From the NCBI GenBank assembly GCA_949283955.1, contig CASDUP010000001.1:1-64000 (forward strand): a DNA stretch of 64,000 nucleotides, given 5' to 3'. The notes under the pieces are model-generated. The model had not been told where the DNA came from, did not search any database, and saw nothing but the letters and a program-made list of their open reading frames with translations. The DNA comes from an uncultured Verrucomicrobiota bacterium. Lineage in GTDB: Bacteria > Verrucomicrobiota > Verrucomicrobiia > Opitutales > Intestinicryptomonadaceae. The position numbers were made by a program, and so were the translations under genes. Numbering within the stretch: the stretch's first letter is position 1; every line of letters begins with the position of its first letter. Shown one piece after another: positions 1 through 64,000 of this stretch.

Positions 1-7
1 CGAATAA

Positions 8-42
8 AAAAGGCGCGGCAAATTTTTGCCGCGCCTTTTTTG
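8..42. terminator. Strong bidirectional intrinsic terminator
   Basis: A GC-rich inverted repeat (AAGGCGCGGCAA / TTGCCGCGCCTT) has A-runs on its left and T-runs on its right, so it can terminate transcription in both directions. It lies just past the stop codon of the minus-strand barrel protein gene and is probably its terminator. Confidence 0.85.
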
Positions 43-57
43 AAAATCTTTCGAATA

Positions 58-807
58 TTACCTCATGAAGCCGATCTTGATCTTGGCTCCGATGACGTCT
101 CCGTGCTTCACATCGACGTCGCCCGCGTATGTCGCTCCAAAATCGTGCATCCAGAAGATAGCTGTGCCGATCTGGTCGTTAAACCAGAAGGAGAGTTCCA
201 CTCCCGCGCGCTTGCGGCAGGGAATGTTGCTGTCGGCGCTCGTGTCCCACTGGAAGAGGGGAGTGAGGGATACTCTGTCGGTTATCACAACCTCTACGCC
301 TCCCTGGAAACCATAGGCGAAATCGCTCGTGGTCATATCGGGCATCATGTAGTCGTCGTACCACTCATAAGCGACAAATCCCTTGGCGAAGGGCTTGATC
401 GCCTTGAAGTACTCGAAGCCCGTCTCGAAGTTGAGATAGGGAACGAGGGCGACTCCCACTCCGTAGTTGGCGGAGGAATTGTCGGATCCAGTTCCGTTGA
501 TGTCGAACTTTCCGCTGTAGTCGTAATTGAAGAATACTTGGGCATCGAGGCCGGCCCACTTTATGTCCTTAAACACGTTTACTGCGGGTTTAAATACAGG
601 GGCGTTTATGACGGCCGCGGCGCTTGCGCCGGTGGGGCTGGTCTTTACTCCGCCAACCTCTGTCTTGGAAAATTGCGCGCCGCCCTCGAAGGAAACGTAC
701 ATTCTTCCCAGATTGCCTGTGTTTTCGCTCTTCTTGCTCCACGCAAAGACCGAGGAGACTGCCGCTACGAGAGCGAGGGACAAAATCGAAACTTTCTTGG
801 TATTCAT
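58..807 (-). CDS. Secreted outer-membrane beta-barrel-like protein
   Basis: This 249-residue protein begins with a clear Sec signal peptide (MNTKKVSILSLALVAAVSSVFA), and cleavage is expected after residue 22. The rest alternates short stretches rich in aromatic and small residues, such as VFFNYDYSG, YFKAIKPFAKGFVAYEW and LSFWFNDQIGTAIFW, as expected for amphipathic beta strands of an outer-membrane barrel. It ends IKIGFMR, a barrel-like terminal strand, although the last residue is not aromatic. No cysteine pair or enzyme motif is seen. It is transcribed alone and ends at a strong terminator. The family cannot be named from sequence alone; a small porin or OmpW/OprF-like barrel is the likeliest class. 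Confidence 0.7.
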   Translation of the reverse strand: MNTKKVSILSLALVAAVSSVFAWSKKSENTGNLGRMYVSFEGGAQFSKTEVGGVKTSPTGASAAAVINAPVFKPAVNVFKDIKWAGLDAQVFFNYDYSGKFDINGTGSDNSSANYGVGVALVPYLNFETGFEYFKAIKPFAKGFVAYEWYDDYMMPDMTTSDFAYGFQGGVEVVITDRVSLTPLFQWDTSADSNIPCRKRAGVELSFWFNDQIGTAIFWMHDFGATYAGDVDVKHGDVIGAKIKIGFMR

Positions 808-911
808 ATTGGGGTACAGACTAATGGTGATTTTTGAAAAGTAAAGGCTTTTTTGATGATTATTATTTTTTTGGATTTATTCAAAAATTCAAATTGTAAA
901 AATTGCCTAAC

Positions 912-1910
912 TTAAAGCAGTTCGGCAATTTGAACAGCATTTAAAGCGGCTCCCTTCCAGAGCTGGTCTCCCACCACCCAGAAGGAAAGTCCGTTTTCAA
1001 ACGCCAAATCTCTCCTTATTCTTCCCACTCCGCATTTTACTTTCTTTTGATAGAATAGAGGCATGGGATATTTCTTTTCGGAGGGATTGTCGTCGAGTTC
1101 GGCTCCGGGGAATCCAGCTATGGCTTCTCTTGCTTTTTCCACGCTTACGGGATTTTCGAACTCCGCGTTTATTGCTATGCTATGTGCCCTCATGACGGGA
1201 ACCCTAACGCAGGTGGTCGAACATTGAACGTTCGGGAGCCCCATTATCTTTCGGGTTTCGTTGAGCATTTTCATTTCCTCCTTAGTGTAGCCGTTTTCGA
1301 GGAACACGTCGACGTGGGGAAGGGCGTTGAAGGCTATCTGGTACGGATACACGGAAGCTTCGAGCTTTTTGTTTTCGGCGAAGGCCCTGACTTGGTTTTT
1401 CAGTTCTTCCATGGCCTTGACTCCCGTTCCCGACACGGCTTGGTAGGTGGAGGCGAAAAATCTTTTCAGCCCGAACTCTCTGTGGAGGGGGTACAGAGCC
1501 ATAAGAGAGATTGCCGTGGTGCAGTTGGGGTTGGCTATTATGTTGCGGTGGTTTTTTATCGCGTCGGCGTTTACCTCCGGAACAACGAGAGGGACATTCG
1601 GGTCCATTCTAAAGGCGGAACTGTTGTCTATGGCCACGCAGCCGCGCTTTGCGGCCTCGGGAACGAGGCTCAGGGATACGCTTCCACCGGCGGAGAATAT
1701 CGCTATGTCAAGATTTTCGAAAGATTCCGGCTTTGCCTCTTCGACCGTCAATTCTCCTCCCGGAGTTTGAATCTTCTTGCCGGCAGATCTCGCCGAAGCC
1801 AGCAGCGTGAGGCTTTTCATCGGGAAGTTTCTTCCGAAGAGAAGATCAATGAGTTCTTGACCCACGGCGCCCGTTGCGCCAACAATGCCTACCTTGAATT
1901 CCTTTTTCAT
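912..1910 (-). CDS. asd: Aspartate-semialdehyde dehydrogenase
   Basis: The enzyme reduces aspartyl-4-phosphate with NADPH to aspartate semialdehyde, the branch point to lysine/diaminopimelate, threonine and methionine. The 332-residue length is normal for the family. The N-terminal Rossmann motif GATGAVGQE lies at residues 10-18 and the catalytic cysteine is in NPNCTT at about residue 130. The C-terminal dimerization part contains MRAHSIAINAEF, with the expected His. The ATG at 1908-1910 overlaps by two bases the ATG of the divergent L,D-transpeptidase gene, so the promoters of the two genes must lie inside each other's coding sequence. Both genes touch cell-wall supply, since diaminopimelate is the residue L,D-transpeptidases crosslink. 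Confidence 0.96.
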   Translation of the reverse strand: MKKEFKVGIVGATGAVGQELIDLLFGRNFPMKSLTLLASARSAGKKIQTPGGELTVEEAKPESFENLDIAIFSAGGSVSLSLVPEAAKRGCVAIDNSSAFRMDPNVPLVVPEVNADAIKNHRNIIANPNCTTAISLMALYPLHREFGLKRFFASTYQAVSGTGVKAMEELKNQVRAFAENKKLEASVYPYQIAFNALPHVDVFLENGYTKEEMKMLNETRKIMGLPNVQCSTTCVRVPVMRAHSIAINAEFENPVSVEKAREAIAGFPGAELDDNPSEKKYPMPLFYQKKVKCGVGRIRRDLAFENGLSFWVVGDQLWKGAALNAVQIAELL

Positions 1911-2475
1911 GTCTGATTCTTGCTATTCAAAAATTTTAAAAGCCTGCGAAGCCTTGAATTTAAAGCCGACGGAGTATTCCATAATCGTGCGAATTTGCGA
2001 GCAAAAACTTTACGTTTTCCGAGGAGGGGAAAATGTTGCGGAATATTCGGTGTCCACTTCGAGAACCTCTCCGTCTTGTTTGGAGAATTCTTTGGGTACT
2101 CCGCTGGGGGCGCATATAGTCGACGGAAAAATAGGGGAAGGCCTTTCGATAGACACGGTGTTTAAGGGAAGGGTTCCGGTTGGCACGATTGGGGAGCAAA
2201 GTTTGGAGGACAGGGAAAAGAATTTGATAACCTCTCGAATAATGAGATTGAGAGGTTTGGAGCCCGGTGTAAACAGAGGGTTTGATTCCAGCGGCAGAAA
2301 CGTGGACACGTATTCCAGATACGTTTATATACACGGAACAAACCAGGAATCGAAGATAGGATCTCCGAACAGCCACGGATGCGTTCTGCTCTCGCGCGAA
2401 GACATGCGAAAACTTTTTAATCTTGTGCCAGACAAGTCGCTCGTACTAATAGTCTGGGAGGGCGAAAATTTTTAG
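1909..2475 (+). CDS. L,D-transpeptidase (YkuD domain) without signal peptide
   Basis: This 188-residue protein carries the YkuD catalytic signature: His142 in YIHGTNQE and the SHGCV motif with His156 and nucleophile Cys158. The family forms 3-3 peptidoglycan crosslinks or attaches lipoproteins to the wall, in the periplasm. No signal peptide or membrane segment is visible with either start. I chose the ATG at 1909; an in-frame ATG at 1885 would add eight residues but overlaps asd further. The catalytic domain fills nearly the whole protein. The stop is 3 bases before the downstream response regulator, so the two form a likely operon. Export by a non-classical route, or a start even further upstream, is possible; the assignment to the fold is firm. 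Confidence 0.85.
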   Translation: MSDSCYSKILKACEALNLKPTEYSIIVRICEQKLYVFRGGENVAEYSVSTSRTSPSCLENSLGTPLGAHIVDGKIGEGLSIDTVFKGRVPVGTIGEQSLEDREKNLITSRIMRLRGLEPGVNRGFDSSGRNVDTYSRYVYIHGTNQESKIGSPNSHGCVLLSREDMRKLFNLVPDKSLVLIVWEGENF

Positions 2476-2478
2476 AGA

Positions 2479-3861
2479 ATGAAGAGCGTACTGATAGTTG
2501 ACGACGAAAAGCACACCCGCGATGGTCTTGTGCAGGCGCTTTCCGACGAGTACGACGCTTTCGCTGCTTCCAACGCGGACGAGGCGATAAGAATGCTGGA
2601 TGCGGAGCATTTCGACGCGGTGATTACAGATCTGAGAATGGCGGGCAAGTCGGGACTGAGCGTGATAGACAAGGCCGTTTCCGTGCCGTCGAAGCCTGCA
2701 TGCGTGATGCTTACGGCCTACGGGAGCGTGGAGGCGGCTGTGGAGGCGATGAAGCGCGGGGCGAGCGATTTTTTATCCAAGCCGGTAGATATAGACAAGT
2801 TGGAGGAGATTTTGAAATCGGCGCTGGAGCGCCGCGACGAGAAACTGTCGAAGGCCGGCGAGGTGGAAAGAAGTGCGGCTATGGCGGCGGCGTCGGCTGC
2901 GAGTGTGGAATCGGCAAAGCCCGGTTCGAAGGCTCCGCTTGCTTCCACGATGATAGCGGAGAGTTCCTCCATGAGGGAGGTGATGCGGGTCGCGAAAAAA
3001 GTCGCTCTTTCGAAGGCAACAGTTCTTTTGCTCGGCGAGACTGGGACAGGCAAGGAGATAGTGGCGAGGTTGATTCACGACAACTCTCCCCGGGCTTCCG
3101 CTCCGTTTGTGGCGATACATTGCGCGGCCATTCCGTCGAATCTTCTCGAAGGGGAGTTGTTCGGATATGAAAAGGGCGCTTTCACAGGCGCGGTGGCTCG
3201 CAGGATAGGCAGGGTGGAGGCGGCTTCCGGCGGGACTCTTTTTCTCGACGAAAGAGGCGAGATAGACGCGCCGACCCAAGTGAAGCTGCTCAGATTTTTG
3301 GAATCGAGGAGGTTTGAGAGGCTGGGTGGAAACGGGGATATTTCCGTCGACGTTAGGATTGTTTGCGCGACTAACAGAAATCTGAAGGAGATGGTTTCGG
3401 AGGGGAAGTTTAGGGAGGACCTTTATTATAGGCTGAATGTAGTGGAGATAAAGATACCGCCGCTGAGGGAACACAGGGAGGATATTCGACCGCTTTTAGA
3501 TTTTTACATAAATTTCTACGCCTCCGACAACGGTGTTCCCGCTCCTAAGTTTTCCCCGGAGGCGATGGATATTTTGACTAAGAAATATTCGTGGAGGGGA
3601 AACATAAGGGAACTTCGCAATTTTTGCGAGAACGCGGCGGTGATGAGATCCGGGGAACTTATAACGCCCGGGGAGCTTCCCCAGGAATTCACCGGGGCTT
3701 TTTCCTCCAAAGAGTCCGATTCGCTTCCCTCCAAAAAAGAAAGCACCGACGAGTTGATTCGCCGTGCCTTGGAAAAAACGGGCGGCAATAAAACCCACGC
3801 GGCAAAATTGCTCGGGATAAGCAGGAGAACCCTACAAAGGCACACCGAAAACAAGAGCTGA
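2479..3861 (+). CDS. NtrC-family sigma-54 response regulator
   Basis: This 460-residue activator has three domains. The receiver (1-115) contains acidic pocket DDE at 8-10, phospho-acceptor Asp51 and Lys101. The AAA+ domain (about 155-385) has Walker A GETGTGKE (186-193) and the sigma-54-contacting GAFTGA loop (233-238). A Fis-type helix-turn-helix ends the protein (about 428-460, NKTHAAKLLGISRRTLQR). It should open sigma-54 promoters after phosphorylation, but no histidine kinase or obvious sigma-54 promoter lies in the window. One oddity: the Walker B region reads FLDERGEID, with Arg259 where the family nearly always has a hydrophobic residue (FLDEIGE). It follows the L,D-transpeptidase by 3 bases. 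Confidence 0.93.
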   Translation: MKSVLIVDDEKHTRDGLVQALSDEYDAFAASNADEAIRMLDAEHFDAVITDLRMAGKSGLSVIDKAVSVPSKPACVMLTAYGSVEAAVEAMKRGASDFLSKPVDIDKLEEILKSALERRDEKLSKAGEVERSAAMAAASAASVESAKPGSKAPLASTMIAESSSMREVMRVAKKVALSKATVLLLGETGTGKEIVARLIHDNSPRASAPFVAIHCAAIPSNLLEGELFGYEKGAFTGAVARRIGRVEAASGGTLFLDERGEIDAPTQVKLLRFLESRRFERLGGNGDISVDVRIVCATNRNLKEMVSEGKFREDLYYRLNVVEIKIPPLREHREDIRPLLDFYINFYASDNGVPAPKFSPEAMDILTKKYSWRGNIRELRNFCENAAVMRSGELITPGELPQEFTGAFSSKESDSLPSKKESTDELIRRALEKTGGNKTHAAKLLGISRRTLQRHTENKS

Positions 3862-4235
3862 TTTTGTGCTTTTTTGTAAGAAATGGAGAAAGCCGTTCCG
3901 GAAAAATTCTTTAGAGCTTGGTTTGCCGGCTTTCTTTCCCGCAAGACAAATTTTGTTCGGGAAATGGCGTTGCCGTAAAAAAAGCAAAAGTGTTCGCCGG
4001 AGAGCTTAGATTTTGCATGCGGTTTTTGCGGGCGCAAATATTGAGCAAAACACTCACTCCATATTTCTTTCCTGCCGCCAAAAAAAGCATTAAGACATCG
4101 AGCAGTTTTCGAGAGCCATTCAAAAAAACTTTAAGTTTGTGCCCGTCACGGAGCATTTTTCTAAGAATGTTTGGGAACTTCTCTTCGTTTTTCTTAGCGC
4201 GCTACGGGAATGGAGAAAATTTCCACCGGAGCTTT
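3862..4235. other. Intergenic gap with no recognised gene
   Basis: This 374-base stretch separates the convergent response regulator and ABC-F genes. Short frames exist on both strands, but their translations look random and start poorly. A weak inverted repeat (CTAAGAA near 4162 and TTCTTAG near 4192) is the only structure I see. No tRNA, repeat or clear terminator stands out. Confidence 0.5.
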
Positions 4236-6044
4236 TTATCCGAGCCTTTCGCGTTTTTCCTCGAGTTCCGACCAGCGTTCCAGCAGTTTTTCCTCCTCCT
4301 TTTTCAACTCTTCGAAGCGTTCGCTTATCTCTCCAAGTTTGGACGCGTTCAGCCTTACGAATTCCGAATCCGACAGCTTCGACGATATCTCCGAGCTTTC
4401 CGATTCAACTTCGGCTATTCTTTTCTGGACGCATTCAAGTTCCTCCCTGTCTTTGTTCGTGAACTTTTCTCGCTTGGCAGGAATGCGGCGGGGTTTTTGC
4501 TTTTCCGCAGGGGAGGGCTGGTATTTTTTTTGCAGATAGGCTTCCCACTCGTCGTATCCCCCGACAAGCTCGACGATTTTTCCGTTCCCCTCAAATCCGA
4601 ATATTGCGGTTGTGGTATTGTTCAAAAACGCCCTGTCGTGGGATACGAGAAGAATAGTTCCGTCGAACTCCGAAAGGGCGTTTTCGAGGAGCTCCAAAGT
4701 TTCCATGTCAAGATCGTTGGTAGGTTCGTCCAATACGAGCACGTTGGAGGGGGAAGCCATCAATTTGGCGAGCATTAGCCTGTTTCTCTCCCCTCCGGAA
4801 AGCATGGATATTTTTCCCAAAATCTGGTTTGGGGTGAAGAGAAAATTTTGGAGGTATCCCATCACGTTTTGTCCGCCTTTTGGCGTATATACGGTGTCGG
4901 AGGACTCCCCTATAAACTCGTACGGAGTGGATTGCGGATCCAGCTTTCCGCGAAGCTGGTCGAAGTATGCGATTTCAAGCTTTGTTCCGAATTTCACTTC
5001 GCCCGAGTCCGGTTCGAGTTTGCCGAGAATCAGCTTTACCAGAGTCGTCTTTCCTATACCGTTGGGCCCGACTATTCCAATCTTGTCACCCCTGTATATG
5101 GTGGTGGAAAAACCGCCTACTATCTTTCGGTCCCCGAAGGATTTTTCTAGATTTTTTATCTCGAACACCTTTCGTCCGGTCGGGCAGGATTCGCCTATGT
5201 TTAGAGAGGAAATGGGGGAGGACCTGTCCATTCTGGCGGCGCGGATTTTTCTGAGTTTCATCAATTCCTTTACTCGGCCTTCGTTGCGGGTCCTGCGGGC
5301 TTTTACTCCCCGCCTTAACCAGCTCTCTTCCCTCTTCAACTTTTTGTCGAACTCTTCATCGTTTCTCCTCTGGGCTTCGAGAAATTCATCTCTCCTGCGG
5401 ACGAACTCGTCGAATCCGCACGAAAACGATATCAATTTTCCCCTATCTACCTCTACGACCCTCGTTGCGAGATTTCTCAAAAACGTTCTGTCGTGAGATA
5501 CGAAAATTAAAGTTTTTCCGCTCGACTTCAGGAAATTTTCGAGCCACACAACCGACGAAATATCCAAATGGTTTGTGGGTTCGTCGAGCATCAGTAAATC
5601 GGGGTCGGATATAAGTTCTCTTGCAAGAAGAGCCCTTCTTTTTAGCCCGGCCGAAATTTCCGAAGTTTCTAGGTCGGGTTTAAGTCCGAGGCTGTCCAGT
5701 ACTGAAGAAATTTTCGCCTCGGTGTTCCAGAACTCGAAATTTTCGTCTGATGGGGGTTCTCTGTGGCCTTCGAGCCCCTCCGATACCAAGTCTATTATTT
5801 TGCCGCTCAAATTTTCCGGAACCTCCTGTGGAAGATAGGCGAGTTTTAATCCGTTTATTTTTTCCACGAGCCCGGAATCCGGATCCAGTTTGCCGGCGAT
5901 TATTTTCATGAGGGTGGTTTTCCCGCAGCCATTGGGTCCCGTAAGTGCCAGCCTGTCCCCTTTGGCGACGCCCAAAGACGCGGTATCGAGCAAAATCCGC
6001 GGTCCGTATCTGAAGGAAACTTCGCTCAGGGAGACTATGTTCAT
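4236..6044 (-). CDS. ABC-F family ATPase (Uup-like)
   Basis: A soluble duplicated ABC ATPase of about 602 residues with no membrane domain, so it belongs to the ABC-F class that acts on ribosomes rather than in transport. Domain 1 has Walker A GPNGCGKTT and Walker B LLMLDEPTNHLD; its signature is SAGLKRR rather than LSGGE. Domain 2 has GPNGIGKTT, a canonical LSGGERNR signature and LVLDEPTNDLD. A charged linker of about 80 residues joins the two, and a C-terminal coiled coil rich in Glu/Lys (about 520-602) matches the Uup C-terminal domain. ATG at 6042-6044 is the best start; the frame extends only to an upstream TTG. It converges on the response regulator gene. Confidence 0.9.
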   Translation of the reverse strand: MNIVSLSEVSFRYGPRILLDTASLGVAKGDRLALTGPNGCGKTTLMKIIAGKLDPDSGLVEKINGLKLAYLPQEVPENLSGKIIDLVSEGLEGHREPPSDENFEFWNTEAKISSVLDSLGLKPDLETSEISAGLKRRALLARELISDPDLLMLDEPTNHLDISSVVWLENFLKSSGKTLIFVSHDRTFLRNLATRVVEVDRGKLISFSCGFDEFVRRRDEFLEAQRRNDEEFDKKLKREESWLRRGVKARRTRNEGRVKELMKLRKIRAARMDRSSPISSLNIGESCPTGRKVFEIKNLEKSFGDRKIVGGFSTTIYRGDKIGIVGPNGIGKTTLVKLILGKLEPDSGEVKFGTKLEIAYFDQLRGKLDPQSTPYEFIGESSDTVYTPKGGQNVMGYLQNFLFTPNQILGKISMLSGGERNRLMLAKLMASPSNVLVLDEPTNDLDMETLELLENALSEFDGTILLVSHDRAFLNNTTTAIFGFEGNGKIVELVGGYDEWEAYLQKKYQPSPAEKQKPRRIPAKREKFTNKDREELECVQKRIAEVESESSEISSKLSDSEFVRLNASKLGEISERFEELKKEEEKLLERWSELEEKRERLG

Positions 6045-6163
6045 GCGGATCGACAAAAATTATTTTTTTTGTTTGGGCAAATTCTTTCGGATATTTTTCG
6101 GATTTTTTCGATAGGATATTTTTCTCGAAAAATTCGTTTTTGGGGAGTCTAATTTTCCGGCGT

Positions 6164-7360
6164 ATGCGAAAAAGTGGAGAAAAGAAATTCTTTTTTGGAA
6201 TATTGCTGTCGCTGGCGATGGTGCACGGAATGAACGACACAATGCAGTCGGTGGTGTCGGCCTCGTATCCGCTTTTGAAGGACGCCCTGAATCTGTCCTA
6301 CGCCGAAATAGGCTTTGTGGCACTCACATACCAAATATCGTCCTCTCTCATGCAGCCGGTGTTCGGATATATTTTCGACAAGCGCAGCAGCGGCTGGTTC
6401 CTTCCGGCTGGTTTGTTTTGCACGATGGCTGGACTCATTTTCATATCATATTCGCCCAACATATATTTTTTGCTCGCGTCGGTTTTTGTGTCGGGAATGG
6501 GATCTGCGGTGATACATCCCGAAGCTTCGAGAATCACATCGTTCGCTTCGGGCGGAAAACGAGGTTTGGCACAATCAATATTCCAGGTGGGGGGATCGTG
6601 CGGATTTTCGCTAGGGCCTCTCCTTGCGGCGCTCTTTGTAAGAGACCAAACGGGACTTTCCAAATTTTCGGTAGTGGCTCTTGCGGCCTTCGTCGCGATG
6701 ATTCCCGCATGCAGATGGTATTCGAACAGGATAGCGTCCGGAAAATCCGGCAGCGCGCCCGAACTTCAAAGCGACGCTTCGAAACTGCCAAAGAGAACCA
6801 TAATAATCACGGTTTCGATTCTTATGTTTCTAGTGTTTTCAAAAAATTTTTATACTGTAAGCATATCCAACTACTATACCTTCTACCTAATGGAAAAATT
6901 TGGGGTAAGCGTGCAGACTTCCCAAATTGTGCTGTTTGTGTTCCTCTTTTCCGCCGCTCTCGGAACCCTCGTGGGAGGCCCCGTGGGAGACAAGTTCGGA
7001 AGGAGGCTAGTGATATGGTGGTCCATCTTGGGCAGCGCGCCCTTCGCGCTAGCGATGCCCTACGCCAACTTCGAAACGACGATCGTATTGAGCGTCCTGA
7101 TAGGATTTATAATATCGTCCGCATTTTCCGCCATATTGGTCTATGCACAGGAGTTGATTCCCATGAAAATTGGAATGGTATCCGGAATATTTTTCGGATT
7201 TGCCTTTGGAATGGCAGGAGTTTCGTCGGCAGTTCTCGGAAAAATAGCCGACTCCTTCGGGATAGAATTCGTGTATGAATTGTGCTCGTTCTTTCCTCTG
7301 TTCGGAGCGGTGGCGTATTTTTTGCCGAGGGTGAGGTCGCTGCGCTCCATGAAAAAATAG
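6164..7360 (+). CDS. MFS transporter, Fsr (fosmidomycin-resistance)-like
   Basis: A 398-residue polytopic inner-membrane protein with about twelve hydrophobic segments, typical for the major facilitator superfamily. The N-terminus (GILLSLAMVHGMNDTMQSV) and the HPEASRITSFASGGKRG segment after the fourth helix resemble the Fsr subgroup, whose members export fosmidomycin and other small compounds. The MFS loop motif is present as GPVGDKFGRR before the C-terminal half. The substrate here is unknown. I chose the ATG at 6164; the frame extends to a TTG at 6140 with no better context. It is divergent from the ABC-F gene and convergent with the phosphate transporter. Confidence 0.85.
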   Translation: MRKSGEKKFFFGILLSLAMVHGMNDTMQSVVSASYPLLKDALNLSYAEIGFVALTYQISSSLMQPVFGYIFDKRSSGWFLPAGLFCTMAGLIFISYSPNIYFLLASVFVSGMGSAVIHPEASRITSFASGGKRGLAQSIFQVGGSCGFSLGPLLAALFVRDQTGLSKFSVVALAAFVAMIPACRWYSNRIASGKSGSAPELQSDASKLPKRTIIITVSILMFLVFSKNFYTVSISNYYTFYLMEKFGVSVQTSQIVLFVFLFSAALGTLVGGPVGDKFGRRLVIWWSILGSAPFALAMPYANFETTIVLSVLIGFIISSAFSAILVYAQELIPMKIGMVSGIFFGFAFGMAGVSSAVLGKIADSFGIEFVYELCSFFPLFGAVAYFLPRVRSLRSMKK

Positions 7361-7422
7361 TTTGCGAAGTTTTTTCGGGGGTTTCTCGTCAGGCAAAATT
7401 AAAAAATTTTCTTTCAGAATTT

Positions 7423-8421
7423 TTATATAAAGGGAGATATGAGGGCATAAATAACCGCGGCGAAAACCGCGCTTACCGGAATGGTTAGAATCCAAGCCCA
7501 AAGCAATTTTATAGTAATTCCCCACCTTACAGACGACACCCTTCTTACCGCGCCCACTCCCATTATTGCCCCCGATAGAGTGTGAGTAGTGCTGACAGGA
7601 ATTTTCAATATTTCCGTTATGAATAGGGTAATTGCGCCGGCTGTTTCCGCGGATACCCCTTCAAGGGAGGATATCTTGGTGATTTTTCCTCCCATAGTTT
7701 TCACGATTTTCCATCCGCCCATCATGGTTCCGAGTCCTATCGCAGAGAAGCAGGATATGGAGACCCAGTTTGGCATTTCGTCGAGCGAGGATATTTGCCC
7801 GGCGGCTATCATGGAGGTGGCTATGATACCCATGACTTTTTGGGAATCGTTGAGTCCGTGGCCCAGGCTGAAGAGGGCGGAGGAGGCTAGCTGCATTTTT
7901 CGCATAATTCGTTCGGCCTTGTGCTGGTGCACGTTTTTAAACGACCACAAAATTGCGAGAGTGATGGCTATTGCCACTAGCATTCCTATTAGCGGGGCAA
8001 GAACTATGAAGGAGGCGATTTTTAAAATCACGCCCGTATGTATTGCTCCGAATCCCGATGCGCAAATGGCTGCCCCGGCGAATCCCCCAATGAGCGTATG
8101 CGATGACGACGAAGGAATGCCGAGCCACCAGGTAAGCAGATTCCACGCGATGGCCGCTAGCAGTCCTGCGAATACCACTGGCATTGTGGCGTATTGTTCT
8201 ATTACAGTTTTTGCCACTGTGTTTGCTATGCCGAATTCCCCTATCACGTATTTTGCCACGAAGAATGCCATGAAATTGAACGCGCCTGCCCAAAGAACGG
8301 CCTGCAAGGGCGAGAGGACTTTTGTCGTTACGATTGTGGCTATGGAGTTGGCGGCGTCGTGGAATCCGTTTATGAAGTCGAACACCAGCGCGAAAACGAC
8401 GATTATTACAAGGAGCGTCAT
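7423..8421 (-). CDS. pit: PiT-family inorganic phosphate transporter
   Basis: A 332-residue membrane protein of the PHO4/PiT family, low-affinity phosphate symporters in the inner membrane. The duplicated family signature is visible: FINGFHDAANSIATIV in the first helix pair and the second-half repeat around PVSTTHTLSGAIMGVG. The central GGWKIVKTMGGKIT segment is also typical. It starts one base after the stop of the DUF47 gene, so the two are transcribed together from the DUF47 side. DUF47 plus Pit is a widespread pair in which the PhoU-like partner is thought to modulate transport. The length is at the short end of the family (some members exceed 400 residues because of a longer central loop). 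Confidence 0.92.
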   Translation of the reverse strand: MTLLVIIVVFALVFDFINGFHDAANSIATIVTTKVLSPLQAVLWAGAFNFMAFFVAKYVIGEFGIANTVAKTVIEQYATMPVVFAGLLAAIAWNLLTWWLGIPSSSSHTLIGGFAGAAICASGFGAIHTGVILKIASFIVLAPLIGMLVAIAITLAILWSFKNVHQHKAERIMRKMQLASSALFSLGHGLNDSQKVMGIIATSMIAAGQISSLDEMPNWVSISCFSAIGLGTMMGGWKIVKTMGGKITKISSLEGVSAETAGAITLFITEILKIPVSTTHTLSGAIMGVGAVRRVSSVRWGITIKLLWAWILTIPVSAVFAAVIYALISPFI

Positions 8422-8422
8422 T

Positions 8423-9073
8423 TTATGCGTATTTGACGTATATTGTTTTGAGTGTTTTTCCGACCTTGTTGATTCTGTTCACGGTTTTTTCGAGTTCGTG
8501 CAGAATCTCCTTTTGTTTGATTAGCTCGATTGGATCGCTTTCAGAATGGAAAATTTCCGAAATTGTTTTTTCATACACTAGGTCGGCCGACTCCTCGAGG
8601 CGCTTGATTTCCTTATAGTGCTTTCGGAGTTTTCCGTCGGAACTTTTCATGGTTTTCAAGTCTTTTATGGCCCCGCTTATTTCCGCTGATCCGTCGGAGA
8701 TAATTTTTGCCATTTGAGGTGCGAAATACAGTTTGCGTTTGGGTTCATACAGAAGAACTTTTTGTGCTATTCTATTTATGCCGTCTATGCAGCCGTCCAT
8801 TTCGTCGGCCAAGGCGTCGACGTCCTCGCGGTCGAATGGAGTGATAAAGCTGGAGCAAAGTTCTTTGTGTATTTTAGACGTGACTTTGTCTCCAGCCAAT
8901 TCGGCCGACTTTATTTTTTTATAGATGTCCGGAATTTCTTTCGGATCCTCGCGTTCGAAGAGCTCGACAAGGCCGTCGGAGGCGCTTTTCAGAGCAGTTG
9001 AAGTTTCCTCGAGCAGTGGAAAAAATTTTCCGTCTTTCGGGGCGAACATGCTGAGTATATAGTCTATTTTCAT
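8423..9073 (-). CDS. DUF47 / PhoU-like Pit accessory protein
   Basis: A 216-residue, all-helical, charged protein that matches the DUF47 (TIGR00153) family, relatives of PhoU found next to Pit transporters. The N-terminus MKIDYILSMFAPKDGKFFPLLEE is the family's usual opening, which argues for the ATG at 9073 over a TTG at 9118. The metal-binding style helix motifs of PhoU are partly seen in SAELAGDKVTSKIHKEL and EDVDALADEMDGCIDGINRIA. It probably acts at the inner face of the membrane on the product of the next gene, one base downstream. It is the first gene of the two-gene operon. Confidence 0.88.
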   Translation of the reverse strand: MKIDYILSMFAPKDGKFFPLLEETSTALKSASDGLVELFEREDPKEIPDIYKKIKSAELAGDKVTSKIHKELCSSFITPFDREDVDALADEMDGCIDGINRIAQKVLLYEPKRKLYFAPQMAKIISDGSAEISGAIKDLKTMKSSDGKLRKHYKEIKRLEESADLVYEKTISEIFHSESDPIELIKQKEILHELEKTVNRINKVGKTLKTIYVKYA

Positions 9074-9269
9074 TTCGTAATTGCGACCGCTTATCGCAAA
9101 TGGATTTTTTTCCGTCAAGGTGCATGTGAGGCCCTAACAAAAAGATAACAAAAGCTTCGGCCGTATGTTTTTTGGCCGGTTTTTCATTTGTATTTAGGCG
9201 GTCGGCAAGTGGAGGCCTTTTCCCGTTCCGATGCGGCAAGTCTTGAAATTTTATTCGGAAACGAAAACG

Positions 9270-9344
9270 GGTGGTAGACGCGACTTGAACGCGCGACCCC
9301 CGGATCCACAATCCAGTGCTCTAACCAACTGAGCTACTACCACC
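9270..9344 (-). tRNA. tRNA-His (GTG)
   Basis: Read on the minus strand, the cloverleaf folds cleanly: acceptor GTGGTAG/CTACCAC, D arm with AGTTGGTTA loop, anticodon stem CTGGA/TCCGG around loop TTGTGGA, and a T loop TTCAAGT. Anticodon GTG gives histidine. An extra G at position -1 opposite C73 (both genome-encoded) is the histidine identity element. A full 3' CCA is not encoded. Confidence 0.95.
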
Positions 9345-9405
9345 GCAATAAGAAAAAACGAATGGAATATGATGCAGGCTTTCGTGTCAAGCTTTTGAAT
9401 ATTTA

Positions 9406-9807
9406 TTAAAATCTAAACGGGACATGCCCGGGCATTTTTGAAGCAGTTTTCGAATAGGTCCCTATACCTTCCGGGGTCGATATGGCTGTTATCCATTCCA
9501 CGCCGTCGAGCTTCAAGCGGGAGACGATTTTTTTTATCAGGGCGGAGGCTATTCCTCTTCCCCTATAATTCTTGTCGACTACCAAATCCAATAGGTACGC
9601 GTCCGACACTCCGTCGGAGAGGGCACGGAAAAATCCGACGAGTTTTTTCCCGTCGAATGCTCCGTAGGCGCAATAGCTGTTTTCGACCGATTTTCTAACC
9701 GACTTCGGGTCGGTGGGGGAAGATGCGCTCCACGATTCTTCGTCGAAAAGCCGCGCTATGTCGGCAAAAGCCGACTCGTCGAACGTTTCCTTTATTTCTA
9801 TATTCAT
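9406..9807 (-). CDS. GNAT-family N-acetyltransferase
   Basis: A compact 133-residue acyl-CoA-dependent acetyltransferase. The acetyl-CoA loop is seen as VDKNYRGRGIASALIKKIVSRL (about residues 77-98), the Q/RxxGxG/A signature of motif A. The N-terminal part (FADIARLFDEESW) and the beta-strand pair around YCAYGAFDGKKLVGFFRALSDG fit the fold. The acceptor substrate cannot be told. It starts 10 bases after the DUF2156-like gene ends, so it is probably the last gene of that short operon. Both proteins use GNAT-type folds. Confidence 0.85.
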   Translation of the reverse strand: MNIEIKETFDESAFADIARLFDEESWSASSPTDPKSVRKSVENSYCAYGAFDGKKLVGFFRALSDGVSDAYLLDLVVDKNYRGRGIASALIKKIVSRLKLDGVEWITAISTPEGIGTYSKTASKMPGHVPFRF

Positions 9808-9817
9808 CTCTTGCTTC

Positions 9818-10768
9818 CTACATTGAGTACGGAATTGCCGCGACGCCCTTTTCGGAGGGGCGATTTTCTCCGAAGGGTTTCATAGGCGATAGCCTGATGC
9901 GTTCGTACTTTAAAAGCGGATCCAAGGATTCCTTCGCATGGCGCAGGTTTTCCTCGCCCAAATCTTGTTCCCTATTCATCAGCTTGCCCCCAAGATCGGC
10001 TATTGCTCGCGACTCGGCAAGCACGAGTTCCTGGGAGGCTCCTCGTTCAGAATGAACGCTCTTTTCGAAGGCAACGGACCATTCGTCGGCGTCGAGCCGG
10101 TTCAAAATGGCGGCCCCTATCGGGGCGTTCGAATTTGTGTCGGGATAAAGCAGAATTCCCTCGAGCCCAAGTTCGAAAAAATTTTCAAAAGCCCTTTGTA
10201 TGGCGGCGTTTTCATCAGGGAAATGCCGTACTTCCGGAGAGTTCAACATGAAGTTTTTGGCCCCCTCCATATTCGAGGGAGAAATTTTTTCCGTTCTAAA
10301 ATCCGGGCGTGAATCCTCGAATTGCCTGACTAAATTTCTCTTTTTGCGGAGCTTTCCGCCGCGCATTTCCAAAAGCTTTTCAACGCTGTAAAGATAGTCG
10401 AATTCGGCGGGCTCGGAAGTTTGGCGAAAGAATTTTTCCGCTTCGGGGAGGGATTCCAAGTAAGCTTTTGGAGTGTCGTAGAAGAAATGGTACTTGAGCA
10501 GTTTTCTCGTTTCGAAGGCCTCGTAAAATTTTTCCAAATTTTCCGGAGGGGGAAATTTCCCTATCGGAAAGTGCAGCACTCCCAATTTCGGATTAAACGG
10601 CGCAACGCAGCCAAAACCGCGCGCAATTTTTGTCCCGTACGCGGCAGACCACATATACAGCGTTGCGAAATTCGCCTCGCATCCGCGGTGTTTGCGCTCG
10701 GCAAGAAGCGATTCTATTTCCGTTTTGTCGGAAAGTTTCAGAAAATCCATTCCGAGATCAAAGCTCAT
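9818..10768 (-). CDS. DUF2156-like (LPG synthase C-terminal type) protein
   Basis: A 316-residue soluble protein of the DUF2156 / phosphatidylglycerol lysyltransferase C-terminal family, a double-GNAT fold. Typical features are the early EANFATLYMWSAAYG segment, RKKRNLVRQFEDSRPDF in the middle, and the late LVLAESRAIADLGGKLMNREQDLGEENLRHAKESLDPL motif with NREQD and the R..K.S..P pattern. Stand-alone members have no membrane flippase domain and their substrate is mostly unknown. It is followed after 10 bases by a GNAT acetyltransferase and preceded by the patatin/121-aa pair, which hints at lipid or aminoacyl modification, though this is only context. Confidence 0.82.
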   Translation of the reverse strand: MSFDLGMDFLKLSDKTEIESLLAERKHRGCEANFATLYMWSAAYGTKIARGFGCVAPFNPKLGVLHFPIGKFPPPENLEKFYEAFETRKLLKYHFFYDTPKAYLESLPEAEKFFRQTSEPAEFDYLYSVEKLLEMRGGKLRKKRNLVRQFEDSRPDFRTEKISPSNMEGAKNFMLNSPEVRHFPDENAAIQRAFENFFELGLEGILLYPDTNSNAPIGAAILNRLDADEWSVAFEKSVHSERGASQELVLAESRAIADLGGKLMNREQDLGEENLRHAKESLDPLLKYERIRLSPMKPFGENRPSEKGVAAIPYSM

Positions 10769-10852
10769 ATTTGGGAAGTATCGGAATTAACGGTTCGATT
10801 TTTAGACCGCCAAAAAAATTGACAGCAGCATTTGCGCTGTGTTCGAGCGATT

Positions 10853-11218
10853 TCAGAGCGCCGCGGCCACGAATAGGGGGATTTTTATTTTTTTGCCCTT
10901 CAGAAATTCCGACAGGGCGGTATCGATCCATTTTTTGTCCGAGGAAATTTCAACCACCTTGAGAAATCTCTCTTCCCCTTCCGACACTATTTCGTACTTC
11001 GAGAGCTGGACTCTTATGGGCGAATTTTCACCCGCCATAACGGCGCTTATGGAGCACGACTTTTGCGCCGTGTCCAAGTCGACTTTCACGCTCTCTCCGC
11101 CGTTCTCGAAAAATCTCGCGAACTCCGATTTCAGATAATTCTCGAATCCCCTTGCCTTGAAACTGTCGAACATAAAAACTTTAGTGTTTGGAGCGATAAT
11201 CCGCTCATTTTTGCTCAT
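10853..11218 (-). CDS. Conserved-looking hypothetical protein, coupled to patatin
   Basis: A 121-residue protein that I do not recognise. It has no signal peptide or transmembrane helix and is a mixed alpha/beta sequence with a hydrophobic end (KKIKIPLFVAAAL). The ATG at 11216-11218 overlaps the patatin TGA in an ATGA arrangement, which supports both the reading frame and this start. That coupling suggests it is made in step with the patatin, perhaps as a partner. No catalytic motif is visible. Confidence 0.7.
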   Translation of the reverse strand: MSKNERIIAPNTKVFMFDSFKARGFENYLKSEFARFFENGGESVKVDLDTAQKSCSISAVMAGENSPIRVQLSKYEIVSEGEERFLKVVEISSDKKWIDTALSEFLKGKKIKIPLFVAAAL

Positions 11219-12066
11219 TTCAAGAAAGAAAAAATTTCTTTCATCTTGTTTTTCGCGCATTCGTATCCGTGTTCGTAGAGCTCGAGAAGCTTTTTCGGAG
11301 ACCTCTCCAGCCTGTCTATCTCGAGAGGGCGGACGGGTCGTATGACGACCGCCTCACCCCGGGATTCCATTTCCTCCATCTCTTCGATTGAATCGTTATA
11401 TATAGAGGATTTCTCCGCCAGCGCGCGGCGAATTTCGGGATATTTTCTATAGGACCACGGAGGCAGGAGAAATTTTCCTTTTCTGTATCCGAAATTGCGT
11501 GTGAGAACTGCCACAATCTTCTCTATACCGTCGGATTTTGCCCTTCTGAAGGGAATGGGATCGCATATTCCCCCGTCTAGCATCGGTTTTTCTCCGACCA
11601 GGCAAATCTTCGAAACAAGAGGCATGCTGCAAGAGGCCCTGCAAACCTCGAGCAGATGTTTCCCGGCCTTTGGATTTACGAAATATTCGGCTTTGCCGGT
11701 AAGGCAGTTGCTGGCCACTATCGTAAACTTCCTTCCGGACTCGCAAAATCGGGAATAGGCATCGAAGTCGTAGGGTAGAATTTTGTTCGGAAATTCGTCG
11801 AAGAGAAGGTCGAAGTCCATCACTTCCCCGCGGGTTAGCAATCGGAGAAGGCTGATGTATTTATATTTTACGAGCAGGTCTATGTTCGAAATCTTGGCGC
11901 GGCCCTTTTGTCCCGAGGCATACGAAAGCCCGTTGGACGCCCCGGCCGACACTCCTATGACATAGGGAAATTCCAGGTTCTCGTCGAGGAACGCTTCGAG
12001 CGCTCCCGCCGTAAAAACCCCTCTCATTCCTCCCCCTTCGAGAACAAGGCCCCATTTATCTTTCAT
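11215..12066 (-). CDS. Patatin-like phospholipase / lipid acyl hydrolase
   Basis: A 283-residue patatin-fold serine hydrolase. The oxyanion loop is EGGGMRGVF (residues 10-18), the nucleophile elbow GVSAGAS carries Ser40, and the catalytic Asp is in LDGGICDPIP near residue 165, so the Ser-Asp dyad is complete. The length and the FTAGALEAFLDE opening resemble the RssA/YjjU-type bacterial patatins, which cleave acyl groups from phospholipids. No signal peptide is seen, so it is likely cytoplasmic or membrane-associated. It is the first gene of a short operon that couples into a 121-residue unknown protein. It is divergent from the ThiF-like gene. Confidence 0.9.
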   Translation of the reverse strand: MKDKWGLVLEGGGMRGVFTAGALEAFLDENLEFPYVIGVSAGASNGLSYASGQKGRAKISNIDLLVKYKYISLLRLLTRGEVMDFDLLFDEFPNKILPYDFDAYSRFCESGRKFTIVASNCLTGKAEYFVNPKAGKHLLEVCRASCSMPLVSKICLVGEKPMLDGGICDPIPFRRAKSDGIEKIVAVLTRNFGYRKGKFLLPPWSYRKYPEIRRALAEKSSIYNDSIEEMEEMESRGEAVVIRPVRPLEIDRLERSPKKLLELYEHGYECAKNKMKEIFSFLK

Positions 12067-12178
12067 ACTCCGTCCCTTACTATCCCCAGATTTGGAAGGG
12101 GCAAGGTTTTACTTCGCTTTTAGTCGAATTTCGAAAATGCTTGAAGATTTGCGTTTCCGGAGAAATGATTGCAGAAGC

Positions 12179-12910
12179 ATGTCCGGAAAAATTTTTGAAA
12201 GATACAAAAGGCAAGTTGCGCTCTGGAATTTCGGACTCGAAGGACAGGAGCGCCTAAAGAATTCGACGGTTTCCATCGTGGGAGCCGGAGGGGTGGGGAG
12301 CGCTTGCATTCCACTGATTGTGGGAGCCGGAGCGGGGGAAATAAGAATTTTGGATTGCGATGTCGTTTCGAAGTCCAACCTCCACAGGCAGACGATGTAT
12401 AGGGAATCCGACGAGGGCAAACTTAAGGTTGAGGTTCTCGCAAAGAGATTGGGAAAGTTAAACTCGGAAGTGAAAGTTTTGCCCTTTTCGGCAAAAGCTA
12501 AATCCCTTTCCGATTTGAAGGAGTTTTTGAAAGGCTCCGACTTGTGCATCGACGCCACCGACTCCTTCCGCTCGCGACTTCTCGTTTCCGAAGCATGCAA
12601 GCGAAAGAAAATTCCCTTAATAATGGCGTCGGCGGAAGAATATACCTCCCAGTTGATATTCTTTTTCGAGGATTTTTATCTCGATTCTCTTATTTTTGAA
12701 CAAGATTTCAAAAAAAATAACAAAAAAAACAATACATTCCAACCAATTTTTCCACCTGCTGCCGCGCAGAGCGGAATATGGGCTGCCGGAGAGGGCATAA
12801 AATATTTGGCTTTGGAGAATCCCGTGTTTCCGACGGGGAAATTCATTTCTTCGGACTTTTCTAAGTCTCCTCCGCTGGTACAGGTTTTCAACATTAAAGC
12901 TGGGGATTGA
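12179..12910 (+). CDS. E1-like ThiF/MoeB/HesA family adenylyltransferase, no zinc site
   Basis: A 243-residue ATP-dependent activator of the ThiF/MoeB/HesA (E1-like) superfamily. The N-terminus FERYKRQ contains the Arg-finger region; the nucleotide loop is VSIVGAGGVGS (31-41), followed by LDCDVVSKSNLHRQTMY and CIDATDSFRSR, counterparts of the usual DxDxVexSNLnRQ and DxTDNxxTR motifs. Adenylation chemistry therefore looks intact. The paired CxxC zinc motifs of MoeB and ThiF are missing, and a polar KKNNKKNN stretch sits in the C-terminal part. No sulfur carrier (ThiS, MoaD or ubiquitin-like protein) is encoded next to it. ATG at 12137 is a possible alternative start. The best-supported role is adenylation of an unknown carrier C-terminus or a tRNA (TcdA-like). 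Confidence 0.85.
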   Translation: MSGKIFERYKRQVALWNFGLEGQERLKNSTVSIVGAGGVGSACIPLIVGAGAGEIRILDCDVVSKSNLHRQTMYRESDEGKLKVEVLAKRLGKLNSEVKVLPFSAKAKSLSDLKEFLKGSDLCIDATDSFRSRLLVSEACKRKKIPLIMASAEEYTSQLIFFFEDFYLDSLIFEQDFKKNNKKNNTFQPIFPPAAAQSGIWAAGEGIKYLALENPVFPTGKFISSDFSKSPPLVQVFNIKAGD

Positions 12911-12995
12911 TTTTGAATATTTTTTTAAAATACCCTATTTATCAATATATTATAAATGAAATATTTTAGGCTTATTCAAATTGGGAAAAAGTTAG

Positions 12996-13024
12996 TTGAC
13001 AATAAGTTTTTAAAGTATTTCAAT
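12996..13024 (+). promoter_or_regulatory. Candidate sigma-70 promoter of the rhamnulokinase gene
   Basis: A perfect -35 box TTGACA (12996-13001) is followed after 17 bases by TTCAAT (13019-13024), a 4-of-6 match to the -10 consensus. The transcript would begin about 40 bases before the rhaB start codon. The region is strongly AT-rich, so chance matches are common, but the exact -35 box is notable. Confidence 0.5.
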
Positions 13025-13068
13025 TATTTTCAATACGTACCCATATTTATAATCACGGAGAAAAAAAC

Positions 13069-14541
13069 ATGAAGAATAAAAAGGTTTATTTGGCGGCGGA
13101 TCTGGGAGCCGGAAGTGGAAGAGTGATGGCGGCGAAGTTTGACGGGGAAAAATTAGAGCTAGAGGAAGTTTCCCGTTGGGCGTCGGAACCTGTGAAGATT
13201 GGGAATTCGTATCATTGGGACGTTCGGGGAATATTTAATTCGATAAAAGATGGAGTGGCGAAGTCCCGCTCGAAGTACGGGGATTCGATAGAGTCTTTGG
13301 GCATAGACTCTTGGGCGGTCGATTACGGTCTTTTGGACGCGAACGACGAACTTATAAACGATCCTTTCATATATAGGGATTCGAGAACCGACGGAATGAT
13401 GGAGGAGGTTTTTAAGAAGGTCTCGAAAGAGGAGATTTATAAGCGAACCGGAATTCAATTTCTATTTTTCAACACGCTTTACCAGATGTCCGCGGAATTG
13501 CGCGGAGGCGGCATACGAAGGGCTAAAACGTTTTTGATGATGCCCGATCTGCTCGGATTTATGTTTACGGGGGCGAAGAAGAACGAAAGAACCAACGCTT
13601 CCAGCACTCAATTTTACGATCCGTTCGCCAAAGATTGGGCGTATGATATTCTCGAGAAAGTCGGAGTTCCTGCGGAAATTTTTGGAAGCGGATTTTCGGA
13701 GGCCGGAGAATTTTTTGAATTTGTCAAACCCGAGTTGGGGCTTGGCAAGTTGAGGATTGCGACGGTAGCGAGCCACGATACCGCTTCCGCGGTAGCGGCG
13801 GTTCCGTCCACCGATCCCAACCCGGCGTATTTAAACAGCGGAACATGGTCTCTGCCCGGTCTCGAGCTGAACGCTCCTTTGGCTACGGACGATGCGTTGA
13901 AACACAACTTTACAAACGAAGTCGGAGTGGAGGGAACGATAAGATTTTTGAAAAATGTCACCGGAATGTGGCTCGTTCAAAAGTCTAAGGAAGCATGGAG
14001 GGAAAAGGGAACCGACATGTCCTATGCGGAACTCGAGTCAGAGTCTAAAAAATGCGAACCGTTTTCCGCACTCTTCGATCCGGATTCTCCGGATTTCACG
14101 ATGCCCTCAAACATGCCGGAGGCTATAGCTCGAAATTGCGAAAGGAGGGGAGTCAAAAAAGTGCCCGTTTCCCATGGTGAAATATTCCGTTCTATTCAAG
14201 AGAGCGCGGCGTTGAAGTACGCGTACGTGTTCGATACGCTCGAAGAACTTACGGGAATAAAGATAGGGAAAATAAACGTCATGGGAGGCGGATCGCGCGA
14301 CAACATGCTCAATCAATTTACGGCAAACGCCACAGGTCGGGTGGTTTGCGCCGGCCCGGTGGAATCTACCGCTCTTGGAAATGCCATTATGCAGATGAAA
14401 GCCTCGGGTGAGATTTCTTCTCTAAACGAGGGAAGGGCGGTAATAGCGGCGAGTTGTTCTCCGAAGGTCTTTGAGCCAAAAGAAGAGGACTTATGGAAGG
14501 AAGCGTATTTGAGTTTTAGAGAGAGTGTGTTGAAACTCTAA
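13069..14541 (+). CDS. rhaB: Rhamnulokinase
   Basis: The enzyme phosphorylates L-rhamnulose to rhamnulose-1-phosphate in the cytoplasm. The 490-residue FGGY-family sequence opens with the phosphate loop ADLGAGSGRVM (residues 9-19), and YHWDVRGIFNSIKDG and LGIDSWAVDYGLLD are typical of RhaB. The second ATP-binding part contains INVMGGGSRDNMLNQFTANATGR. The start codon follows GGAG with 9 bases of spacing. Isomerase (RhaA/RhaI) and aldolase (RhaD) genes are not adjacent; instead a DeoC-type aldolase follows after a 359-base gap that holds a decayed copy of this gene's 3' end. An IclR-type regulator 4 kb away is a candidate controller. Confidence 0.92.
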   Translation: MKNKKVYLAADLGAGSGRVMAAKFDGEKLELEEVSRWASEPVKIGNSYHWDVRGIFNSIKDGVAKSRSKYGDSIESLGIDSWAVDYGLLDANDELINDPFIYRDSRTDGMMEEVFKKVSKEEIYKRTGIQFLFFNTLYQMSAELRGGGIRRAKTFLMMPDLLGFMFTGAKKNERTNASSTQFYDPFAKDWAYDILEKVGVPAEIFGSGFSEAGEFFEFVKPELGLGKLRIATVASHDTASAVAAVPSTDPNPAYLNSGTWSLPGLELNAPLATDDALKHNFTNEVGVEGTIRFLKNVTGMWLVQKSKEAWREKGTDMSYAELESESKKCEPFSALFDPDSPDFTMPSNMPEAIARNCERRGVKKVPVSHGEIFRSIQESAALKYAYVFDTLEELTGIKIGKINVMGGGSRDNMLNQFTANATGRVVCAGPVESTALGNAIMQMKASGEISSLNEGRAVIAASCSPKVFEPKEEDLWKEAYLSFRESVLKL

Positions 14542-14583
14542 ATAAACGCTGAAGTTTCAGTTTTTTGTTGCTTGCTTTTATTC

Positions 14584-14629
14584 AAAGGCGGAGTGTTTAG
14601 GTGCGTTATATAGAGCGCGCCTTTTTTCG
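14584..14629 (+). terminator. Possible intrinsic terminator after rhaB
   Basis: The arms AAAGGCG (14584-14590) and CGCCTTTT (starting 14618) can pair around a long loop, followed by a run of six Ts. A short palindrome, CTGAAGTTTCAG with T6 behind it (around 14550-14570), just upstream could serve the same purpose. Confidence 0.5.
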
Positions 14630-14647
14630 TTTTTGAGTTTGAATAAA

Positions 14648-14732
14648 GAGATTTCTTTGAGGTGGAGTATCGGGTTTGTTCTTCAAAGCTCTTTGAGCCA
14701 AAAGAGGGAGGAAGGAAGCGAATTTGAGTTTT
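14648..14732 (+). pseudogene. Decayed duplicate of the rhaB 3' end
   Basis: This intergenic segment aligns with the 3' end of rhaB (14410-14517) at an offset of about 220-240 bases. Shared blocks are GAGATTTCTT, CTTTGAGCCAAAAGA (15 identical bases), GGAAGGAAGCG and ATTTGAGTTTT, in the same order and orientation. A 7-base deletion lies between the second and third blocks and a longer one before the second, so no frame survives. A third, weaker match (CGGCGAATCGTTCTCCCGAA near 14775) resembles rhaB around 14447. It is best explained as the scar of a tandem duplication of rhaB or a kinase gene that was then lost. Confidence 0.7.
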
Positions 14733-14900
14733 TTTTAATAGCCATTATAAAATTTTGTCGCGCTTTTGTTTTTTCGGCGAATCGTTCTCCCGAAAATTTA
14801 GATCTTATAAGTATTTTATTATCCAAAAAAATCTTGACATATAAATAATTTTTTAAGACTGTCGGCTTGTCGTTGGTTGCATGGTTTATTTGAGCGTGGT

Positions 14901-15569
14901 ATGAATAGAAAAGAGTTTGCAAGTTTGGTCGATATAAGCGCGGTTAGGGCGCAATCGACGTTGTCGGAAGTTAAGATGATAGCTTCCGCGGCAAAGGAGC
15001 ACGGGTTTGTGTGCGTATTTGCCTTAAATTCGTTTCTTCCGTATTTGAAGGAAGAGCTTTCGGGTTATCCCCAAGTAGGCGTGGGAGGAGTAGTCGGTTT
15101 CCCGTCAGGGGGAGAGAGCACTCGCATAAAGGTGGAACAGGCGGAGGAAATGCTGAAAGGCGGGTGTACCGAGATAGACATGGTGATGAACATCGGAAAA
15201 TTAAAATCCGGACTTTTCAAAGAGGTGGAGGAAGATATAGCGGCTGTTAGAAAAACCGTAAATAAAACGACTCTCAAAGTTATAATCGAAGCGCCTCTTC
15301 TTGAGAAGTTCGAGATAGCTGATGCTGCCAAGATTGTTTTAAATTGCGGGGCGGATTACGTTAAGACCGGAACGGGTTGGGCGGGTGCTACCAATTACGA
15401 GCATATTCGCGAGATAAAGAACGCCGTGGGGGATAGTATTAAATTGAAAGTTGCCGGGGGAGTCAGAGATCTGGGCACCGTTTTGAAAATGAAAGAAATG
15501 GGAGTTTGCAGGTTTGGAATAGGATATTCTTCGGCTCTGAAAATTTTGTCGGAGATAGAGGAACGATGA
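14901..15569 (+). CDS. DeoC-family class I aldolase
   Basis: A 222-residue TIM-barrel aldolase of the deoxyribose-phosphate aldolase family. The three catalytic positions are present: Asp93 in EIDMVMNIG, Schiff-base Lys155 in DYVKTGTGW, and Lys183 in LKVAGGVRD. The usual N-terminal DHT is replaced by DIS (residues 11-13), a feature of a divergent subgroup. True DeoC cleaves 2-deoxyribose-5-phosphate to acetaldehyde and glyceraldehyde-3-phosphate. Here it is coupled by ATGA overlap to an FGGY sugar kinase and lies after rhamnulokinase, so the natural substrate may be another sugar phosphate made by one of these kinases. A TTG at 14877 is an alternative start but has no better context. Confidence 0.85.
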   Translation: MNRKEFASLVDISAVRAQSTLSEVKMIASAAKEHGFVCVFALNSFLPYLKEELSGYPQVGVGGVVGFPSGGESTRIKVEQAEEMLKGGCTEIDMVMNIGKLKSGLFKEVEEDIAAVRKTVNKTTLKVIIEAPLLEKFEIADAAKIVLNCGADYVKTGTGWAGATNYEHIREIKNAVGDSIKLKVAGGVRDLGTVLKMKEMGVCRFGIGYSSALKILSEIEER

Positions 15570-17026
15570 TAATAGCCTATGATTTGGGTACCGGAGGGAT
15601 AAAGGCTTCGCTTTTTTCGGAGTCGGGGGAGAGTTTGGCCTTTAAGTTTTCCTCCTACGAAACTTTCGCGTCCGGATCCCTCATAAGGGAGCAGAGACCG
15701 CGTGATTGGATAGAGGCTTTGAAAATTGCTACGGCTTCTCTTTTATCTGAGTCCGGAGTGTCGGCGGAGAAAATCCAGATAGTGTCGATATCCGGTCACA
15801 GCTTGGGGGTTGTTCCGATAGGCAGGGAGGGCGAACTTCTTCGCGAGAGAACTCCTATATGGTCCGATATGCGCGCCGAATCCCAGGCCGAAAAATTTTT
15901 TTCGAAAGTAGATTACAAAGACTGGTACATGAGGACCGGATGCGGATTTCCGCCGTCGTGTTATCCGATATTCAAGGCGATGTGGTATGCCGAAAATGAA
16001 CCTGGCATGTTCTCGAAAACTTCACGCCTGTTGGGAACCAAAGACTATTGCAATTTCTTTTTGACGGGGAATGTCTGCACGGACAATTCCTACGCCTCGG
16101 GCAGCGGGGCGTACGATCTCAAAAAGGGAAATTACGATTCCGATTTTTTGAAGCTTGCAGGTTTGAAGGAAAATATTTTTCCCGAAATTTGCCCGAGCCA
16201 TGCCGTTGTGGGAAAGATTACTTCGGAGGCGGCTTCGGAGACGGGATTGAGGGAGGGAACGCTTGTGGCGTGCGGAGGGGTGGATAATTCGTGCATGGCG
16301 CTCGGATCTATGGGAACTTCCGAAGGTAGAGTTTACACAAGTGTCGGATCTTCCGCTTGGGTAGCTTTGAGTTCGAGTGAGCCGGTTTTAGATTTCGCAA
16401 GAAAGCCCTACGTATTTGCCCATGTTGCGGACGGAATGTTCGTGTCTTCTACCTGCATATTTTCGGCGGGAACAAGTTTGGGGTGGCTGAAAAATTTGAT
16501 AGCTCCGGATCTCGGCTATTCGGAATTCGACGGGCTTGCGGCGCGCTCGCCTGTGGGTTCGAGAGGGGTCATTTTTAATCCGAGTTTGGCGGGGGGATCT
16601 ATGATAGAGAAGTCTCCGAACATATCCGGGGCTCTTTTCGGATTAAAGCTTTCGAGCGGCAGGGAGGATATCGCGAGGGCGGGGCTAGAGGGAATAGCCC
16701 TAAATTTGAGGTACGCTCTCGACGCCCTTGGCCGTTGTTATCCCCTTAAGATTTCTGAGATGCCCATATTTGGAGGAGGGGGAAAGAGTGCCCTTTGGAG
16801 GGAAATTTTCGCCGGGGTTTTTGGAATGAAGATTGTGAAATCTTCGGTGGACCAGGACGCCGCTAGCCTGGGCGCGGCGGCTTTGGCAATGCGCGCTGTG
16901 GGGTCTCTCAGCGACTACGGAGAGTTGGATTCCCTCCATAAAATACAAGCCGAAAGCCTTCCCGAAAATGTCGCGGAGTACGAAAAAATCTACCGCGAAT
17001 TTCTGAGAAGGGCGGCTTTGCTCTAA
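15566..17026 (+). CDS. FGGY-family sugar kinase, xylulokinase-like
   Basis: A 486-residue carbohydrate kinase that transfers the ATP gamma-phosphate to a keto-sugar or polyol. The phosphate loop is YDLGTGGIKASLF (4-16), followed by the sugar-pocket region SISGHSLGVVPI and the second ATP domain EMPIFGGGGKSALWREIFAGVFG (FGGY family signature 2 type). The overall layout is closer to xylulokinase than to RhaB or glycerol kinase, but the substrate is uncertain. The ATG at 15566-15568 overlaps the deoC stop (ATGA), so the two are translated together. It ends 75 bases from a convergent iron alcohol dehydrogenase gene. Confidence 0.88.
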   Translation: MIIAYDLGTGGIKASLFSESGESLAFKFSSYETFASGSLIREQRPRDWIEALKIATASLLSESGVSAEKIQIVSISGHSLGVVPIGREGELLRERTPIWSDMRAESQAEKFFSKVDYKDWYMRTGCGFPPSCYPIFKAMWYAENEPGMFSKTSRLLGTKDYCNFFLTGNVCTDNSYASGSGAYDLKKGNYDSDFLKLAGLKENIFPEICPSHAVVGKITSEAASETGLREGTLVACGGVDNSCMALGSMGTSEGRVYTSVGSSAWVALSSSEPVLDFARKPYVFAHVADGMFVSSTCIFSAGTSLGWLKNLIAPDLGYSEFDGLAARSPVGSRGVIFNPSLAGGSMIEKSPNISGALFGLKLSSGREDIARAGLEGIALNLRYALDALGRCYPLKISEMPIFGGGGKSALWREIFAGVFGMKIVKSSVDQDAASLGAAALAMRAVGSLSDYGELDSLHKIQAESLPENVAEYEKIYREFLRRAALL

Positions 17027-17100
17027 GTCGAATCGACACTTCAAACTCCGCAGTTTTATCGGCAGCGTTGGTCGATACGAGGATACAAAGTTCGGGCTCT

Positions 17101-18339
17101 TCAAACGGTTTCAGTTTTACCCGGCGTTTTTCCCATTTCAAGGGAGAGTTTTAGCACGTTTCTTATGTCGCTTTCCGTCATTATCGGATTGCAGCTGAGC
17201 ACACCGTCGGCGTTGAACGAAACCGTCCGCACACCGCTAATGATTTCGTCAAACTTATTCTCTCCTATTCCAAATTCGAAAATGCTCACAGGAACCCCAA
17301 TGTCGGACAAAAACCTTTCGAATTTTTCTATCCCTTCGGAGGCTATTTCATCGCGCGTTTTGCCAATCGCATCGACTCCCATCACGTTTTCGGCGAATTT
17401 TTCGTACACTTCTGGGCGGCGCTTCGAATTGTAGCGCATCCACGCCGGCATCAGGCTCGATATGCTCGCACCGTGCGATATTCCAAATTTGCTCGTCAAG
17501 ACGTGCCCAACTTGGTGTATGGGAGTCCAGCCGTCTCCCGGATAGGCCCATCCGTTTATGGCGCACGTGGCTGCCCACATTAAATTTGCCCTCGCGAAAG
17601 CGTCGTTCGGGTTTTCGAGGGCGGGTTTCACATACTCCATGCTCACGCGCATCACCGATTCCTGGAATTGGGTTTGCAAAGGGGTTCCGTCCCTCGAATT
17701 TATATAGATTTCAAGCGCGTGCGATATGGCGTCGGCGCATGCGAGCGCCGTCAGCTTGCGCGGAACGGAGAAAGTCAAAGAGGGGTCGAGAATCGAAATT
17801 TTTGGAAAGAGGCATTCTGCCCATATATACGACTTCCTCCCGAGTTTCCTATTGCTGAGAACCGATGTCATATTCATTTCGCTTCCGGTGGCCGGAAGAG
17901 TGGGAACGCATATTATGGGAAGGGCTTCGGAGGGGGGCTTTATGTTTCCGGATCCGCTGTGCGAGTGTGCAACCATATTCCACAAATCACCTTCGTAGCA
18001 CACCGCCGCCGCGACCGCTTTTGCCGCGTCCATGGCAGATCCACCACCTATCCCTATCACGACTCCGCATCCGTTTTCCCTCGCAAATTTCGCGCCTTCG
18101 GACACGGTCGAAATATCGGGATTTTGCTCGAACTCGTAAAACGGGCAGACTTTTACTCCGGCTTCGCGAAGGCTCTCCTCGGCGCTTCTGAGCACCCCGG
18201 CTATGAAAGTCGAGTCTTTGTAGCTTACGACCATTGCGGACTTGGAAATCTTTGAGGTTTCCTCTCCGAGTTTGGACAGCTTTCCCATTCCGAAAACAAC
18301 CCTTACGGGATTGAAAAATTCAAATTCAAATATATTCAT
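17101..18339 (-). CDS. Iron-containing alcohol dehydrogenase
   Basis: A 412-residue group III alcohol dehydrogenase. The NAD(P)-binding GGGSAMDAAKAVAA segment lies around residues 93-106. Family signature residues follow: SHALEIYINSRDGTP, and the metal-binding HQVGHVLTSKFGISHGASISSLMP with the expected His pair. Relatives reduce lactaldehyde, butyraldehyde or similar aldehydes. In this locus a plausible role is reduction of the aldehyde product of the DeoC-type or another sugar-phosphate aldolase. I chose the ATG at 18339 (MNIFEFEFFNP...), the usual family N-terminus, and not the far-upstream frame opening. It is transcribed toward the kinase gene, from the IclR side. Confidence 0.9.
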   Translation of the reverse strand: MNIFEFEFFNPVRVVFGMGKLSKLGEETSKISKSAMVVSYKDSTFIAGVLRSAEESLREAGVKVCPFYEFEQNPDISTVSEGAKFARENGCGVVIGIGGGSAMDAAKAVAAAVCYEGDLWNMVAHSHSGSGNIKPPSEALPIICVPTLPATGSEMNMTSVLSNRKLGRKSYIWAECLFPKISILDPSLTFSVPRKLTALACADAISHALEIYINSRDGTPLQTQFQESVMRVSMEYVKPALENPNDAFARANLMWAATCAINGWAYPGDGWTPIHQVGHVLTSKFGISHGASISSLMPAWMRYNSKRRPEVYEKFAENVMGVDAIGKTRDEIASEGIEKFERFLSDIGVPVSIFEFGIGENKFDEIISGVRTVSFNADGVLSCNPIMTESDIRNVLKLSLEMGKTPGKTETV

Positions 18340-18529
18340 ATTACAAAATTGTTTTGTCTTATAAAAAACGAATCCAAGCGCTGTCAACGCTTTTTTGAAG
18401 TTTCGATGCGTATTCTTCCGCCTTGCCGCTTGGAGCGGGCGCAAAAAAGCATGTTCCGGCTTTGGCAGGGCGGGCTTGGGAATTTTTCGAGAATTTATAG
18501 GAGCTAAGCCGGAAGACTTTTAGAAAGCC

Positions 18530-19318
18530 TCACTTGTTATATCCGAGTTTTTCGGATATTGCGGAGGCCTTTTTTACGAGGAACTCTCCGATTTCGCTGA
18601 ATTTTTCGGCGGGAATTCTCTCGCTTGCCCCGGTGACCCATATCGACGCAACGGGGTATCTGCGCAAATCGAATATCGGAACCCCGACGCAATTTGCCCC
18701 GAGCATATATTCTCCGTGGTCAATTGCGTATCCCTTTTTTCTCACCTCTGACAATTCGGACAAAAGCCTCTTCTTTGAGGTTATCGTTTTGGAAGTGTAT
18801 TTTTCGAATTTTATTTTGCTTGCTATGCTCTCCAGTTCGTCGTCCGGCAAAAACGCCAAAATCGCCTTTGCCGGAGCGGAGCTGTGGAGGGGGCAGCGCA
18901 TGCCTATCTTGCCGGTAAATCCGAACAGGCTCTTCCCCGGAGCCTGGTCTATCATTATCACGGCGTCGTCGGAAAGTATTCCAAGCATCACGGGCTCTAT
19001 CAGCTTGTCGCGAGCTTCGTTCATCGACTCTCTCGAAGACAGAATCAGGTTTTCATCGGAAATGGCGTCGTAGGCAAGGGAGATGAATCTCTTGGATATG
19101 GAATAGCTCCTGTCGGGATTTTTTACTATCATTCCGTAGTCGAGCATGGTGTATATTATCCTGAAAATTATCGACTCGGAAAAACCCGTCTCGGCGTTTA
19201 TTTCGGCTCTCGTCATTCCGTTCGGCTTCTTCGACATCGCCTGCAAGACCGTTATCGTCTTTGCGACGTTTGGTATATGGTAGCGTTGGTATTTGAAGTT
19301 TCCGCTGTCCTTTTTCAT
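18530..19318 (-). CDS. IclR-family transcriptional regulator
   Basis: A 262-residue regulator with an N-terminal winged helix (about 15-75: TITVLQAMSKKPNGMTRAEINAETGFSESIIFRIIYTMLDYGMI) and a GAF-like effector domain (about 85-260) containing CPLHSSAPAKAILAFLPDDEL and DHGEYMLGANCVGVPIFDL, both hallmarks of IclR. Such proteins usually bind inverted repeats and control catabolic genes, with small metabolites as effectors. It sits behind the alcohol dehydrogenase gene and is likely the regulator of the sugar locus or of the divergent PD40/di-haem gene. ATG at 19318 gives the best family alignment; an ATG at 19360 is also in frame. Confidence 0.9.
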   Translation of the reverse strand: MKKDSGNFKYQRYHIPNVAKTITVLQAMSKKPNGMTRAEINAETGFSESIIFRIIYTMLDYGMIVKNPDRSYSISKRFISLAYDAISDENLILSSRESMNEARDKLIEPVMLGILSDDAVIMIDQAPGKSLFGFTGKIGMRCPLHSSAPAKAILAFLPDDELESIASKIKFEKYTSKTITSKKRLLSELSEVRKKGYAIDHGEYMLGANCVGVPIFDLRRYPVASIWVTGASERIPAEKFSEIGEFLVKKASAISEKLGYNK

Positions 19319-19418
19319 ATTCGAAAATTTATTTCTGCATTTGAAAAACCAGTCAAACATTTAATTGAGAGAACAGTATATTTTATATTTTAAAAAAATT
19401 TTTAAATATAATTTATTG

Positions 19419-19446
19419 TTGACCTTTCTCGAGGGAAAATTTTTAT
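19419..19446 (+). promoter_or_regulatory. Candidate promoter of the PD40/di-haem gene
   Basis: TTGACC (19419-19424) and TTTTAT (19441-19446) are spaced by 16 bases. The left arm of a long-range inverted repeat overlaps the spacer and the -10 box. The transcript would carry a leader of roughly 110 bases before the start codon at 19561. Confidence 0.5.
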
Positions 19447-19524
19447 GGGAAAGCGTATCAGGCGGTTTTTGGGAGAGGGTTTTTCGGAGGAGTTTCGCGG
19501 GAGCTTTGCTTAAAAATTTTCCCT
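19432..19524 (+). repeat. 14-bp perfect inverted repeat in the leader of the di-haem gene
   Basis: AGGGAAAATTTTTA (19432-19445) is matched exactly by TAAAAATTTTCCCT (19511-19524) in inverted orientation, with 65 bases between. Nearby AGGCGG (19460-19465) and CCGCCT (19530-19535) are also inverted. The arms could form an operator pair for a dimeric regulator such as the adjacent IclR protein, or a stem in the 5' leader RNA. Confidence 0.55.
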
Positions 19525-19560
19525 AAGCGCCGCCTATATAAAATAGGGAACTTTCGGAGC

Positions 19561-21945
19561 ATGAAAATTTTTACGATAGCATCGCTTTTTGCGTTTTTTG
19601 CATACTTGCCGGTTTTTTCGAGCGTGGAGTTCTTTCAGGCTCCGGAGCTTGCGGGAAAAACCATAATTTACTGCGTCCACGCGCAATATCCGACCGACCA
19701 CCACAACACCGAGTCGTTTTTTCAGAAGGGGGAATATAGGGAGAAGGTGTGGCCGAGATTTGCCGGGAATTCGTCCTTGGAGCTTGCTTCGTTCGATTCC
19801 GAAGGGAAGATCTTTGAAAGGCGGGTTCTATATTCTCTTCCCGAGGGAGTGATACGCGACGTGCGCCCTTCATTCGATGGAAAGAAAGCTGTGTTTTCGG
19901 CACGCAGGAACCAAGATGACGACTTCCATATTTACGAGGCGGATTTGGAGTCGGGGGAAGTAAAGCAGCTTACGAAAATGCGCGGGGTTTCCGATCTCGA
20001 TCCGGCGTATTTGCCGAACGGGAAAATAGTGTTCTCGTCGACGCGCGCCATGAAGTATTGCGGCTGCAACAGAAACATAATGGGAAATCTGTATTCGATG
20101 AATTCCGACGGCACAAACATAGTGCAGATAGGAAATTCCATAGAGTTCGAAAACGGTCCGAGCGTCATGAACGACGGCAGAATCCTGTACACGAGATGGG
20201 AGTATGTGGATAGGAATTTTTCCGGGGCGCAGGGGCTTTGGACGTGCACTCCGGACGGAGCCAGGCACTGGATTTTTTGGGGGCAATCTACAAGAAGCGC
20301 GGCCTTGAACGCTTCGCAGATGAAGTCGGGCAAGGTGGCCGCTATACTTGCCGCATGCCACGACAAGCCCTGGGGAGCACTCGCCTTGATAGACAGAAAT
20401 ATCGGTTTGGAGGGGGAGGAGAGCGTGGTGAAAATTTTTCCGGAGTCGGCCCGTTCGAGGATAGATTTTAAGAACATGCCCTTTGCGGACGGAATGAAAG
20501 ACATAGAGGTAAAATACCAGTATCCGTCGCCGTTCGGGGAAAATTCTGTTCTGGTTTCAAAGCAGATTAAAGGCAGCAAAAAGAACGAGGAGATGGGGCT
20601 TTTTCTTGTGGATTTCGACTCCGGAAAGGAGACACCTATAGCCCGAGCAAAGGGGTTTGCGGGAAAGAAGAGTATTCCGCTTGGAATATTTAACGGGAAC
20701 CTTTTGGAGAAAAAAACTCCCCCGCCGGCAATGCCTCCACAATTCGAGTACGGAAACGATACCGCATTCGTGTACGTCAGCGACGTTTACGAGGGAACCC
20801 ACATGAAAGGGGTGAAAAAGGGCGAGATAAAATTCCTCAGGGTAGTAGATGACCCTCCAAAGCGCAACTGGAGCCTTGGAGCTTGGGAAAACGAGGGGCA
20901 GCAGCCCCCAGCTATGAATTTCGACGACTACGACAACAAAGTGGATCTCGGGCTTGTTCCGGTCGAGGAGGACGGTTCGGCGTACTTTAAAATTCCTGCG
21001 AGAAAATTTTTGTATCTTCAAGCATGCGACAAGGACGGAAGAATGATACAGTCGATGAGGAGCGGTTTTTCGGCAGTAAACGGAGAAATAGTGTCGTGTT
21101 CGGGTTGCCACGAGTCCCGCAATTCTACTCCGCCCGCGGCGATGCAAAAAAAATCCATTGCACTCACCAAGCCTCCCTCCGAAATATCCCCCGGGCCGCT
21201 GAGCGGAAGGCCTTTTTCGTTTGCGAGGGATATCCAGCCCATATTCGACAAGCACTGCTTGGAATGCCACGATTTCGACGGCGAGGGAGAGGATTCCATA
21301 TTGCTGTGCGGAGACAAGGGGTTGGTGTTTAACAAGTCGTATTTGGACATTTTTTACAAGAACGTGATTTCCGCAATAGGGGCGGGAGGAGACGACGTCG
21401 TTCAGGCGAATTCTTGGGGAGCCAGAAAAAGCCTGTTGATATCGATGGTCGAGGAGGGGCACGGAGATACCGATATATCCCGCGGCGATGTGGAGGCTCT
21501 TGCCCTTTGGATAGATTTGAACGCCCCGTATTATCCCACGGACGATTGTTCTTATCCCGACAATCCTTCGGGAAGAACTCCGCTTACCGTGTCGGAATTG
21601 AAGCGGCTTTTCGAGCTTTGCTCGAAAAAGTCCCCTCTTGCAAGCTATAGCGAAATGGTAATAAACGCCAAGATGTATCCTAGGGAAATCGTCTCGTTCG
21701 ACAGGCCGGAGCGTTCGGAAATTTTGAAAGGAGCGAAAACGGAGCCGGAAAGGGAAGAGGCGCTCAAAATTATACAAAAGGGCGCGGAGCGCCTAAAAAG
21801 GAATCCGCGCGCGGATATGAAGGATTTTAAGCCCACAAAAATAGCCCTCGAGAGAATTTCTAAGGCGAAAAAGCTCGAGGAATTTGAACGCAGGGCAAGG
21901 GAAGCAGAAAGCAGGGGAGAGAGGATTCCGGACGCTGTCGATTAG
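19561..21945 (+). CDS. Secreted PD40 beta-propeller / di-haem cytochrome-like protein (HzsA-like)
   Basis: A 794-residue exported protein. Residues 1-20 form a signal peptide. Residues of about 30-400 contain WD40-like TolB/PD40 repeats, for example VRPSFDGKKAVFSARRN and LDPAYLPNGKIVFSSTRAM, which suggest a beta-propeller. The C-terminal part holds two c-type haem-binding motifs, CSGCH (513-517) and CLECH (566-570), the second within a cytochrome-like segment DIQPIFDKHCLECHD. This architecture resembles the hydrazine-synthase alpha-subunit-like proteins that are common in Planctomycetes, Lentisphaerae and Verrucomicrobia, most of which do not do anammox. The function here is unknown; periplasmic redox or carbohydrate-related roles are possible. 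The leader carries a 14-bp inverted repeat. Confidence 0.85.
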   Translation: MKIFTIASLFAFFAYLPVFSSVEFFQAPELAGKTIIYCVHAQYPTDHHNTESFFQKGEYREKVWPRFAGNSSLELASFDSEGKIFERRVLYSLPEGVIRDVRPSFDGKKAVFSARRNQDDDFHIYEADLESGEVKQLTKMRGVSDLDPAYLPNGKIVFSSTRAMKYCGCNRNIMGNLYSMNSDGTNIVQIGNSIEFENGPSVMNDGRILYTRWEYVDRNFSGAQGLWTCTPDGARHWIFWGQSTRSAALNASQMKSGKVAAILAACHDKPWGALALIDRNIGLEGEESVVKIFPESARSRIDFKNMPFADGMKDIEVKYQYPSPFGENSVLVSKQIKGSKKNEEMGLFLVDFDSGKETPIARAKGFAGKKSIPLGIFNGNLLEKKTPPPAMPPQFEYGNDTAFVYVSDVYEGTHMKGVKKGEIKFLRVVDDPPKRNWSLGAWENEGQQPPAMNFDDYDNKVDLGLVPVEEDGSAYFKIPARKFLYLQACDKDGRMIQSMRSGFSAVNGEIVSCSGCHESRNSTPPAAMQKKSIALTKPPSEISPGPLSGRPFSFARDIQPIFDKHCLECHDFDGEGEDSILLCGDKGLVFNKSYLDIFYKNVISAIGAGGDDVVQANSWGARKSLLISMVEEGHGDTDISRGDVEALALWIDLNAPYYPTDDCSYPDNPSGRTPLTVSELKRLFELCSKKSPLASYSEMVINAKMYPREIVSFDRPERSEILKGAKTEPEREEALKIIQKGAERLKRNPRADMKDFKPTKIALERISKAKKLEEFERRAREAESRGERIPDAVD

Positions 21946-21948
21946 CCT

Positions 21949-22533
21949 TCACTTGAGCTTCCACTTGTAAAGAATCGTGCACGCCCTGAGGAAAAATATC
22001 AGGGTAAATGCAAGAACGGGCAAGTCAGTCATCCACAACACTACCAGGCCTATTATCGCATTCGAGGCGTAAAGCTCTCCCCTAAATATAAACGGCTGAC
22101 GGTCCAGAAGGATATCCCTCAACAGTCCTCCTCCGCAGCCTGTAAATAGCCCCATTGCAACAGCTATTTCGGCATTGGGAACCACCTGCATGGAAATAAG
22201 GTAACCTTGAACCGAAAACATCGCCAACCCGACGGCGTCGAACCAATTTACTATATTTTCCCTCTTCTCTATGAATCTGGAAACTATGTACGTTATGACG
22301 GCCGAACACACGCATATATTGAGCGAATAAAGATAGGGGTCGCGCAGCCAAAATACGGTTCTGTCCAGAACTATGTCTCGGAGAGTTCCCCCACCTATTC
22401 CCGTCACCGTGGCAACCACCACAAACCCTACAAGGTCCAAGTCCTTTTTGAAGGCCGCAAGCGCACCGGAAATGGCAAACGCAACCAGTCCCAGCACCTC
22501 TATGCAAATAAGAAGGTTCTCGTGTATGTTCAC
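21949..22533 (-). CDS. TRIC-type (UPF0126, YicG/YadS-like) cation channel protein
   Basis: A 194-residue membrane protein with about seven hydrophobic helices in two repeats, the trimeric intracellular cation channel fold. The repeat signature is plain twice: GIGGGTLRDIVLDR and GCGGGLLRDILLDRQPFIFRGELYA. Bacterial members were first listed as YicG/YadS (UPF0126) and conduct K+ or related ions; glycine export has also been suggested for homologues. The start is uncertain: GTG at 22533 has an AAGAG-like site upstream, while a TTG at 22548 is also in frame. It is convergent with the di-haem gene, 3 bases away. Confidence 0.88.
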   Translation of the reverse strand: MNIHENLLICIEVLGLVAFAISGALAAFKKDLDLVGFVVVATVTGIGGGTLRDIVLDRTVFWLRDPYLYSLNICVCSAVITYIVSRFIEKRENIVNWFDAVGLAMFSVQGYLISMQVVPNAEIAVAMGLFTGCGGGLLRDILLDRQPFIFRGELYASNAIIGLVVLWMTDLPVLAFTLIFFLRACTILYKWKLK

Positions 22534-22562
22534 CTTGCGCTCTTTCAATAAAACGGCTTATT

Positions 22563-23000
22563 TCAGCGTCCCATTATCAATTCTTGAAGTTTGCGCTGGA
22601 ATTCCGGAAGGTCCGCTTCAGGAGGCTTGAATCCTTCGGGAGTTCCGTTCAAGCCGAGCCTGCCGGTTTGGTCGAGTATCCACTCGGCCTTCGTTCCGTC
22701 CGAGAAAACTACGCTTCCGGAGGCGATAGCGCCGGGCCTTTGAATCGGGCTTAGGGAAACCTGTACGGATTCAGGAGGAGCAACGGGCTCCTGGGCCTCT
22801 TTGCTAATTATCTTCTCTTCTGGTTTCTCATCGGGTTTGTCGACTATTTCGGCACCTATGTCGTCTATTAGAAAACGCAGTTCCATGTAGGTCATGTTTA
22901 TTCCGAATTTTTCGGAAAGCATGGTCTGAACGTTTGAAAGCTTTTCGCCGTTTGCGAGCCATTTCTTCAGCTCGGCAGTCTGCTCTTCAGTTAGCGTCAT
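22563..23000 (-). CDS. Hypothetical protein with N-terminal helical domain
   Basis: A 145-residue soluble protein that I cannot assign. Residues 1-50 (MTLTEEQTAELKKWLANGEKLSNVQTMLSEKFGINMTYMELRFLIDDI) look like a helical, DNA-binding-style or peptidoglycan-style domain. A Pro/Glu-rich linker follows, then a small beta domain (SGSVVFSDGTKAEWILDQTGRLGL) and a short C-terminal helix. ATG at 22998-23000 is chosen because the longer frame begins with TTG. It is 29 bases upstream of the TRIC gene on the same strand, so probably in the same operon. Confidence 0.7.
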   Translation of the reverse strand: MTLTEEQTAELKKWLANGEKLSNVQTMLSEKFGINMTYMELRFLIDDIGAEIVDKPDEKPEEKIISKEAQEPVAPPESVQVSLSPIQRPGAIASGSVVFSDGTKAEWILDQTGRLGLNGTPEGFKPPEADLPEFQRKLQELIMGR

Positions 23001-23269
23001 ATAATTTACTATTCCGTTTGATTTAAAACTTTCCAATATCCGGCGTGGAACCGCGTTTTTTTTCCAAAAAAAGAAATTTTTACGTTTGGCAAAAAGAAGC
23101 TTAGATTTTGCAACCCGTTAGAGTTTTCTTCGCAAATCCGAGGCTATCTGCGCAATTTTGAGCAACCCAAATTCCTCTATGATAAATCCCGCACCCTTCC
23201 GCGCGCGGGCGGAATTTCAAAACTTCGCTCCGCGCTCCAAACCGAAAAGTTCTATCAGCCCGACGCAGG

Positions 23270-24382
23270 CTATTCCGCCGGTTCGGATTCAAGCTGAATT
23301 CTGCGGGATATTGTGGTTCCGAATTCCTGGACAAGCCTCTTGAATTTTTCGGTGTCTATGGAACCGCTCTTCATTAAAGCCTTCATTTCCTTCGCTCCGG
23401 TGTCGGAAATTATGGTCATGGATATGTCTATGAAGGAAAGAAATCCGTCGCGGATCATGGTTCCGGGAATCATCTCCTTTTCGCCGCCGGTGGAAATTCT
23501 GTAGGCATTGTCAACAATTATCTGCCTGCCTATTGTAAAGGGCATTCCCGGCGGAATATAAGCTACATCGTACGTCGATTCTTCTGTATTTCCCACGGCG
23601 TCGGGATTGGGATAAAAAACCCCAAAGGTCATTCGAAAATCGACTACGTTCATTGCCAACATGTTTTCCGGAGAAACCGCCCAACTGCGCAAATTCTGTC
23701 CGGGTTGCTTTACTCCCATTTCGTTGATTACGGTGCAGGTTTTGTTCCAGAGGTTCTGTTGAAGAGCCAATTCGTACGAGGCATAGTCTGCGTCGTTTTG
23801 CGCAAAACCCTGAATCTTTGGGCCGGATCCCTCGAGCGCGGTGGATTCCGGATCTATAACCGCCCTATAAAGCCCGTAAAACGCGTTGTACTGCATCTCG
23901 TTCTCGGCAGAACTTCCGCTACCGACCATAAAGGGATTCTTCAGAGCAACTTGGTATTTTATAGCGCAGAAACTTCCGGGAATCTGGACGGCGTCCTTGC
24001 CGTCGTTCATTCCAAGGGAAGCCATCTCCGACTGCGTGTAGCGCGGGCGAAGCATTGTGGGGGCGTAGAACATCACTTCCGGGGGGCGCAGCGGAATGGT
24101 GTCGAGATAGCTCTCTCCCGTGAGCATGCCAACGCTGGTCGGGTAGGCGACCTGCAGCCACGCCTTGCCGTCCTTCTTTATCTTTATGCTCTCCAAATCC
24201 TCCTTTATTATTCCTCCCGCTACCGCTCCCTCAAACATGGTCTGGAGCTGTCCGCTGGCCCTGTTCCACGTGCGCAAAACCGTATTTGCTATCGTCAACA
24301 CGATCAAAACTATGAGCGTCATTATCGCACTCGCCGCCATTATTTCGACGAGCGTGAAAGCTTTTCTGGTTCTATTTCTCAT
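23270..24382 (-). CDS. Prepilin-like protein, GspJ-type (large)
   Basis: A 370-residue protein with a class III prepilin signal: basic leader MRNRTRK, then AFTLVEIMAASAIMTLIVLIVL, with cleavage expected before Phe and Glu at +5. A long extracytoplasmic domain follows (TVLRTWNRASGQLQTMFEGAVAGGIIKEDLESI ...). Its size and the W-x-x-A-S-x-x-L helix resemble minor pseudopilin GspJ or the Verru_Chthon cassette protein C described in Verrucomicrobia. It would be processed by prepilin peptidase and built into a pilus- or pseudopilus-like fibre. It is the last of five such genes in tandem. No assembly ATPase or secretin is nearby. Confidence 0.83.
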   Translation of the reverse strand: MRNRTRKAFTLVEIMAASAIMTLIVLIVLTIANTVLRTWNRASGQLQTMFEGAVAGGIIKEDLESIKIKKDGKAWLQVAYPTSVGMLTGESYLDTIPLRPPEVMFYAPTMLRPRYTQSEMASLGMNDGKDAVQIPGSFCAIKYQVALKNPFMVGSGSSAENEMQYNAFYGLYRAVIDPESTALEGSGPKIQGFAQNDADYASYELALQQNLWNKTCTVINEMGVKQPGQNLRSWAVSPENMLAMNVVDFRMTFGVFYPNPDAVGNTEESTYDVAYIPPGMPFTIGRQIIVDNAYRISTGGEKEMIPGTMIRDGFLSFIDISMTIISDTGAKEMKALMKSGSIDTEKFKRLVQEFGTTISRRIQLESEPAE

Positions 24383-24418
24383 ATCGGCAGATAAATTGGT
24401 TGCACCGCTTTTTCCGGC

Positions 24419-25048
24419 TTAGCGCATTTTCGTTGTTATAGCGTCGTACACACGGCGCTGGTCGTTGACTTCCGCGTCGCCGGGGCCGTTGGTTATGTCG
24501 TCCCTGGGCTCCACGAAAAATTCCACGCTTATCGGAATGTAGGAAAGGGCATAGTCGTCGGGCTCTCCGGTCAGACCGCCTCCGGAAAATACGGAGTCGG
24601 GGGACGATATGCTTGTGTGCACTCCCTTCAAGGCGGATTGGTAAAGCGTGATGTTGGCCCTGAACACCTCTCCGGTGGAATTTTTCAGGTCGTCGTCCGT
24701 CGGGGGAACTCCCGACGTGTGGCCGGGCAATTCCGAAGACTTTGTTATGACGCTAGTATTGTCGGGATCGTCTTCGCTTTGGAATTCGTCCCAGAAGTAC
24801 ACTACGTGGGGGGTGGCGGGGTTGGCTACCCATTTGAATACCTTGTCGAAACTCTGCATCCTAAGGGTGGTTTCGAGATTGGCAAGAAGGGTGATGGCCT
24901 TGTCCTGGTAGCGAATATTGTTGAGATTGCTCACTATCGCGCCCAAAAGGCCTATCATCGACGTCAACGCCAGAGCTATCACTCCGACGGCAAGCATCAC
25001 CTCCACAAGCGTAAAAGCTTTTCTTTGTTTTTTAGATAGGGGTTTCAT
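24419..25048 (-). CDS. Prepilin-like protein, GspI/PilV-type
   Basis: A 209-residue prepilin-like protein. Leader MKPLSKKQRK precedes AFTLVEVMLAVGVIALALTSMIGLLG, with the conserved +5 Glu after the cleavage point. The sequence then continues with IVSNLNNIRYQDKAITLLANLE, the usual amphipathic part of the pilin N-terminal helix. The V-E-V-M-L-A and the small hydrophobic core are typical of GspI/PilV, and similar proteins occur as cassette protein B in Verrucomicrobia. It is 36 bases upstream of the 370-residue pseudopilin. The globular domain is unassigned. Confidence 0.82.
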   Translation of the reverse strand: MKPLSKKQRKAFTLVEVMLAVGVIALALTSMIGLLGAIVSNLNNIRYQDKAITLLANLETTLRMQSFDKVFKWVANPATPHVVYFWDEFQSEDDPDNTSVITKSSELPGHTSGVPPTDDDLKNSTGEVFRANITLYQSALKGVHTSISSPDSVFSGGGLTGEPDDYALSYIPISVEFFVEPRDDITNGPGDAEVNDQRRVYDAITTKMR

Positions 25049-25060
25049 GTCGCGTTCCTC

Positions 25061-25765
25061 CTATTTTAAAATTTCTTCCATTTCGTCGTAGTCGGTAAAC
25101 GCTATCGTATTTCCGATCCGCCTTATTACGAATCCAAGCTGCTGGTAGGGATCGTTGATTATGTACTTTCCGTCGGGATCTATAGCGCCTTTCGAGAGCA
25201 TAACCATCGCTCCGGGATTCATCGAGAGCCCGTCCGAGGAAAATTCGTAGAAGAACCAGTCCCCGTTTCCGTCGGATATCGACTGCGTTTGAGCGGACGG
25301 GAAATCGGTCAGCCCCATGATATTGTAATTTCCCGTGTATCCGTTGTTGAACGTGCTTTTGAAAATGTCGCCGTCGTTGTATCCTTTGCCGACTTTTACG
25401 TACGAAGCGAAGTTGGAGCCGTCGGGGACAAAAAACACGTTTCTTGTCATGACGAAGCCGTTGTTCAGCGACTTCCAGCCGAGAACCACCCCGTCTTCGT
25501 CCGTGACCTTATAAATGACCCCTACCTGCCTGAGTTTGCGGCCGTCGTCGGGGCCCCTATATATTATCACGCGCGCGTCCGTCTGTCTGCTCATCGCCGT
25601 GGAACGCGCTTCGTAGAAGGCGGTCATCATGGATCTTTGCGCCGCGTAGATGTCCTGCGAAGCGTTGTCAACCCTTATCATCGTTATACCCACGGACATT
25701 GCCGCGATTATTCCGATGACAACCATCATCTCTATGAGCGTAAAGCCCTGCCTGGATTTTTTCAT
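25061..25765 (-). CDS. Prepilin-like protein, GspH/FimT-type
   Basis: A 234-residue prepilin-like protein. Leader MKKSRQG is followed by FTLIEMMVVIGIIAAMSVGITMI, with Glu at +5. The adjacent helix AAQRSMMTAFYEARSTAMSRQTDARVIIY is characteristic of GspH/FimT minor pseudopilins: a helical neck with A/S-rich turns, then a beta-strand. The domain contains YRGPDDGRKLRQVGVIYKV. It starts 29 bases after the second GspG-like gene ends and ends 12 bases before the next prepilin-like gene, supporting a single operon. Comparable proteins are called cassette protein D in Verrucomicrobia. Confidence 0.82.
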   Translation of the reverse strand: MKKSRQGFTLIEMMVVIGIIAAMSVGITMIRVDNASQDIYAAQRSMMTAFYEARSTAMSRQTDARVIIYRGPDDGRKLRQVGVIYKVTDEDGVVLGWKSLNNGFVMTRNVFFVPDGSNFASYVKVGKGYNDGDIFKSTFNNGYTGNYNIMGLTDFPSAQTQSISDGNGDWFFYEFSSDGLSMNPGAMVMLSKGAIDPDGKYIINDPYQQLGFVIRRIGNTIAFTDYDEMEEILK

Positions 25766-25794
25766 ACCGCCCGAAATTTTTTAGGTTTAAACGA

Positions 25795-26424
25795 CTACCA
25801 GCTGAAAACGTCCTCCGAGGCGTAGTCGGCCGACGCTTTCTTGGAGTCTTTCTTTAGAGTGAAAACTATCGCTTTTGCCCTGATTCCGGTCTGGGGATTC
25901 GGAACGAGCTCCTTGAGCTCGGTCGGATTGATTCCGTCGGTGGCGGTGGGGAAACCCTGCTTTATAAAACCGTCGTTGTCGCCGTCGACGCAGATGTAGA
26001 TATTCGGATTTCCGAAGGAGTCGACCACGCGCCACTGGGAGGAGTTCTTCTTCTGGACGAGGTTTTGCGCGGTAAACTCAAGGAACATCTTTCCCCTTCT
26101 GTTAAACTCGCGCCTGTCGCTCGTGGAGAGGGGGCTGCCGTCCGTATCCCTTCCGGATATGGCCTTGACGAAATTTTCGGAATAGCTGCCGTCGTCGAGG
26201 TTTATCCTGTCGCGGCCGGTCAGGAAGGTCGGAAAATATCCGTACTCGGATCTGTACTGCTCGAGCGCGGTGGCTATGTTAGTGAAGAAAGTTTTGCAGG
26301 TGGTTTTTGTCGCGTTCTTTTGCGCCGAGGAAATCATGGGAGTCAAAAGTCCCACTAATATTCCGATGATCGATATTACGATCATGAGTTCGACGAGGGT
26401 AAATGCTCTTTTTGCGTTCTTCAT
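25795..26424 (-). CDS. Prepilin-like protein, GspG-type (major pseudopilin-like)
   Basis: A 209-residue protein with leader MKNAKR and AFTLVELMIVISIIGILVGLLTPMI, a textbook class III prepilin N-terminus. Downstream, IATALEQYRSEYGYFPTFLTGR has the alternating YxxxxGxYP pattern of GspG major pseudopilins and PulG. The ATG at 26422-26424 is preceded by GGAG 6-7 bases away, one of the better ribosome binding sites in this region, which fixes the start. It is one of two GspG-like genes in tandem. Ca2+-binding or C-terminal disulfide features are not obvious. Confidence 0.86.
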   Translation of the reverse strand: MKNAKRAFTLVELMIVISIIGILVGLLTPMISSAQKNATKTTCKTFFTNIATALEQYRSEYGYFPTFLTGRDRINLDDGSYSENFVKAISGRDTDGSPLSTSDRREFNRRGKMFLEFTAQNLVQKKNSSQWRVVDSFGNPNIYICVDGDNDGFIKQGFPTATDGINPTELKELVPNPQTGIRAKAIVFTLKKDSKKASADYASEDVFSW

Positions 26425-26469
26425 ATATTTCTCCAAATTTGCTGATTTTGTTCGATAGATAGGGTAAAT

Positions 26470-27132
26470 TTAAAATTCGCGTCCTTGCACTATGTTGTCG
26501 ACGTTTATCTGGGTGTTGTTGTAGTCGAGCTCGTCGGGTATGATTCCCGTATTGTACATAGAAAGCGTGTTCGCGGCCTTGCAGTCGGGACCCTTCGAGA
26601 GAAGTATGAATCCCGGGGCCTTCCAGGAGGATTCGGCTCCTACCAGAGTGGCAGTGTCGTAAAAGTAAAGGTAGGGCTCCCTCCATGGATCGGCGAAAAA
26701 TACTCCGCTCTTTTCGGGATCTACGTCGGTGGCGTATTCGTTCTGGGGGTCTCCGAGGGTGAGTTTGCTCGCGTCGACAAACGGAGTTCTGGTGGGTTGT
26801 TCCTCCATAACTATGTTGCCGTTGCGCACTGTGAGCCTGATTTTTCCTATCAGGCATCTGTAGAGCTCTCCGGCGGTGAACTTTTCGCTGGCGGCGGCGT
26901 TTAGTCTCGGATACCCGCCGTATTGGCCATTAAACGCCTCAAGACCCGTGGCCATCACCTCCATGTCCGCACGGGCCTTCGCCTTGCCTTGCGAATCCTG
27001 CACGCCTCCCATCATTTGCGTCGTGATTCCCATCAGGAGCACGATAATCGCTATCACCACCAATATTTCTATAAGGGTGAACGCACGCCTCGAGCTGCGC
27101 GCTCTCTTCAAATCTGTAAAACCGCCTTTCAT
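26470..27132 (-). CDS. Prepilin-like protein, GspG-type
   Basis: A 220-residue prepilin-like protein, the first of five in the cluster. A longer basic leader (MKGGFTDLKRARSSRR) precedes AFTLIEILVVIAIIVLLMGI. Behind the helix, ARADMEVMATGLEAFNGQYGGYPRLNAAASEK shows the GspG-type pattern of a helix followed by YGGYP. The C-terminal part contains NEYATDVDPEKSGVFFADPWREPYLYFYD, resembling the DPWGxPYxY loop of GspG. ATG at 27132 is chosen as the first start giving a plausible leader. It lies 53 bases downstream of obgE. Confidence 0.85.
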   Translation of the reverse strand: MKGGFTDLKRARSSRRAFTLIEILVVIAIIVLLMGITTQMMGGVQDSQGKAKARADMEVMATGLEAFNGQYGGYPRLNAAASEKFTAGELYRCLIGKIRLTVRNGNIVMEEQPTRTPFVDASKLTLGDPQNEYATDVDPEKSGVFFADPWREPYLYFYDTATLVGAESSWKAPGFILLSKGPDCKAANTLSMYNTGIIPDELDYNNTQINVDNIVQGREF

Positions 27133-27185
27133 CTTCAAATAGAATAGGGAATTCGAGCCTGCCTTGTCAAAGTTTTTAAGTTTTT

Positions 27186-28184
27186 CTACGAATTTTTTTT
27201 GCACTCCTTGAGAATTTCGGCCTTCAATTCCGCGATGCCTTCCTCCGTCAAACACGATATCGGAATTATATCGAGACCCTTCAGCCTTCTTCGAAAGGAG
27301 GAGAGATTTTTTTTGGCGGAGGGTTCGTCCATCTTGTTTGCAGCAACAATCACGGGTTTTTCGGCGAGCTTCGGGTTGTAGAGGGCGAGCTCTTCCAACA
27401 AGTCGGAATAGTCATTCCAGGGCTTTCGGCCGTCGGTTCCTGCCATGTCTATTACAAACACCAAAACTTTGCAGCGCTCTATATGCCTCAAAAACTTGTG
27501 TCCCAGCCCCTTATTTTCGGAAGCTCCTTTTATAAGTCCCGGAATGTCCGCTATAGAAAGTTTTTCATAAGTGTCCGGATAAACCAATGTTCCTATGTTG
27601 ACTCCCAATGTGGTGAAGGGGTACGCGCCTATTTTTGGCCGAGCCGGAGTCAGAATTGATACGAGAGACGACTTCCCCGCGTTGGGGAAACCCACAAGGC
27701 CGGCGTCGGCTATGGATTTAAGGACCAATTTGTACGAGCCTTCCTGGCCTTCGCCTCCGTAGGTGAATTGTCTGGGAGCCCTATTTGTCGAGCTTTTAAA
27801 GTGGACGTTTCCAAGCCCTCCTTTGCCTCCCTTTAAAAGCATTACTTTCTCGCCGTTTAAAAGAACTTCCGCAACAAGCTCTCCCGTTTCCAAATCGAAG
27901 GCCATAGTTCCGCAGGGGACTTTAACAAAGGCGTCCGCCCCGTTGGCTCCGGTCTTCATTCTGCCTTCTCCCTTGCCGCCGTTTCCGGCGCTTACCTCCG
28001 GAGTGTAGCGGTATTTTTCGAGATCGCCCACGTTCTCGTCGGCCACAAGCCAAACGTCTCCACCTTTGCCTCCGTCTCCGCCGTCGGGGCCTCCTTTGGG
28101 AATGAACTTTTCCCTCCTGAATCCCGCGCTGCCTTTGCCTCCGCTTCCGGCGCGAAGCCGAACTTCCGCTTCGTCTATAAACAT
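27186..28184 (-). CDS. obgE: GTPase ObgE/CgtA
   Basis: A 332-residue ribosome-assembly GTPase. The Obg glycine-rich domain fills residues 1-158 (MFIDEAEVRLRAGSGGKGSAGFRREKF, with repeated GGKGG turns). The G domain has P-loop GFPNAGKSS, G3 DIPGLIKGAS and NKMD (G4), with G5 as SCL rather than SAL. The protein ends soon after the G domain and lacks the C-terminal OCT domain found in some Firmicutes, as is common in Gram-negatives. The ATG at 28182-28184 is chosen because it begins the family's MFIDEA motif. It begins two bases after the argH stop, on the same strand, so likely co-transcribed. Confidence 0.96.
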   Translation of the reverse strand: MFIDEAEVRLRAGSGGKGSAGFRREKFIPKGGPDGGDGGKGGDVWLVADENVGDLEKYRYTPEVSAGNGGKGEGRMKTGANGADAFVKVPCGTMAFDLETGELVAEVLLNGEKVMLLKGGKGGLGNVHFKSSTNRAPRQFTYGGEGQEGSYKLVLKSIADAGLVGFPNAGKSSLVSILTPARPKIGAYPFTTLGVNIGTLVYPDTYEKLSIADIPGLIKGASENKGLGHKFLRHIERCKVLVFVIDMAGTDGRKPWNDYSDLLEELALYNPKLAEKPVIVAANKMDEPSAKKNLSSFRRRLKGLDIIPISCLTEEGIAELKAEILKECKKNS

Positions 28185-28186
28185 AA

Positions 28187-29584
28187 CTATCCCAATATTT
28201 TTTTCCAAGAGGCTATCTTGTCTGCCACTGTTTTTCTTCCGGGCATTCCTATTTTCTCCCTCATCTCAAAGGCCCTCTTCAAATCGAACACGCCTCGCCA
28301 TCCTTTGTCCGCCTTCGGGCAAATTTTTAACACATCGGAATCCGAAAGCTTGTTTATCGGAACCTTCTTTGCCTCCGATATTGCAACCAGCTTGCCAACC
28401 ATGTGGTGGGCTTCCCTGAACGGAACTCCGAGCACAACGAAATAATCCGCCAAATCGGTGGCAAGAAGCAGGGGGTCGGAGGCAGCCTCAAGGCACCTTT
28501 TTTTGTCGAACTCCATTCCTTCCGCCATTTCCGCCAAAACGTCCAAACATATCGAAAGCTGTTCGAAGGAATCGAACACGGGAGGCTTGTCCTCCTGGAG
28601 GTCGCGGTCGTAGGTAAGCGGAAGCCCTTTTACCAGGGAAAAGAGCGAACTCATGTTTCCAATCAGCCTCGCGGATTTTCCCCTCAGCAGCTCGAAGGCG
28701 TCCGGATTCTTTTTCTGCGGCATTAGCGAGGAGCCGGTGGTGAAGGCGTCAGGCAATTTCACAAATCCGAATTCCGAAGTGTTCCAAATTATCGCGTCTT
28801 CGGCTATTCTGGACAGGTGCGTTCCGCAGGCGGCGCAGGCGAATGCAAACTCCAAAAACGGATCCCTGTCGGACACGGCGTCCATGCTGTTTTGAGTCAC
28901 GCACGCTCCGCCTTCGTCTGTAAATCCGAGAAGCTTTGCCTCGTAAATTCTGTCGGTGGGCAAGGTGGTTCCGGCTATGGCTCCGCTCCCTATCGGGCAT
29001 ACGTTGGCCCCCTGATAGGCGAATCCAAAGCGCTCCATGTCGCGGGAGAGCATCTCGACCCACGCGAGAATCCAGTGGGCCGCGCTGACCGGCTGTGCCC
29101 TCTGCATGTGCGTGTAGCCGGGCATGACTACGTCGGAGTTGCGCTCGGCAAGTTCCACGAGGGATTTCATCGCGCGCTCAAGTTTGCCAGAGAGCTCGGA
29201 GCAGGCGAACTTGAAAAAGAGCCGCATGTCTGTGGCGACCTGGTCGTTTCTGGATCTTGCAGCGTGCAATTTTGAAGCGCATTTTACCCTCTTTGTGAGA
29301 GCCTGCTCTATGTTCATGTGGACATCTTCAAGTGCGGTGTCCCATTTAAATTTTCCGGATTCGACTTCGGAAATTATTCCGTCGAGGCCGTCGCAGATTT
29401 TTTTCGCCTCGGATTCCTTGATTATTCCGCTTCGGGCTAGCATTTTTGCGTGGGCTTTCGAGGCGAAGGCGTCGAAGCGCGCGAGTTTGGAGTCGAAAGA
29501 AACCGATTCGCCGAATTTGAGCATCAATTTCGCGGGGGGTTCTTTAAATCTTCCCCCCCAACTTGCCTGTGCGTCTTTTTTCAT
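28187..29584 (-). CDS. argH: Argininosuccinate lyase
   Basis: The last arginine-synthesis enzyme, splitting argininosuccinate to arginine and fumarate. The 465-residue length is normal. The family signature [12 protein letters not shown] and the opening GGRFKEPPA match ArgH. Upstream elements [15 protein letters not shown]-like ([16 protein letters not shown]) and the catalytic His region [14 protein letters not shown] are intact. It is the first gene of the argH-obgE-prepilin run, separate from the main arginine operon located about 13 kb away, and divergent from pyrB. Confidence 0.97.
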
Positions 29585-29686
29585 CGGGAGCGAATCTATA
29601 TTGGGCAGCTCCCATTACAAGACAAAAGCTCGTGCGTTCTTGTTTGACAATCGCAGCCTCCGGAATAGAGTCCGGCGAAACTGACA

Positions 29687-30646
29687 ATGATTACCGAAGA
29701 TTTTCTCACGAATCCCACTTGGGCGCGCAAGGACCTCACCGCAATAGAAGATTTGTCTTTGCGCGAAATAAACGAAGTTTTCGCTCTTGCGGAGGTGTTC
29801 AAGGCTTCGCTGAAACGCGAGGAGGGCAAATTGGGATATTTGTCCGGAAAGACCGTCGTAAACTTGTTTTTCGAACCGAGCACCCGCACGAGGTCGGCGT
29901 TCGAGCAGGCGGCACACAAGCTGGGGGCGGACGTCATAAGCGTATCGAGCAATGCGTCGAGCCTGGTGAAGGGCGAGTCGCTCAGGGATACTGCCCGCAA
30001 CGTGGAGGCGCTGATGACCGACATGATAATAATTCGCCACAGTGCGGCCGGCGCGGCGAAGTATCTTGCAGAGAGGGTTTCCATTCCCGTTATAAACGCC
30101 GGAGACGGGGCGCACGCGCATCCCACCCAGGCTCTTTTGGACACTTTCACCATGCGCGAGAAATTGGGCAGCCTGGAGGGGAAAAAAGTTACGATTCTCG
30201 GAGACGTTCTTTTCAGCAGGGTTGCAAGGAGCGACATACACGCTCTGAGAAAGCTGGGAGCGTGCGTGACTTTGGCGGGGCCCTCGACTCTCGTTCCGAG
30301 GGAATTCGAGGCGATGGGGGCGGAAGTCTGCTACGACCTGAAAAAAGCTCTTGCCGATGCCGACGTGGTCATGCTTTTGAGGATTCAGCACGAGCGCCAG
30401 AGCAGCAACCATTTTCCGTCGATAGCCGAGTACGCAAAAATTTTCGGCGTCAACAAGGAAAGCGAGAAGCTTCTCAAGAAGGGAGCGATAATAATGCATC
30501 CCGGACCCATAAACAGGGGAGTGGAGCTCGACTCCTATCTTGCGGACTCGGAGAGGTCGGTTATATTGAACCAGGTTTCCAACGGGGTGGCGGTGAGAAT
30601 GGCAGTGATGAGGCTTTGCATGAAGAACACTCGCAAATCCAAATAG
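29687..30646 (+). CDS. pyrB: Aspartate carbamoyltransferase, catalytic chain
   Basis: The enzyme joins carbamoyl phosphate and aspartate to N-carbamoyl aspartate. The 319-residue chain carries the carbamoyl-phosphate motif STRTRS (65-70, in FFEPSTRTRSAFEQAAH), the HAHPTQALLD segment and the C-terminal MHPGPINRGVE. Three chains form the active trimer; no regulatory pyrI gene is next to it, so it is likely the unregulated class. The gene is followed after 13 bases by pyrC, as a two-gene pyrimidine operon divergent from argH. Confidence 0.97.
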   Translation: MITEDFLTNPTWARKDLTAIEDLSLREINEVFALAEVFKASLKREEGKLGYLSGKTVVNLFFEPSTRTRSAFEQAAHKLGADVISVSSNASSLVKGESLRDTARNVEALMTDMIIIRHSAAGAAKYLAERVSIPVINAGDGAHAHPTQALLDTFTMREKLGSLEGKKVTILGDVLFSRVARSDIHALRKLGACVTLAGPSTLVPREFEAMGAEVCYDLKKALADADVVMLLRIQHERQSSNHFPSIAEYAKIFGVNKESEKLLKKGAIIMHPGPINRGVELDSYLADSERSVILNQVSNGVAVRMAVMRLCMKNTRKSK

Positions 30647-30659
30647 CGGAGATTTTCGA

Positions 30660-31913
30660 ATGAAAAATTTGATAATAAAAAACGCGAAAGTTATAGATCC
30701 GAAGAATAAATTTTCGGGGAGGCGGGACATATTTATAGAAGGTGGGAAATTTGCCGCCAAAGCGCCTAAGAAAGCGTCTTGCATCGACGCCAAAGGGCTT
30801 GTTTTGTGCCCGGGTTTTGTTGACATGCACGTCCATCTGAGGGAGCCGGGCCAGACCTACAAGGAGGACGTGGCTACTGGAACTGCGGCAGCCGCGGCGG
30901 GAGGTTTTACTTCGATTGTGGCAATGCCGAACACTATCCCGGCAGCCGACTCCCCATCTACCATTCGCCTAATAAACGACATAATAGCCGAGAGGGCTAA
31001 AGTTAGGGTTTATCAAAGCGCGTGCATAACAGTTGGGCAGGAGGGAACCAAACTCGCCCCCTACGGAAGCCTGAAAAATTGCGGAGTTATAGCCATAACC
31101 GACGATGGATGTTGCGTGCAGAACAACGAGCTCATGCGCAACGCCATGGAGTATGCCAAAATGTTCGGACTTTTGGTGATGGACCATTGCCAGGAAAAGA
31201 CCCTCACGTCCAAGTCCCAGATGAACGAGGGAGAATGGTCGGTCAGGCTCGGGCTGAACGGTTGGCCGAGCGCAGCCGAGGATATAATAGTTGCCCGCGA
31301 CATAATTTTGGCAAATTACGTAAAAACTAAAATACATCTCCAACACATAAGCACGGAGCTTTCCGTATCGATGATTCGGGCGGCCAAGAAGCGCGGCGTG
31401 GCTGTCTCGGCCGAAGCCACTCCGCACCACATATCGCTCGACGACTCCCTCCTCAAAGATTACGACTCCAACTACAAAGTAAATCCTCCCGTAAGGACGA
31501 GGGCGGATGTAGAGGCCCTCATAAACGGGCTGTGCGACGGCACCATAGATGTGGTGGCAACCGACCACGCCCCCCATTCCGAAATAGACAAAGATAGGGA
31601 GTTCGATTACGCTTCAAACGGCATAATCGGACTTGAGACGGCGTTTGCCGTGTGCTACGAAACCCTCGTTAGAAGCGGAGCAATGAAGCTGGAGAAACTC
31701 GTCGGGCTGATGAGTTCAAATCCCGCGTCGATATTGAACGTCGAAGGGGGATCCCTGTCGGAGGGAGCCAACGCCGACTTCGTACTCATAGATGAAAAGC
31801 TCGAATGGAACTACGAAAAGGGATTTTCCAAGGGGTGCAATTCGCCGTGGTTTGGGCGTTCATTCAAAGGAAAAGTTGTTTCAACCTACGTGTCGGGAGC
31901 CAGGGTTTTTTAG
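30660..31913 (+). CDS. pyrC: Dihydroorotase
   Basis: The enzyme closes N-carbamoyl aspartate to dihydroorotate, a Zn metalloenzyme of the amidohydrolase family. The 417-residue length and the motif DMHVHLREPGQ (His57, His59) mark the class I, PyrC-type with lysine at the metal bridge. Other metal ligands are in MDHCQEKT, HLQHIST and ATDHAPHS. It is 13 bases after pyrB, so probably one operon. Confidence 0.96.
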   Translation: MKNLIIKNAKVIDPKNKFSGRRDIFIEGGKFAAKAPKKASCIDAKGLVLCPGFVDMHVHLREPGQTYKEDVATGTAAAAAGGFTSIVAMPNTIPAADSPSTIRLINDIIAERAKVRVYQSACITVGQEGTKLAPYGSLKNCGVIAITDDGCCVQNNELMRNAMEYAKMFGLLVMDHCQEKTLTSKSQMNEGEWSVRLGLNGWPSAAEDIIVARDIILANYVKTKIHLQHISTELSVSMIRAAKKRGVAVSAEATPHHISLDDSLLKDYDSNYKVNPPVRTRADVEALINGLCDGTIDVVATDHAPHSEIDKDREFDYASNGIIGLETAFAVCYETLVRSGAMKLEKLVGLMSSNPASILNVEGGSLSEGANADFVLIDEKLEWNYEKGFSKGCNSPWFGRSFKGKVVSTYVSGARVF

Positions 31914-32183
31914 GTTTTTAACTTTGGCATCAGGCGAATTTCAAGACAGCAGTGTTTCAAAATTCGGTAGTTTTATGTTTTTTGAAGCCCTATTTGCAGA
32001 GGAACTCGAATTTCTATCGGGACTCCATTGGGGCGGATTTCCCAAAATTTGCGAGAAAACTTTTTTAACGCCTTCTATTGAGGCATTTTTTAGTATTCCA
32101 ATTCATGCATTAGCGCGCGCAAGCCAAGAGGGAGTTTTTGCAGCCTTCAAGACGGAAAATCCATCTGCCTATAATAGTTTTTA

Positions 32184-32945
32184 TTAAACGGGGATTTTTT
32201 TGAATCCCGCGAGAAACTCCTTGTTTCCGTCTCCACCGAGTATAGGCGACTCCATAAAACCTATCTCTTCGCATCCTTTCAACTCGGATTTAGCAAAATC
32301 GGATATTTTTTTAAGAGCCTTTAATTGGAGCGCTGAATCGCGGAGAACACCCTTGTTTTTTCTCATTATTTCCGGGGAGGATTCGAATTGGGGCTTTACC
32401 AGGCAGACGAGTTTTCCGCCGATTTTAAGTAGCGGCCATAGATGCGGAAGGATTTTTTCCAGAGATATGAACGACAAGTCGGCGCAGATAAAATCGAATG
32501 ATTCGCCCTTGAAAATTTTCGGATACAAATTTCTTACGTCGGTGTTTTCGTAATTTTCCACTCTCGGATCCGAGGCGATTTTTTGGTGGAGCTGGTTTTT
32601 GCCCACATCGACGCAAGCCGAAGATTTCGCTCCTTTCGATAGCGCGCAATCGGTAAATCCACCCGTGGAGGCTCCGGCGTCCAAAATTTTTGCCCCGAGC
32701 AGATCTATACCGAATTTGTCGAGAAATGCCTCAAGCTTTAATCCCGCCCTCGATACGTACTTTCCCGTCAATGCGCCCTCGGCTATTCTAATCGAGGCTC
32801 CGTCGGGAATTTTTCGCGAGGCCTTGTCTATGGGGAATTCCGAGTTTCCGGATTTGCAAAACGCCTTTCCCTCTTCTATAAGGGCCCTCGCCTTGCTTCT
32901 GCTCGGCGATATTCCAAGCTTAACCAGCGTTTCGTCGGCTCTCAT
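32184..32945 (-). CDS. tlyA: TlyA-family rRNA methyltransferase / hemolysin A
   Basis: A 253-residue 2'-O-methyltransferase-type protein. The S4 RNA-binding domain is at residues 1-60 (MRADETLVKLGISPSRSKARALIEEGKAF). A Rossmann methyltransferase domain follows with SAM loop ILDAGASTGGFTDCAL and the later segments FDFICADLSFISL and LVCLVKPQFE. TlyA members methylate cytidines in 16S and 23S rRNA and are also annotated as hemolysins. The ATG (32943-32945) overlaps the stop of the upstream small protein as ATGA, so the two are translationally coupled. Confidence 0.92.
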   Translation of the reverse strand: MRADETLVKLGISPSRSKARALIEEGKAFCKSGNSEFPIDKASRKIPDGASIRIAEGALTGKYVSRAGLKLEAFLDKFGIDLLGAKILDAGASTGGFTDCALSKGAKSSACVDVGKNQLHQKIASDPRVENYENTDVRNLYPKIFKGESFDFICADLSFISLEKILPHLWPLLKIGGKLVCLVKPQFESSPEIMRKNKGVLRDSALQLKALKKISDFAKSELKGCEEIGFMESPILGGDGNKEFLAGFKKIPV

Positions 32946-33163
32946 TTTTTCGGCTTTATTATCACTTGAACGTTCTCTGCTCCAAGGGACGGAGACGCCT
33001 CTTCCGAAACGCGTTTGATTGCCTTTTTTCCCTCGGAAAGAAGAGTATATAGAAGCGCCGCAGCTCCCACCGCAAACGCTCCCAATATCATAAATCCGAC
33101 AAACCTCCTTCCCGAACGTCCAGAGGAAACTCTGTTTCGAATTTTTTTCTCGTCCACTATCAT
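32942..33163 (-). CDS. Small single-pass membrane protein, coupled to tlyA
   Basis: A 73-residue protein with a basic N-terminus, one hydrophobic segment (VGFMILGAFAVGAAALLYTL, residues 22-41) and a polar C-terminus. No domain is recognised. Its stop overlaps the tlyA start (ATGA), which supports its being real. The basic start and central helix suggest an inner-membrane anchor with the N-terminus inside. Role unknown. Confidence 0.7.
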   Translation of the reverse strand: MIVDEKKIRNRVSSGRSGRRFVGFMILGAFAVGAAALLYTLLSEGKKAIKRVSEEASPSLGAENVQVIIKPKK

Positions 33164-33294
33164 TTCGAACTTCCTATAAATTGAGGTTTTGCCTATAAAT
33201 TCTTCTTTGACTTTTGCGGAGGATAGGTTTTATCTCTAACAAGCGAGGCGCGTTCGGTGCCTTTCAGCATTTTTCAACTATGGGCGTATATATG

Positions 33295-34914
33295 ATGAAA
33301 ATAAAAAAAGCAATTAAGTTTGTCGCGGTGTTTGCGGGCGCGTTTATGTGTCTGGGAGCGTACGCGGAGGTTTGGCTTCCGAAGATTTTTTCGGATAACA
33401 TGGTGGTTCAAAGAGACGTTCCCTTCAAAATCTGGGGCAAGGCGAAAGCCGGTTCCAAGGTCGGAGTTCTCTTTGGTGAACAGCGCAAAATGGCTACGGT
33501 TGGCAAGGACGGCTCTTGGGAAATAACATTTAACGGGCTTCCCGCGAGCAAGGATCCCATGACTATAGAAGTTTGGGAGGCTGGCAAAAAAGACAAAGAG
33601 ATAAAAAATGTTCTCGTGGGAGAAGTTTGGGTTCTCGGAGGCCAGTCGAACATGGCCATGAAGTTTTCACACCTGCTTTCCAACGAATATGATAAATATT
33701 CGGAAAGCTTTAAGAAAGAGCTCGAAAACGCCGGGGATAGCAAGTTGATACGCTGCTTCATTCAGAGGGAGGGAGCCGCGGCAGAAAAGCCGCAAGATGA
33801 GTTCCCAAAGAATTCGGCGTGGTTGGAGTCCAATCCAGAAAATGCCAAGAAATTTAGCCTAGTCGGATACTACTTTGCCAAGCAACTTGTCAAAGATCTC
33901 GACGTTCCCGTAGGATTGATCCACACGGCAAGGGGGGGTAGTTCTATGATAGCTTGGATTCCCGAGGAGAATTTGGAAAAGACTAACTACACCAAGGCTC
34001 GCAACGAAAAATACAAGAAGGCAAAGTCGGCCTACAATTACGAAGACGCCTTGAAAAAATACGATGAGGAGGTTGCGAAATACAACGAGAGCGTAAAGAA
34101 GGCTAAAGCCGAAAAGAAAAAGATTCCTTCGAAGCCCGCGTCGATAAAGAGAAGGCCCGAGAAGCTCACTCCGTGGACCATAAACACCACCCCCTCCTAT
34201 CTTTACAACGCCAAAGTGGCGCCTTTGGCGGGATTCCCCGTAAAGGGATTTCTCTGGTATCAAGGCGAGGCTGATTCCTCGGGAGATACTCTCAAAGATT
34301 TCATTCCCCAATTCAAAACGGTTATAGAGTCGTGGCGCGACAAGTGGGGAGACGACAAGTTGCCGTTTTTGTTCGTGCAGCTGACTTCCTACTCCACCAA
34401 ATCCGACTACCCGATGACCCGTTGGCAGCAATTCCTGGCGACGAAGAATATCGAAAGGGCTTACATGGCAAACATAATAGATTTGGGATTGGAGAAAAAT
34501 ATTCATCCTCCCTTCAAGGACAAAGTTGGCGAGCGTCTCGAGAAAATAGCGATGCGCGAGGTTTACGGAGACTCGAAGGTTATGCCCTACGGTCCCATAT
34601 TTAAGCAAGTCAAATACGATCCCAGAGGAGCTCTGGTTAGTTTCGATGTCCAAAACAAGAGGCTTGTCGGCAAGGGGAAGTCAAGAGGTTTTGAAGTCAA
34701 GCTAAAGGGCGGATGGATTCCGGCGGAGGCGTTTATCGACGGGAAATCCGGAGTGGCGGTTTACGCCAAAGATAGGGACAGGCGCCGCGAAAAAATCGAG
34801 GGAGTCCGCTATCTCTGGAAAAACTGGGCCGGAGACGACGTTTGGCTGTACGATGGGGCGGATTTGCCGGCGATGTCGTTTACCGACGAGTTGGTCGAGC
34901 AGAACAAAAAATAA
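33295..34914 (+). CDS. Secreted sialate O-acetylesterase (SASA family)
   Basis: A 539-residue exported carbohydrate esterase. A signal peptide occupies residues 1-24 (KKAIKFVAVFAGAFMCLGAYA). The SASA/SGNH nucleophile is Ser118 in GGQSNMAMKF; a second conserved block is HTARGGSSMIAW, and the acid/base pair sits in DLGLEKNIHPPF (Asp396 and His404). An N-terminal beta domain (VWLPKIFSDNMVVQRDVPFKIWGKA) and a Lys-rich helical insert (about 240-290) are typical for family members in gut or marine polysaccharide degraders. It likely removes O-acetyl groups from sialic acid or other acetylated glycans in the periplasm. I chose ATG at 33295 because it begins the signal peptide. Confidence 0.92.
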   Translation: MKIKKAIKFVAVFAGAFMCLGAYAEVWLPKIFSDNMVVQRDVPFKIWGKAKAGSKVGVLFGEQRKMATVGKDGSWEITFNGLPASKDPMTIEVWEAGKKDKEIKNVLVGEVWVLGGQSNMAMKFSHLLSNEYDKYSESFKKELENAGDSKLIRCFIQREGAAAEKPQDEFPKNSAWLESNPENAKKFSLVGYYFAKQLVKDLDVPVGLIHTARGGSSMIAWIPEENLEKTNYTKARNEKYKKAKSAYNYEDALKKYDEEVAKYNESVKKAKAEKKKIPSKPASIKRRPEKLTPWTINTTPSYLYNAKVAPLAGFPVKGFLWYQGEADSSGDTLKDFIPQFKTVIESWRDKWGDDKLPFLFVQLTSYSTKSDYPMTRWQQFLATKNIERAYMANIIDLGLEKNIHPPFKDKVGERLEKIAMREVYGDSKVMPYGPIFKQVKYDPRGALVSFDVQNKRLVGKGKSRGFEVKLKGGWIPAEAFIDGKSGVAVYAKDRDRRREKIEGVRYLWKNWAGDDVWLYDGADLPAMSFTDELVEQNKK

Positions 34915-34936
34915 TCGGCAAGATAAAAACAGATTC

Positions 34937-34971
34937 GAAAATCCCGGCGGATTCTCGTCGGGATTTTTTTT
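34937..34971 (+). terminator. Intrinsic terminator after the acetylesterase gene
   Basis: AAATCCCG and CGGGATTT form a stem around a 12-base loop and are followed by a run of eight Ts. It lies 22 bases past the stop codon of the acetylesterase gene. Confidence 0.8.
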
Positions 34972-35153
34972 GCATTGTTTTTAATGAGGCCATTTTGATA
35001 GCCCGTCACTTTAAGGGCTATGGAGTATTCCAATATTTTGGGGAGATAATCGGATAGGGAAAAACGGGCCGCCAAATAGGCTTGCAATGGCGCAAATACG
35101 GCTGTTAGCATGCCCGAAAGAGGCTGAATTGTTCGGCGGATACTTGCAATAAC

Positions 35154-35690
35154 ATGAAAGAAATAGATCTAAAAAAAGCTTTCTTAATGGTGGAAAAAGG
35201 TCCTGTGGTGTTGATTTCCACGGCCTTTAGGGGAAAATTCAACATCATGCCCCTCAGTTGGATTATGGTGATAGATTTCACTCCGAGGTTTGCAATTTGC
35301 ACCGGAAGTTGGAACTACACATATGAGGCCCTTGTAAAAAATAAAGAATGCGTGGTTGCTGTGCCAGGATTGGATCTTTTGGACAAAACTATCGAGGCGG
35401 GAAATTGCAGCGGCAAAGATGTCGATAAGTTCGAGCTGTGCAGATTCAAGCCTGTTTCGGCGAAGTGTGTTTCGGCTCCGCTGGTTGGAGAGTGCCTGTG
35501 CAACATAGAATGCAGGATTGTTGACCACATAAAAAAACACGATTTATTCATTCTCGAAGGCGTTGCGGCGTGGAAGACTTCAAGAAAGGAAAAGAGGGCT
35601 TTTCACGCCGTCGGAGACGGAAGTTTTATAGCGGACGGAAATACATTTAATCGGAAGAAATTGATGTTAAAAGTTCCGGAGTGGTTATGA
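35154..35690 (+). CDS. Flavin reductase-like (FMN-binding split-barrel) protein
   Basis: A 178-residue protein of the flavin reductase-like / DIM6-NTAB family. The pattern PVVLISTAFRGKFNIMPLSWIMVID, in which a strand reads P-V-V-L-x-S-T and is followed by N-x-M-P-x-S-W, is typical of the FMN-binding split barrel, as are TPRFAICTGSWNYTYEALVKNKECVVAVP and the later ECRIVDHIKKHDLFILEGV. Members carry FMN and reduce flavins or serve as flavin-dependent oxidoreductases; the partner is unknown. No membrane segment or signal peptide is visible. It stands alone downstream of the esterase terminator. Confidence 0.88.
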   Translation: MKEIDLKKAFLMVEKGPVVLISTAFRGKFNIMPLSWIMVIDFTPRFAICTGSWNYTYEALVKNKECVVAVPGLDLLDKTIEAGNCSGKDVDKFELCRFKPVSAKCVSAPLVGECLCNIECRIVDHIKKHDLFILEGVAAWKTSRKEKRAFHAVGDGSFIADGNTFNRKKLMLKVPEWL

Positions 35691-35781
35691 ACTAAGGCAC
35701 GGTCGGTTCCTGCGTTTTTGAGCCGGAGTTGGTTTGCATGGAAAAAATATCGGGAGACAGTTGGATTTTACGGAGGCATCT

Positions 35782-36699
35782 ATGAAAATTCAGATATTGT
35801 TGGCTGTTTGTTTTTCGGCAATAGCGGGCGCGGCTCCGGTGTATATATCGGAATATAACCCTCAAGAGCTTGTTGTGGAAGTTTCGTCGGAGGCAAATCC
35901 AAAAGCCAAAGTCGAGATGTTGGGAGAATGGTTTGAGGAGCCTCTTTCGAATATTGGCGAAAAATTTATGGAAGGAGTCACTCCTTTGGCCACATACAAT
36001 AATTCCGTTTATTATCTGAAAAACGGAAAGTCGGAGGAGTTGTCGGAATTGTTTCTGTCGAAAAATAATATTTCGAACGCATTTGGAGAAAATGGATTGT
36101 CGGAGCATATGAAGTCGTTTCTAGACTTCCTTCTTTCATCGAAGATAAAAGCATACGCCCTTTCGGGAGATTTATGTTTCATATTTTTTACCAACGCCAC
36201 GTATTCCGTTTTAAAATTTCACGACGGAAAATGGTACATAGATTCCAAAACGTTATATTTAGAAAAAGTGATGGAGTACTATCCCATATTGGAATTTCTC
36301 AAAAAAGAAAATTTGTCATCGCCGAATATAAACAAGGGAGCGCTTCGCCTCGACGCAAAGCTAAAGAAATTGATAGACAAGTTTAGGAAATCGGAAAAAT
36401 CGGAAGAGGAAAATTTTTATGTTTTGTATGCCAAACTTGAAGGGGGAGAAATCGTTAGTTCGGAAGTAGTAAAGGTGGGAAGTTCCGATCCGAGAGTTGT
36501 TTCAAAAATGGAAAAAGTAAACGACAAAGAGGCGTTGTTAGATATAAATTGTAAATTTCAAGAAGCTTCGCTTTCGACCCAAGTATCCCTGCCTATCGAA
36601 GACAACTTGGTTTTGTTGAGAAACTCATCGAAAAACAAAGGCGGCGTTAAAAAAGACCTTTTTATAGTTCTTTTTTCGTCCGTTTCGGCAAAGAAATAA
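35782..36699 (+). CDS. Secreted hypothetical protein
   Basis: A 305-residue protein beginning with a signal peptide (MKIQILLAVCFSAIAGAAP). The ATG at 35782 follows GGAGG with good spacing, so the start is well supported. The remainder is a mix of charged helices (LKKLIDKFRKSEKSEEENFY) and beta strands; no domain is recognised. An internal cysteine or lipobox is absent, so it is probably a soluble periplasmic or surface protein. It lies in a plus-strand run with the flavin reductase-like and methyltransferase-like genes. Base composition is AT-rich compared with its neighbours. Confidence 0.7.
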   Translation: MKIQILLAVCFSAIAGAAPVYISEYNPQELVVEVSSEANPKAKVEMLGEWFEEPLSNIGEKFMEGVTPLATYNNSVYYLKNGKSEELSELFLSKNNISNAFGENGLSEHMKSFLDFLLSSKIKAYALSGDLCFIFFTNATYSVLKFHDGKWYIDSKTLYLEKVMEYYPILEFLKKENLSSPNINKGALRLDAKLKKLIDKFRKSEKSEEENFYVLYAKLEGGEIVSSEVVKVGSSDPRVVSKMEKVNDKEALLDINCKFQEASLSTQVSLPIEDNLVLLRNSSKNKGGVKKDLFIVLFSSVSAKK

Positions 36700-36729
36700 A
36701 AAAAACCTTAATTTGACAAAGGAATATCT

Positions 36730-37218
36730 ATGAAGCTTGCGTGGCTGAGGGCGATTATGGTTCTTCCGTTTAATGCAACGATAATCATTCCCCTTGTGAT
36801 TCTATATTTTAGCGGATGTTTGTCGTTTTCAAGCAATGTCTATCTTGTAGCGTTGGGGATTGCCATGTTCGCTTCGGGATTGTTTCTCTTGGTCTGGACG
36901 ATGTTGCTCTTTGCAAACGTAGGCAAGGGTACGCTGGCCCCGTGGAATCCTACAAAGAAACTTGTCGTGGAGGGACCATATTCGCGGGTTCGTAATCCTA
37001 TGTTGTCTGGAGTTATCGCGATGATAATAGGGGAGTCGTTAATTTTTGCTTCGTGGGGTGTGTTTATCTGGGGAGCGGCTTTTTTTGCTATAAACACGTT
37101 TTATTTTATATTCTCCGAAGAGGTTGGTTTGGAAAAAAGGTTTGGAGAGGAGTATGCAACCTATAAAAAAAATGTGCCAAGATGGATTCCCCGCCTTACG
37201 AGATGGAAAAAGCAGTAA
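36730..37218 (+). CDS. Isoprenylcysteine carboxyl methyltransferase-family membrane protein
   Basis: A 162-residue inner-membrane protein with four to five hydrophobic helices. The C-terminal half carries the ICMT/PEMT pattern: LVVEGPYSRVRNPMLSG, with the RVRNPMY-type motif, then FSEEVGLEKRFGEEYATYKKNVPRWIPRL, with the EE..L...FG..Y..Y...VPR box. Relatives methylate isoprenylcysteine, phosphatidylethanolamine or other membrane substrates with SAM. In bacteria the substrate is generally unknown. A GGAAT ribosome-binding-like site precedes the ATG. Confidence 0.85.
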   Translation: MKLAWLRAIMVLPFNATIIIPLVILYFSGCLSFSSNVYLVALGIAMFASGLFLLVWTMLLFANVGKGTLAPWNPTKKLVVEGPYSRVRNPMLSGVIAMIIGESLIFASWGVFIWGAAFFAINTFYFIFSEEVGLEKRFGEEYATYKKNVPRWIPRLTRWKKQ

Positions 37219-37456
37219 GAAGTTTTTCCGTCAGGCTGAGCGCTTAGGGGGATAGAGGGAAGCGATTTTTTGGTTTAATTTTTGAAGGGGAATTTTGCGG
37301 CTTGGAGTCGGGAGTGCGCCCGACTTGAGGAAGCCGTGATTCATTTGGGGAAATTTTTGCGGAACGGCTAAAGAATAGCCTTTTAGTGGAATTTGGGCGG
37401 AAGGGGCATTGTGTACGGATATGCGTGGGAAAATTTTTTGTCAGGGCGGCTAAATA

Positions 37457-37483
37457 AAAAAGCGGCGCTACTACGCCGCTTTA
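37457..37483 (-). terminator. Intrinsic terminator after tRNA-Ile2
   Basis: AAAGCGGCG and CGCCGCTTT form a perfect stem around a 6-base loop. On the minus strand it is followed by a T-run, just after the 3' end of the tRNA-Ile gene. Confidence 0.75.
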
Positions 37484-37489
37484 TAAAAA

Positions 37490-37562
37490 TGGGCCCGGAG
37501 GGACTTGAACCCACGACCAAGCGATTATGAGTCGCCTGCTCTGACCACTGAGCTACAGGCCC
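37490..37562 (-). tRNA. tRNA-Ile2 (CAT anticodon, lysidine type)
   Basis: The minus-strand cloverleaf has acceptor GGGCCTG/CGGGCCC, D loop AGTGGTCA and anticodon arm GGCGACTCATAATCGCT. The anticodon arm with loop CTCATAA is the one I recall for E. coli tRNA-Ile2, whose CAU anticodon is modified by TilS to read AUA, so isoleucine is preferred over methionine. One T-T mismatch is seen in the T stem (GTGGG/CCCTC, second base pair). CCA is not encoded. Confidence 0.85.
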
Positions 37563-37656
37563 GTATTTAAATTAAAGTCCCGAGTCTGCATTTTGTGGGG
37601 GGTATTGCAAGTTTTTTCTCTATTTATATCAAAATATTTGCTTCCGATATTTTCCG

Positions 37657-37690
37657 CAAAAAAAGGCGCCGGACTTATCGGCGCCTTTTG
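37657..37690 (-). terminator. Intrinsic terminator after leuA
   Basis: AAAAGGCGCC and GGCGCCTTTT form a perfect stem with a 9-base loop and a T-run on the minus strand. It lies just past the leuA stop codon. Confidence 0.85.
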
Positions 37691-37694
37691 AAAA

Positions 37695-39389
37695 TTACGG
37701 AACCAATTTTTTTTGCAGCCTGTTGTATGCGCAAATTAGCCCTTTCAATCCAGCCGACTCTATGTTCGAGTCTATTCCCGCTCCCCATGCGGAAATATTC
37801 GGATTGTCGAGGCTTTGAAGGCACACGTACGCCGCGGAGTTTGTGGCGGATCCCTTTCCTATGGCGTGCGATCTATAATCGATAAGTTTGAAGTTTTTCA
37901 ATCCCTGAGCTTCCAGAGCCTTTACGAGTGCGTTTATAGGTCCGTTTCCCCATGCTAGAGCCTGGGTTTCGTCCCCGCGTATCGAAAGTTTAGCGGATAT
38001 TTTCACGCGTTTTTCGTCGTCGTTATTTTCGGAATAGTCTATTTTGTACGAGTCCAGCTTTACGGGGAAATCGCGCTTTACGAACTCGTCGAAAAAAAGG
38101 TCCCTTATCTCAAGAGGAGAAAGTTCCCTGCCGAGCTTGTCGGCTTTTCCGTTGACGAAATCGCCCACTTCAGGGTGCATGGACTTGGGTATATCGAATC
38201 CGAAGTTGTCCTCCAAAATGTAGGCGACACCCCCTTTGCCGCTTTGCGAGTTTATTCTTATTATCGCTTCGTACGACCTGCCTATGTCCTTCGGGTCTAT
38301 GAGAAGATATGGGACTTCCCAATCCTCCCCGTGGATTTTTTCGCGCCTGTCCATTCCCTTTTTTATGGCGTCCTGGTGCGATCCGCTGAACGCCGTGAAG
38401 ACGAGGTCTCCCGCGTAGGGCTGGCGGGGGGGAACTTTCATGCCGGTGCATTCCTCGTATTCGGAGCGAATGGACGGAAGATCGTGAAAATCCAGAGCGG
38501 GATCCACTCCCTCGGCGTGCATGTTCAAAGCAACGTTTACGATGTCGAGATTGCCGGTCCTCTCCCCGTTCCCGAAGAGAGTTCCCTCAACCCTGTCGGC
38601 TCCGGCAAGCATCGCAAGCTCCGTGGAGGCTACTCCCGTTCCCCTGTCGTTGTGGGTGTGCACGCTTATTAAAACTTTGTCCCTCTCAGAAATATTGCGG
38701 CTCATCCACTCTATGTGGTCGGCGTAGACGTTCGGCATCGTGTATTGTACCGTCTCGGGCAAATTCACGATTAATTTATTCTCGGGGGAGGGCTTCCAGA
38801 CTTCCTTAACCGCTTCGCAAATTTCCAAGGCGAAATCCAATTCGGTATCGTTGAAGCTTTCCGGGGAATACTCCATTCTCACTTTCGTGCCTTCGGACTC
38901 CAATTCGTCCGCCAATTTCCTGACAAGTTTCGCTCCGTCAGTGGCGATTTTTAGGATTTCCCCGCGGCCCATATTAAAAGTTATCTTCCTTTGAAGGGTC
39001 GACGTGCTGTTGTAGAGATGCACTATCACTTCCTTCGCTCCGCGGAGCGATTCGAAGGTTCTTCTTATCAGTTTTTCCCTGCTTTGGGTGAGCACTTGTA
39101 TGGCGACCCCGTCGGGAATCATTCCGCCGTCTATCAGGCGCCTAGTGAAATTGTATTCGGTGTCGCTAGCCGCCGGAAAACCGACCTCCACCTCCTTAAA
39201 TCCGACTTTCAAAAGAGTGTTCCACAGCCTTATTTTCGTCTCTATTCCCATGGGAATAGCAAGCGCCTGATTTCCGTCTCGCAGATCCACGCTGCACCAT
39301 ATCGGGGCGCGGGTTATTTTGTTGTTGGGCCATTGCCTATCCTTCAGATTTACGGAATAGTCTCTGCGGTATTTTTTGTATCCTTCCAT
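37695..39389 (-). CDS. leuA: 2-isopropylmalate synthase (long form)
   Basis: The first leucine-specific enzyme, condensing acetyl-CoA and 2-oxoisovalerate. At 564 residues this is the long form of LeuA. The opening WPNNKITRAPIWCSVDLRDGNQAL contains the DLRDGNQ motif that binds the divalent metal and the substrate. The second metal site is VHTHNDRGTG. The C-terminal region after residue 430 should be the leucine-binding regulatory domain. No leuB/C/D lies in the window and no leader peptide or T-box was recognised in its 123-base upstream gap. It is followed by its own terminator. Confidence 0.96.
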   Translation of the reverse strand: MEGYKKYRRDYSVNLKDRQWPNNKITRAPIWCSVDLRDGNQALAIPMGIETKIRLWNTLLKVGFKEVEVGFPAASDTEYNFTRRLIDGGMIPDGVAIQVLTQSREKLIRRTFESLRGAKEVIVHLYNSTSTLQRKITFNMGRGEILKIATDGAKLVRKLADELESEGTKVRMEYSPESFNDTELDFALEICEAVKEVWKPSPENKLIVNLPETVQYTMPNVYADHIEWMSRNISERDKVLISVHTHNDRGTGVASTELAMLAGADRVEGTLFGNGERTGNLDIVNVALNMHAEGVDPALDFHDLPSIRSEYEECTGMKVPPRQPYAGDLVFTAFSGSHQDAIKKGMDRREKIHGEDWEVPYLLIDPKDIGRSYEAIIRINSQSGKGGVAYILEDNFGFDIPKSMHPEVGDFVNGKADKLGRELSPLEIRDLFFDEFVKRDFPVKLDSYKIDYSENNDDEKRVKISAKLSIRGDETQALAWGNGPINALVKALEAQGLKNFKLIDYRSHAIGKGSATNSAAYVCLQSLDNPNISAWGAGIDSNIESAGLKGLICAYNRLQKKLVP

Positions 39390-39442
39390 GGCTTTACTCC
39401 ATTGTTTGTTTTAAATTTATTTTCGACTCGAATCTGGAATTC

Positions 39443-39488
39443 TAAAAAAATTTCGGCGCGGTCTCCACAATCGGGAAATCGCGCCGCT
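39443..39488 (-). terminator. Intrinsic terminator after ugd
   Basis: CGGCGCG and CGCGCCG form a 7-bp stem, and on the minus strand a T-rich run follows. It lies between the ugd stop codon and leuA, so leuA must have its own promoter or be reached by readthrough. Confidence 0.75.
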
Positions 39489-39512
39489 TCCAAAACCTTA
39501 CTTTTTACAAGC

Positions 39513-40886
39513 CTACGACAGATTTCCCTTTCCTATGCCGCGCACAAGAAAGCCTAGTTCGATAAGAAGTCGATGGTCCAGGCAGTTGCGTCCGTCGAAT
39601 ATCCAAGCGGGCTTGTTCATTTGTTTGATTATCTCCGAATAGTCCAACTCTCTAAATTCCTTCCAGTGAGTCAACACAATTATTGCGTCGGCTCCCTTGG
39701 CCGACTCGCAGGCGCTCTTGCAAAATTCTACTCTCGAGTCTTTCTCGTCTATTCCCAAGTCCGAACAAATTTGCCCTGGAGAAACTTTGGGGTCGTAAAA
39801 CGCGAGCTTTGCGCGCTCCGAAAGAAGCAATTTGCAAATATCTATGGCCGGAGATTCCCGGGTGTCGTTTGTGTCCTCCTTGAAGGCAAAACCAAATATG
39901 GCAAGCCTCTTTCCTTTTATATTGCGAAACATCGACTCGACTACGTTCGCGCAAAATCTGCTCTTTTGAAAGTCGTTCATCTCAACGACTCCCCTCCAGT
40001 ATTGGGCCACTTGGGGCAATCCGAAGTGGTCGCAGAGATATATCAGATTTAAGAGGTCTTTTTTAAAGCAGGAGCCCCCGAATCCTATCGAGCTCTTAAG
40101 GAATTTTGATCCTATCCTTGAGTCGCTTCCTATAGCCAGAGCGACCTCGTCCACGTCCGCTCCGGTGGCTTCGCACAGGGCGCTTATGGAGTTTATAGAG
40201 CTTATTCTTTGGGCCAAAAACGCGTTGGCAGTCAGCTTGCTTAGCTCGCTGGACCAGAGGTTGGTAGTGATTATTTTCTCCTTTGGAATCCATCTTGAAT
40301 ATATGGATACCAGAGCGTCTATTGCGCGCCTTCCCTCCTCGCAGGAGTCGTCGCCCCCTATCAATATCCTGTCGGGATTTTCGAGGTCTTTCATCGCGGT
40401 TCCCTCGGCGAGAAATTCGGGGTTCGAGAGAATCTGAAAGTTTCTTCCACGGGAAGTGAAAATTTTTCGGATTACTTCGGCGGTTCGCACGGGCATGGTC
40501 GACTTCTCAACTATTACCCGAAACTTATTTCCGTCGGCGCTATCGGCTATGCGCCTTGCGCACGACTCAACATAGCTCAAATCGGAAGCGCTTCCGGCAC
40601 CGTATCCGTAGGTTTTTGTGGGAGTGTTTACCGATATGAAAATTATGTCGGCGTCGGATATGGCCGAATCCACGTCGGTGGTGAAAAATAGATTCTTTCC
40701 CCGAACTTCGCGCACTATTTCGTCCAAACCCGGCTCGAACACCGGCAGTTTGTCAGATTTCCAAGCGGCGATCCGCTCGGCGTTTATGTCGGCAACGTCG
40801 ACCCTTATGTCGGGACATTTCCGGGCGATCATGGTCATTGTCGGACCTCCGACATATCCGGCTCCTATGCAGCAAATTTTAATCAT
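39513..40886 (-). CDS. ugd: UDP-glucose 6-dehydrogenase
   Basis: The enzyme oxidises UDP-glucose to UDP-glucuronate, a precursor of exopolysaccharide and lipid A sugars, using two NAD+. The 457-residue sequence has the Rossmann motif GAGYVGGPT (8-16) and the catalytic cysteine Cys273 in [12 protein letters not shown], with the substrate segments [15 protein letters not shown] and [13 protein letters not shown]. The [25 protein letters not shown] region and the length are closer to the animal-type enzyme than to the short E. coli type. It follows argG in the same direction with an 80-base gap containing a GC-rich hairpin. Confidence 0.95.
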
Positions 40887-40926
40887 ATCTCAAAATCCCG
40901 ATTCGCCCGATTAGAGAAAGCGCCGA

Positions 40927-40956
40927 CTTTCGCCCGCTCCACGGGGGCGGGCGAAA
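40927..40956. other. GC-rich hairpin between argG and ugd
   Basis: TTTCGCCCGC and GCGGGCGAAA can pair perfectly around a short loop. No T-run follows on the minus strand, so this is not a standard terminator; it may be an RNA processing or attenuating hairpin between the two genes. Confidence 0.5.
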
Positions 40957-40966
40957 ATATCGCGGA

Positions 40967-42229
40967 CTATTCCCTCACGAGTTTTGTTTTCTTAGAAAAT
41001 TTCGGCAATCCCTGCTTGCGGGCCCTCTCGCGGAGGCGGAGAGCCTGTAGCTTGATAAAGCCGGTGGCGTCGTCCTGGTTGTAGTCGCTTTCGACGCCCT
41101 CCATGCTGGCTATCTTTTCATCGTAAAGGCTCAGGGGGCTCTTTCTTCCAGCGCAGATTACATTGCCCTTGTAGAGCTTTAGGCGGACGGTTCCGCTTAC
41201 CGTGTCTTGGCTCTTGTCGACGAATGCCTGCAGCGCCTCGCGTTCGGGGGCGAACCAGAATCCGTTATAAACCAGCTCGGCGTACTTTGGAATTAAAGTG
41301 TCGCGCAGGTGCATGAGGTCCCTGTCCATGGTGATGGTTTCCATCTGCCTGTGGGCGAATGCGAGAATGGTTCCGCCGGGAGTTTCATAGACCCCGCGGC
41401 TCTTCATTCCGACAAACCTGTTCTCGACAATGTCAACCCTGCCTATCCCGTGCTTAGATCCCAGTTTATTCAGCGTGCGGAGAACGTCCGACGGTTTCAT
41501 TTTCTTTCCGTTTACCGCCACGCAATCTCCGCTTTTAAATTCGAGCTCCACATACTCGGCCTTGTCGGGGGCGTCCTCCGGGGATTTTGTGGTCTTGAAC
41601 ATGTCCTTGTTCGAGGGAACCGTGGGATCAAACCACGGATCTTCGAGAATTCCGGCTTCGTAGGAAATGTGCAGCATGTTTCTGTCCATGGAATACGGCT
41701 TCTTGGCCGACGCCTGAACGTTTATGTTGTTCTTCTTGCAGTAGGCTATCATTTCGCTTCTACCCGGGAATGTGGCGCGGAAGTCGTCCATGCGCCACGG
41801 CGATATAACTTGCAAATCGGGGGCGAGAGCCGCGTACGAAAGTTCAAAGCGGCATTGGTCGTTTCCCTTTCCGGTCGCTCCGTGGGCGACGGCCGTGGCC
41901 TTTTCCTTCCGGGCTATCTCTATCTGCGCCTTGGCTATCAGGGGGCGCGCTATGGAAGTTCCGAGATAGTACTGCCCCTCGTAGATGGCGTTTGCGCGTA
42001 TCATCGGGAAGATGTAGTCGGCAACGAACTCGTCTTGGAGGTCGAGAGTGTAATGGGCGCAGGCGCCGGTCTTCTTGGCTTTTTCGGCGAGTCCCTTCAG
42101 CTCCTCTTCCTGTCCGACGTTCGCGGCGAACGTCACTACGTCCGCGTCGAATCTGTCCTTGATCCATCTTACCAACACCGACGTGTCAAGTCCGCCGGAG
42201 TATGCGAGCACCACTTTATTCTTTTTCAT
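40967..42229 (-). CDS. argG: Argininosuccinate synthase
   Basis: The enzyme joins citrulline and aspartate with ATP to argininosuccinate. At 420 residues it has the family P-loop motif [10 protein letters not shown] (9-18) and the segment [18 protein letters not shown], the second ATP/citrulline signature. It belongs to the arginine block but is separated from argF by a terminator-bearing 200-base gap, so it is probably transcribed separately. Its product would be used by ArgH, encoded about 12 kb away. Confidence 0.97.
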
Positions 42230-42398
42230 GATTTACCTGTCTGAAATTTTTTCGTTTTGAGTCCGCGAATCTACGCGGCCCGATTTTTTTCCTGCGGGAA
42301 AATTTTCTACTCTTATCTCGAATTCTTTTCCCCGAAAGAAAACCGACCCACAAATACAAACAAATACCCGCCCACAATCAACAGAAATTTTCCCTTCG

Positions 42399-42428
42399 AA
42401 AAAAACGCGCCGGCTGTGCGGCGCGCAA
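42399..42428 (-). terminator. Intrinsic terminator after the arginine operon
   Basis: CGCGCCG and CGGCGCG pair around a short loop and, on the minus strand, are followed by a run of seven Ts. It lies immediately past the argF stop codon. Confidence 0.8.
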
Positions 42429-42430
42429 AG

Positions 42431-43372
42431 CTATCTGTTCATTTCCGCGAGAGTTGCCATTATAGCCTTTTGGACATGCAGGCGGTTTTCGGCTTCGTCG
42501 AAAACTATGCTTCTTGGGCTGCCCAAAACTTCGGGGCTGACTTCCTCTCCCGCATGTGCCGGCAGGCAGTGCATGAAAATGGAATCCTTCTTGGCCAACT
42601 TGAACAGTTTTTCGTTTACTTGGTAGGGGGCCATGCGCTTTAGCCTCTCTTCTTTCTCGTCCTCTTTTCCCATGCTGACCCAGACGTCGGTGTACAGGAC
42701 GTCGGAACCTTTTGCCGCGGCGGAAGGATCGTCGGTGAAGCTCCACGTGGGTTTAAGCTTGGCGCTCTTGAACAGGGCGTCGAGCTCTTTCGAGGGGCGG
42801 AATTCCCCGGGCCCGCAAAGAACTACTTCAGCACCGAACATAGCGGCAGAAAGCGAGAGGGAATATGCCATGTTGCATGCAGTGTCGCCGAAAAACGCTA
42901 TTCTCTTTCCCTTGAGAATGTCGCAGTCGAAACTTCCCTTTCCGAAATGTTCGCAGATTGTGAACATGTCGGTGTAGGTCTGGCAGGGGTGGAGAAGGTC
43001 GGTCAGGGCGTTTATGACGGGAAGTCCGGAGTATTTTGCGAAATCCTCCACGTCCTCCTGTTTGAAGGTTCTTATTATTATTCCGTGCAAAAACCTTCCC
43101 ATTATCTTGGCCGTGTCCTCAACGGTTTCTCCCCTGGAAATTTGGAGGTCGTTTGCGTTCATCATCACGGGGTGCCCTCCGAGCTCGTGGACTCCAACCT
43201 CGAAAGACAATCTTGTTCTGGTGCTCTTCTTGAAAAAGAGCAGGCCCCACGAACCTCCCCTGAGAACGTTCAGTATTCCGGCGTTTCTCTGCTTTTTGAG
43301 CCTGTAGGCGAGCGAAAATACTTCAGCCGCTTCCGATGGCGAAAAATCCGTGTCTTTCAAAAAAGATCTCAT
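42431..43372 (-). CDS. argF: Ornithine carbamoyltransferase
   Basis: The enzyme makes citrulline from ornithine and carbamoyl phosphate. The 313-residue length is typical. The carbamoyl-phosphate motif STRTRLSFE (50-58) is intact, as are HPCQTYTDMFT and the C-terminal MHCLPAHAGEEV, with Ala-His-Ala in place of the commoner xRG. ATG at 43370-43372 overlaps the argD stop (ATGA), so the reading frame upstream of this ATG is not part of the gene. It is the last gene of argC-argJ-argB-argD-argF. Confidence 0.96.
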   Translation of the reverse strand: MRSFLKDTDFSPSEAAEVFSLAYRLKKQRNAGILNVLRGGSWGLLFFKKSTRTRLSFEVGVHELGGHPVMMNANDLQISRGETVEDTAKIMGRFLHGIIIRTFKQEDVEDFAKYSGLPVINALTDLLHPCQTYTDMFTICEHFGKGSFDCDILKGKRIAFFGDTACNMAYSLSLSAAMFGAEVVLCGPGEFRPSKELDALFKSAKLKPTWSFTDDPSAAAKGSDVLYTDVWVSMGKEDEKEERLKRMAPYQVNEKLFKLAKKDSIFMHCLPAHAGEEVSPEVLGSPRSIVFDEAENRLHVQKAIMATLAEMNR

Positions 43373-44565
43373 AGTTCTCCTATAGTTTTGTCGAAAATTT
43401 TTAGAGCCGAATCCACCTGCGAATCCGATACGTTTAGAGGGGGAAGAAAGCGGAGCGAATTCGCCCCTGCCGGAATAAGTATGAGCCCGTTTTTCCGAAG
43501 CGCCGAGCACGCGTCGGAATTTTTAACGGAGGCGTTGAAAAGCACCGAACGCATAAGCCCTAGGCCGCGGGTAAGCTTTATTTTATCCGGATATTTTCTT
43601 GCGATTTTCTCGAGTCCCTTTGCCAAACGCCTTCCTTCCTTTTCGGCGTTCTTGGCAAGGTTCCGTTTCGACATCTCCTTTAGAACCGCAAGAGAGGCCG
43701 CGCAGGCAAGGGGATTGCCCCCGAATGTAGTCCCGTGGGATCCGGGAGTGAAGAGTTCGGAATGCTTTTCGGAAACCCATATCGCCCCTATCGGAAATCC
43801 TCCGCCTATTCCCTTTGCCATAGATAATGCATCGGGCTTTACTCCGTACTTCTGGCAGGCGAGAAATTTTCCGGATCTTCCGCATCCGCACTGAACCTCG
43901 TCGAAAAGAAGCAGGGCGTTTTTTTCGTCGCAAATCTTGCGCAGTTCGGACAAAAATTCCTTTGTGGCGGGAGTGACTCCGCTCTCGCCCTGCACGGGTT
44001 CCACCAGTATCGCGGCTAGATCTTCTCCGGCAAGCTTTCTGAAACTGTCGGCGTCGTTAAAGTCTCCGTATTCAAAGTTGGGAAGAATAGGGGAGAATCC
44101 CTTTTGTATTTTCTCCTGCGCAGTGGCAGCAAGGGATCCCAGAGTGCGACCGTGAAAGCCGTTCTTTGCCGTCAAAATTTTGCACTTCTTGCCCTCCAAC
44201 CCGGATACTTTCGCTCCGTGGAGCAGGGCGAGCTTTATGAGAGCCTCGTTCGCTTCGGTTCCGGAATTGCACAGGAAAATGCGGCCTTTGCCTATCAGTC
44301 CTACCAGCGCCTCGGCCAGATCGGCGTGCGGCTTTGTCAGGTATAGATTGCTGCAATGGACAAGCTCGTCGAGCTGGCTCTTTACCGTCTTTATCCAATT
44401 TTTGTTGGAATGCCCGAGGCTCATCACCGCTATTCCGCCTCCAAAATCGAGATACTTCCTGCCGTTCTCGTCGAAAACATGGCAACCCGACGCCCTCGAT
44501 ATGACAAAATCGCGCTTACCGAAATTTCCGAGGGTGTATTTTTCGTATTTTTCCTTTATCGTCAT
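43369..44565 (-). CDS. argD: Acetylornithine aminotransferase
   Basis: A 398-residue class III PLP aminotransferase that converts N-acetylglutamate semialdehyde to N-acetylornithine. The PLP lysine is Lys251 in SMAKGIGGGFPIGA, and the glycine-rich CNSGTEANEALIKLA, FHGRTLGSLAAT and LFDEVQCGCGRSGK segments are typical. The gene is 8 bases downstream of argB and couples to argF through an ATGA overlap. The enzyme might also serve in lysine synthesis (DapC role), as in other bacteria. Confidence 0.95.
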   Translation of the reverse strand: MTIKEKYEKYTLGNFGKRDFVISRASGCHVFDENGRKYLDFGGGIAVMSLGHSNKNWIKTVKSQLDELVHCSNLYLTKPHADLAEALVGLIGKGRIFLCNSGTEANEALIKLALLHGAKVSGLEGKKCKILTAKNGFHGRTLGSLAATAQEKIQKGFSPILPNFEYGDFNDADSFRKLAGEDLAAILVEPVQGESGVTPATKEFLSELRKICDEKNALLLFDEVQCGCGRSGKFLACQKYGVKPDALSMAKGIGGGFPIGAIWVSEKHSELFTPGSHGTTFGGNPLACAASLAVLKEMSKRNLAKNAEKEGRRLAKGLEKIARKYPDKIKLTRGLGLMRSVLFNASVKNSDACSALRKNGLILIPAGANSLRFLPPLNVSDSQVDSALKIFDKTIGEL

Positions 44566-44573
44566 ATTCGCCC

Positions 44574-45473
44574 TTACATCGTGTCCAAAACAATTTCCGT
44601 GCCTATTCCCTTGTCAGTGAAAATCTCCAACAGGAGGCTGTGGGGAAGGTATCCGTCTATGAAGTGTACCCTTCTGACCCCTCCCTCCAAGGCGGATACT
44701 CCGCTGTCGACCTTGGGCGTCATTCCTCCAACTATCACTCCCTCTTTTTTCAAATCGGCAACCTGTCCGAGTTTCAAGTGGGGTATGAGTGTTTCGGGAT
44801 CCTTGGGATCTCTCATCAGTCCGGGAACGTCGCAAAGGTAAACGAGCCTTCTGGCCCTGAGAGCCGTGGCTACCGACGCAGCGGCAATGTCGGCGTTCGT
44901 GTTGTAGGGGTGCAGATCGGATTCACCGAGGGCTATAGGGGAAATCACGGGTATCTTTCCGTCGGCTATTGCCTTCTTTATGAGCTTGGAACGAACCATG
45001 TTTATCTTGCCGACATATCCCAAGTCTATTTCTTCCCCCGTGTTTTGATCCTTCGAGAGAAGTTTTTCGCAGGTGAATATGTCGTTTCCCCTCAGGGGGC
45101 ACGCCCATGCTCCCTGGGCTCCCAAAAGTTCGCAGATTTCGGAATTTATCTCCTCGTTGAGAACTTTCTCGACTATCCCGACGGTTTTCTCGTCGGTCAC
45201 CCTCAGGCCGTTCTTAAATTCCGCCTTGAGGCCCGACTTTTGCATGGCTCGGCTTATAGCCTTTCCCCCTCCGTGGACTACCACCACGTTTATTCCAACC
45301 GAAGCTAAAAACGATATGTCTTGGGCTACCCTTCCTCTCACCACAGGGTCTGGATCGTCCATGAACGCCCCGCCGTACTTTACGACAAACGTAGAACCCC
45401 TGAAGCGCTGAATGTACGGAAGCGCCTCTATTAGTATCCCAGCCTTCTTTGTAATTTCGTAAAAATCCTGCAT
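44574..45473 (-). CDS. argB: Acetylglutamate kinase
   Basis: A 299-residue amino-acid kinase that phosphorylates N-acetylglutamate. The glycine loops [11 protein letters not shown] and [12 protein letters not shown] are the expected substrate and ATP sites, and [15 protein letters not shown] (as [14 protein letters not shown]) sits at the nucleotide end. The N-terminal extension of about 25 residues ([26 protein letters not shown]) is the type that builds the arginine-sensitive hexamer, so feedback inhibition by arginine is likely. It lies 12 bases after argJ. Confidence 0.96.
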
Positions 45474-45485
45474 GTGGCTTTTGGG

Positions 45486-46715
45486 TTATTCGCCCTTGTT
45501 GAAGTTGACGTAGCCTTCGGTCAGATCCGCGGCAAGTATGCTCTCTTCCGCGCTTCCCATGTTCAAGTTCATGTCAACCGTGAACGTTTTGCGCGAAACT
45601 ATCTTCTTCCATTCCTCCTTAAATTCGGGCTTGGGCTGTCCCTGGATTATTACGGGAGTGGTGTCGTAATAAAGGTCGAGCTTTTCGAAGTCCAAGCCTG
45701 TTCTGGCGTATCCGGCAGCGTCGGTCAGGCGACCCCAGTTCGGATCGCAGCCGAACCACGACGACTTTACCAGAAGCGAGTTGCCTATGGAGCGGCATAT
45801 CTTCTCGGCTTGTTCGGAATCGCGCGCCTCGCGGACTTTTACTTCAACAACTTTAGTGATCTTCTCCCCGTCCCCTACTATCTTTCTGGCGAGAACCCTG
45901 CTGACTTCCAAAACGGCCTTGTCGAAAGCTTCGGAGATTTCTTCGCCCGAAATCTCGACTCCCGAGAGTCCGTTTGCCAAAATCAAAACTGTGTCGTTGG
46001 TGCTCATGTCGCCGTCGACTGTCATTCTGTTGAACGTTTTGGAGGCAGCTTTTTTGAGGCTGTTGCGGAGCTTGTCGGAGGAAATCTTTGCGTCTGTTGC
46101 CAAAAACGCGAGCATAGTGGCCATGTTCGGCTCTATCATTCCGGCTCCCTTTGCCATTCCGGCCACCGAAAACGAACTGCCGTTTCCGCAATCAACCCTG
46201 CATATTGCCGTCTTCGAACGCGTGTCGGAGGTCAGTATCGCACTGGCGGCGGCCTTCGACGATTCCGCCGAATTTGAAAGTTTTGACGCAGCCTCTTTTA
46301 TTCCCTTCTCGAGCTTTTCCATCGGAAGGAATTCTCCTATTCTTCCAGTGGAGCACACCAAAACTTCTTCGGGCTTTAACCCGAGCTCTCCAGCGGCTAT
46401 CCGGCAGGTCTTTTCAGCGTCTTCCATTCCGCGGTTTCCCGTGCATGCGTTGGCATTTCCGCTGTTTGCAACTATGGCCCTTGCAAGCGGATTTTCGGAT
46501 AGCCTTCTCATGTCGAGCATAACCGGGGCTGCCTTGACGTCGTTTGTGGTGAACACTCCCGCCGCGTTAGCATCCGTTTCGGAAAATACTATCGCAGTGT
46601 CCAATCTCGAAAAATCGCCCTTGCCGCGAATATCGCATCCGATTCCCGACACTTTGAATCCTTTAACCAACCCGAGTCCTTCAACGTCCTCGGTCGTTTC
46701 AATTTTTATATTCAT
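45486..46715 (-). CDS. argJ: Bifunctional ornithine acetyltransferase / N-acetylglutamate synthase
   Basis: ArgJ moves the acetyl group from N-acetylornithine to glutamate, and bifunctional forms also use acetyl-CoA, so no separate ArgA/ArgE is needed. The 409-residue precursor self-cleaves at the Ala-Thr bond in EPNMATMLAFLATD; the nucleophile would be Thr200. The GNANACTG region and SNSGNAN motif are standard. It sits 20 bases after argC and 12 before argB, consistent with one operon. The full arginine route (apart from carbamoyl phosphate) is thus encoded in this window. Confidence 0.96.
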   Translation of the reverse strand: MNIKIETTEDVEGLGLVKGFKVSGIGCDIRGKGDFSRLDTAIVFSETDANAAGVFTTNDVKAAPVMLDMRRLSENPLARAIVANSGNANACTGNRGMEDAEKTCRIAAGELGLKPEEVLVCSTGRIGEFLPMEKLEKGIKEAASKLSNSAESSKAAASAILTSDTRSKTAICRVDCGNGSSFSVAGMAKGAGMIEPNMATMLAFLATDAKISSDKLRNSLKKAASKTFNRMTVDGDMSTNDTVLILANGLSGVEISGEEISEAFDKAVLEVSRVLARKIVGDGEKITKVVEVKVREARDSEQAEKICRSIGNSLLVKSSWFGCDPNWGRLTDAAGYARTGLDFEKLDLYYDTTPVIIQGQPKPEFKEEWKKIVSRKTFTVDMNLNMGSAEESILAADLTEGYVNFNKGE

Positions 46716-46735
46716 AGTTGCCTCGCAGTTCGACT

Positions 46736-47773
46736 TTAAAGAAGCCCCTCGGTCTCACTAAGACCGAACATCAAATTCATTATCTGGACCGCCTGACCGC
46801 TTGCTCCCTTGACTATGTTGTCTATGGCGGAGGTCAGAACGAGATTTTTTGTGCGCGGATCGTACGCGGCAGACATGTCGCAGCGGTTTGTTCCGCATAC
46901 GTGAAGGGTGTCGGGGAAGGTTCCGCTTTCGAGAATCTTCACGAAGGGCCTGCCGGAATATTTCTCTTCCCAGGCCTTATAGACCCCCTCCACTCCGCAT
47001 ACCTTCGACGGAACCGTTATGGTGGTCGAAATGCCCCTGGTCATCGGAGCCAAGTGCGGGTTGAACTGCACGGGAAATTTCTTTCCGGCAGCCTTGTTCA
47101 GCCTCTCCTCTATTTCGGACAAATGCCTGTGCTTCGGTATTCCGTAGGCCTTAGCGCTCTCGTTCCGCTCCGAGTAGGCGTAGGCCAAATCCGACTTTTT
47201 GCCAGCCCCGGAAACTCCGCTGTAGGAGTCTATTACGATGTGGTCGGCATCTACCATTCCCCTCTCAAGAAGAGGAACAAGGGGAAGCTGGATTCCGGTC
47301 GGATAACATCCGGCGCACGCTATGAGCTTGTCGGAGCGCGAGACGGGAACCAGCTCCGCAACCACGTACTTTCCGAGAGAAAGCATGTCCGGAGCCGGGT
47401 GCTCCGACTTGTAGTATTCTTTGTATGTGTCGAGGGAGTCCAGCCGAAAGTCCGCAGACAAATCTATGACGGTTTTTCCCGCCCCTACCAGAGCCCTCGC
47501 ATATTCGGCGGCTGCTCCGTGGGGAAGGGCGAGAAACCACACATCGACATCTTCCATTTTCGCCTGCTCCGTTGGGTCGCTCGGAAGATACTTGAAATCT
47601 TCGCCCAGAAGATGGCTTAGAGCAGGCATCGAATCTGACACTCTCGTTCCCGCTAGTCCGCGCGAAGTCACGCACCTGAGTTCGACTCCCTGATGCCTCG
47701 ACAAAATTTTTACCAGCTCTATTCCGGCGTATCCGGACGCTCCGGTTATTCCAACTCTTATCTTCTCTTCCAT
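46736..47773 (-). CDS. argC: N-acetyl-gamma-glutamyl-phosphate reductase
   Basis: A 345-residue NADP-dependent reductase and the first gene of the arginine operon. The dinucleotide loop GITGASGYAGIEL (8-20) and the catalytic cysteine Cys156 in IACAGCYPTG are intact. A downstream signature HRHLSEIE and the DRCDMSAAYDPRT-like end (NRCDMSAAYDPRTKN) are typical. It is about 100 bases downstream of the rpsI stop, beyond a terminator, so the arginine operon probably has its own promoter in that gap. No ARG box was recognised. Confidence 0.95.
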   Translation of the reverse strand: MEEKIRVGITGASGYAGIELVKILSRHQGVELRCVTSRGLAGTRVSDSMPALSHLLGEDFKYLPSDPTEQAKMEDVDVWFLALPHGAAAEYARALVGAGKTVIDLSADFRLDSLDTYKEYYKSEHPAPDMLSLGKYVVAELVPVSRSDKLIACAGCYPTGIQLPLVPLLERGMVDADHIVIDSYSGVSGAGKKSDLAYAYSERNESAKAYGIPKHRHLSEIEERLNKAAGKKFPVQFNPHLAPMTRGISTTITVPSKVCGVEGVYKAWEEKYSGRPFVKILESGTFPDTLHVCGTNRCDMSAAYDPRTKNLVLTSAIDNIVKGASGQAVQIMNLMFGLSETEGLL

Positions 47774-47810
47774 CTCGTTTTAGTTTTTGTCGCGTTTATA
47801 TTCCCCGTCA

Positions 47811-47855
47811 CGAAAAAAAAACACAAAAGCCCCACCGCGGAGCGGAAGGGCTTCT
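47811..47855 (-). terminator. Intrinsic terminator after rpsI
   Basis: AAGCCC and GGGCTT flank an inner CCGC/GCGG stem, and on the minus strand a T-rich run follows. It separates the ribosomal protein pair from the arginine operon. Confidence 0.7.
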
Positions 47856-47874
47856 TGCACGGTCTCGAAAAATT

Positions 47875-48270
47875 TTAACGTTTCGAGAACTGGAAGCGTT
47901 TGCGCGCTCCTGGCTGGCCGGATTTTTTGCGTTCCTTCGCCCTTGGATCCCTCGTGATGAGCCCGGCCTTCTTCAAAACTGCACGAAGCTCCGGATTGAA
48001 TTTTTCTATCGCGCGGGAGAGCGAGTGGCTGACGGCTCCCGCCTGGCCGTGGAGACCTCCGCCCTTTACAGTGATGTCGGCGTCAACGGCTCCCTGCAGC
48101 GAGGCAGTCGCAACCGGCAAAAGCGCGGCTTCCGTCAGAGGCTGGGTGCCAAAGTACTTCTCGACTTCCTTGTCGTTTACAAGGATCTTTCCCGTTCCGC
48201 GCGACAGACGCGCGCGGGCTATGGCGGTTTTGCGCCTTCCAACAGATACAAATATTTCTTTGTCGCTCAT
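47875..48270 (-). CDS. rpsI: 30S ribosomal protein S9
   Basis: A 131-residue S9 protein. The family signature GGGLHGQAGAVSHSLSRAI and the invariant C-terminus ending RKRFQFSKR (variant of KARRRPQFSKR) are clear. The GRRKTAIARARLSRGTGKI opening is standard. It is 9 bases downstream of rplM, the usual L13-S9 operon order. The Arg-rich tail reaches the P site in the ribosome. Confidence 0.98.
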   Translation of the reverse strand: MSDKEIFVSVGRRKTAIARARLSRGTGKILVNDKEVEKYFGTQPLTEAALLPVATASLQGAVDADITVKGGGLHGQAGAVSHSLSRAIEKFNPELRAVLKKAGLITRDPRAKERKKSGQPGARKRFQFSKR

Positions 48271-48279
48271 CTTTGTAAG

Positions 48280-48705
48280 TTAAAAATTGAAGGGTTTCGG
48301 CTGCTGCGCGGAGTGCGGATGTTCCGCCCCGGCGTAAACGTGGAGCTTCAGGAACATGTCGCGGGCCAGCTTGTTTTTCGGAAGCATTCCCCTTACCGCG
48401 TTCTCTATCAGAAATTCGGGACGCTTAGCTCTGTATTCGGCAACCGTCCTGTACTTTTCCCCGCCGACAAATCCGCTGTAGGACATGTATTCCTTCTCCT
48501 CCTCCTTCTTGCCTGTGAGGATAACTTTTTCGGCGTTTATCACAACAACGTGGTCTCCGCAATCGACATTCGGCGTGTAAATGGGCTTGTGGCGGCCGCG
48601 CAGAACGTTCGCTATCTTAACAGCAAGACGCCCCAACGTCTGGCCGCTCGCATCGACCAGATACCACTGCTTTTGCTCTTCTTTCTTGGCTATTGTCGTT
48701 TTCAT
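48280..48705 (-). CDS. rplM: 50S ribosomal protein L13
   Basis: A 141-residue L13 protein. [32 protein letters not shown] is the family's opening; the central [24 protein letters not shown] and the signature [29 protein letters not shown] follow. It is the first gene of the rplM-rpsI pair. The intergenic space upstream (48706-48811) is short and shows no leader that I can name. Confidence 0.98.
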
Positions 48706-48811
48706 TTAATTAAAGAAAAACGAGAAAACTATTTGGGGAAGACGTTTCGTCAACACTTTTTTGCCTTCTCTTTCGTTTTTTTTGATAATTCCGTTCGAAT
48801 TCCGGGGCACG

Positions 48812-50569
48812 CTACTCAAACAGCGCTATCTCCGGATCCAAAACAAGCGTTATCCTGTATTGGACTCCGGGCCTCATTGTCATCGGGCGCTTGCGCTCGT
48901 ACGTCTGAAGATAGTGTATCTTTCCCCAGTAAGTTCTGTAATCGGGGTTTGTAGAAACGACTTCGGTGTCTATCCAGTTGCCTTGAAAGTCGTCCTTCTC
49001 TATTCCAACACCGAGCCCTTTTTCGCCCATCGTGAAACTCATCGGAACCCTGTATTCGCTGTGGGGAGCGCCTATTGCCACCATCAACCTCATCGAATCC
49101 AACACGACCTGGTTATGCACGGAGTAGGTGAACTCTCCCGTTATCTTGTTCCCGGAAAAGCTCCACGAAACTTTGCAGGATCCCAGGCCCTTGATTATCT
49201 CTCCGTCTTTAGTTATTAGGTCAGGCTGCTCGTAGCGGAAGAAAAATGAGTTCCTAAGTCCCAGCCCCGTCGTGCAGCGCTTTCCGTAGTAAGATGGGGT
49301 GGTCACTTTGTCCCCGAAGACCAGTTCCGGAACGAGAATCGGAAGATACCTGTCGGCGGGCCAGTCGAACACCCCCGCCATGTGCGGGAAAGCCAGCGAC
49401 GATGACGAATCTTTCATTCCGGGCGCTATAAGGGGAAGCTGGACGTGCATGCCCGTTTCGGCGTTTTGGTATATGAATACGCCTTGCTCCTTGCGAGAGC
49501 AGTTGTCGAAAACCACGTACTTTCCTCCGCTCTTCGGCGGGGCGGCCTTGGCTTGCATGGGGCGGGCTATCGTCTTTGCAAGGCGGGACCATTGGCACAG
49601 GTAGCGCGCCGCGTCGAAATTCGCCATTCTCGACGTGCAGTTTGACGCGGAAGTGCGTTCGGCGTCGCGTATGTCGAGGCAGCCGTTTTCCTGGTCGAGG
49701 TATGTCATGAAGAAGAACTGGAATAGGCGGCGGAGTATGTCCATCATCTCCGGCATCTTGTCTTCGGATATCCAGTTGTCGCGCATTGCCTGCAGTATCA
49801 TAGAAATGCAGTGCGTTTGCCCGTAGGCTCCGAGATTTCTTCCGAAAGTCCATCCGAGTCCGTCGGAGCGGACTATGTCGGGCATTATGCGGAGGTACTT
49901 TTCGGCGAGAGTCCTCAGCGACGGAATTTTGCGCTCCATCAGATGTATATTTGCGTGGAGTTGCAGGGACTGCCTTATAAATACGAATGCCGAAACTCCG
50001 GCAGAGTCGAAAACACCGTCCAGGCCTTCCGAAGGCTTGTCGTCGAAAAATTTTCCCGCGGAGCCGTGTTCTATGCGTTCGAGAAATTTGTCTATCAGTT
50101 TTCCGGTGTCGTCTTTTTTGCTCAGGCCCATGCTGAAGCGCGCGACGGATTTGGCTATGTTGAATATTTGGCGGACGTCGTTGAAATCGGAGCGGGCGAG
50201 CAGCTGCTTGTCCATATTCTTGCGGGTGTCCTCCGAGAGCTTCGCCCAGACCGCGTTGCGCTCCTTCGACGGCCCGAACGACAGCAGTCCAAGCGAGGAA
50301 TAGGCGAGCCCGTCCTCGGTGGGAACTTCGGCGTTCATCTGGTTTGTTATGCACCTGGCGCAAAGATCAACTATGTCTTTGCCCTCAAGTTCCGTCTTGC
50401 CGGTTGCGCGGTAAAATTCGCCGAGGGCGAGGGCCGCGTGTCCGGGTTCGCAGTCGAATGACGTCTCCCCGTCGAGAGGAGTGATGGAGCCGTCTTCGTT
50501 TATGGCCTCCAAGTTCTTGCCAAGAATGGACAATGCCATGTCCATACATTGCTCTGAGAAATTAAGCAT
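48812..50569 (-). CDS. Unknown 585-residue helical protein, possible (alpha/alpha) toroid
   Basis: I do not recognise this protein. It has no signal peptide. The first 370 residues are mostly helical with regular repeats of about 40-50 residues (for example DIVDLCARCI, IRQSLQLHANIHLMERKIPSLRTLAEKYL and GAYGQTHCISMILQAMRD), consistent with an (alpha/alpha) toroid like those in glycan hydrolases and lyases. The C-terminal 200 residues are beta-rich (KVSWSFSGNKITGEFTYSVHNQVVLDSMRLMVAIG). This toroid-plus-beta-sandwich layout fits polysaccharide lyases or unsaturated-uronate hydrolase relatives, but no catalytic motif is certain. It is divergent from the DUF6786-like gene, with 184 bases between them. 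Confidence 0.65.
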   Translation of the reverse strand: MLNFSEQCMDMALSILGKNLEAINEDGSITPLDGETSFDCEPGHAALALGEFYRATGKTELEGKDIVDLCARCITNQMNAEVPTEDGLAYSSLGLLSFGPSKERNAVWAKLSEDTRKNMDKQLLARSDFNDVRQIFNIAKSVARFSMGLSKKDDTGKLIDKFLERIEHGSAGKFFDDKPSEGLDGVFDSAGVSAFVFIRQSLQLHANIHLMERKIPSLRTLAEKYLRIMPDIVRSDGLGWTFGRNLGAYGQTHCISMILQAMRDNWISEDKMPEMMDILRRLFQFFFMTYLDQENGCLDIRDAERTSASNCTSRMANFDAARYLCQWSRLAKTIARPMQAKAAPPKSGGKYVVFDNCSRKEQGVFIYQNAETGMHVQLPLIAPGMKDSSSSLAFPHMAGVFDWPADRYLPILVPELVFGDKVTTPSYYGKRCTTGLGLRNSFFFRYEQPDLITKDGEIIKGLGSCKVSWSFSGNKITGEFTYSVHNQVVLDSMRLMVAIGAPHSEYRVPMSFTMGEKGLGVGIEKDDFQGNWIDTEVVSTNPDYRTYWGKIHYLQTYERKRPMTMRPGVQYRITLVLDPEIALFE

Positions 50570-50751
50570 CTTCTATAAAATAATGGCGTGTTTTTGCGAT
50601 ATTGCGTTAAAATAAACCTTTCGTATAGCGTTTGTTCTCCGTACTTGTCAATTTTTTTAAAACGCGTTTTAAGAAAAATATCCTTTCCAAAATCCTCCTT
50701 GAGGGGCGGGAGGATTCGAATAGGAAAATTTGGATTGATGAAGGGAGCGCG

Positions 50752-50775
50752 ATGTGCAAGATTCCAGCCAAATGA
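50752..50775 (+). other. Possible 7-codon leader reading frame overlapping the DUF6786-like gene start
   Basis: ATG at 50752 opens the frame MCKIPAK and stops at the TGA of 50773-50775, overlapping the ATG at 50772 of the next gene as ATGA. A GGGAG site precedes it. It might couple translation of the larger gene, but GTG at 50754 is a competing start for that gene, so this is tentative. Confidence 0.3.
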
Positions 50776-52013
50776 AGAAATTAACGACATTCCTATTGCC
50801 CGCGTCGCTCCTGTTTTGCGCGTGCGGAATAATCCGCGAAAACTCCATGAAAAACGACGAATACAAAATGTGGTCGTTTGGGCAGGAGTTGGCGTTCTTT
50901 TCTGAGTACGGGGTGCAGGTAATGCTGTTGGGAGAGGGGGATTCCCTAGTTTGCGTATCTCCGGAGTGGCAGGCGAGGGTGATGACGTCGACTTTCGCAG
51001 GGGCGGACGGCCCGAGCATAGGCTGGATAAACAGGCCGCTGATCGCGTTTAAAAAGGACGATTTGCGCACGGCGCAGGCGGGAGGGGAAGACAGATTCTG
51101 GGTGGGACCCGGAACGGGTGAATTTTCGATATTCGAGCAGACTGGTGGACTTTACGAGGGCGGAGAGAGGTCGGCTCCCCCGGAGCTTTCTTCGGAGCCG
51201 TGGAAGCTCGTCGATTCCTCCAAGACCAGGGCGAGGTTTGAAAAGGATTTCAATTTTGAAAACTCCCGCGGAATAAAAGTCCACGCAAAAGCCGAAAGGG
51301 AAATTTCCGTGCTTAACAGAAAAAATGTTTCGGAAATTTTGGGCATAGAAATTCCGAATTCCGTCACTCTCGTGGCTTACCAGTCTTTCAACAAGCTCAA
51401 AAACGTAGGAAACGAAGACTGGTCTCCAAGGGGAGGAATGGTCAACATTTCCGTACAGTCGTGCTACAACGCAAACAGGAGCGTAAACGTGTTTGTCCCG
51501 TATGTCAGGGGCGACCTGTCCAAGCTCGGCAACATCGTCACGGACGATTTTTACGGTTCGTCGGCCGAGGGCAGGCTTTTCATAGAGAATTCGTACATTC
51601 GGTTCAAGGCGGACGGACGGGCACTTTCGGGCATAGGGATTTCCCCGGAAAGAAGCGAGGGAATAGTTTTGAGCTACGACATGAAAAACAACATTCTGAC
51701 TGTGGTTCTGTATATTCGCCCGCTCGACGTTATGACGTACATGCCCTCGCTTTGGAGAAGGTCGGATCTCTCCGGGAACGGGGACGCCATAGGTGTTTTC
51801 AACAACGGGCCGCGCGGTCAGGGGGACTTCGGGGCGGATTCCTTCTATGAAATATCCACAAACTCTCCCGCTTTGGCGTTGAAGTCGGGCAAAAGCCAGT
51901 TTCACATACAGCGCACCTTCCACTTTACCGGGTCGGAGTACGATCTTGGAATAATAGCGTACAAGCTTGCTGGAATAACCATGCAGCAGCTTAGGGGCGA
52001 AACCCAGGAATAA
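50754..52013 (+). CDS. DUF6786-like probable lipoprotein
   Basis: A protein of 413-419 residues. The N-terminus MKKLTTFLLPASLLFCACG is a hydrophobic lipoprotein-like signal ending in a cysteine, though the lipobox is imperfect. The rest resembles the DUF6786 family found in Bacteroidetes, Planctomycetes and Verrucomicrobia: FGQELAFFSEYGVQVMLLG, VSPEWQARVMTSTFAGADGPSIGWINRPLI, GGEDRFWVGPGTGEFSIF. The pattern suggests a beta-sandwich related to sugar-binding or mutarotase-like domains; the activity is unknown. GTG at 50754 has an AGGGAG site 6 bases upstream; ATG at 50772 is the alternative and starts a tighter signal peptide. Confidence 0.75.
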   Translation: MQDSSQMKKLTTFLLPASLLFCACGIIRENSMKNDEYKMWSFGQELAFFSEYGVQVMLLGEGDSLVCVSPEWQARVMTSTFAGADGPSIGWINRPLIAFKKDDLRTAQAGGEDRFWVGPGTGEFSIFEQTGGLYEGGERSAPPELSSEPWKLVDSSKTRARFEKDFNFENSRGIKVHAKAEREISVLNRKNVSEILGIEIPNSVTLVAYQSFNKLKNVGNEDWSPRGGMVNISVQSCYNANRSVNVFVPYVRGDLSKLGNIVTDDFYGSSAEGRLFIENSYIRFKADGRALSGIGISPERSEGIVLSYDMKNNILTVVLYIRPLDVMTYMPSLWRRSDLSGNGDAIGVFNNGPRGQGDFGADSFYEISTNSPALALKSGKSQFHIQRTFHFTGSEYDLGIIAYKLAGITMQQLRGETQE

Positions 52014-52061
52014 TTTATTTTTTGAGCTTTTAGGGCGATAATCCGATAAATTTAGGAAATT

Positions 52062-53129
52062 ATGGAAGAAGCGAAAATGAGCGAATTTTTAAGGGATCTG
52101 CTGCTTGCCAGATCCCCGACCGGAACCGAGCAAGAGGCTGCCGACGTAGTAGAGAAGCATGCGAGGGGATTCGCAAAGGAATTTTCCCGCGACGTTTTGG
52201 GAAACAGAATAGCGTCGATAGGGGAGGGGAAGAAATCCCTTATGCTTGCCGGGCACATGGACGAGATAGGGCTCATAGTTTCCCATATAGACGACAACGG
52301 ATTCGTGTTTTTCGAGCAGCTTGGAGGGCACGACAATTCGATGATTTCCGGCAGGAGGGTGAGCATACTCGCTTCCGGAGGTAGAGTGGTCAAGGGCGTG
52401 ACGGGGAAGAAGGCAGTCCACATGATGGACGCAAAGGAGAGGAAGGAAGTTCCCGAGACGTGGAACATATGGATAGACATAGGTGCATCGAGCAGGCAAG
52501 AGGCGGAGAGGCTCGTGAAGATAGGGGATCCGGCGGTGTACGACGTCGGAGTGGAAGAGCTTGGAGGCGGAAGGGTTGCTTCGAGGGCGTTCGACGACAA
52601 GGCGGGTTGTTATTGCGCATTTGAGGTTTTGCGCAGGCTTTCAAAGAGAGCAGGGGAATTGAAGTGCAAGCTTACGTCGGTTGCGACCACCCAGGAGGAG
52701 ATAGGCACGAGGGGCGCGACAGTGGCAGCCTACGGAGTTTATCCCACTGTGGGGATAGCTATAGACGTGGGACATGCGACGGACTTTCCGAATTGCGACA
52801 AGCGAAAATTTGGAGAAATCAAGCTTGGGGGAGGCGTGATGATAGCAAGGGGCCCGAACATAAACAACAAGGTTTTCGAGAGGCTTCTGTCTTTGGCAGA
52901 AGAGAAGGGCATTCCGCACCAGATTTCGGCGGAGTCGCGTCCCACGGGAACCGATGCGCGGGTAATTCAGATGGCTAGGTCGGGTATAGCCACGGGGCTT
53001 TTAAGCGTGCCGCTCAGGTACATGCACACACCTTCGGAGGTGGCGGATCTTGGGGATATAGAAAGCTGCGTGAGGCTGCTTGAGGAGTTTGCTCTTTCCA
53101 TGTCGGACGAGGACGACTTCACCTATTGA
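52062..53129 (+). CDS. M42-family metallo-aminopeptidase
   Basis: A 355-residue zinc or cobalt aminopeptidase/endoglucanase-type (M42) enzyme, cytoplasmic. The metal ligands are visible as LAGHMDEIG (His and Asp), RAFDDKAG (Asp), TTQEEIGTRGA (Glu-Glu catalytic acid) and IDVGHATDFP. The PA-like lid domain lies between residues of about 75 and 165. Members of this family form dodecameric shells that trim peptides. AGGA sits 4 bases before the ATG at 52062. The downstream gene is hemD, 42 bases away. Confidence 0.93.
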   Translation: MEEAKMSEFLRDLLLARSPTGTEQEAADVVEKHARGFAKEFSRDVLGNRIASIGEGKKSLMLAGHMDEIGLIVSHIDDNGFVFFEQLGGHDNSMISGRRVSILASGGRVVKGVTGKKAVHMMDAKERKEVPETWNIWIDIGASSRQEAERLVKIGDPAVYDVGVEELGGGRVASRAFDDKAGCYCAFEVLRRLSKRAGELKCKLTSVATTQEEIGTRGATVAAYGVYPTVGIAIDVGHATDFPNCDKRKFGEIKLGGGVMIARGPNINNKVFERLLSLAEEKGIPHQISAESRPTGTDARVIQMARSGIATGLLSVPLRYMHTPSEVADLGDIESCVRLLEEFALSMSDEDDFTY

Positions 53130-53171
53130 AGCCCGGAGGCATAGAAGAAATTTAAAATTATTTTCACTGAC

Positions 53172-53972
53172 ATGGCGGAAAACAAACCTTTAAAGGGAAA
53201 GCGGATCCTGCTTACTCGGGAGGACAATTCGCGCTTGCGCGCCGGCCTGGAAACTCTCGGGGCGAGTGTGTTGGAGATTCCGATGATACGGGCGGTTTTC
53301 CCGCCGGCCTCTCCCGATTTGTCCGACGCCCTAAAAGGAATAGGCTCTTACGATTGGCTCGTGTTTTCGAGCCGAAACGGAGTCAAGGGATTTTTCGACG
53401 CGTTTTTTTCCGAGTACGACGACATAAGGGCTATAGGAATTTTAAATATAGCGTGCGTGGGCGAGGGGACGGCGCTGGCTCTCGGGGAATATTATCTGAG
53501 GGCCGACTGCATTCCGGAAAAGTCGAACGCCATGGCGATGGCTGAGGCGATGGAGGAAATGCAAACTCTGGAAAACTTGAAAATTTTAAACGTGCGCGGA
53601 GACAGGGTGAACGAGGAGTTCGAAAAGTGCCTCTCTGAAAAATACCGCGCGATAGTTGACAGCGTGTCTGTTTACTCGACGGAGGTTTTGTCTGTTTCGA
53701 AAGAAGATGCGGCGGATTTTAGAGAAAAAGGAGCTGACTTTGTAGTGTTTGCGAGCGGTTCGGCAGTGGAGGGTTTCGCTAAAAACGCAAAGGTTTTATT
53801 TTCCGGCAAGGCGAAAGCTCCAAAGATTGTGGCCATAGGAAACAGCACGGCGGAGGTTTTGAAAAAATTCTCCCTGAAGGCTTCGGCGGTTGCTAAACAG
53901 CCGACTCGGGAGGCGGTTGAAGAGGCTTTGGTAGAACTTGCAAAAAACGGTTTGCAATCCCGCAGAGGATAA
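53172..53972 (+). CDS. hemD: Uroporphyrinogen-III synthase
   Basis: A 266-residue HemD-family enzyme that closes hydroxymethylbilane to uroporphyrinogen III. The opening KGKRILLTREDNSRLRAGLETLGASVLEIPMIRAVFPP is typical, followed by YDWLVFSSRNGVKGFFDAF and, near the C-terminus, GADFVVFASGSAVEGFAKNA and IGNSTAEVLKKF, the two-domain bilobed pattern. HemD is poorly conserved, so the call rests on these patterns. No hemC or hemA is adjacent. It lies between the M42 peptidase and the binding protein gene. Confidence 0.88.
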   Translation: MAENKPLKGKRILLTREDNSRLRAGLETLGASVLEIPMIRAVFPPASPDLSDALKGIGSYDWLVFSSRNGVKGFFDAFFSEYDDIRAIGILNIACVGEGTALALGEYYLRADCIPEKSNAMAMAEAMEEMQTLENLKILNVRGDRVNEEFEKCLSEKYRAIVDSVSVYSTEVLSVSKEDAADFREKGADFVVFASGSAVEGFAKNAKVLFSGKAKAPKIVAIGNSTAEVLKKFSLKASAVAKQPTREAVEEALVELAKNGLQSRRG

Positions 53973-54033
53973 GAAAAGAATTGCAAAAAGCCCAAGCGTT
54001 CTGTTTGCTCTGTGACCAACCGAAAGTTTTTAA

Positions 54034-54930
54034 ATGAATCACATCAAAGCAATGCGCCTGTTTTTTGCGGCGGCCGTCGTTTCGGCGTTCTCCTTTTCGG
54101 ACGCGGCTCCGATTACCCTCGTCGGAAGCGATTTAATCGCTCCGGTAATAAAAAAAAGCGTATCGACTCTCGCCGAAAAAGACGGAGTGGAGCTAAAAAT
54201 AGACATGACGGGATCTTTCGTTGCGCTCGACAAGCTCAGGAACGGAAGCGCCGACATAGCCATAATAGGATTGCCCAGGGAGCAGAAGATACCCGAAGAA
54301 TTTGCGGCGATTCCCTTTGCGTATCAGGCGGCCATTGTGGTGGTGAACGTGGTAAATCCCCTCGAGGAAATATCCACCGCGCAGCTTCGCGACATATTCG
54401 CGAAAAACGCGATAAACAGGATAGAGACATGGGAGCAGATGGGAATAGGAAGCGCGGGCAACATGCGAAACATACTTCCCGTCGTGACGAGCTTTAACGA
54501 CGGAGTTGCTCTGGAGCTTTTCAAATATTCCTGCTTTAAAGGGGACAACATAGCGCCGTGGGTAAGTGTCGTCCAGAACAAGTCCGACATATACAATATA
54601 GTAAAGACGAACAATTCCGCGATAGCAGTCATAGGAAAGTTGAAGCCCGACCATGGAGCTTTGAAAGTGGTCGCTGTGTCAGAACCCAGAAAGGATTCCG
54701 AGAGGGGATACGCATTCAAGCCCGAACCCGACATTCTTTACAACAACGACTATCCGATGTCCCTGCCTTTCTACATAGTTTACAAAAAGGGTAGTGCCTC
54801 GAAAATCAAGGGGCTTATAAGAATACTTTTGGACGACAAGCTGGCGAGGGATTTAGAGGGCGGAAACTTCTTTTCTGTGTCGAAAAATTTCAGGAAAAAA
54901 TCGGTTTTGGAACTTGACATGGCCCAATAA
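54034..54930 (+). CDS. Periplasmic phosphate-type substrate-binding protein (PBP-like)
   Basis: A 298-residue exported protein. A signal peptide spans residues 1-24 (MRLFFAAAVVSAFSFSDAA region). The mature part follows the PstS/PBP-like-2 fold: GSDLIAPVIKKSV, an internal MTGSFVALDKLRNGSADIAIIGLPRE and later the hinge-type STAQLRDIFAKNAINRIETW, as in phosphate- or molybdate-type binding proteins. No ABC permease or ATPase gene lies nearby, so the ligand and partner cannot be told. It precedes the tRNA-Gly gene. Confidence 0.8.
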   Translation: MNHIKAMRLFFAAAVVSAFSFSDAAPITLVGSDLIAPVIKKSVSTLAEKDGVELKIDMTGSFVALDKLRNGSADIAIIGLPREQKIPEEFAAIPFAYQAAIVVVNVVNPLEEISTAQLRDIFAKNAINRIETWEQMGIGSAGNMRNILPVVTSFNDGVALELFKYSCFKGDNIAPWVSVVQNKSDIYNIVKTNNSAIAVIGKLKPDHGALKVVAVSEPRKDSERGYAFKPEPDILYNNDYPMSLPFYIVYKKGSASKIKGLIRILLDDKLARDLEGGNFFSVSKNFRKKSVLELDMAQ

Positions 54931-54962
54931 AAGGGCACTCTCCCTCCTACTATTTTTCAAAC

Positions 54963-55035
54963 GCGGGCGTAGCTCAATTGGCAGAGCGTGACCTTGCCAA
55001 GGTCGAGGTTGTCGGTTCGAACCCGATCGCCCGCT
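54963..55035 (+). tRNA. tRNA-Gly (GCC)
   Basis: The cloverleaf is complete: acceptor GCGGGCG/CGCCCGC, D arm AGCTCAATTGGCAGAGC, anticodon stem GACCT/AGGTC around loop TGCCA as CTTGCCAAG, T loop TTCGAAC and discriminator T. Anticodon GCC gives glycine. CCA is not encoded. A terminator follows at 55041. Confidence 0.95.
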
Positions 55036-55040
55036 TTTAT

Positions 55041-55067
55041 CGCTCCCTCAAAGGGGGGCTTTTTTTG
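55041..55067 (+). terminator. Intrinsic terminator after tRNA-Gly
   Basis: GCTCCC and GGGGGC can pair around a short loop and are followed by seven Ts. It directly follows the tRNA-Gly gene. Confidence 0.65.
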
Positions 55068-55501
55068 TCCCTGTCAGCTTTTTTGCGTTTTTTTTGGGGA
55101 GTTATTTGATGGGGTTTTTCGGAACTTTATTCGCCTTCAAAGCGGAGCGAGTTTGCAAGCCACAACGTTTTCTCTGTTTTCTTAACTATTTTGCTCTTTT
55201 TATAGGGGGGAATTTGCCGGAGGCAAAACCGGATTTTAATATTTTTTGTAAAGTTTTCATATTCGCGTCAGGGAGATGTTTTTGCTTTGTTATTGGCCAT
55301 AACTTTCCCGTTCCTCAAAAAAAATTAATATTTTTATAGTTTTTTACCGGGGAATTTTTCCGCGCGGAAATTCTTTTCCAGTAAAAATTTTTCGAAAATT
55401 TGTCGGTTTTATAGGCGCTCAAAAATTGCAAAAGTTTTATTCCAATCAAAGGTTTCCAAGCTTAATTTGAAAAAAGTGGAGCAGCTGGTATTATCGCGAA
55501 T
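55068..55501. other. AT-rich intergenic stretch before the packaging module
   Basis: About 430 bases with many A/T tracts and no convincing reading frame (short frames near 55094-55339 are low-complexity). No direct repeat of the tRNA-Gly 3' end, attachment site or transposase trace is seen. A near-consensus promoter lies at its right edge (55467-55494). The segment is clearly more AT-rich than the module that follows. Confidence 0.55.
55467..55494 (+). promoter_or_regulatory. Near-consensus sigma-70 promoter of the packaging module
   Basis: TTGAAA (55467-55472, 5 of 6 bases) and TATTAT (55489-55494, 5 of 6) are separated by 16 bases. The start point would fall about 7 bases later, near 55501, almost on the ATG at 55502, so the transcript may be leaderless or nearly so. 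Confidence 0.6.
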
Positions 55502-55909
55502 ATGGACATAGAAAGCGCGAAGGTTCTCGGCGTGGGCGTGATGACATTCAGCTCCCTGCTCGGGGCCTACTACTTAATTCTTAGAATAAGGGAATACCAC
55601 TCGGAAAAACCCGATCCCAAACTCACCTACGTCACCCACACCCAGATGGAGGGCGTAAGAAGCGAGATGTTTAGAGCCATAGGAGACGCCGTTCAGGATC
55701 TTAGAACGCTGCGCTCCGAAATAAGGGACGAGACGCGCGCCATGCAGAAGCAGTGCTCCCGGGGACTTTCGGAAGTCCACGAACTCATATCCAGGAACGC
55801 GCAAAACATAAGCGCTCTCGTGGCGCAAACCCAAATAGCAAACCAAAGAATAGCCGAACTGACTCTCAAGACCGACAGATTGTCGATGAAGTCGGGCCGC
55901 GATTCGTAA
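55502..55909 (+). CDS. Small membrane-anchored coiled-coil protein, DUF2730-like (Mu-like phage module)
   Basis: A 135-residue protein with one N-terminal membrane helix (VLGVGVMTFSSLLGAYYLILR, residues 8-28) and a long charged helix behind it (SEMFRAIGDAVQDLRTLRSEIRDETRAMQKQCSRGLSEVHELISRNAQNISALVAQTQIANQRIAELTLKTDRL), most likely a coiled coil. In Mu-like phages a protein of this size and shape (DUF2730) is encoded just before a short winged-helix protein, a DUF3486-like protein and the large terminase, and the same order is seen here. Its phage role is not known. It starts 7 bases after the predicted promoter. Confidence 0.7.
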   Translation: MDIESAKVLGVGVMTFSSLLGAYYLILRIREYHSEKPDPKLTYVTHTQMEGVRSEMFRAIGDAVQDLRTLRSEIRDETRAMQKQCSRGLSEVHELISRNAQNISALVAQTQIANQRIAELTLKTDRLSMKSGRDS

Positions 55910-55923
55910 TTAGCCCCGCTTTT

Positions 55924-56250
55924 ATGAAAAATTTTGCCAAGGACAAGTTTTACTCCGGAGGGAATCCTCCCTCCACGAAGAAAAAACGCAAATACGACGC
56001 CCATCTTTTCAGAAGGGCTATATTGCTCCAGTGCGACGCGGCTCGTCCAGCCTCGCTGTCCTTTATCGTGATGGCGGCGGGATTGGAGCGCGCGGGATTT
56101 TCTTTCAAAGATTCCGAATTGCGTTCGGAGGTGGACTACTTGGAGCAGAAGGGATATGTCGAAATCTCCAGCTCCGCGATAAGCTCCGCCCATCTCAGAA
56201 TTCGCCTGAGCGCGCTCGGAATAGACTACCTGGAATCGGAGGGATTTTAA
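55924..56250 (+). CDS. Short winged-helix protein, VpaChn25_0724-like (Mu-like phage module)
   Basis: A 108-residue protein. Residues of about 25-105 (FRRAILLQCDAARPASLSFIVMAAGLERAGFSFKDSELRSEVDYLEQKGYVEISSSAISSAHLRIRLSALGIDYL) show helix-turn-helix and wing strand patterns typical of small winged-helix proteins from Mu-like phage packaging modules. The N-terminal 20 residues are basic. Its stop (TAA, 56248-56250) overlaps the ATG of the next gene. The lack of a Shine-Dalgarno site is common in this region. The role in packaging, if any, is inferred only from position. Confidence 0.65.
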   Translation: MKNFAKDKFYSGGNPPSTKKKRKYDAHLFRRAILLQCDAARPASLSFIVMAAGLERAGFSFKDSELRSEVDYLEQKGYVEISSSAISSAHLRIRLSALGIDYLESEGF

Positions 56251-56642
56251 TGGCTTCCACGCGAACTTCTCCGAAAAAAACTTCAGGAGGGAAAAAAGAG
56301 TCGGGCACTAAAAAAGAGTCGTTTTCGCCCGGATTCTATTCCCACCTCGAGCGGATACGCGAAGCCAAATCAGCCGCCGACAAAGCCGTTCCCGATTCTC
56401 TCGCGGCGGCCAAGGCGTCGCTTTCCATAGCGTGGGAGGCGGTCTTCGACTACTGTTGCGGGGAGGGGCGCGACGCATCTCTCTCCGGATTGAGTTCCCT
56501 TGCCGGAATAATCCACAAGCTTGTCGCTTCGAATATACAGCTCAAAAATTTGGAGTCCAAATCGGCGTCTTCTGGAGGAGAGCCGAAAGGCTTGGACGAG
56601 GATACAATATCCGAGATAGAGGAGAAGCTTGGTCTTTTGTAG
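56250..56642 (+). CDS. DUF3486-like protein (Mu-like phage module)
   Basis: A 130-residue protein with a Lys/Ser/Thr-rich disordered N-terminus (first 25 residues) and a helical remainder (FYSHLERIREAKSAADKAVPDSLAAAKASLSIAWEAVF, LSSLAGIIHKLVASNIQLKNLESK), ending in LDEDTISEIEEKLGLL. Size, helical content, position between the winged-helix gene and the terminase and the acidic C-terminus fit the Mu gp27 / DUF3486 place, which is thought to be the small packaging subunit that binds DNA. The match is by pattern and order, so moderate. It starts on the stop of the upstream gene (TAATG) and ends 4 bases before the terminase start. Confidence 0.6.
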   Translation: MASTRTSPKKTSGGKKESGTKKESFSPGFYSHLERIREAKSAADKAVPDSLAAAKASLSIAWEAVFDYCCGEGRDASLSGLSSLAGIIHKLVASNIQLKNLESKSASSGGEPKGLDEDTISEIEEKLGLL

Positions 56643-56646
56643 GGCG

Positions 56647-57993
56647 ATGAGAGAGCCGTTTTTTCTTCCGTACCAGCGCGAGTGGATAAGGGATTCCTCT
56701 CGAATAAAACTTATGGAGAAATCCAGGCAGATAGGAATGAGCTGGACAGCGGCGTATTCGATTGTCCGGGTGCATTCCGCCTCCTCGAGGACTCTCGATT
56801 CGTGGGTTTCCTCCCGCGACGAGCTTCAGGCCAAGCTCTTCATAGAGGATTGCAAAAAATTTGCGGAAATTTTGGGGATTGCCTCGAGGGAACTTGCGGG
56901 AGGCGAGTTTTTAAAATCGTGCGCGGGGAGGGCGTTGGAGTTTTCCAACGGGACGAGGGTGTGGTCGCTTTCGTCGAATCCCGACGCCCAGGCGGGAAAG
57001 AGGGGAACGAGAATTTTGGACGAATTCGCCCTACATCCGGATCCGGAGCTTTTGTATTCGATAGCGCTTCCCGGAATAACATGGGGCGGAAATCTCGAAA
57101 TCATATCCACCCACAGGGGAGCAGACAACTTTTTCAACAAACTTGTCGAGGAGGCGAGGTTCGGAGGGAATCCGAAGGGAATATCGCTTCACAAGGTCAC
57201 TTTGCAGGACGCCCTTGAGCAGGGATTGTTGAAAAGGCTAAAGGAAAAAGTCTCTCCGGATTCGGAAATACAGTCCATGGACGAGGCGGGATATTTCGAC
57301 TTCATAAAAAATTCCTGCGCCTCCTCGGAGATATTCATGCAGGAGTACATGTGCGAACCCTTCGACGATTCTTCGTCGTTCGTTCCACATTCCCTGCTTA
57401 AAAACTGCCTGTACCGCCCCGGCGACAAATGGAGGGGCTTTTCAGAAAATTCCGGAGCCTTATATTTGGGAGTGGACGTGGCGCGAAGCAGGGACTTTAG
57501 CGTGTTTTGGCTTTGCGAAAAAATTTCCGACATTTTGTACACGAGGGAGGTAAGGGTTTTTAAAGACGTGCCCTTTTCCGAACAGGAGTCTGTTCTGCAC
57601 GGGTTTTTGAGGCTTCCGAATCTGAGAAGATGTTGCATAGACAAGTCGGGATTGGGAAGGCAGTTTGCGGAGAGGGCGGAATCCAGATACGGATCGACTA
57701 GGGTCGAGGGAATAGCGTTTACCCAGTCGGCAAAGGAGGAGCTCGCGTATCCCTTGAGGTCGCTGTTCGAGGACGCCCGAATCAGAATTCCCGACGATTG
57801 CGACACGCTCGCCGACATAACGGCCGTGCGCAGGGAATCCTTCGCCGGAGGGGGAGTGAGAATAAGCTCTGAAAGGGGTCCGAACGGGCATTCCGACAGA
57901 TTTTGGGCTTTGGCTCTTTGCGCCAGAGCGGCGAGGGAAAGGGCGGGAAGCATGCTGCTCATTTCCGCCGAGAAGAGGAGCTTCGTTTGGTGA
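56647..57993 (+). CDS. Large terminase subunit, Mu gp28-like (intact)
   Basis: A 448-residue DNA-packaging motor, normal size. The ATPase half has Walker A KSRQIGMSW (25-33), Walker B RILDEFA (Asp125, Glu126) and a coupling motif STH (154-156). The RNase-H-type nuclease half keeps its acidic residues: Asp277 in LGVDVARSRDFSVF, Asp332 in CIDKSGLG and Asp417 in NGHSDRFWALAL. This is the Mu gp28 type of TerL. All motifs are intact, so it is not a decayed relic. Despite that, no portal, protease, capsid, tail, lysis or integrase gene follows; the next gene is HU after 304 AT-rich bases. A TTG at 56629 extends the frame but ATG 56647 is preferred. Confidence 0.85.
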   Translation: MREPFFLPYQREWIRDSSRIKLMEKSRQIGMSWTAAYSIVRVHSASSRTLDSWVSSRDELQAKLFIEDCKKFAEILGIASRELAGGEFLKSCAGRALEFSNGTRVWSLSSNPDAQAGKRGTRILDEFALHPDPELLYSIALPGITWGGNLEIISTHRGADNFFNKLVEEARFGGNPKGISLHKVTLQDALEQGLLKRLKEKVSPDSEIQSMDEAGYFDFIKNSCASSEIFMQEYMCEPFDDSSSFVPHSLLKNCLYRPGDKWRGFSENSGALYLGVDVARSRDFSVFWLCEKISDILYTREVRVFKDVPFSEQESVLHGFLRLPNLRRCCIDKSGLGRQFAERAESRYGSTRVEGIAFTQSAKEELAYPLRSLFEDARIRIPDDCDTLADITAVRRESFAGGGVRISSERGPNGHSDRFWALALCARAARERAGSMLLISAEKRSFVW

Positions 57994-58297
57994 CAAGACC
58001 GCATTTCGAATAAAAAAAACGGATAGAAAAAAACTCGGAATTTTAAAAATTCCAACGACAGCCCAAGCCAATTTTTCTAATATGAAAATATTTTTATCAA
58101 TGTTTTTTTATCTTATAAAGGCAATAAATAATAGAAAGGTGATTATTGGGACGCAAAGTGGCTTATAAAAAGGATTTGAGGGGGAGTTTTTTTTGAAAAA
58201 AGTCTCTTTTTCTGTTGACCGGGCAGTATTTTTATTTAGCGTCCGTAGCATTCAAGGGACCTCGTTCTCAAAAAAAAACAAAATAAAAGAATCAAAT
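57994..58297. other. AT-rich gap between the terminase and HU genes
   Basis: About 304 bases, strongly AT-rich, with no convincing gene. A TTGACC at 58215-58220 with TAGCGT 16 bases on could be a weak HU promoter; other A/T tracts are typical of the leader of abundant proteins. No att-like repeat or phage gene remnant is seen. Confidence 0.5.
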
Positions 58298-58576
58298 ATG
58301 AATAAAGCAGAACTTATCGTTGAAATCCAGAAACTCCTCGGGAAAGACGCTTCGAAGGCTTGTGCAGAGCGCGCTCTCAACAGCGTTCTCAGCGCGATCA
58401 AGACTGGCGTCAAGAAGTCTAAAAAGCTTCAGCTCATCGGTTTTGGAACCTTCTCGGTCGTTTCGCGCAAGGCTCGCAAGGGTATCAACCCCCAGACCAA
58501 AGCTCAGATTACCATCAAGGCGTCCAAGGTCGTTAAGTTTAAACCCGGCGCCGACTTTAAATCGATTATCAAGTAA
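58298..58576 (+). CDS. HU/IHF-family DNA-binding protein
   Basis: A 92-residue histone-like protein that bends DNA as a dimer. MNKAELIVEIQKLLGKDASKACAERALNSVLSAIKTGVKK opens the helical part; the beta-arm segment contains IGFGTFSVVSRKARKGINPQTKAQITIKASKVVKFKPGADFKSII, the HU/IHF signature. The ATG at 58298 is preferred, and the frame upstream of it is not part of the protein. A strong terminator follows. It should bind DNA without sequence preference; it is likely the chromosomal HU. Confidence 0.95.
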   Translation: MNKAELIVEIQKLLGKDASKACAERALNSVLSAIKTGVKKSKKLQLIGFGTFSVVSRKARKGINPQTKAQITIKASKVVKFKPGADFKSIIK

Positions 58577-58591
58577 TCGGATTTAAGAATT

Positions 58592-58630
58592 TAAAAAAGC
58601 GCTCTCCTATTCGGGGGGCGCTTTTTTTTT
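58592..58630 (+). terminator. Intrinsic terminator after HU
   Basis: AAAAAAGCGC and GCGCTTTTTT form a clear stem with a long T-run, just past the HU stop codon. It may act in both directions, given the A-run on its left. Confidence 0.85.
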
Positions 58631-58672
58631 CGTCTTCGTTTTTTTACGGACGTATTCTTTTTTTAAGTGTTT

Positions 58673-58936
58673 CTACTTCTTGAAATATTTTCCGCTTATC
58701 TTGTCCTTCTCGAGAACCACAAATCCTGCTTTCTTTATTCTGGAGATTTCCGAAAGCGATTTTTCGCGTCCAGGGGTGTATTCTATATTTATGTTGGGCT
58801 TTTCAAAAATCCGCTTTACGGGCTTTCCGTTTTCGGGGTGTTTTTTAAGAACAGGAGATTTTATACTTTGCTCCACTTCGAAAATTTCCCCTTCGCTGCC
58901 GTCGGGCTCTATAGTTACGTATTTGTAGATAGGCAT
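58673..58936 (-). CDS. FmdB-like small protein lacking zinc cysteines
   Basis: An 87-residue protein that begins MPIYKYVTIEPDGSEGEIFEVEQSI, close in pattern to the MPIYEYKCEKCGKLFEV opening of FmdB-type zinc ribbons, but it has no cysteine at all. The C-terminal part (KSLSEISRIKKAGFVVLEKDKISGKYFKK) is basic. It looks like a paralogue that lost the zinc site but kept the fold's edge strands. A cysteine-bearing FmdB-type gene lies 1.6 kb away on the same strand. It precedes the M50 protease by transcription order reversed (its start is at 58936, just downstream of the protease stop). Confidence 0.7.
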   Translation of the reverse strand: MPIYKYVTIEPDGSEGEIFEVEQSIKSPVLKKHPENGKPVKRIFEKPNINIEYTPGREKSLSEISRIKKAGFVVLEKDKISGKYFKK

Positions 58937-58951
58937 ATATTTTTTCCCGGT

Positions 58952-59614
58952 TTAGAAAATTCTTCCTACGAGCGCTCCGACCATAAAAAACAGCTGGCTT
59001 AGAAAAGTCACGCAAAAGCTTACCAGTCTCGAAAAAATCGGAATGTTTATCAGCACGAGAAAAATTACGATTCCCCATCTAGATATGGAATAGTACATCT
59101 GGTCGCTCATATTGGACAGGTGCTTCAGGAAGTGGGCCCCGTCCAGAGGCGGTATCGGAATCATATTTATCACAAAAAGCATGCAGTTTATAAATATGGA
59201 TATTCCCGCTATCTCGGCGGACTCTCCCATTTTTAGTCCGGAGAATATTCCCAGCAAAACCGCCGAAACGAGCGCCACAACGAGATTCATTCCCACTCCG
59301 CCAGCCGTGGAAACCAAATCGACTTTGGTTCGGGTTTTAGGGTCGGCCAGGGAAAGTTCCACGGGCTTTCCCCAGCCGAAGAGAATGGGAAAACCCGAAC
59401 CTACCATCAAAAATATGGTCGCCAGCGGAAGCACCACCGTTCCGACAATGTCGATGTGGGCGAGCGGATTTATGGTGACTCTTCCCTGAAGGCGCGGAAG
59501 GGGATCTCCCATCTTGTCCGCTAGAAAAGCGTGCCCGAATTCGTGCATTGTCACGGCTATCAAAAGCAAAAGGTAAAAGATTCCGCCTTCCCGTATAATT
59601 GAAATCATGTCCAT
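58952..59614 (-). CDS. Site-2-type (M50 family) membrane metalloprotease
   Basis: A 220-residue inner-membrane protease of the short S2P/M50 class. The zinc motif MHEFGHAF (His24, Glu25, His28) is in the second helix, and the third ligand is in IPPLDGAHFL near residue 170. About six hydrophobic helices are seen. No PDZ domain is present, as in the YwhC/rhomboid-like short S2P proteins. The cleaved substrate is unknown; members of the class usually act on membrane proteins or regulatory factors. It lies between an FmdB-like gene and a TPR lipoprotein gene, all on the minus strand. Confidence 0.88.
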   Translation of the reverse strand: MDMISIIREGGIFYLLLLIAVTMHEFGHAFLADKMGDPLPRLQGRVTINPLAHIDIVGTVVLPLATIFLMVGSGFPILFGWGKPVELSLADPKTRTKVDLVSTAGGVGMNLVVALVSAVLLGIFSGLKMGESAEIAGISIFINCMLFVINMIPIPPLDGAHFLKHLSNMSDQMYYSISRWGIVIFLVLINIPIFSRLVSFCVTFLSQLFFMVGALVGRIF

Positions 59615-59624
59615 ATATAGTCGT

Positions 59625-60575
59625 CTATTTTTGTTTTTCGCCGCTTTTTGCCCGGGCTATTATGTCGAGCAGGGCGAGTTTTATTTGCAAAAGGGAGTCG
59701 TCGTTTACGGATTTTAGAATTTCCTCGGCTTCGGAATCCCTGTTTAGCTCTATCATAACCCTGGCTATGTTTACTTTTGCGGCGCGCTTTTCCGCCTCCA
59801 GAGGGGAGAGCTTTAAAACGAGCTCCCATTGTTTGAGCGCCTTGTTCCAGTCGGCCTTTCCGACGTCGAAAAACGACAGAGCGTAGTTTCGCTGGGCGTC
59901 CAGATTGCCCGGTTGGAGTTCGGCGGCTTTCGCGTAGGAGGAGAGCATTTCGTCGTCCAAAACTTTTTGGGGGAACCTTCCCGTCTCTACGAGATTCCTT
60001 CTGTATATCGAGATTAAAGCCGCGCGCTGTTCGTAGTAGGAGGGGGTTTCGGGCGACAGGGATATAGCCTCGTTTATGTGTTCCCTTGCGATGTCGAAAA
60101 ATCCGTTTTCCGCCTCGTACAGTGCAAGCTGCTGCTTTACAAGGGCGACGTTCGGATTTATCTCGTTTGCCTTTTGGAATGCGGAGTAGGATCTTGGGAA
60201 GTCTCCGGAGAAGCGGCAGAATTTCCCGTACAAAACGAGGGCGTGGAAGTCTTTTTTGTTGTTGAGAAGGTACTCCTCCCACATGGAGTTTATTCTTCTT
60301 ATTTCGGATATGGATTCGGGCGAGCGGAAGTTGTCGGAGAAATTCGACTTCAATCTTTTTTCGGCGCGGAGTATTTCCAAAATTTTCTTTTGCGATAAGG
60401 TCTGGTTGGAGTCTATATTTTCCCGGGCGAGCGGGTCCGACGAGGCGCGGGCGGCCTCCGGAGATGAACACGAAACCAAAAGCGCGGAAATCGAGCATGC
60501 CGCGGCCGCCAGCAGAATTGGGAGCATTGCGGCAAGCGCAGGCTCTTTGGTGGCGGGATTTTGGGGGAGGGCCAT
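59625..60575 (-). CDS. TPR-repeat lipoprotein
   Basis: A 316-residue exported lipoprotein. The N-terminus AAMLPILLAAAACSISALLVSCSS has a lipobox LVSC before the Cys that would be lipidated, so it is membrane-anchored on the outer side of the inner membrane. From about residue 75 it shows TPR helices (for example LVLYGKFCRFSGDFPRSYSAFQKANEINPN, YEAENGFFDIAREHINEAISLSP, EMLSSYAKAAELQPGNLDAQRNYAL) that likely scaffold protein complexes. The partner is unknown. It is 9 bases from the FmdB gene upstream and 10 bases before the M50 protease, so the three are probably one operon. Confidence 0.83.
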   Translation of the reverse strand: MALPQNPATKEPALAAMLPILLAAAACSISALLVSCSSPEAARASSDPLARENIDSNQTLSQKKILEILRAEKRLKSNFSDNFRSPESISEIRRINSMWEEYLLNNKKDFHALVLYGKFCRFSGDFPRSYSAFQKANEINPNVALVKQQLALYEAENGFFDIAREHINEAISLSPETPSYYEQRAALISIYRRNLVETGRFPQKVLDDEMLSSYAKAAELQPGNLDAQRNYALSFFDVGKADWNKALKQWELVLKLSPLEAEKRAAKVNIARVMIELNRDSEAEEILKSVNDDSLLQIKLALLDIIARAKSGEKQK

Positions 60576-60584
60576 TTTGATTTT

Positions 60585-60782
60585 TTAATGTCCGCAATGT
60601 CCGCAGCCGCAATGTCCGCAACAGCGGCTTTTCCCTCCCGAAGATTTGGGTGTGGAAAATCCTGATATTTGCTTCTTAAGTTTTTTCGAAGAGCACCTTG
60701 GGCATTTTGGTTTCTCTGATGGTCGAACCATAACTTCGAAAAGTTTTCCGCACTTTTCGCATTTGTATTCGTATATCGGCAT
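60585..60782 (-). CDS. FmdB-family zinc ribbon protein with Cys/His-rich tail
   Basis: A 65-residue protein of the FmdB/CxxC regulatory family. MPIYEYKCEKCGKLFEV and CPRCSS carry the two CxxC pairs (Cys8/Cys11 and Cys27/Cys30) that bind zinc. The C-terminus is unusual: CCGHCGCGHCGH, a Cys/His/Gly tail that could bind a further metal ion. Family members are small, often linked to formamide or aldehyde metabolism regulation, but function is largely unproven. It is the first gene of the lipoprotein/M50 run. ATG at 60782 is well supported by the family start. Confidence 0.9.
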   Translation of the reverse strand: MPIYEYKCEKCGKLFEVMVRPSEKPKCPRCSSKKLKKQISGFSTPKSSGGKSRCCGHCGCGHCGH

Positions 60783-60870
60783 ATCTTTAAATATCGAATT
60801 TTATGAAAATAGTTGAAAGATTTTCCACATTTTTTTTTAATGCGGCGCGGTAATTTTAAGGGAGATTGGA

Positions 60871-63435
60871 ATGTCGGAAGGCGAGAAACAGACACCGATG
60901 ATGGAGCAGTATTGGCAGACGAAAAATTCCCTGCCTCCCGACACTATTTTGCTCTTTAGGTTGGGCGACTTTTACGAGATGTTTTTCGACGATGCCGTGG
61001 AGGGCTCTCGGATTTTGGGCATAACGCTCACAAAGAGGTCGAACTATCCCATGGCGGGAATACCATACCATGCCGCTTCGCAGTATCTCCCAAAGCTTTT
61101 GTCCGCTGGGAAGAAGATAGCTGTCTGCGAGCAGGACGAAATTCCCAAGCCCGGAAGGATAGTAAAGAGGTCCATAAGCAGGATAATAACGCCCGGAACA
61201 GCCCTTGACGACGAACAGCTCGACGGAAAGCGCAGCAATTTTGCGATGTCGATTGACATAGACAAGAAGTGCGGGGCCCTCAGCGCGGCGTGGCTCGACG
61301 TGAGTTCGGGTGATTTCTTTTGCGCGCGCTTCGACAACCCCTTCGACTTTCTTCCGCTTCTTTCCGCATGCGATCCCAAGGAGATTATTCTTCCCGAGGA
61401 CGCCTCGTCGGAGTGGAAAACCTCCGAAAAGCTTTCCGCATGGAATGCTCTTTTTAGGGGGGTGGTGGATTTTCGCCCCGTCACATTGCTGTCGGACTAC
61501 AGGTTCGATCCGATTTGGGCGGAGGCGCAGCTAGTCGATTTATTCGGGGTGAACAATTTGGCGGGATTTGGGATAGAGAGTGGATCTTTACTGTCGGGCC
61601 CGGCGGGAGCGCTCGTTTGGTACGTGTCGGACAAGCTCCGGGGAAAGCCGGAGAACGTTCGCGCGATAAGGAGATTTTCGACGGGCTCTTGCGTGTTGAT
61701 AGATCCTGCGGCCCAGAAGAGCCTGGAGATTTTTAAGTCGTCCGACGGAGGCCGCAGCGGAAGTTTGCTCTCGGTCTTGGACAGAACCAGGACTTCTTGC
61801 GGGGCGAGAAAACTGTGCGAATTTTTGTCGTATCCCACAAGGGACGTGTCGGAAATAAGAAGAAGGCAAAGCGCGGTCAAGCGACTGTCCGAAAATCCTG
61901 CGGAGTGCGAAAGGCTGGGCGAGCTGCTGTCGGTGGTGCGGGACATTCCCAGAATTTTGGGAAGGCTCCAGAACAGGGTTCGCAATCCGAGGGAACTCGG
62001 CGCGCTGCTGGAGAGCATCTCGCAATTTGCTCCGATAAGGAAAATTTTAGGGGGCTTGGAGGAGGAGACATGCCTGAAACTTTCCGAAAAAATTTCGGAG
62101 TTCAGAGAGCTGAGGGAGTACCTCAAAAGGGCTTTGGCCGACGAGCTGCCCGCAAAAATTCAGGACGGGGGCGTCATAAGGGAGGGCTTCGACGAGGAGA
62201 TAGACAGGTTAAGGGCTCTCTCGAAAGACAGCGTTTCGTGGCTTGCCGATCTGGAGGCAAAGGAGCAGGAGAGCACCGGAATAAAAAATCTCAGAATAAA
62301 ATTCAACGGAGCTTTCGGATACTTCATAGAGGTGACAAAATCCAACCTGCCCCTCGTTCCTCCCCACTACATAAGAAGGCAGACTCTGACAAACTCCGAG
62401 CGCTACACAACTTCGGAGCTTCGTGAAAAGGAGAGGGAAATTTTGCACGCAGACGAGCAGTCCAGAATAAGGGAGGAGGAGCTCTTCGGCAAAATAATAG
62501 AGTTTGTTCTCGGATTTGCGGAAGAGCTCGAGGAGGCGGCTGCGGCAATTTCGGAGCTCGATGTATTTAGGGGCTGGGCGGAACTTTCACTCGAATGGGA
62601 CTACCGCATGCCGGAAGTGGACGAGTCGGATTCGATTACCATAGTAGGGGGAAGGCACCCGGTTGTGGAACAGACGCTGAAAATGTCTCCGTCGATAGCG
62701 TCGAAAAACAGGATTTTTGTCCCCAACGACACTTCTCTCTCCTCTTCCGGAAACCAGATAGCCCTCATTACGGGTCCGAACATGGCGGGAAAATCCACCT
62801 ACATACGCCAAGTGGCTCTGATAACTTTGATGGCTCAGATAGGCTGCTTCGTTCCGGCTAGAGAATGCAGGATAGGGGTTGTCGACAGGATATTTTCAAG
62901 GGTAGGGGCGAGCGACGAACTGACCAAGGGAAACTCCACTTTCATGGTCGAGATGAACGAGACTGCCAATATTTTAAACAACGCCACCGACAACTCCCTG
63001 ATTATTCTCGACGAGATAGGCAGGGGCACGAGCACCTACGACGGCCTGAGCCTTGCGTGGGCCATAGTAGAGTTCATACACGGAGGTGGATCTAAGGGCC
63101 CGAAGACGCTTTTTGCAACGCACTACCACGAGATAACGAAGCTCGAAGAGGTCTTGCCGAGGCTGGTCAACTATCGCGTGTGCGTGAAGGAGTGGAACGA
63201 CGAGATCATTTTTGTCAGGAGAATAGAGAGGGGAGCCGCCGACAAGTCCTACGGAATCCAAGTGGCGCGCCTTGCCGGAATTCCCGACAAGGTTTTGTCG
63301 AGGGCGAAGGAAGTTTTGGACGAGTTGGAAAGCGAAGGGGATTCGATAGCCGTGAAGTTGGATTCGTCTCCCCGCAAGCGCGCGTCCTCCCGAGATGGCG
63401 GAGACAGCAACTTTAGGCAGCTTTCCCTATTTTAA
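60871..63435 (+). CDS. mutS: DNA mismatch repair protein MutS
   Basis: An 854-residue mismatch-recognition ATPase. The mismatch-binding domain I contains LFRLGDFYEMFFDDA (the FYE-type wedge Phe and Glu). The C-terminal ATPase has Walker A GPNMAGKST (about residue 635-643), the D/E box LIILDEIGRGTSTYDG and the ABC-like ATHYHE. This is the MutS1 class. The start follows GGGAGA with good spacing. It is followed after 5 bases by uvrC, a second DNA-repair gene. No mutL is in the window. Confidence 0.98.
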   Translation: MSEGEKQTPMMEQYWQTKNSLPPDTILLFRLGDFYEMFFDDAVEGSRILGITLTKRSNYPMAGIPYHAASQYLPKLLSAGKKIAVCEQDEIPKPGRIVKRSISRIITPGTALDDEQLDGKRSNFAMSIDIDKKCGALSAAWLDVSSGDFFCARFDNPFDFLPLLSACDPKEIILPEDASSEWKTSEKLSAWNALFRGVVDFRPVTLLSDYRFDPIWAEAQLVDLFGVNNLAGFGIESGSLLSGPAGALVWYVSDKLRGKPENVRAIRRFSTGSCVLIDPAAQKSLEIFKSSDGGRSGSLLSVLDRTRTSCGARKLCEFLSYPTRDVSEIRRRQSAVKRLSENPAECERLGELLSVVRDIPRILGRLQNRVRNPRELGALLESISQFAPIRKILGGLEEETCLKLSEKISEFRELREYLKRALADELPAKIQDGGVIREGFDEEIDRLRALSKDSVSWLADLEAKEQESTGIKNLRIKFNGAFGYFIEVTKSNLPLVPPHYIRRQTLTNSERYTTSELREKEREILHADEQSRIREEELFGKIIEFVLGFAEELEEAAAAISELDVFRGWAELSLEWDYRMPEVDESDSITIVGGRHPVVEQTLKMSPSIASKNRIFVPNDTSLSSSGNQIALITGPNMAGKSTYIRQVALITLMAQIGCFVPARECRIGVVDRIFSRVGASDELTKGNSTFMVEMNETANILNNATDNSLIILDEIGRGTSTYDGLSLAWAIVEFIHGGGSKGPKTLFATHYHEITKLEEVLPRLVNYRVCVKEWNDEIIFVRRIERGAADKSYGIQVARLAGIPDKVLSRAKEVLDELESEGDSIAVKLDSSPRKRASSRDGGDSNFRQLSLF

Positions 63436-63440
63436 AGGAC

Positions 63441-64000
63441 ATGGATTTTGTTCCGTCGCTAAAGGAAAAAGTCAGGCATTTGCCGTCGGGCAGCGGCGTC
63501 TATGTGATGAAGGACGCGCTTGGAAGCGTCATATACATAGGGAAGGCCGTGAACCTCAGAAGGAGGGTCGGGCAGTATTTTTTCAACGCCGGCCGGCGCG
63601 GAATGTACAACCCTAAAATTTCTTCCATGGTAAAGAGCGTGGCGGATTTCGATTTTTATACGACCCGCTCCGAGGCAGAAGCCCTAATACTCGAAAGCCG
63701 CCTCATCAAGCGCTGGAAGCCCCGATACAACACCCTCGAAAAGGACGACAAAAATTTCCTTCTTCTTAGGGTTGAGACGTTCGCGCAGCTTCCGAGATTT
63801 CTTTTCGCACGGCACAGAAAGGACGACGGCGCTATTTATTTCGGGCCATATCTCGGCACTACGGCTTTGCGCTCGGCGCTTAGGGAGATAAAAAAACTTT
63901 TCGGGGTGTTGCTGTCGGACGCCCGCCCGAAAAAGATAGGGGAAAATTCGTGGCTGCTCTACGACGACGCCCGCGCCGAAATAAGCGGATTTCCGAACAT
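63441..64000 (+). CDS. uvrC: UvrABC excinuclease subunit C (partial, cut by window edge)
   Basis: The first 186 residues of UvrC; the rest lies beyond the window. The N-terminal GIY-YIG nuclease domain is clear: PSGSGVYVMKD, VIYIGKAVNLRRRVGQYF, then SEAEALILESRLIKRWKPRYN, with the catalytic Tyr/Arg/Glu residues. Residues after about 150 (KKLFGVLLSDARPKKIGENSWLLYDDARAEI) should contain the RPCLxYQIGRCxxPC block. None of its cysteines is visible here. It begins 5 bases after mutS and would make the 3' incision in nucleotide excision repair with UvrA and UvrB. Confidence 0.93.
   Translation, partial: MDFVPSLKEKVRHLPSGSGVYVMKDALGSVIYIGKAVNLRRRVGQYFFNAGRRGMYNPKISSMVKSVADFDFYTTRSEAEALILESRLIKRWKPRYNTLEKDDKNFLLLRVETFAQLPRFLFARHRKDDGAIYFGPYLGTTALRSALREIKKLFGVLLSDARPKKIGENSWLLYDDARAEISGFPN

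Follow-up and report, generated by a model that had tools for sequence, protein, structure and literature searches.

Gene transfer agents (GTAs) are tamed phage particles that carry host DNA and, to our knowledge, few of them are known outside the Alphaproteobacteria. The criteria proposed for their recognition include proteins derived from caudoviricetes, endogenisation of the genes, often over several loci, vertical inheritance and co-diversification, together with packaging of mostly random host DNA, a head too small for the agent's own genes and delivery to other cells (PMC9662315). The small terminase (TerS) of RcGTA starts at its coiled coil, without a helix-turn-helix; without this N-terminal part the protein is held to be free of sequence specificity, and its absence to be the defining property of GTA-type TerS (PMC6854486). 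In Faecalibacterium, the genes of FpGTA form two operons about 125 kb apart, with the fibre on the second operon, and the system is documented by particles, proteomics and packaged DNA of 8.4-8.9 kb (PMC12946183). A search of mainly open-access literature returned no papers on a GTA in Verrucomicrobia, in Opitutales/Puniceicoccales or in the termite gut.

The DNA analysed here (the window, 64,000 nucleotides in all) belongs to an Opitutales bacterium known from a metagenome-assembled genome (MAG) that is 91% complete in 58 contigs; distances between loci were taken from relatives. Comparison of its genes with those of relatives suggests that the packaging-motor locus in the window probably belongs to a GTA-like particle that has been domesticated, is inherited vertically and derives from a B3/Mu-like transposable siphophage.

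A packaging cassette of Mu/B3 type

Inspection of the open reading frames (ORFs) of the window confirmed the four intact, co-directional packaging genes of Mu/B3 type at 55502-57993 (Table 1) described in the original prediction. The T1 protein has a PDPKLTY motif, a coiled coil and one apparent membrane helix at the N-terminus. Its orthologues share 54-71% identity across 12 genus members, Cerasicoccus and other Opitutales have relatives of 34-43% identity upstream of their terminase genes and, by eye, a similar gene occupies the same place in B3-like prophages of these hosts. T2, which had been called a winged-helix protein, is winged-helix-like and takes the place of B3 ORF29 ('similar to phage Mu gp26'), but its match is to phrog_436 (PHROG, E=1.9e-7) and to no named winged-helix family; it is kept across the genus. 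T3 lies where Mu has its small terminase, gp27, an arrangement also seen in phage B3.

The large terminase (TerL) matches phrog_2, terminase large subunit (PHROG, E=1.6e-29), and Pfam Terminase_6N and Terminase_6C, both above their cut-offs. Its motifs, numbered from the ATG at 56647, are KSRQIGMSW (25-33), D125/E126, STH, D277, D332 and D417. The residue numbers first assigned to them were right, but the Walker A motif is deviant in the whole family, with the lysine at the motif start (KSRQxGxS) and no GKS/T. Across 38 sequences, all these residues show no or almost no variation.

Table 1. Positions of the cassette, its flanks and the head-tail genes in the window genome (G000)
Feature	Location	Strand	Description
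tRNA-Gly(GCC)	54963..55035	+	ARAGORN; upstream flank, outside the module
T1	55502..55909	+	135 aa; first cassette gene; ORF intact
T2	55924..56250	+	about 108 aa; small DNA-binding-like (winged-helix-like) protein; Mu gp26 position
T3	56250..56642	+	130 aa; small-terminase homologue without N-terminal DNA-recognition part
TerL	56647..57993	+	448 aa from ATG 56647; gp28 type; ATPase and RNase-H-like nuclease
HU-family DNA-binding gene	58298..58576	+	directly downstream of TerL; PF00216, E=1.4e-26
Head-tail module	G000:C51:1401-8900		portal, protease, cement, capsid, connector, tail tube, hub and unnamed genes
Portal	C51 module		PF06074, E=3e-51
Protease	C51 module		weak match
Cement (decoration) protein	C51 module		PF09956
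Major capsid protein	C51 module		phrog_1005
Connector	C51 module		weak gp36-like match
Coiled-coil ORF	C51 (L002) 6377-6523		between tail-tube-like and hub genes

Of the two flanks singled out beforehand, only one is conserved. The HU gene is part of the TerL locus and always lies directly 3' of TerL in this bacterial family (14/14 family-f1 loci fetched); in other families, no HU gene was seen next to the contiguous cluster. A second PF00216 gene occurs elsewhere in genus members, one of which has two further copies. The tRNA-Gly gene was not found next to the cassette in relatives and, not being conserved, was ruled out as an attachment site.

Head and tail genes on another contig

Beside the cassette, within the window, no portal, capsid, tail, integrase or transposase genes were found. 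The original prediction of no other phage genes stands to that extent, but the genome does contain them and the motor is not an orphan. When the whole genome was searched for the Mu portal family, a single match was returned, on contig C51; after this Mu-type portal gene come those for protease, cement protein, capsid, connector, tail tube and hub. TerL, portal and capsid have one match each in this genome. Two of the C51 proteins were recognised from structures predicted from 17 and 19 sequences: that of a 128 aa protein (pLDDT 93) matches tail tube proteins, with the RcGTA particle among the weaker matches, and that of a 586 aa protein (pLDDT 79) matches the baseplate hubs Mu gp44, T4 gp27 and VgrG. 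TerL, portal, capsid and connector are caudoviricete-derived by family, and tube and hub by fold. The module lies between a UDP-sugar pyrophosphorylase-like gene (ugp, named by reading) and a convergent LysM gene; dnaA lies on the same contig.

This portal-to-hub module on a different contig supports, at the level of sequence, the dispersed GTA with head and tail genes elsewhere that had been favoured from the outset. A phage satellite borrowing the capsid of a helper phage had been proposed as well, and the window locus on its own does resemble a packaging module without head genes. That proposal is contradicted by the resident head module and is scarcely credible: all informative genus members have head genes as well as TerL, no integrase was seen beside the loci and the chromosomal position is conserved. 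Among the ORFs around the window locus and on C51 no transposase, replication or repressor genes were seen; an intact transposable (Mu/B3-like) prophage was rejected, there being no single unit with such genes at either locus.

Distribution in the Opitutales

The genus has 13 other members, of which 12 were informative. The excluded one, G010 (one contig), gave zero candidates in every protein and family search and looks like a data gap; loss of the system by this member was rejected as an explanation because DnaA, HU and AlaRS were also without candidates there. TerL is present in 12/12 informative members (58-67% identity), as is the capsid (71-80%). The genes T1-T2-T3 precede TerL in most of the 14 family-f1 loci; T1 was not seen in the two loci of genus g2, nor T3 in G013, and the genes of relatives come from a simple ORF picker, by which small genes may be missed or mis-started. 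In 13/13 genomes the head module has at least one of its two host neighbours, ugp on the upstream side and the LysM gene on the downstream side (several host-neighbour gene names were assigned by eye from the sequence). Both modules are intact and conserved across the genus, which answers the check on relatives that accompanied the original prediction.

The distance between the two modules varies. They stand back to back in G004 and G008 and were not found together in the remaining genus members; in G001, for example, a single contig has them at 96 kb and 1,723 kb (1.63 Mb apart). In other Opitutales families, cultured Cerasicoccus included, the terminase and head genes are for the most part joined in a single contiguous cluster; in G046, ugp is still found about 3 kb outside it. 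With contiguous and split versions both extant, the system, if it is what it appears to be, would show a phage dismantled step by step. In the Opitutales MAG Zod_Metabat.1145 (L110 7476-18904), TerL is placed about 9 kb downstream of the capsid and not upstream of the portal, which may reflect a separate rearrangement.

A capsid match at E<=1e-30 was obtained in 54/132 genomes drawn from the order, a few of these matches being prophage copies. The capsid gene is mostly single-copy, and many carriers have genomes of 0.8-1.0 Mb. Named carriers are Cerasicoccus frondis, C. maritimus, C. arenae and many Puniceicoccales MAGs, the latter apparently of termite gut to judge from isolate names. The record IMGVR_UViG_3300022689_000476 (IMG/VR, L170), catalogued as viral, has by reading a leucyl-tRNA synthetase-like gene upstream of the cluster and for this reason probably derives from the chromosome of an Opitutales bacterium.

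Vertical inheritance and selection

The trees of TerL, capsid and host AlaRS have four clades in common: (G005,G011), (G002,G009), (G003,(G004,G008)) and (G014,G016). TerL and capsid are mostly unlinked, yet they form the same four clades, and their distances are correlated within the genus (r=0.47, p=0.011). AlaRS was added as a host marker because DnaA distances were not significantly correlated within the genus with those of TerL (p=0.16) or the capsid (p=0.32), correlating with them at the family level only. Within-genus Mantel tests against AlaRS gave r=0.32 (p=0.022) for TerL and r=0.53 (p=0.0001) for the capsid. The shared clades, the correlation with AlaRS distances and the conserved neighbours point to vertical inheritance and co-diversification with the host. 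Endogenisation appears to be full, the genes lying at three loci among host genes in the genus, two of which are seen in the window genome.

These data also bear on a host DNA-processing motor unrelated to particles. HU adjoins TerL in every family member examined, as would suit such a motor; the proposal is nevertheless most implausible, given that portal, capsid and hub co-occur with TerL and that portal and capsid distances correlate with those of TerL.

Pairwise dN/dS values for TerL, portal and capsid are 0.03-0.22 (pairs with estimable dS), rough figures as dS exceeds 1.5 in several pairs. They are far below 1 and show purifying selection on all three genes, in agreement with the selection on TerL that had been presumed, and the ORFs are nearly all open across about 20 genomes. 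In G008 the portal gene (L029 12411-13551) is in two overlapping frames, by frameshift or assembly error. Three outcomes had been named in advance as speaking against a dispersed GTA, namely a head and tail cluster adjacent to the cassette, absence from relatives together with pseudogenes, and dN/dS near 1; none of them occurred.

Relation to B3-like phages and resident prophages

The best phage relatives of TerL are B3-like transposable phages, at about 50% identity, and the Opitutales capsid had no match among 50,697 phage records. Pseudomonas phage B3 itself shares with the present system the order gp26-TerS-TerL-portal and a TerL about 50% identical. Unlike the Opitutales loci, it has a transposase, head genes of Mu gp30/G type and a full PF11985 TerS including the N-terminus.

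B3-like prophages are resident in G001, G005 and G007 (L039, L042 and L043 lie in G007 and G001). All three have homologous terminase and portal genes, and those of G001 and G007 have homologous protease and capsid genes as well; the latter two can serve as an internal contrast to the particle loci. Unlike these loci, the prophages are one contiguous unit with repressor-like genes, and the N-terminal part of TerS is retained in them; the downstream sequence read in G001 and G007 holds tape-measure-like genes of 909-1081 aa. Prophage terminases and capsids form their own clades in the TerL and capsid trees.

Such prophages, complete with repressor-like, portal, capsid and long tape-measure genes in the same genus, raise the question whether the particle loci are the broken-up, decaying remnants of an ordinary prophage; the particle clusters are without replication and lysogeny genes, and the G008 portal looks frameshifted. 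Decay is, however, very improbable in view of the open reading frames, the low dN/dS, the conserved host neighbours, the co-diversification with the host and the separate clades of the prophage proteins.

A truncated small terminase

T3 had been described as DUF3486-like. The protein itself has no Pfam or PHROG match, but its homologues show sub-threshold matches to PF11985 (Mu gp27/TerS) that begin only at profile position 40-57, while the TerS of B3 matches from position 1. When T3 was compared directly with the small terminase of B3, the result was not significant, and the argument rests on the prophage TerS of Opitutales: positions 18-125 of the T3 profile align with its residues 54-182 (E=1.2e-11), and its residues 1-53 have no counterpart in the T3 family, whose members begin with variable sequence. 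Judged by alignment and profile start, T3 thus appears to have no N-terminal DNA-binding domain and would belong to the GTA type of TerS (PMC6854486). The truncation is the strongest hint at a mechanism: with T3 lacking this part, as does the TerS of RcGTA, we infer headful packaging of arbitrary host DNA.

Tail and fibre

No tape-measure gene was found, and a scan of the window genome with PF10145 was negative. In the family-f1 modules in which the gap was read, a conserved coiled-coil ORF of 45-52 aa lies between the tail-tube and hub genes; in other families a fibre-like gene of at least 469 aa occupies this slot. One guess is that the small coiled coil acts as a small tape measure. The tail seems to be very short: genes for a tube and a hub are present, with a fibre in other families. 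Nine genus members each have a single copy of the N-terminal domain of the order-level fibre, located between host genes at a third locus; in the window genome, two profiles gave no match to a fibre.

The fibre varies strongly among relatives, which is compatible with a GTA and equally with a weapon or other device of PBSX type, a domesticated packaging particle whose random host DNA is not usefully delivered. PBSX of Bacillus subtilis packages chromosomal fragments of 13.4 kb (PMC12946183), and every sequence sign of domestication fits such a device as well as it fits a GTA. No sheath or other killing machinery was found, and a PBSX-like function seems unlikely.

A putative gene transfer agent and its relation to known systems

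For the GTA-like particle, the following pathway is proposed. Some cells would express the loci together, and TerL, seated on the portal, would fill a small capsid by the headful from any chromosomal end, because TerS would no longer have its site-recognition domain. Tube, hub and fibre would then be joined to the head as a very short tail, and lysis would free particles bearing random host DNA to relatives. Under the criteria of PMC9662315, the Opitutales system may be regarded as a putative, not a proven, GTA: its sequences show caudoviricete ancestry, endogenisation at several loci and co-diversification with the host. A more specific proposal, which we consider possible but somewhat doubtful, is that of an independent Verrucomicrobiota GTA, derived from a B3-like phage, with a reduced tail and with motor, head and fibre at three unlinked loci, kept in genomes of 0.8-1.0 Mb. 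In such an agent the 45-52 aa coiled coil, in the tape-measure position, may set a tail of one to two rings.

That relatives of particle genes are inherited with their hosts across a whole bacterial order suggests a GTA. If confirmed, the system would represent a separate origin of GTAs, in Opitutales, and a built-in route of gene exchange for gut and marine Verrucomicrobiota. Cultured hosts (Cerasicoccus and isolate Marseille-Q1082) make it directly testable, and TerS truncation provides a sequence mark for finding other GTAs.

Among known systems, FpGTA is the closest analogue. It resembles the Opitutales system in its split loci, a TerS without obvious DNA-binding domain, a very short or absent tail and a gut commensal host, although it belongs to another host phylum. 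RcGTA and other GTAs of Rhodobacterales (Rhodogtaviriformidae) share with it vertical inheritance, co-diversification, a truncated TerS and, often, distribution over several loci. The Opitutales system differs from RcGTA in its Mu/B3-type portal and terminase, its Verrucomicrobiota host and a tail in which no tape measure was found; moreover, in one family, the terminase and head genes are themselves split.
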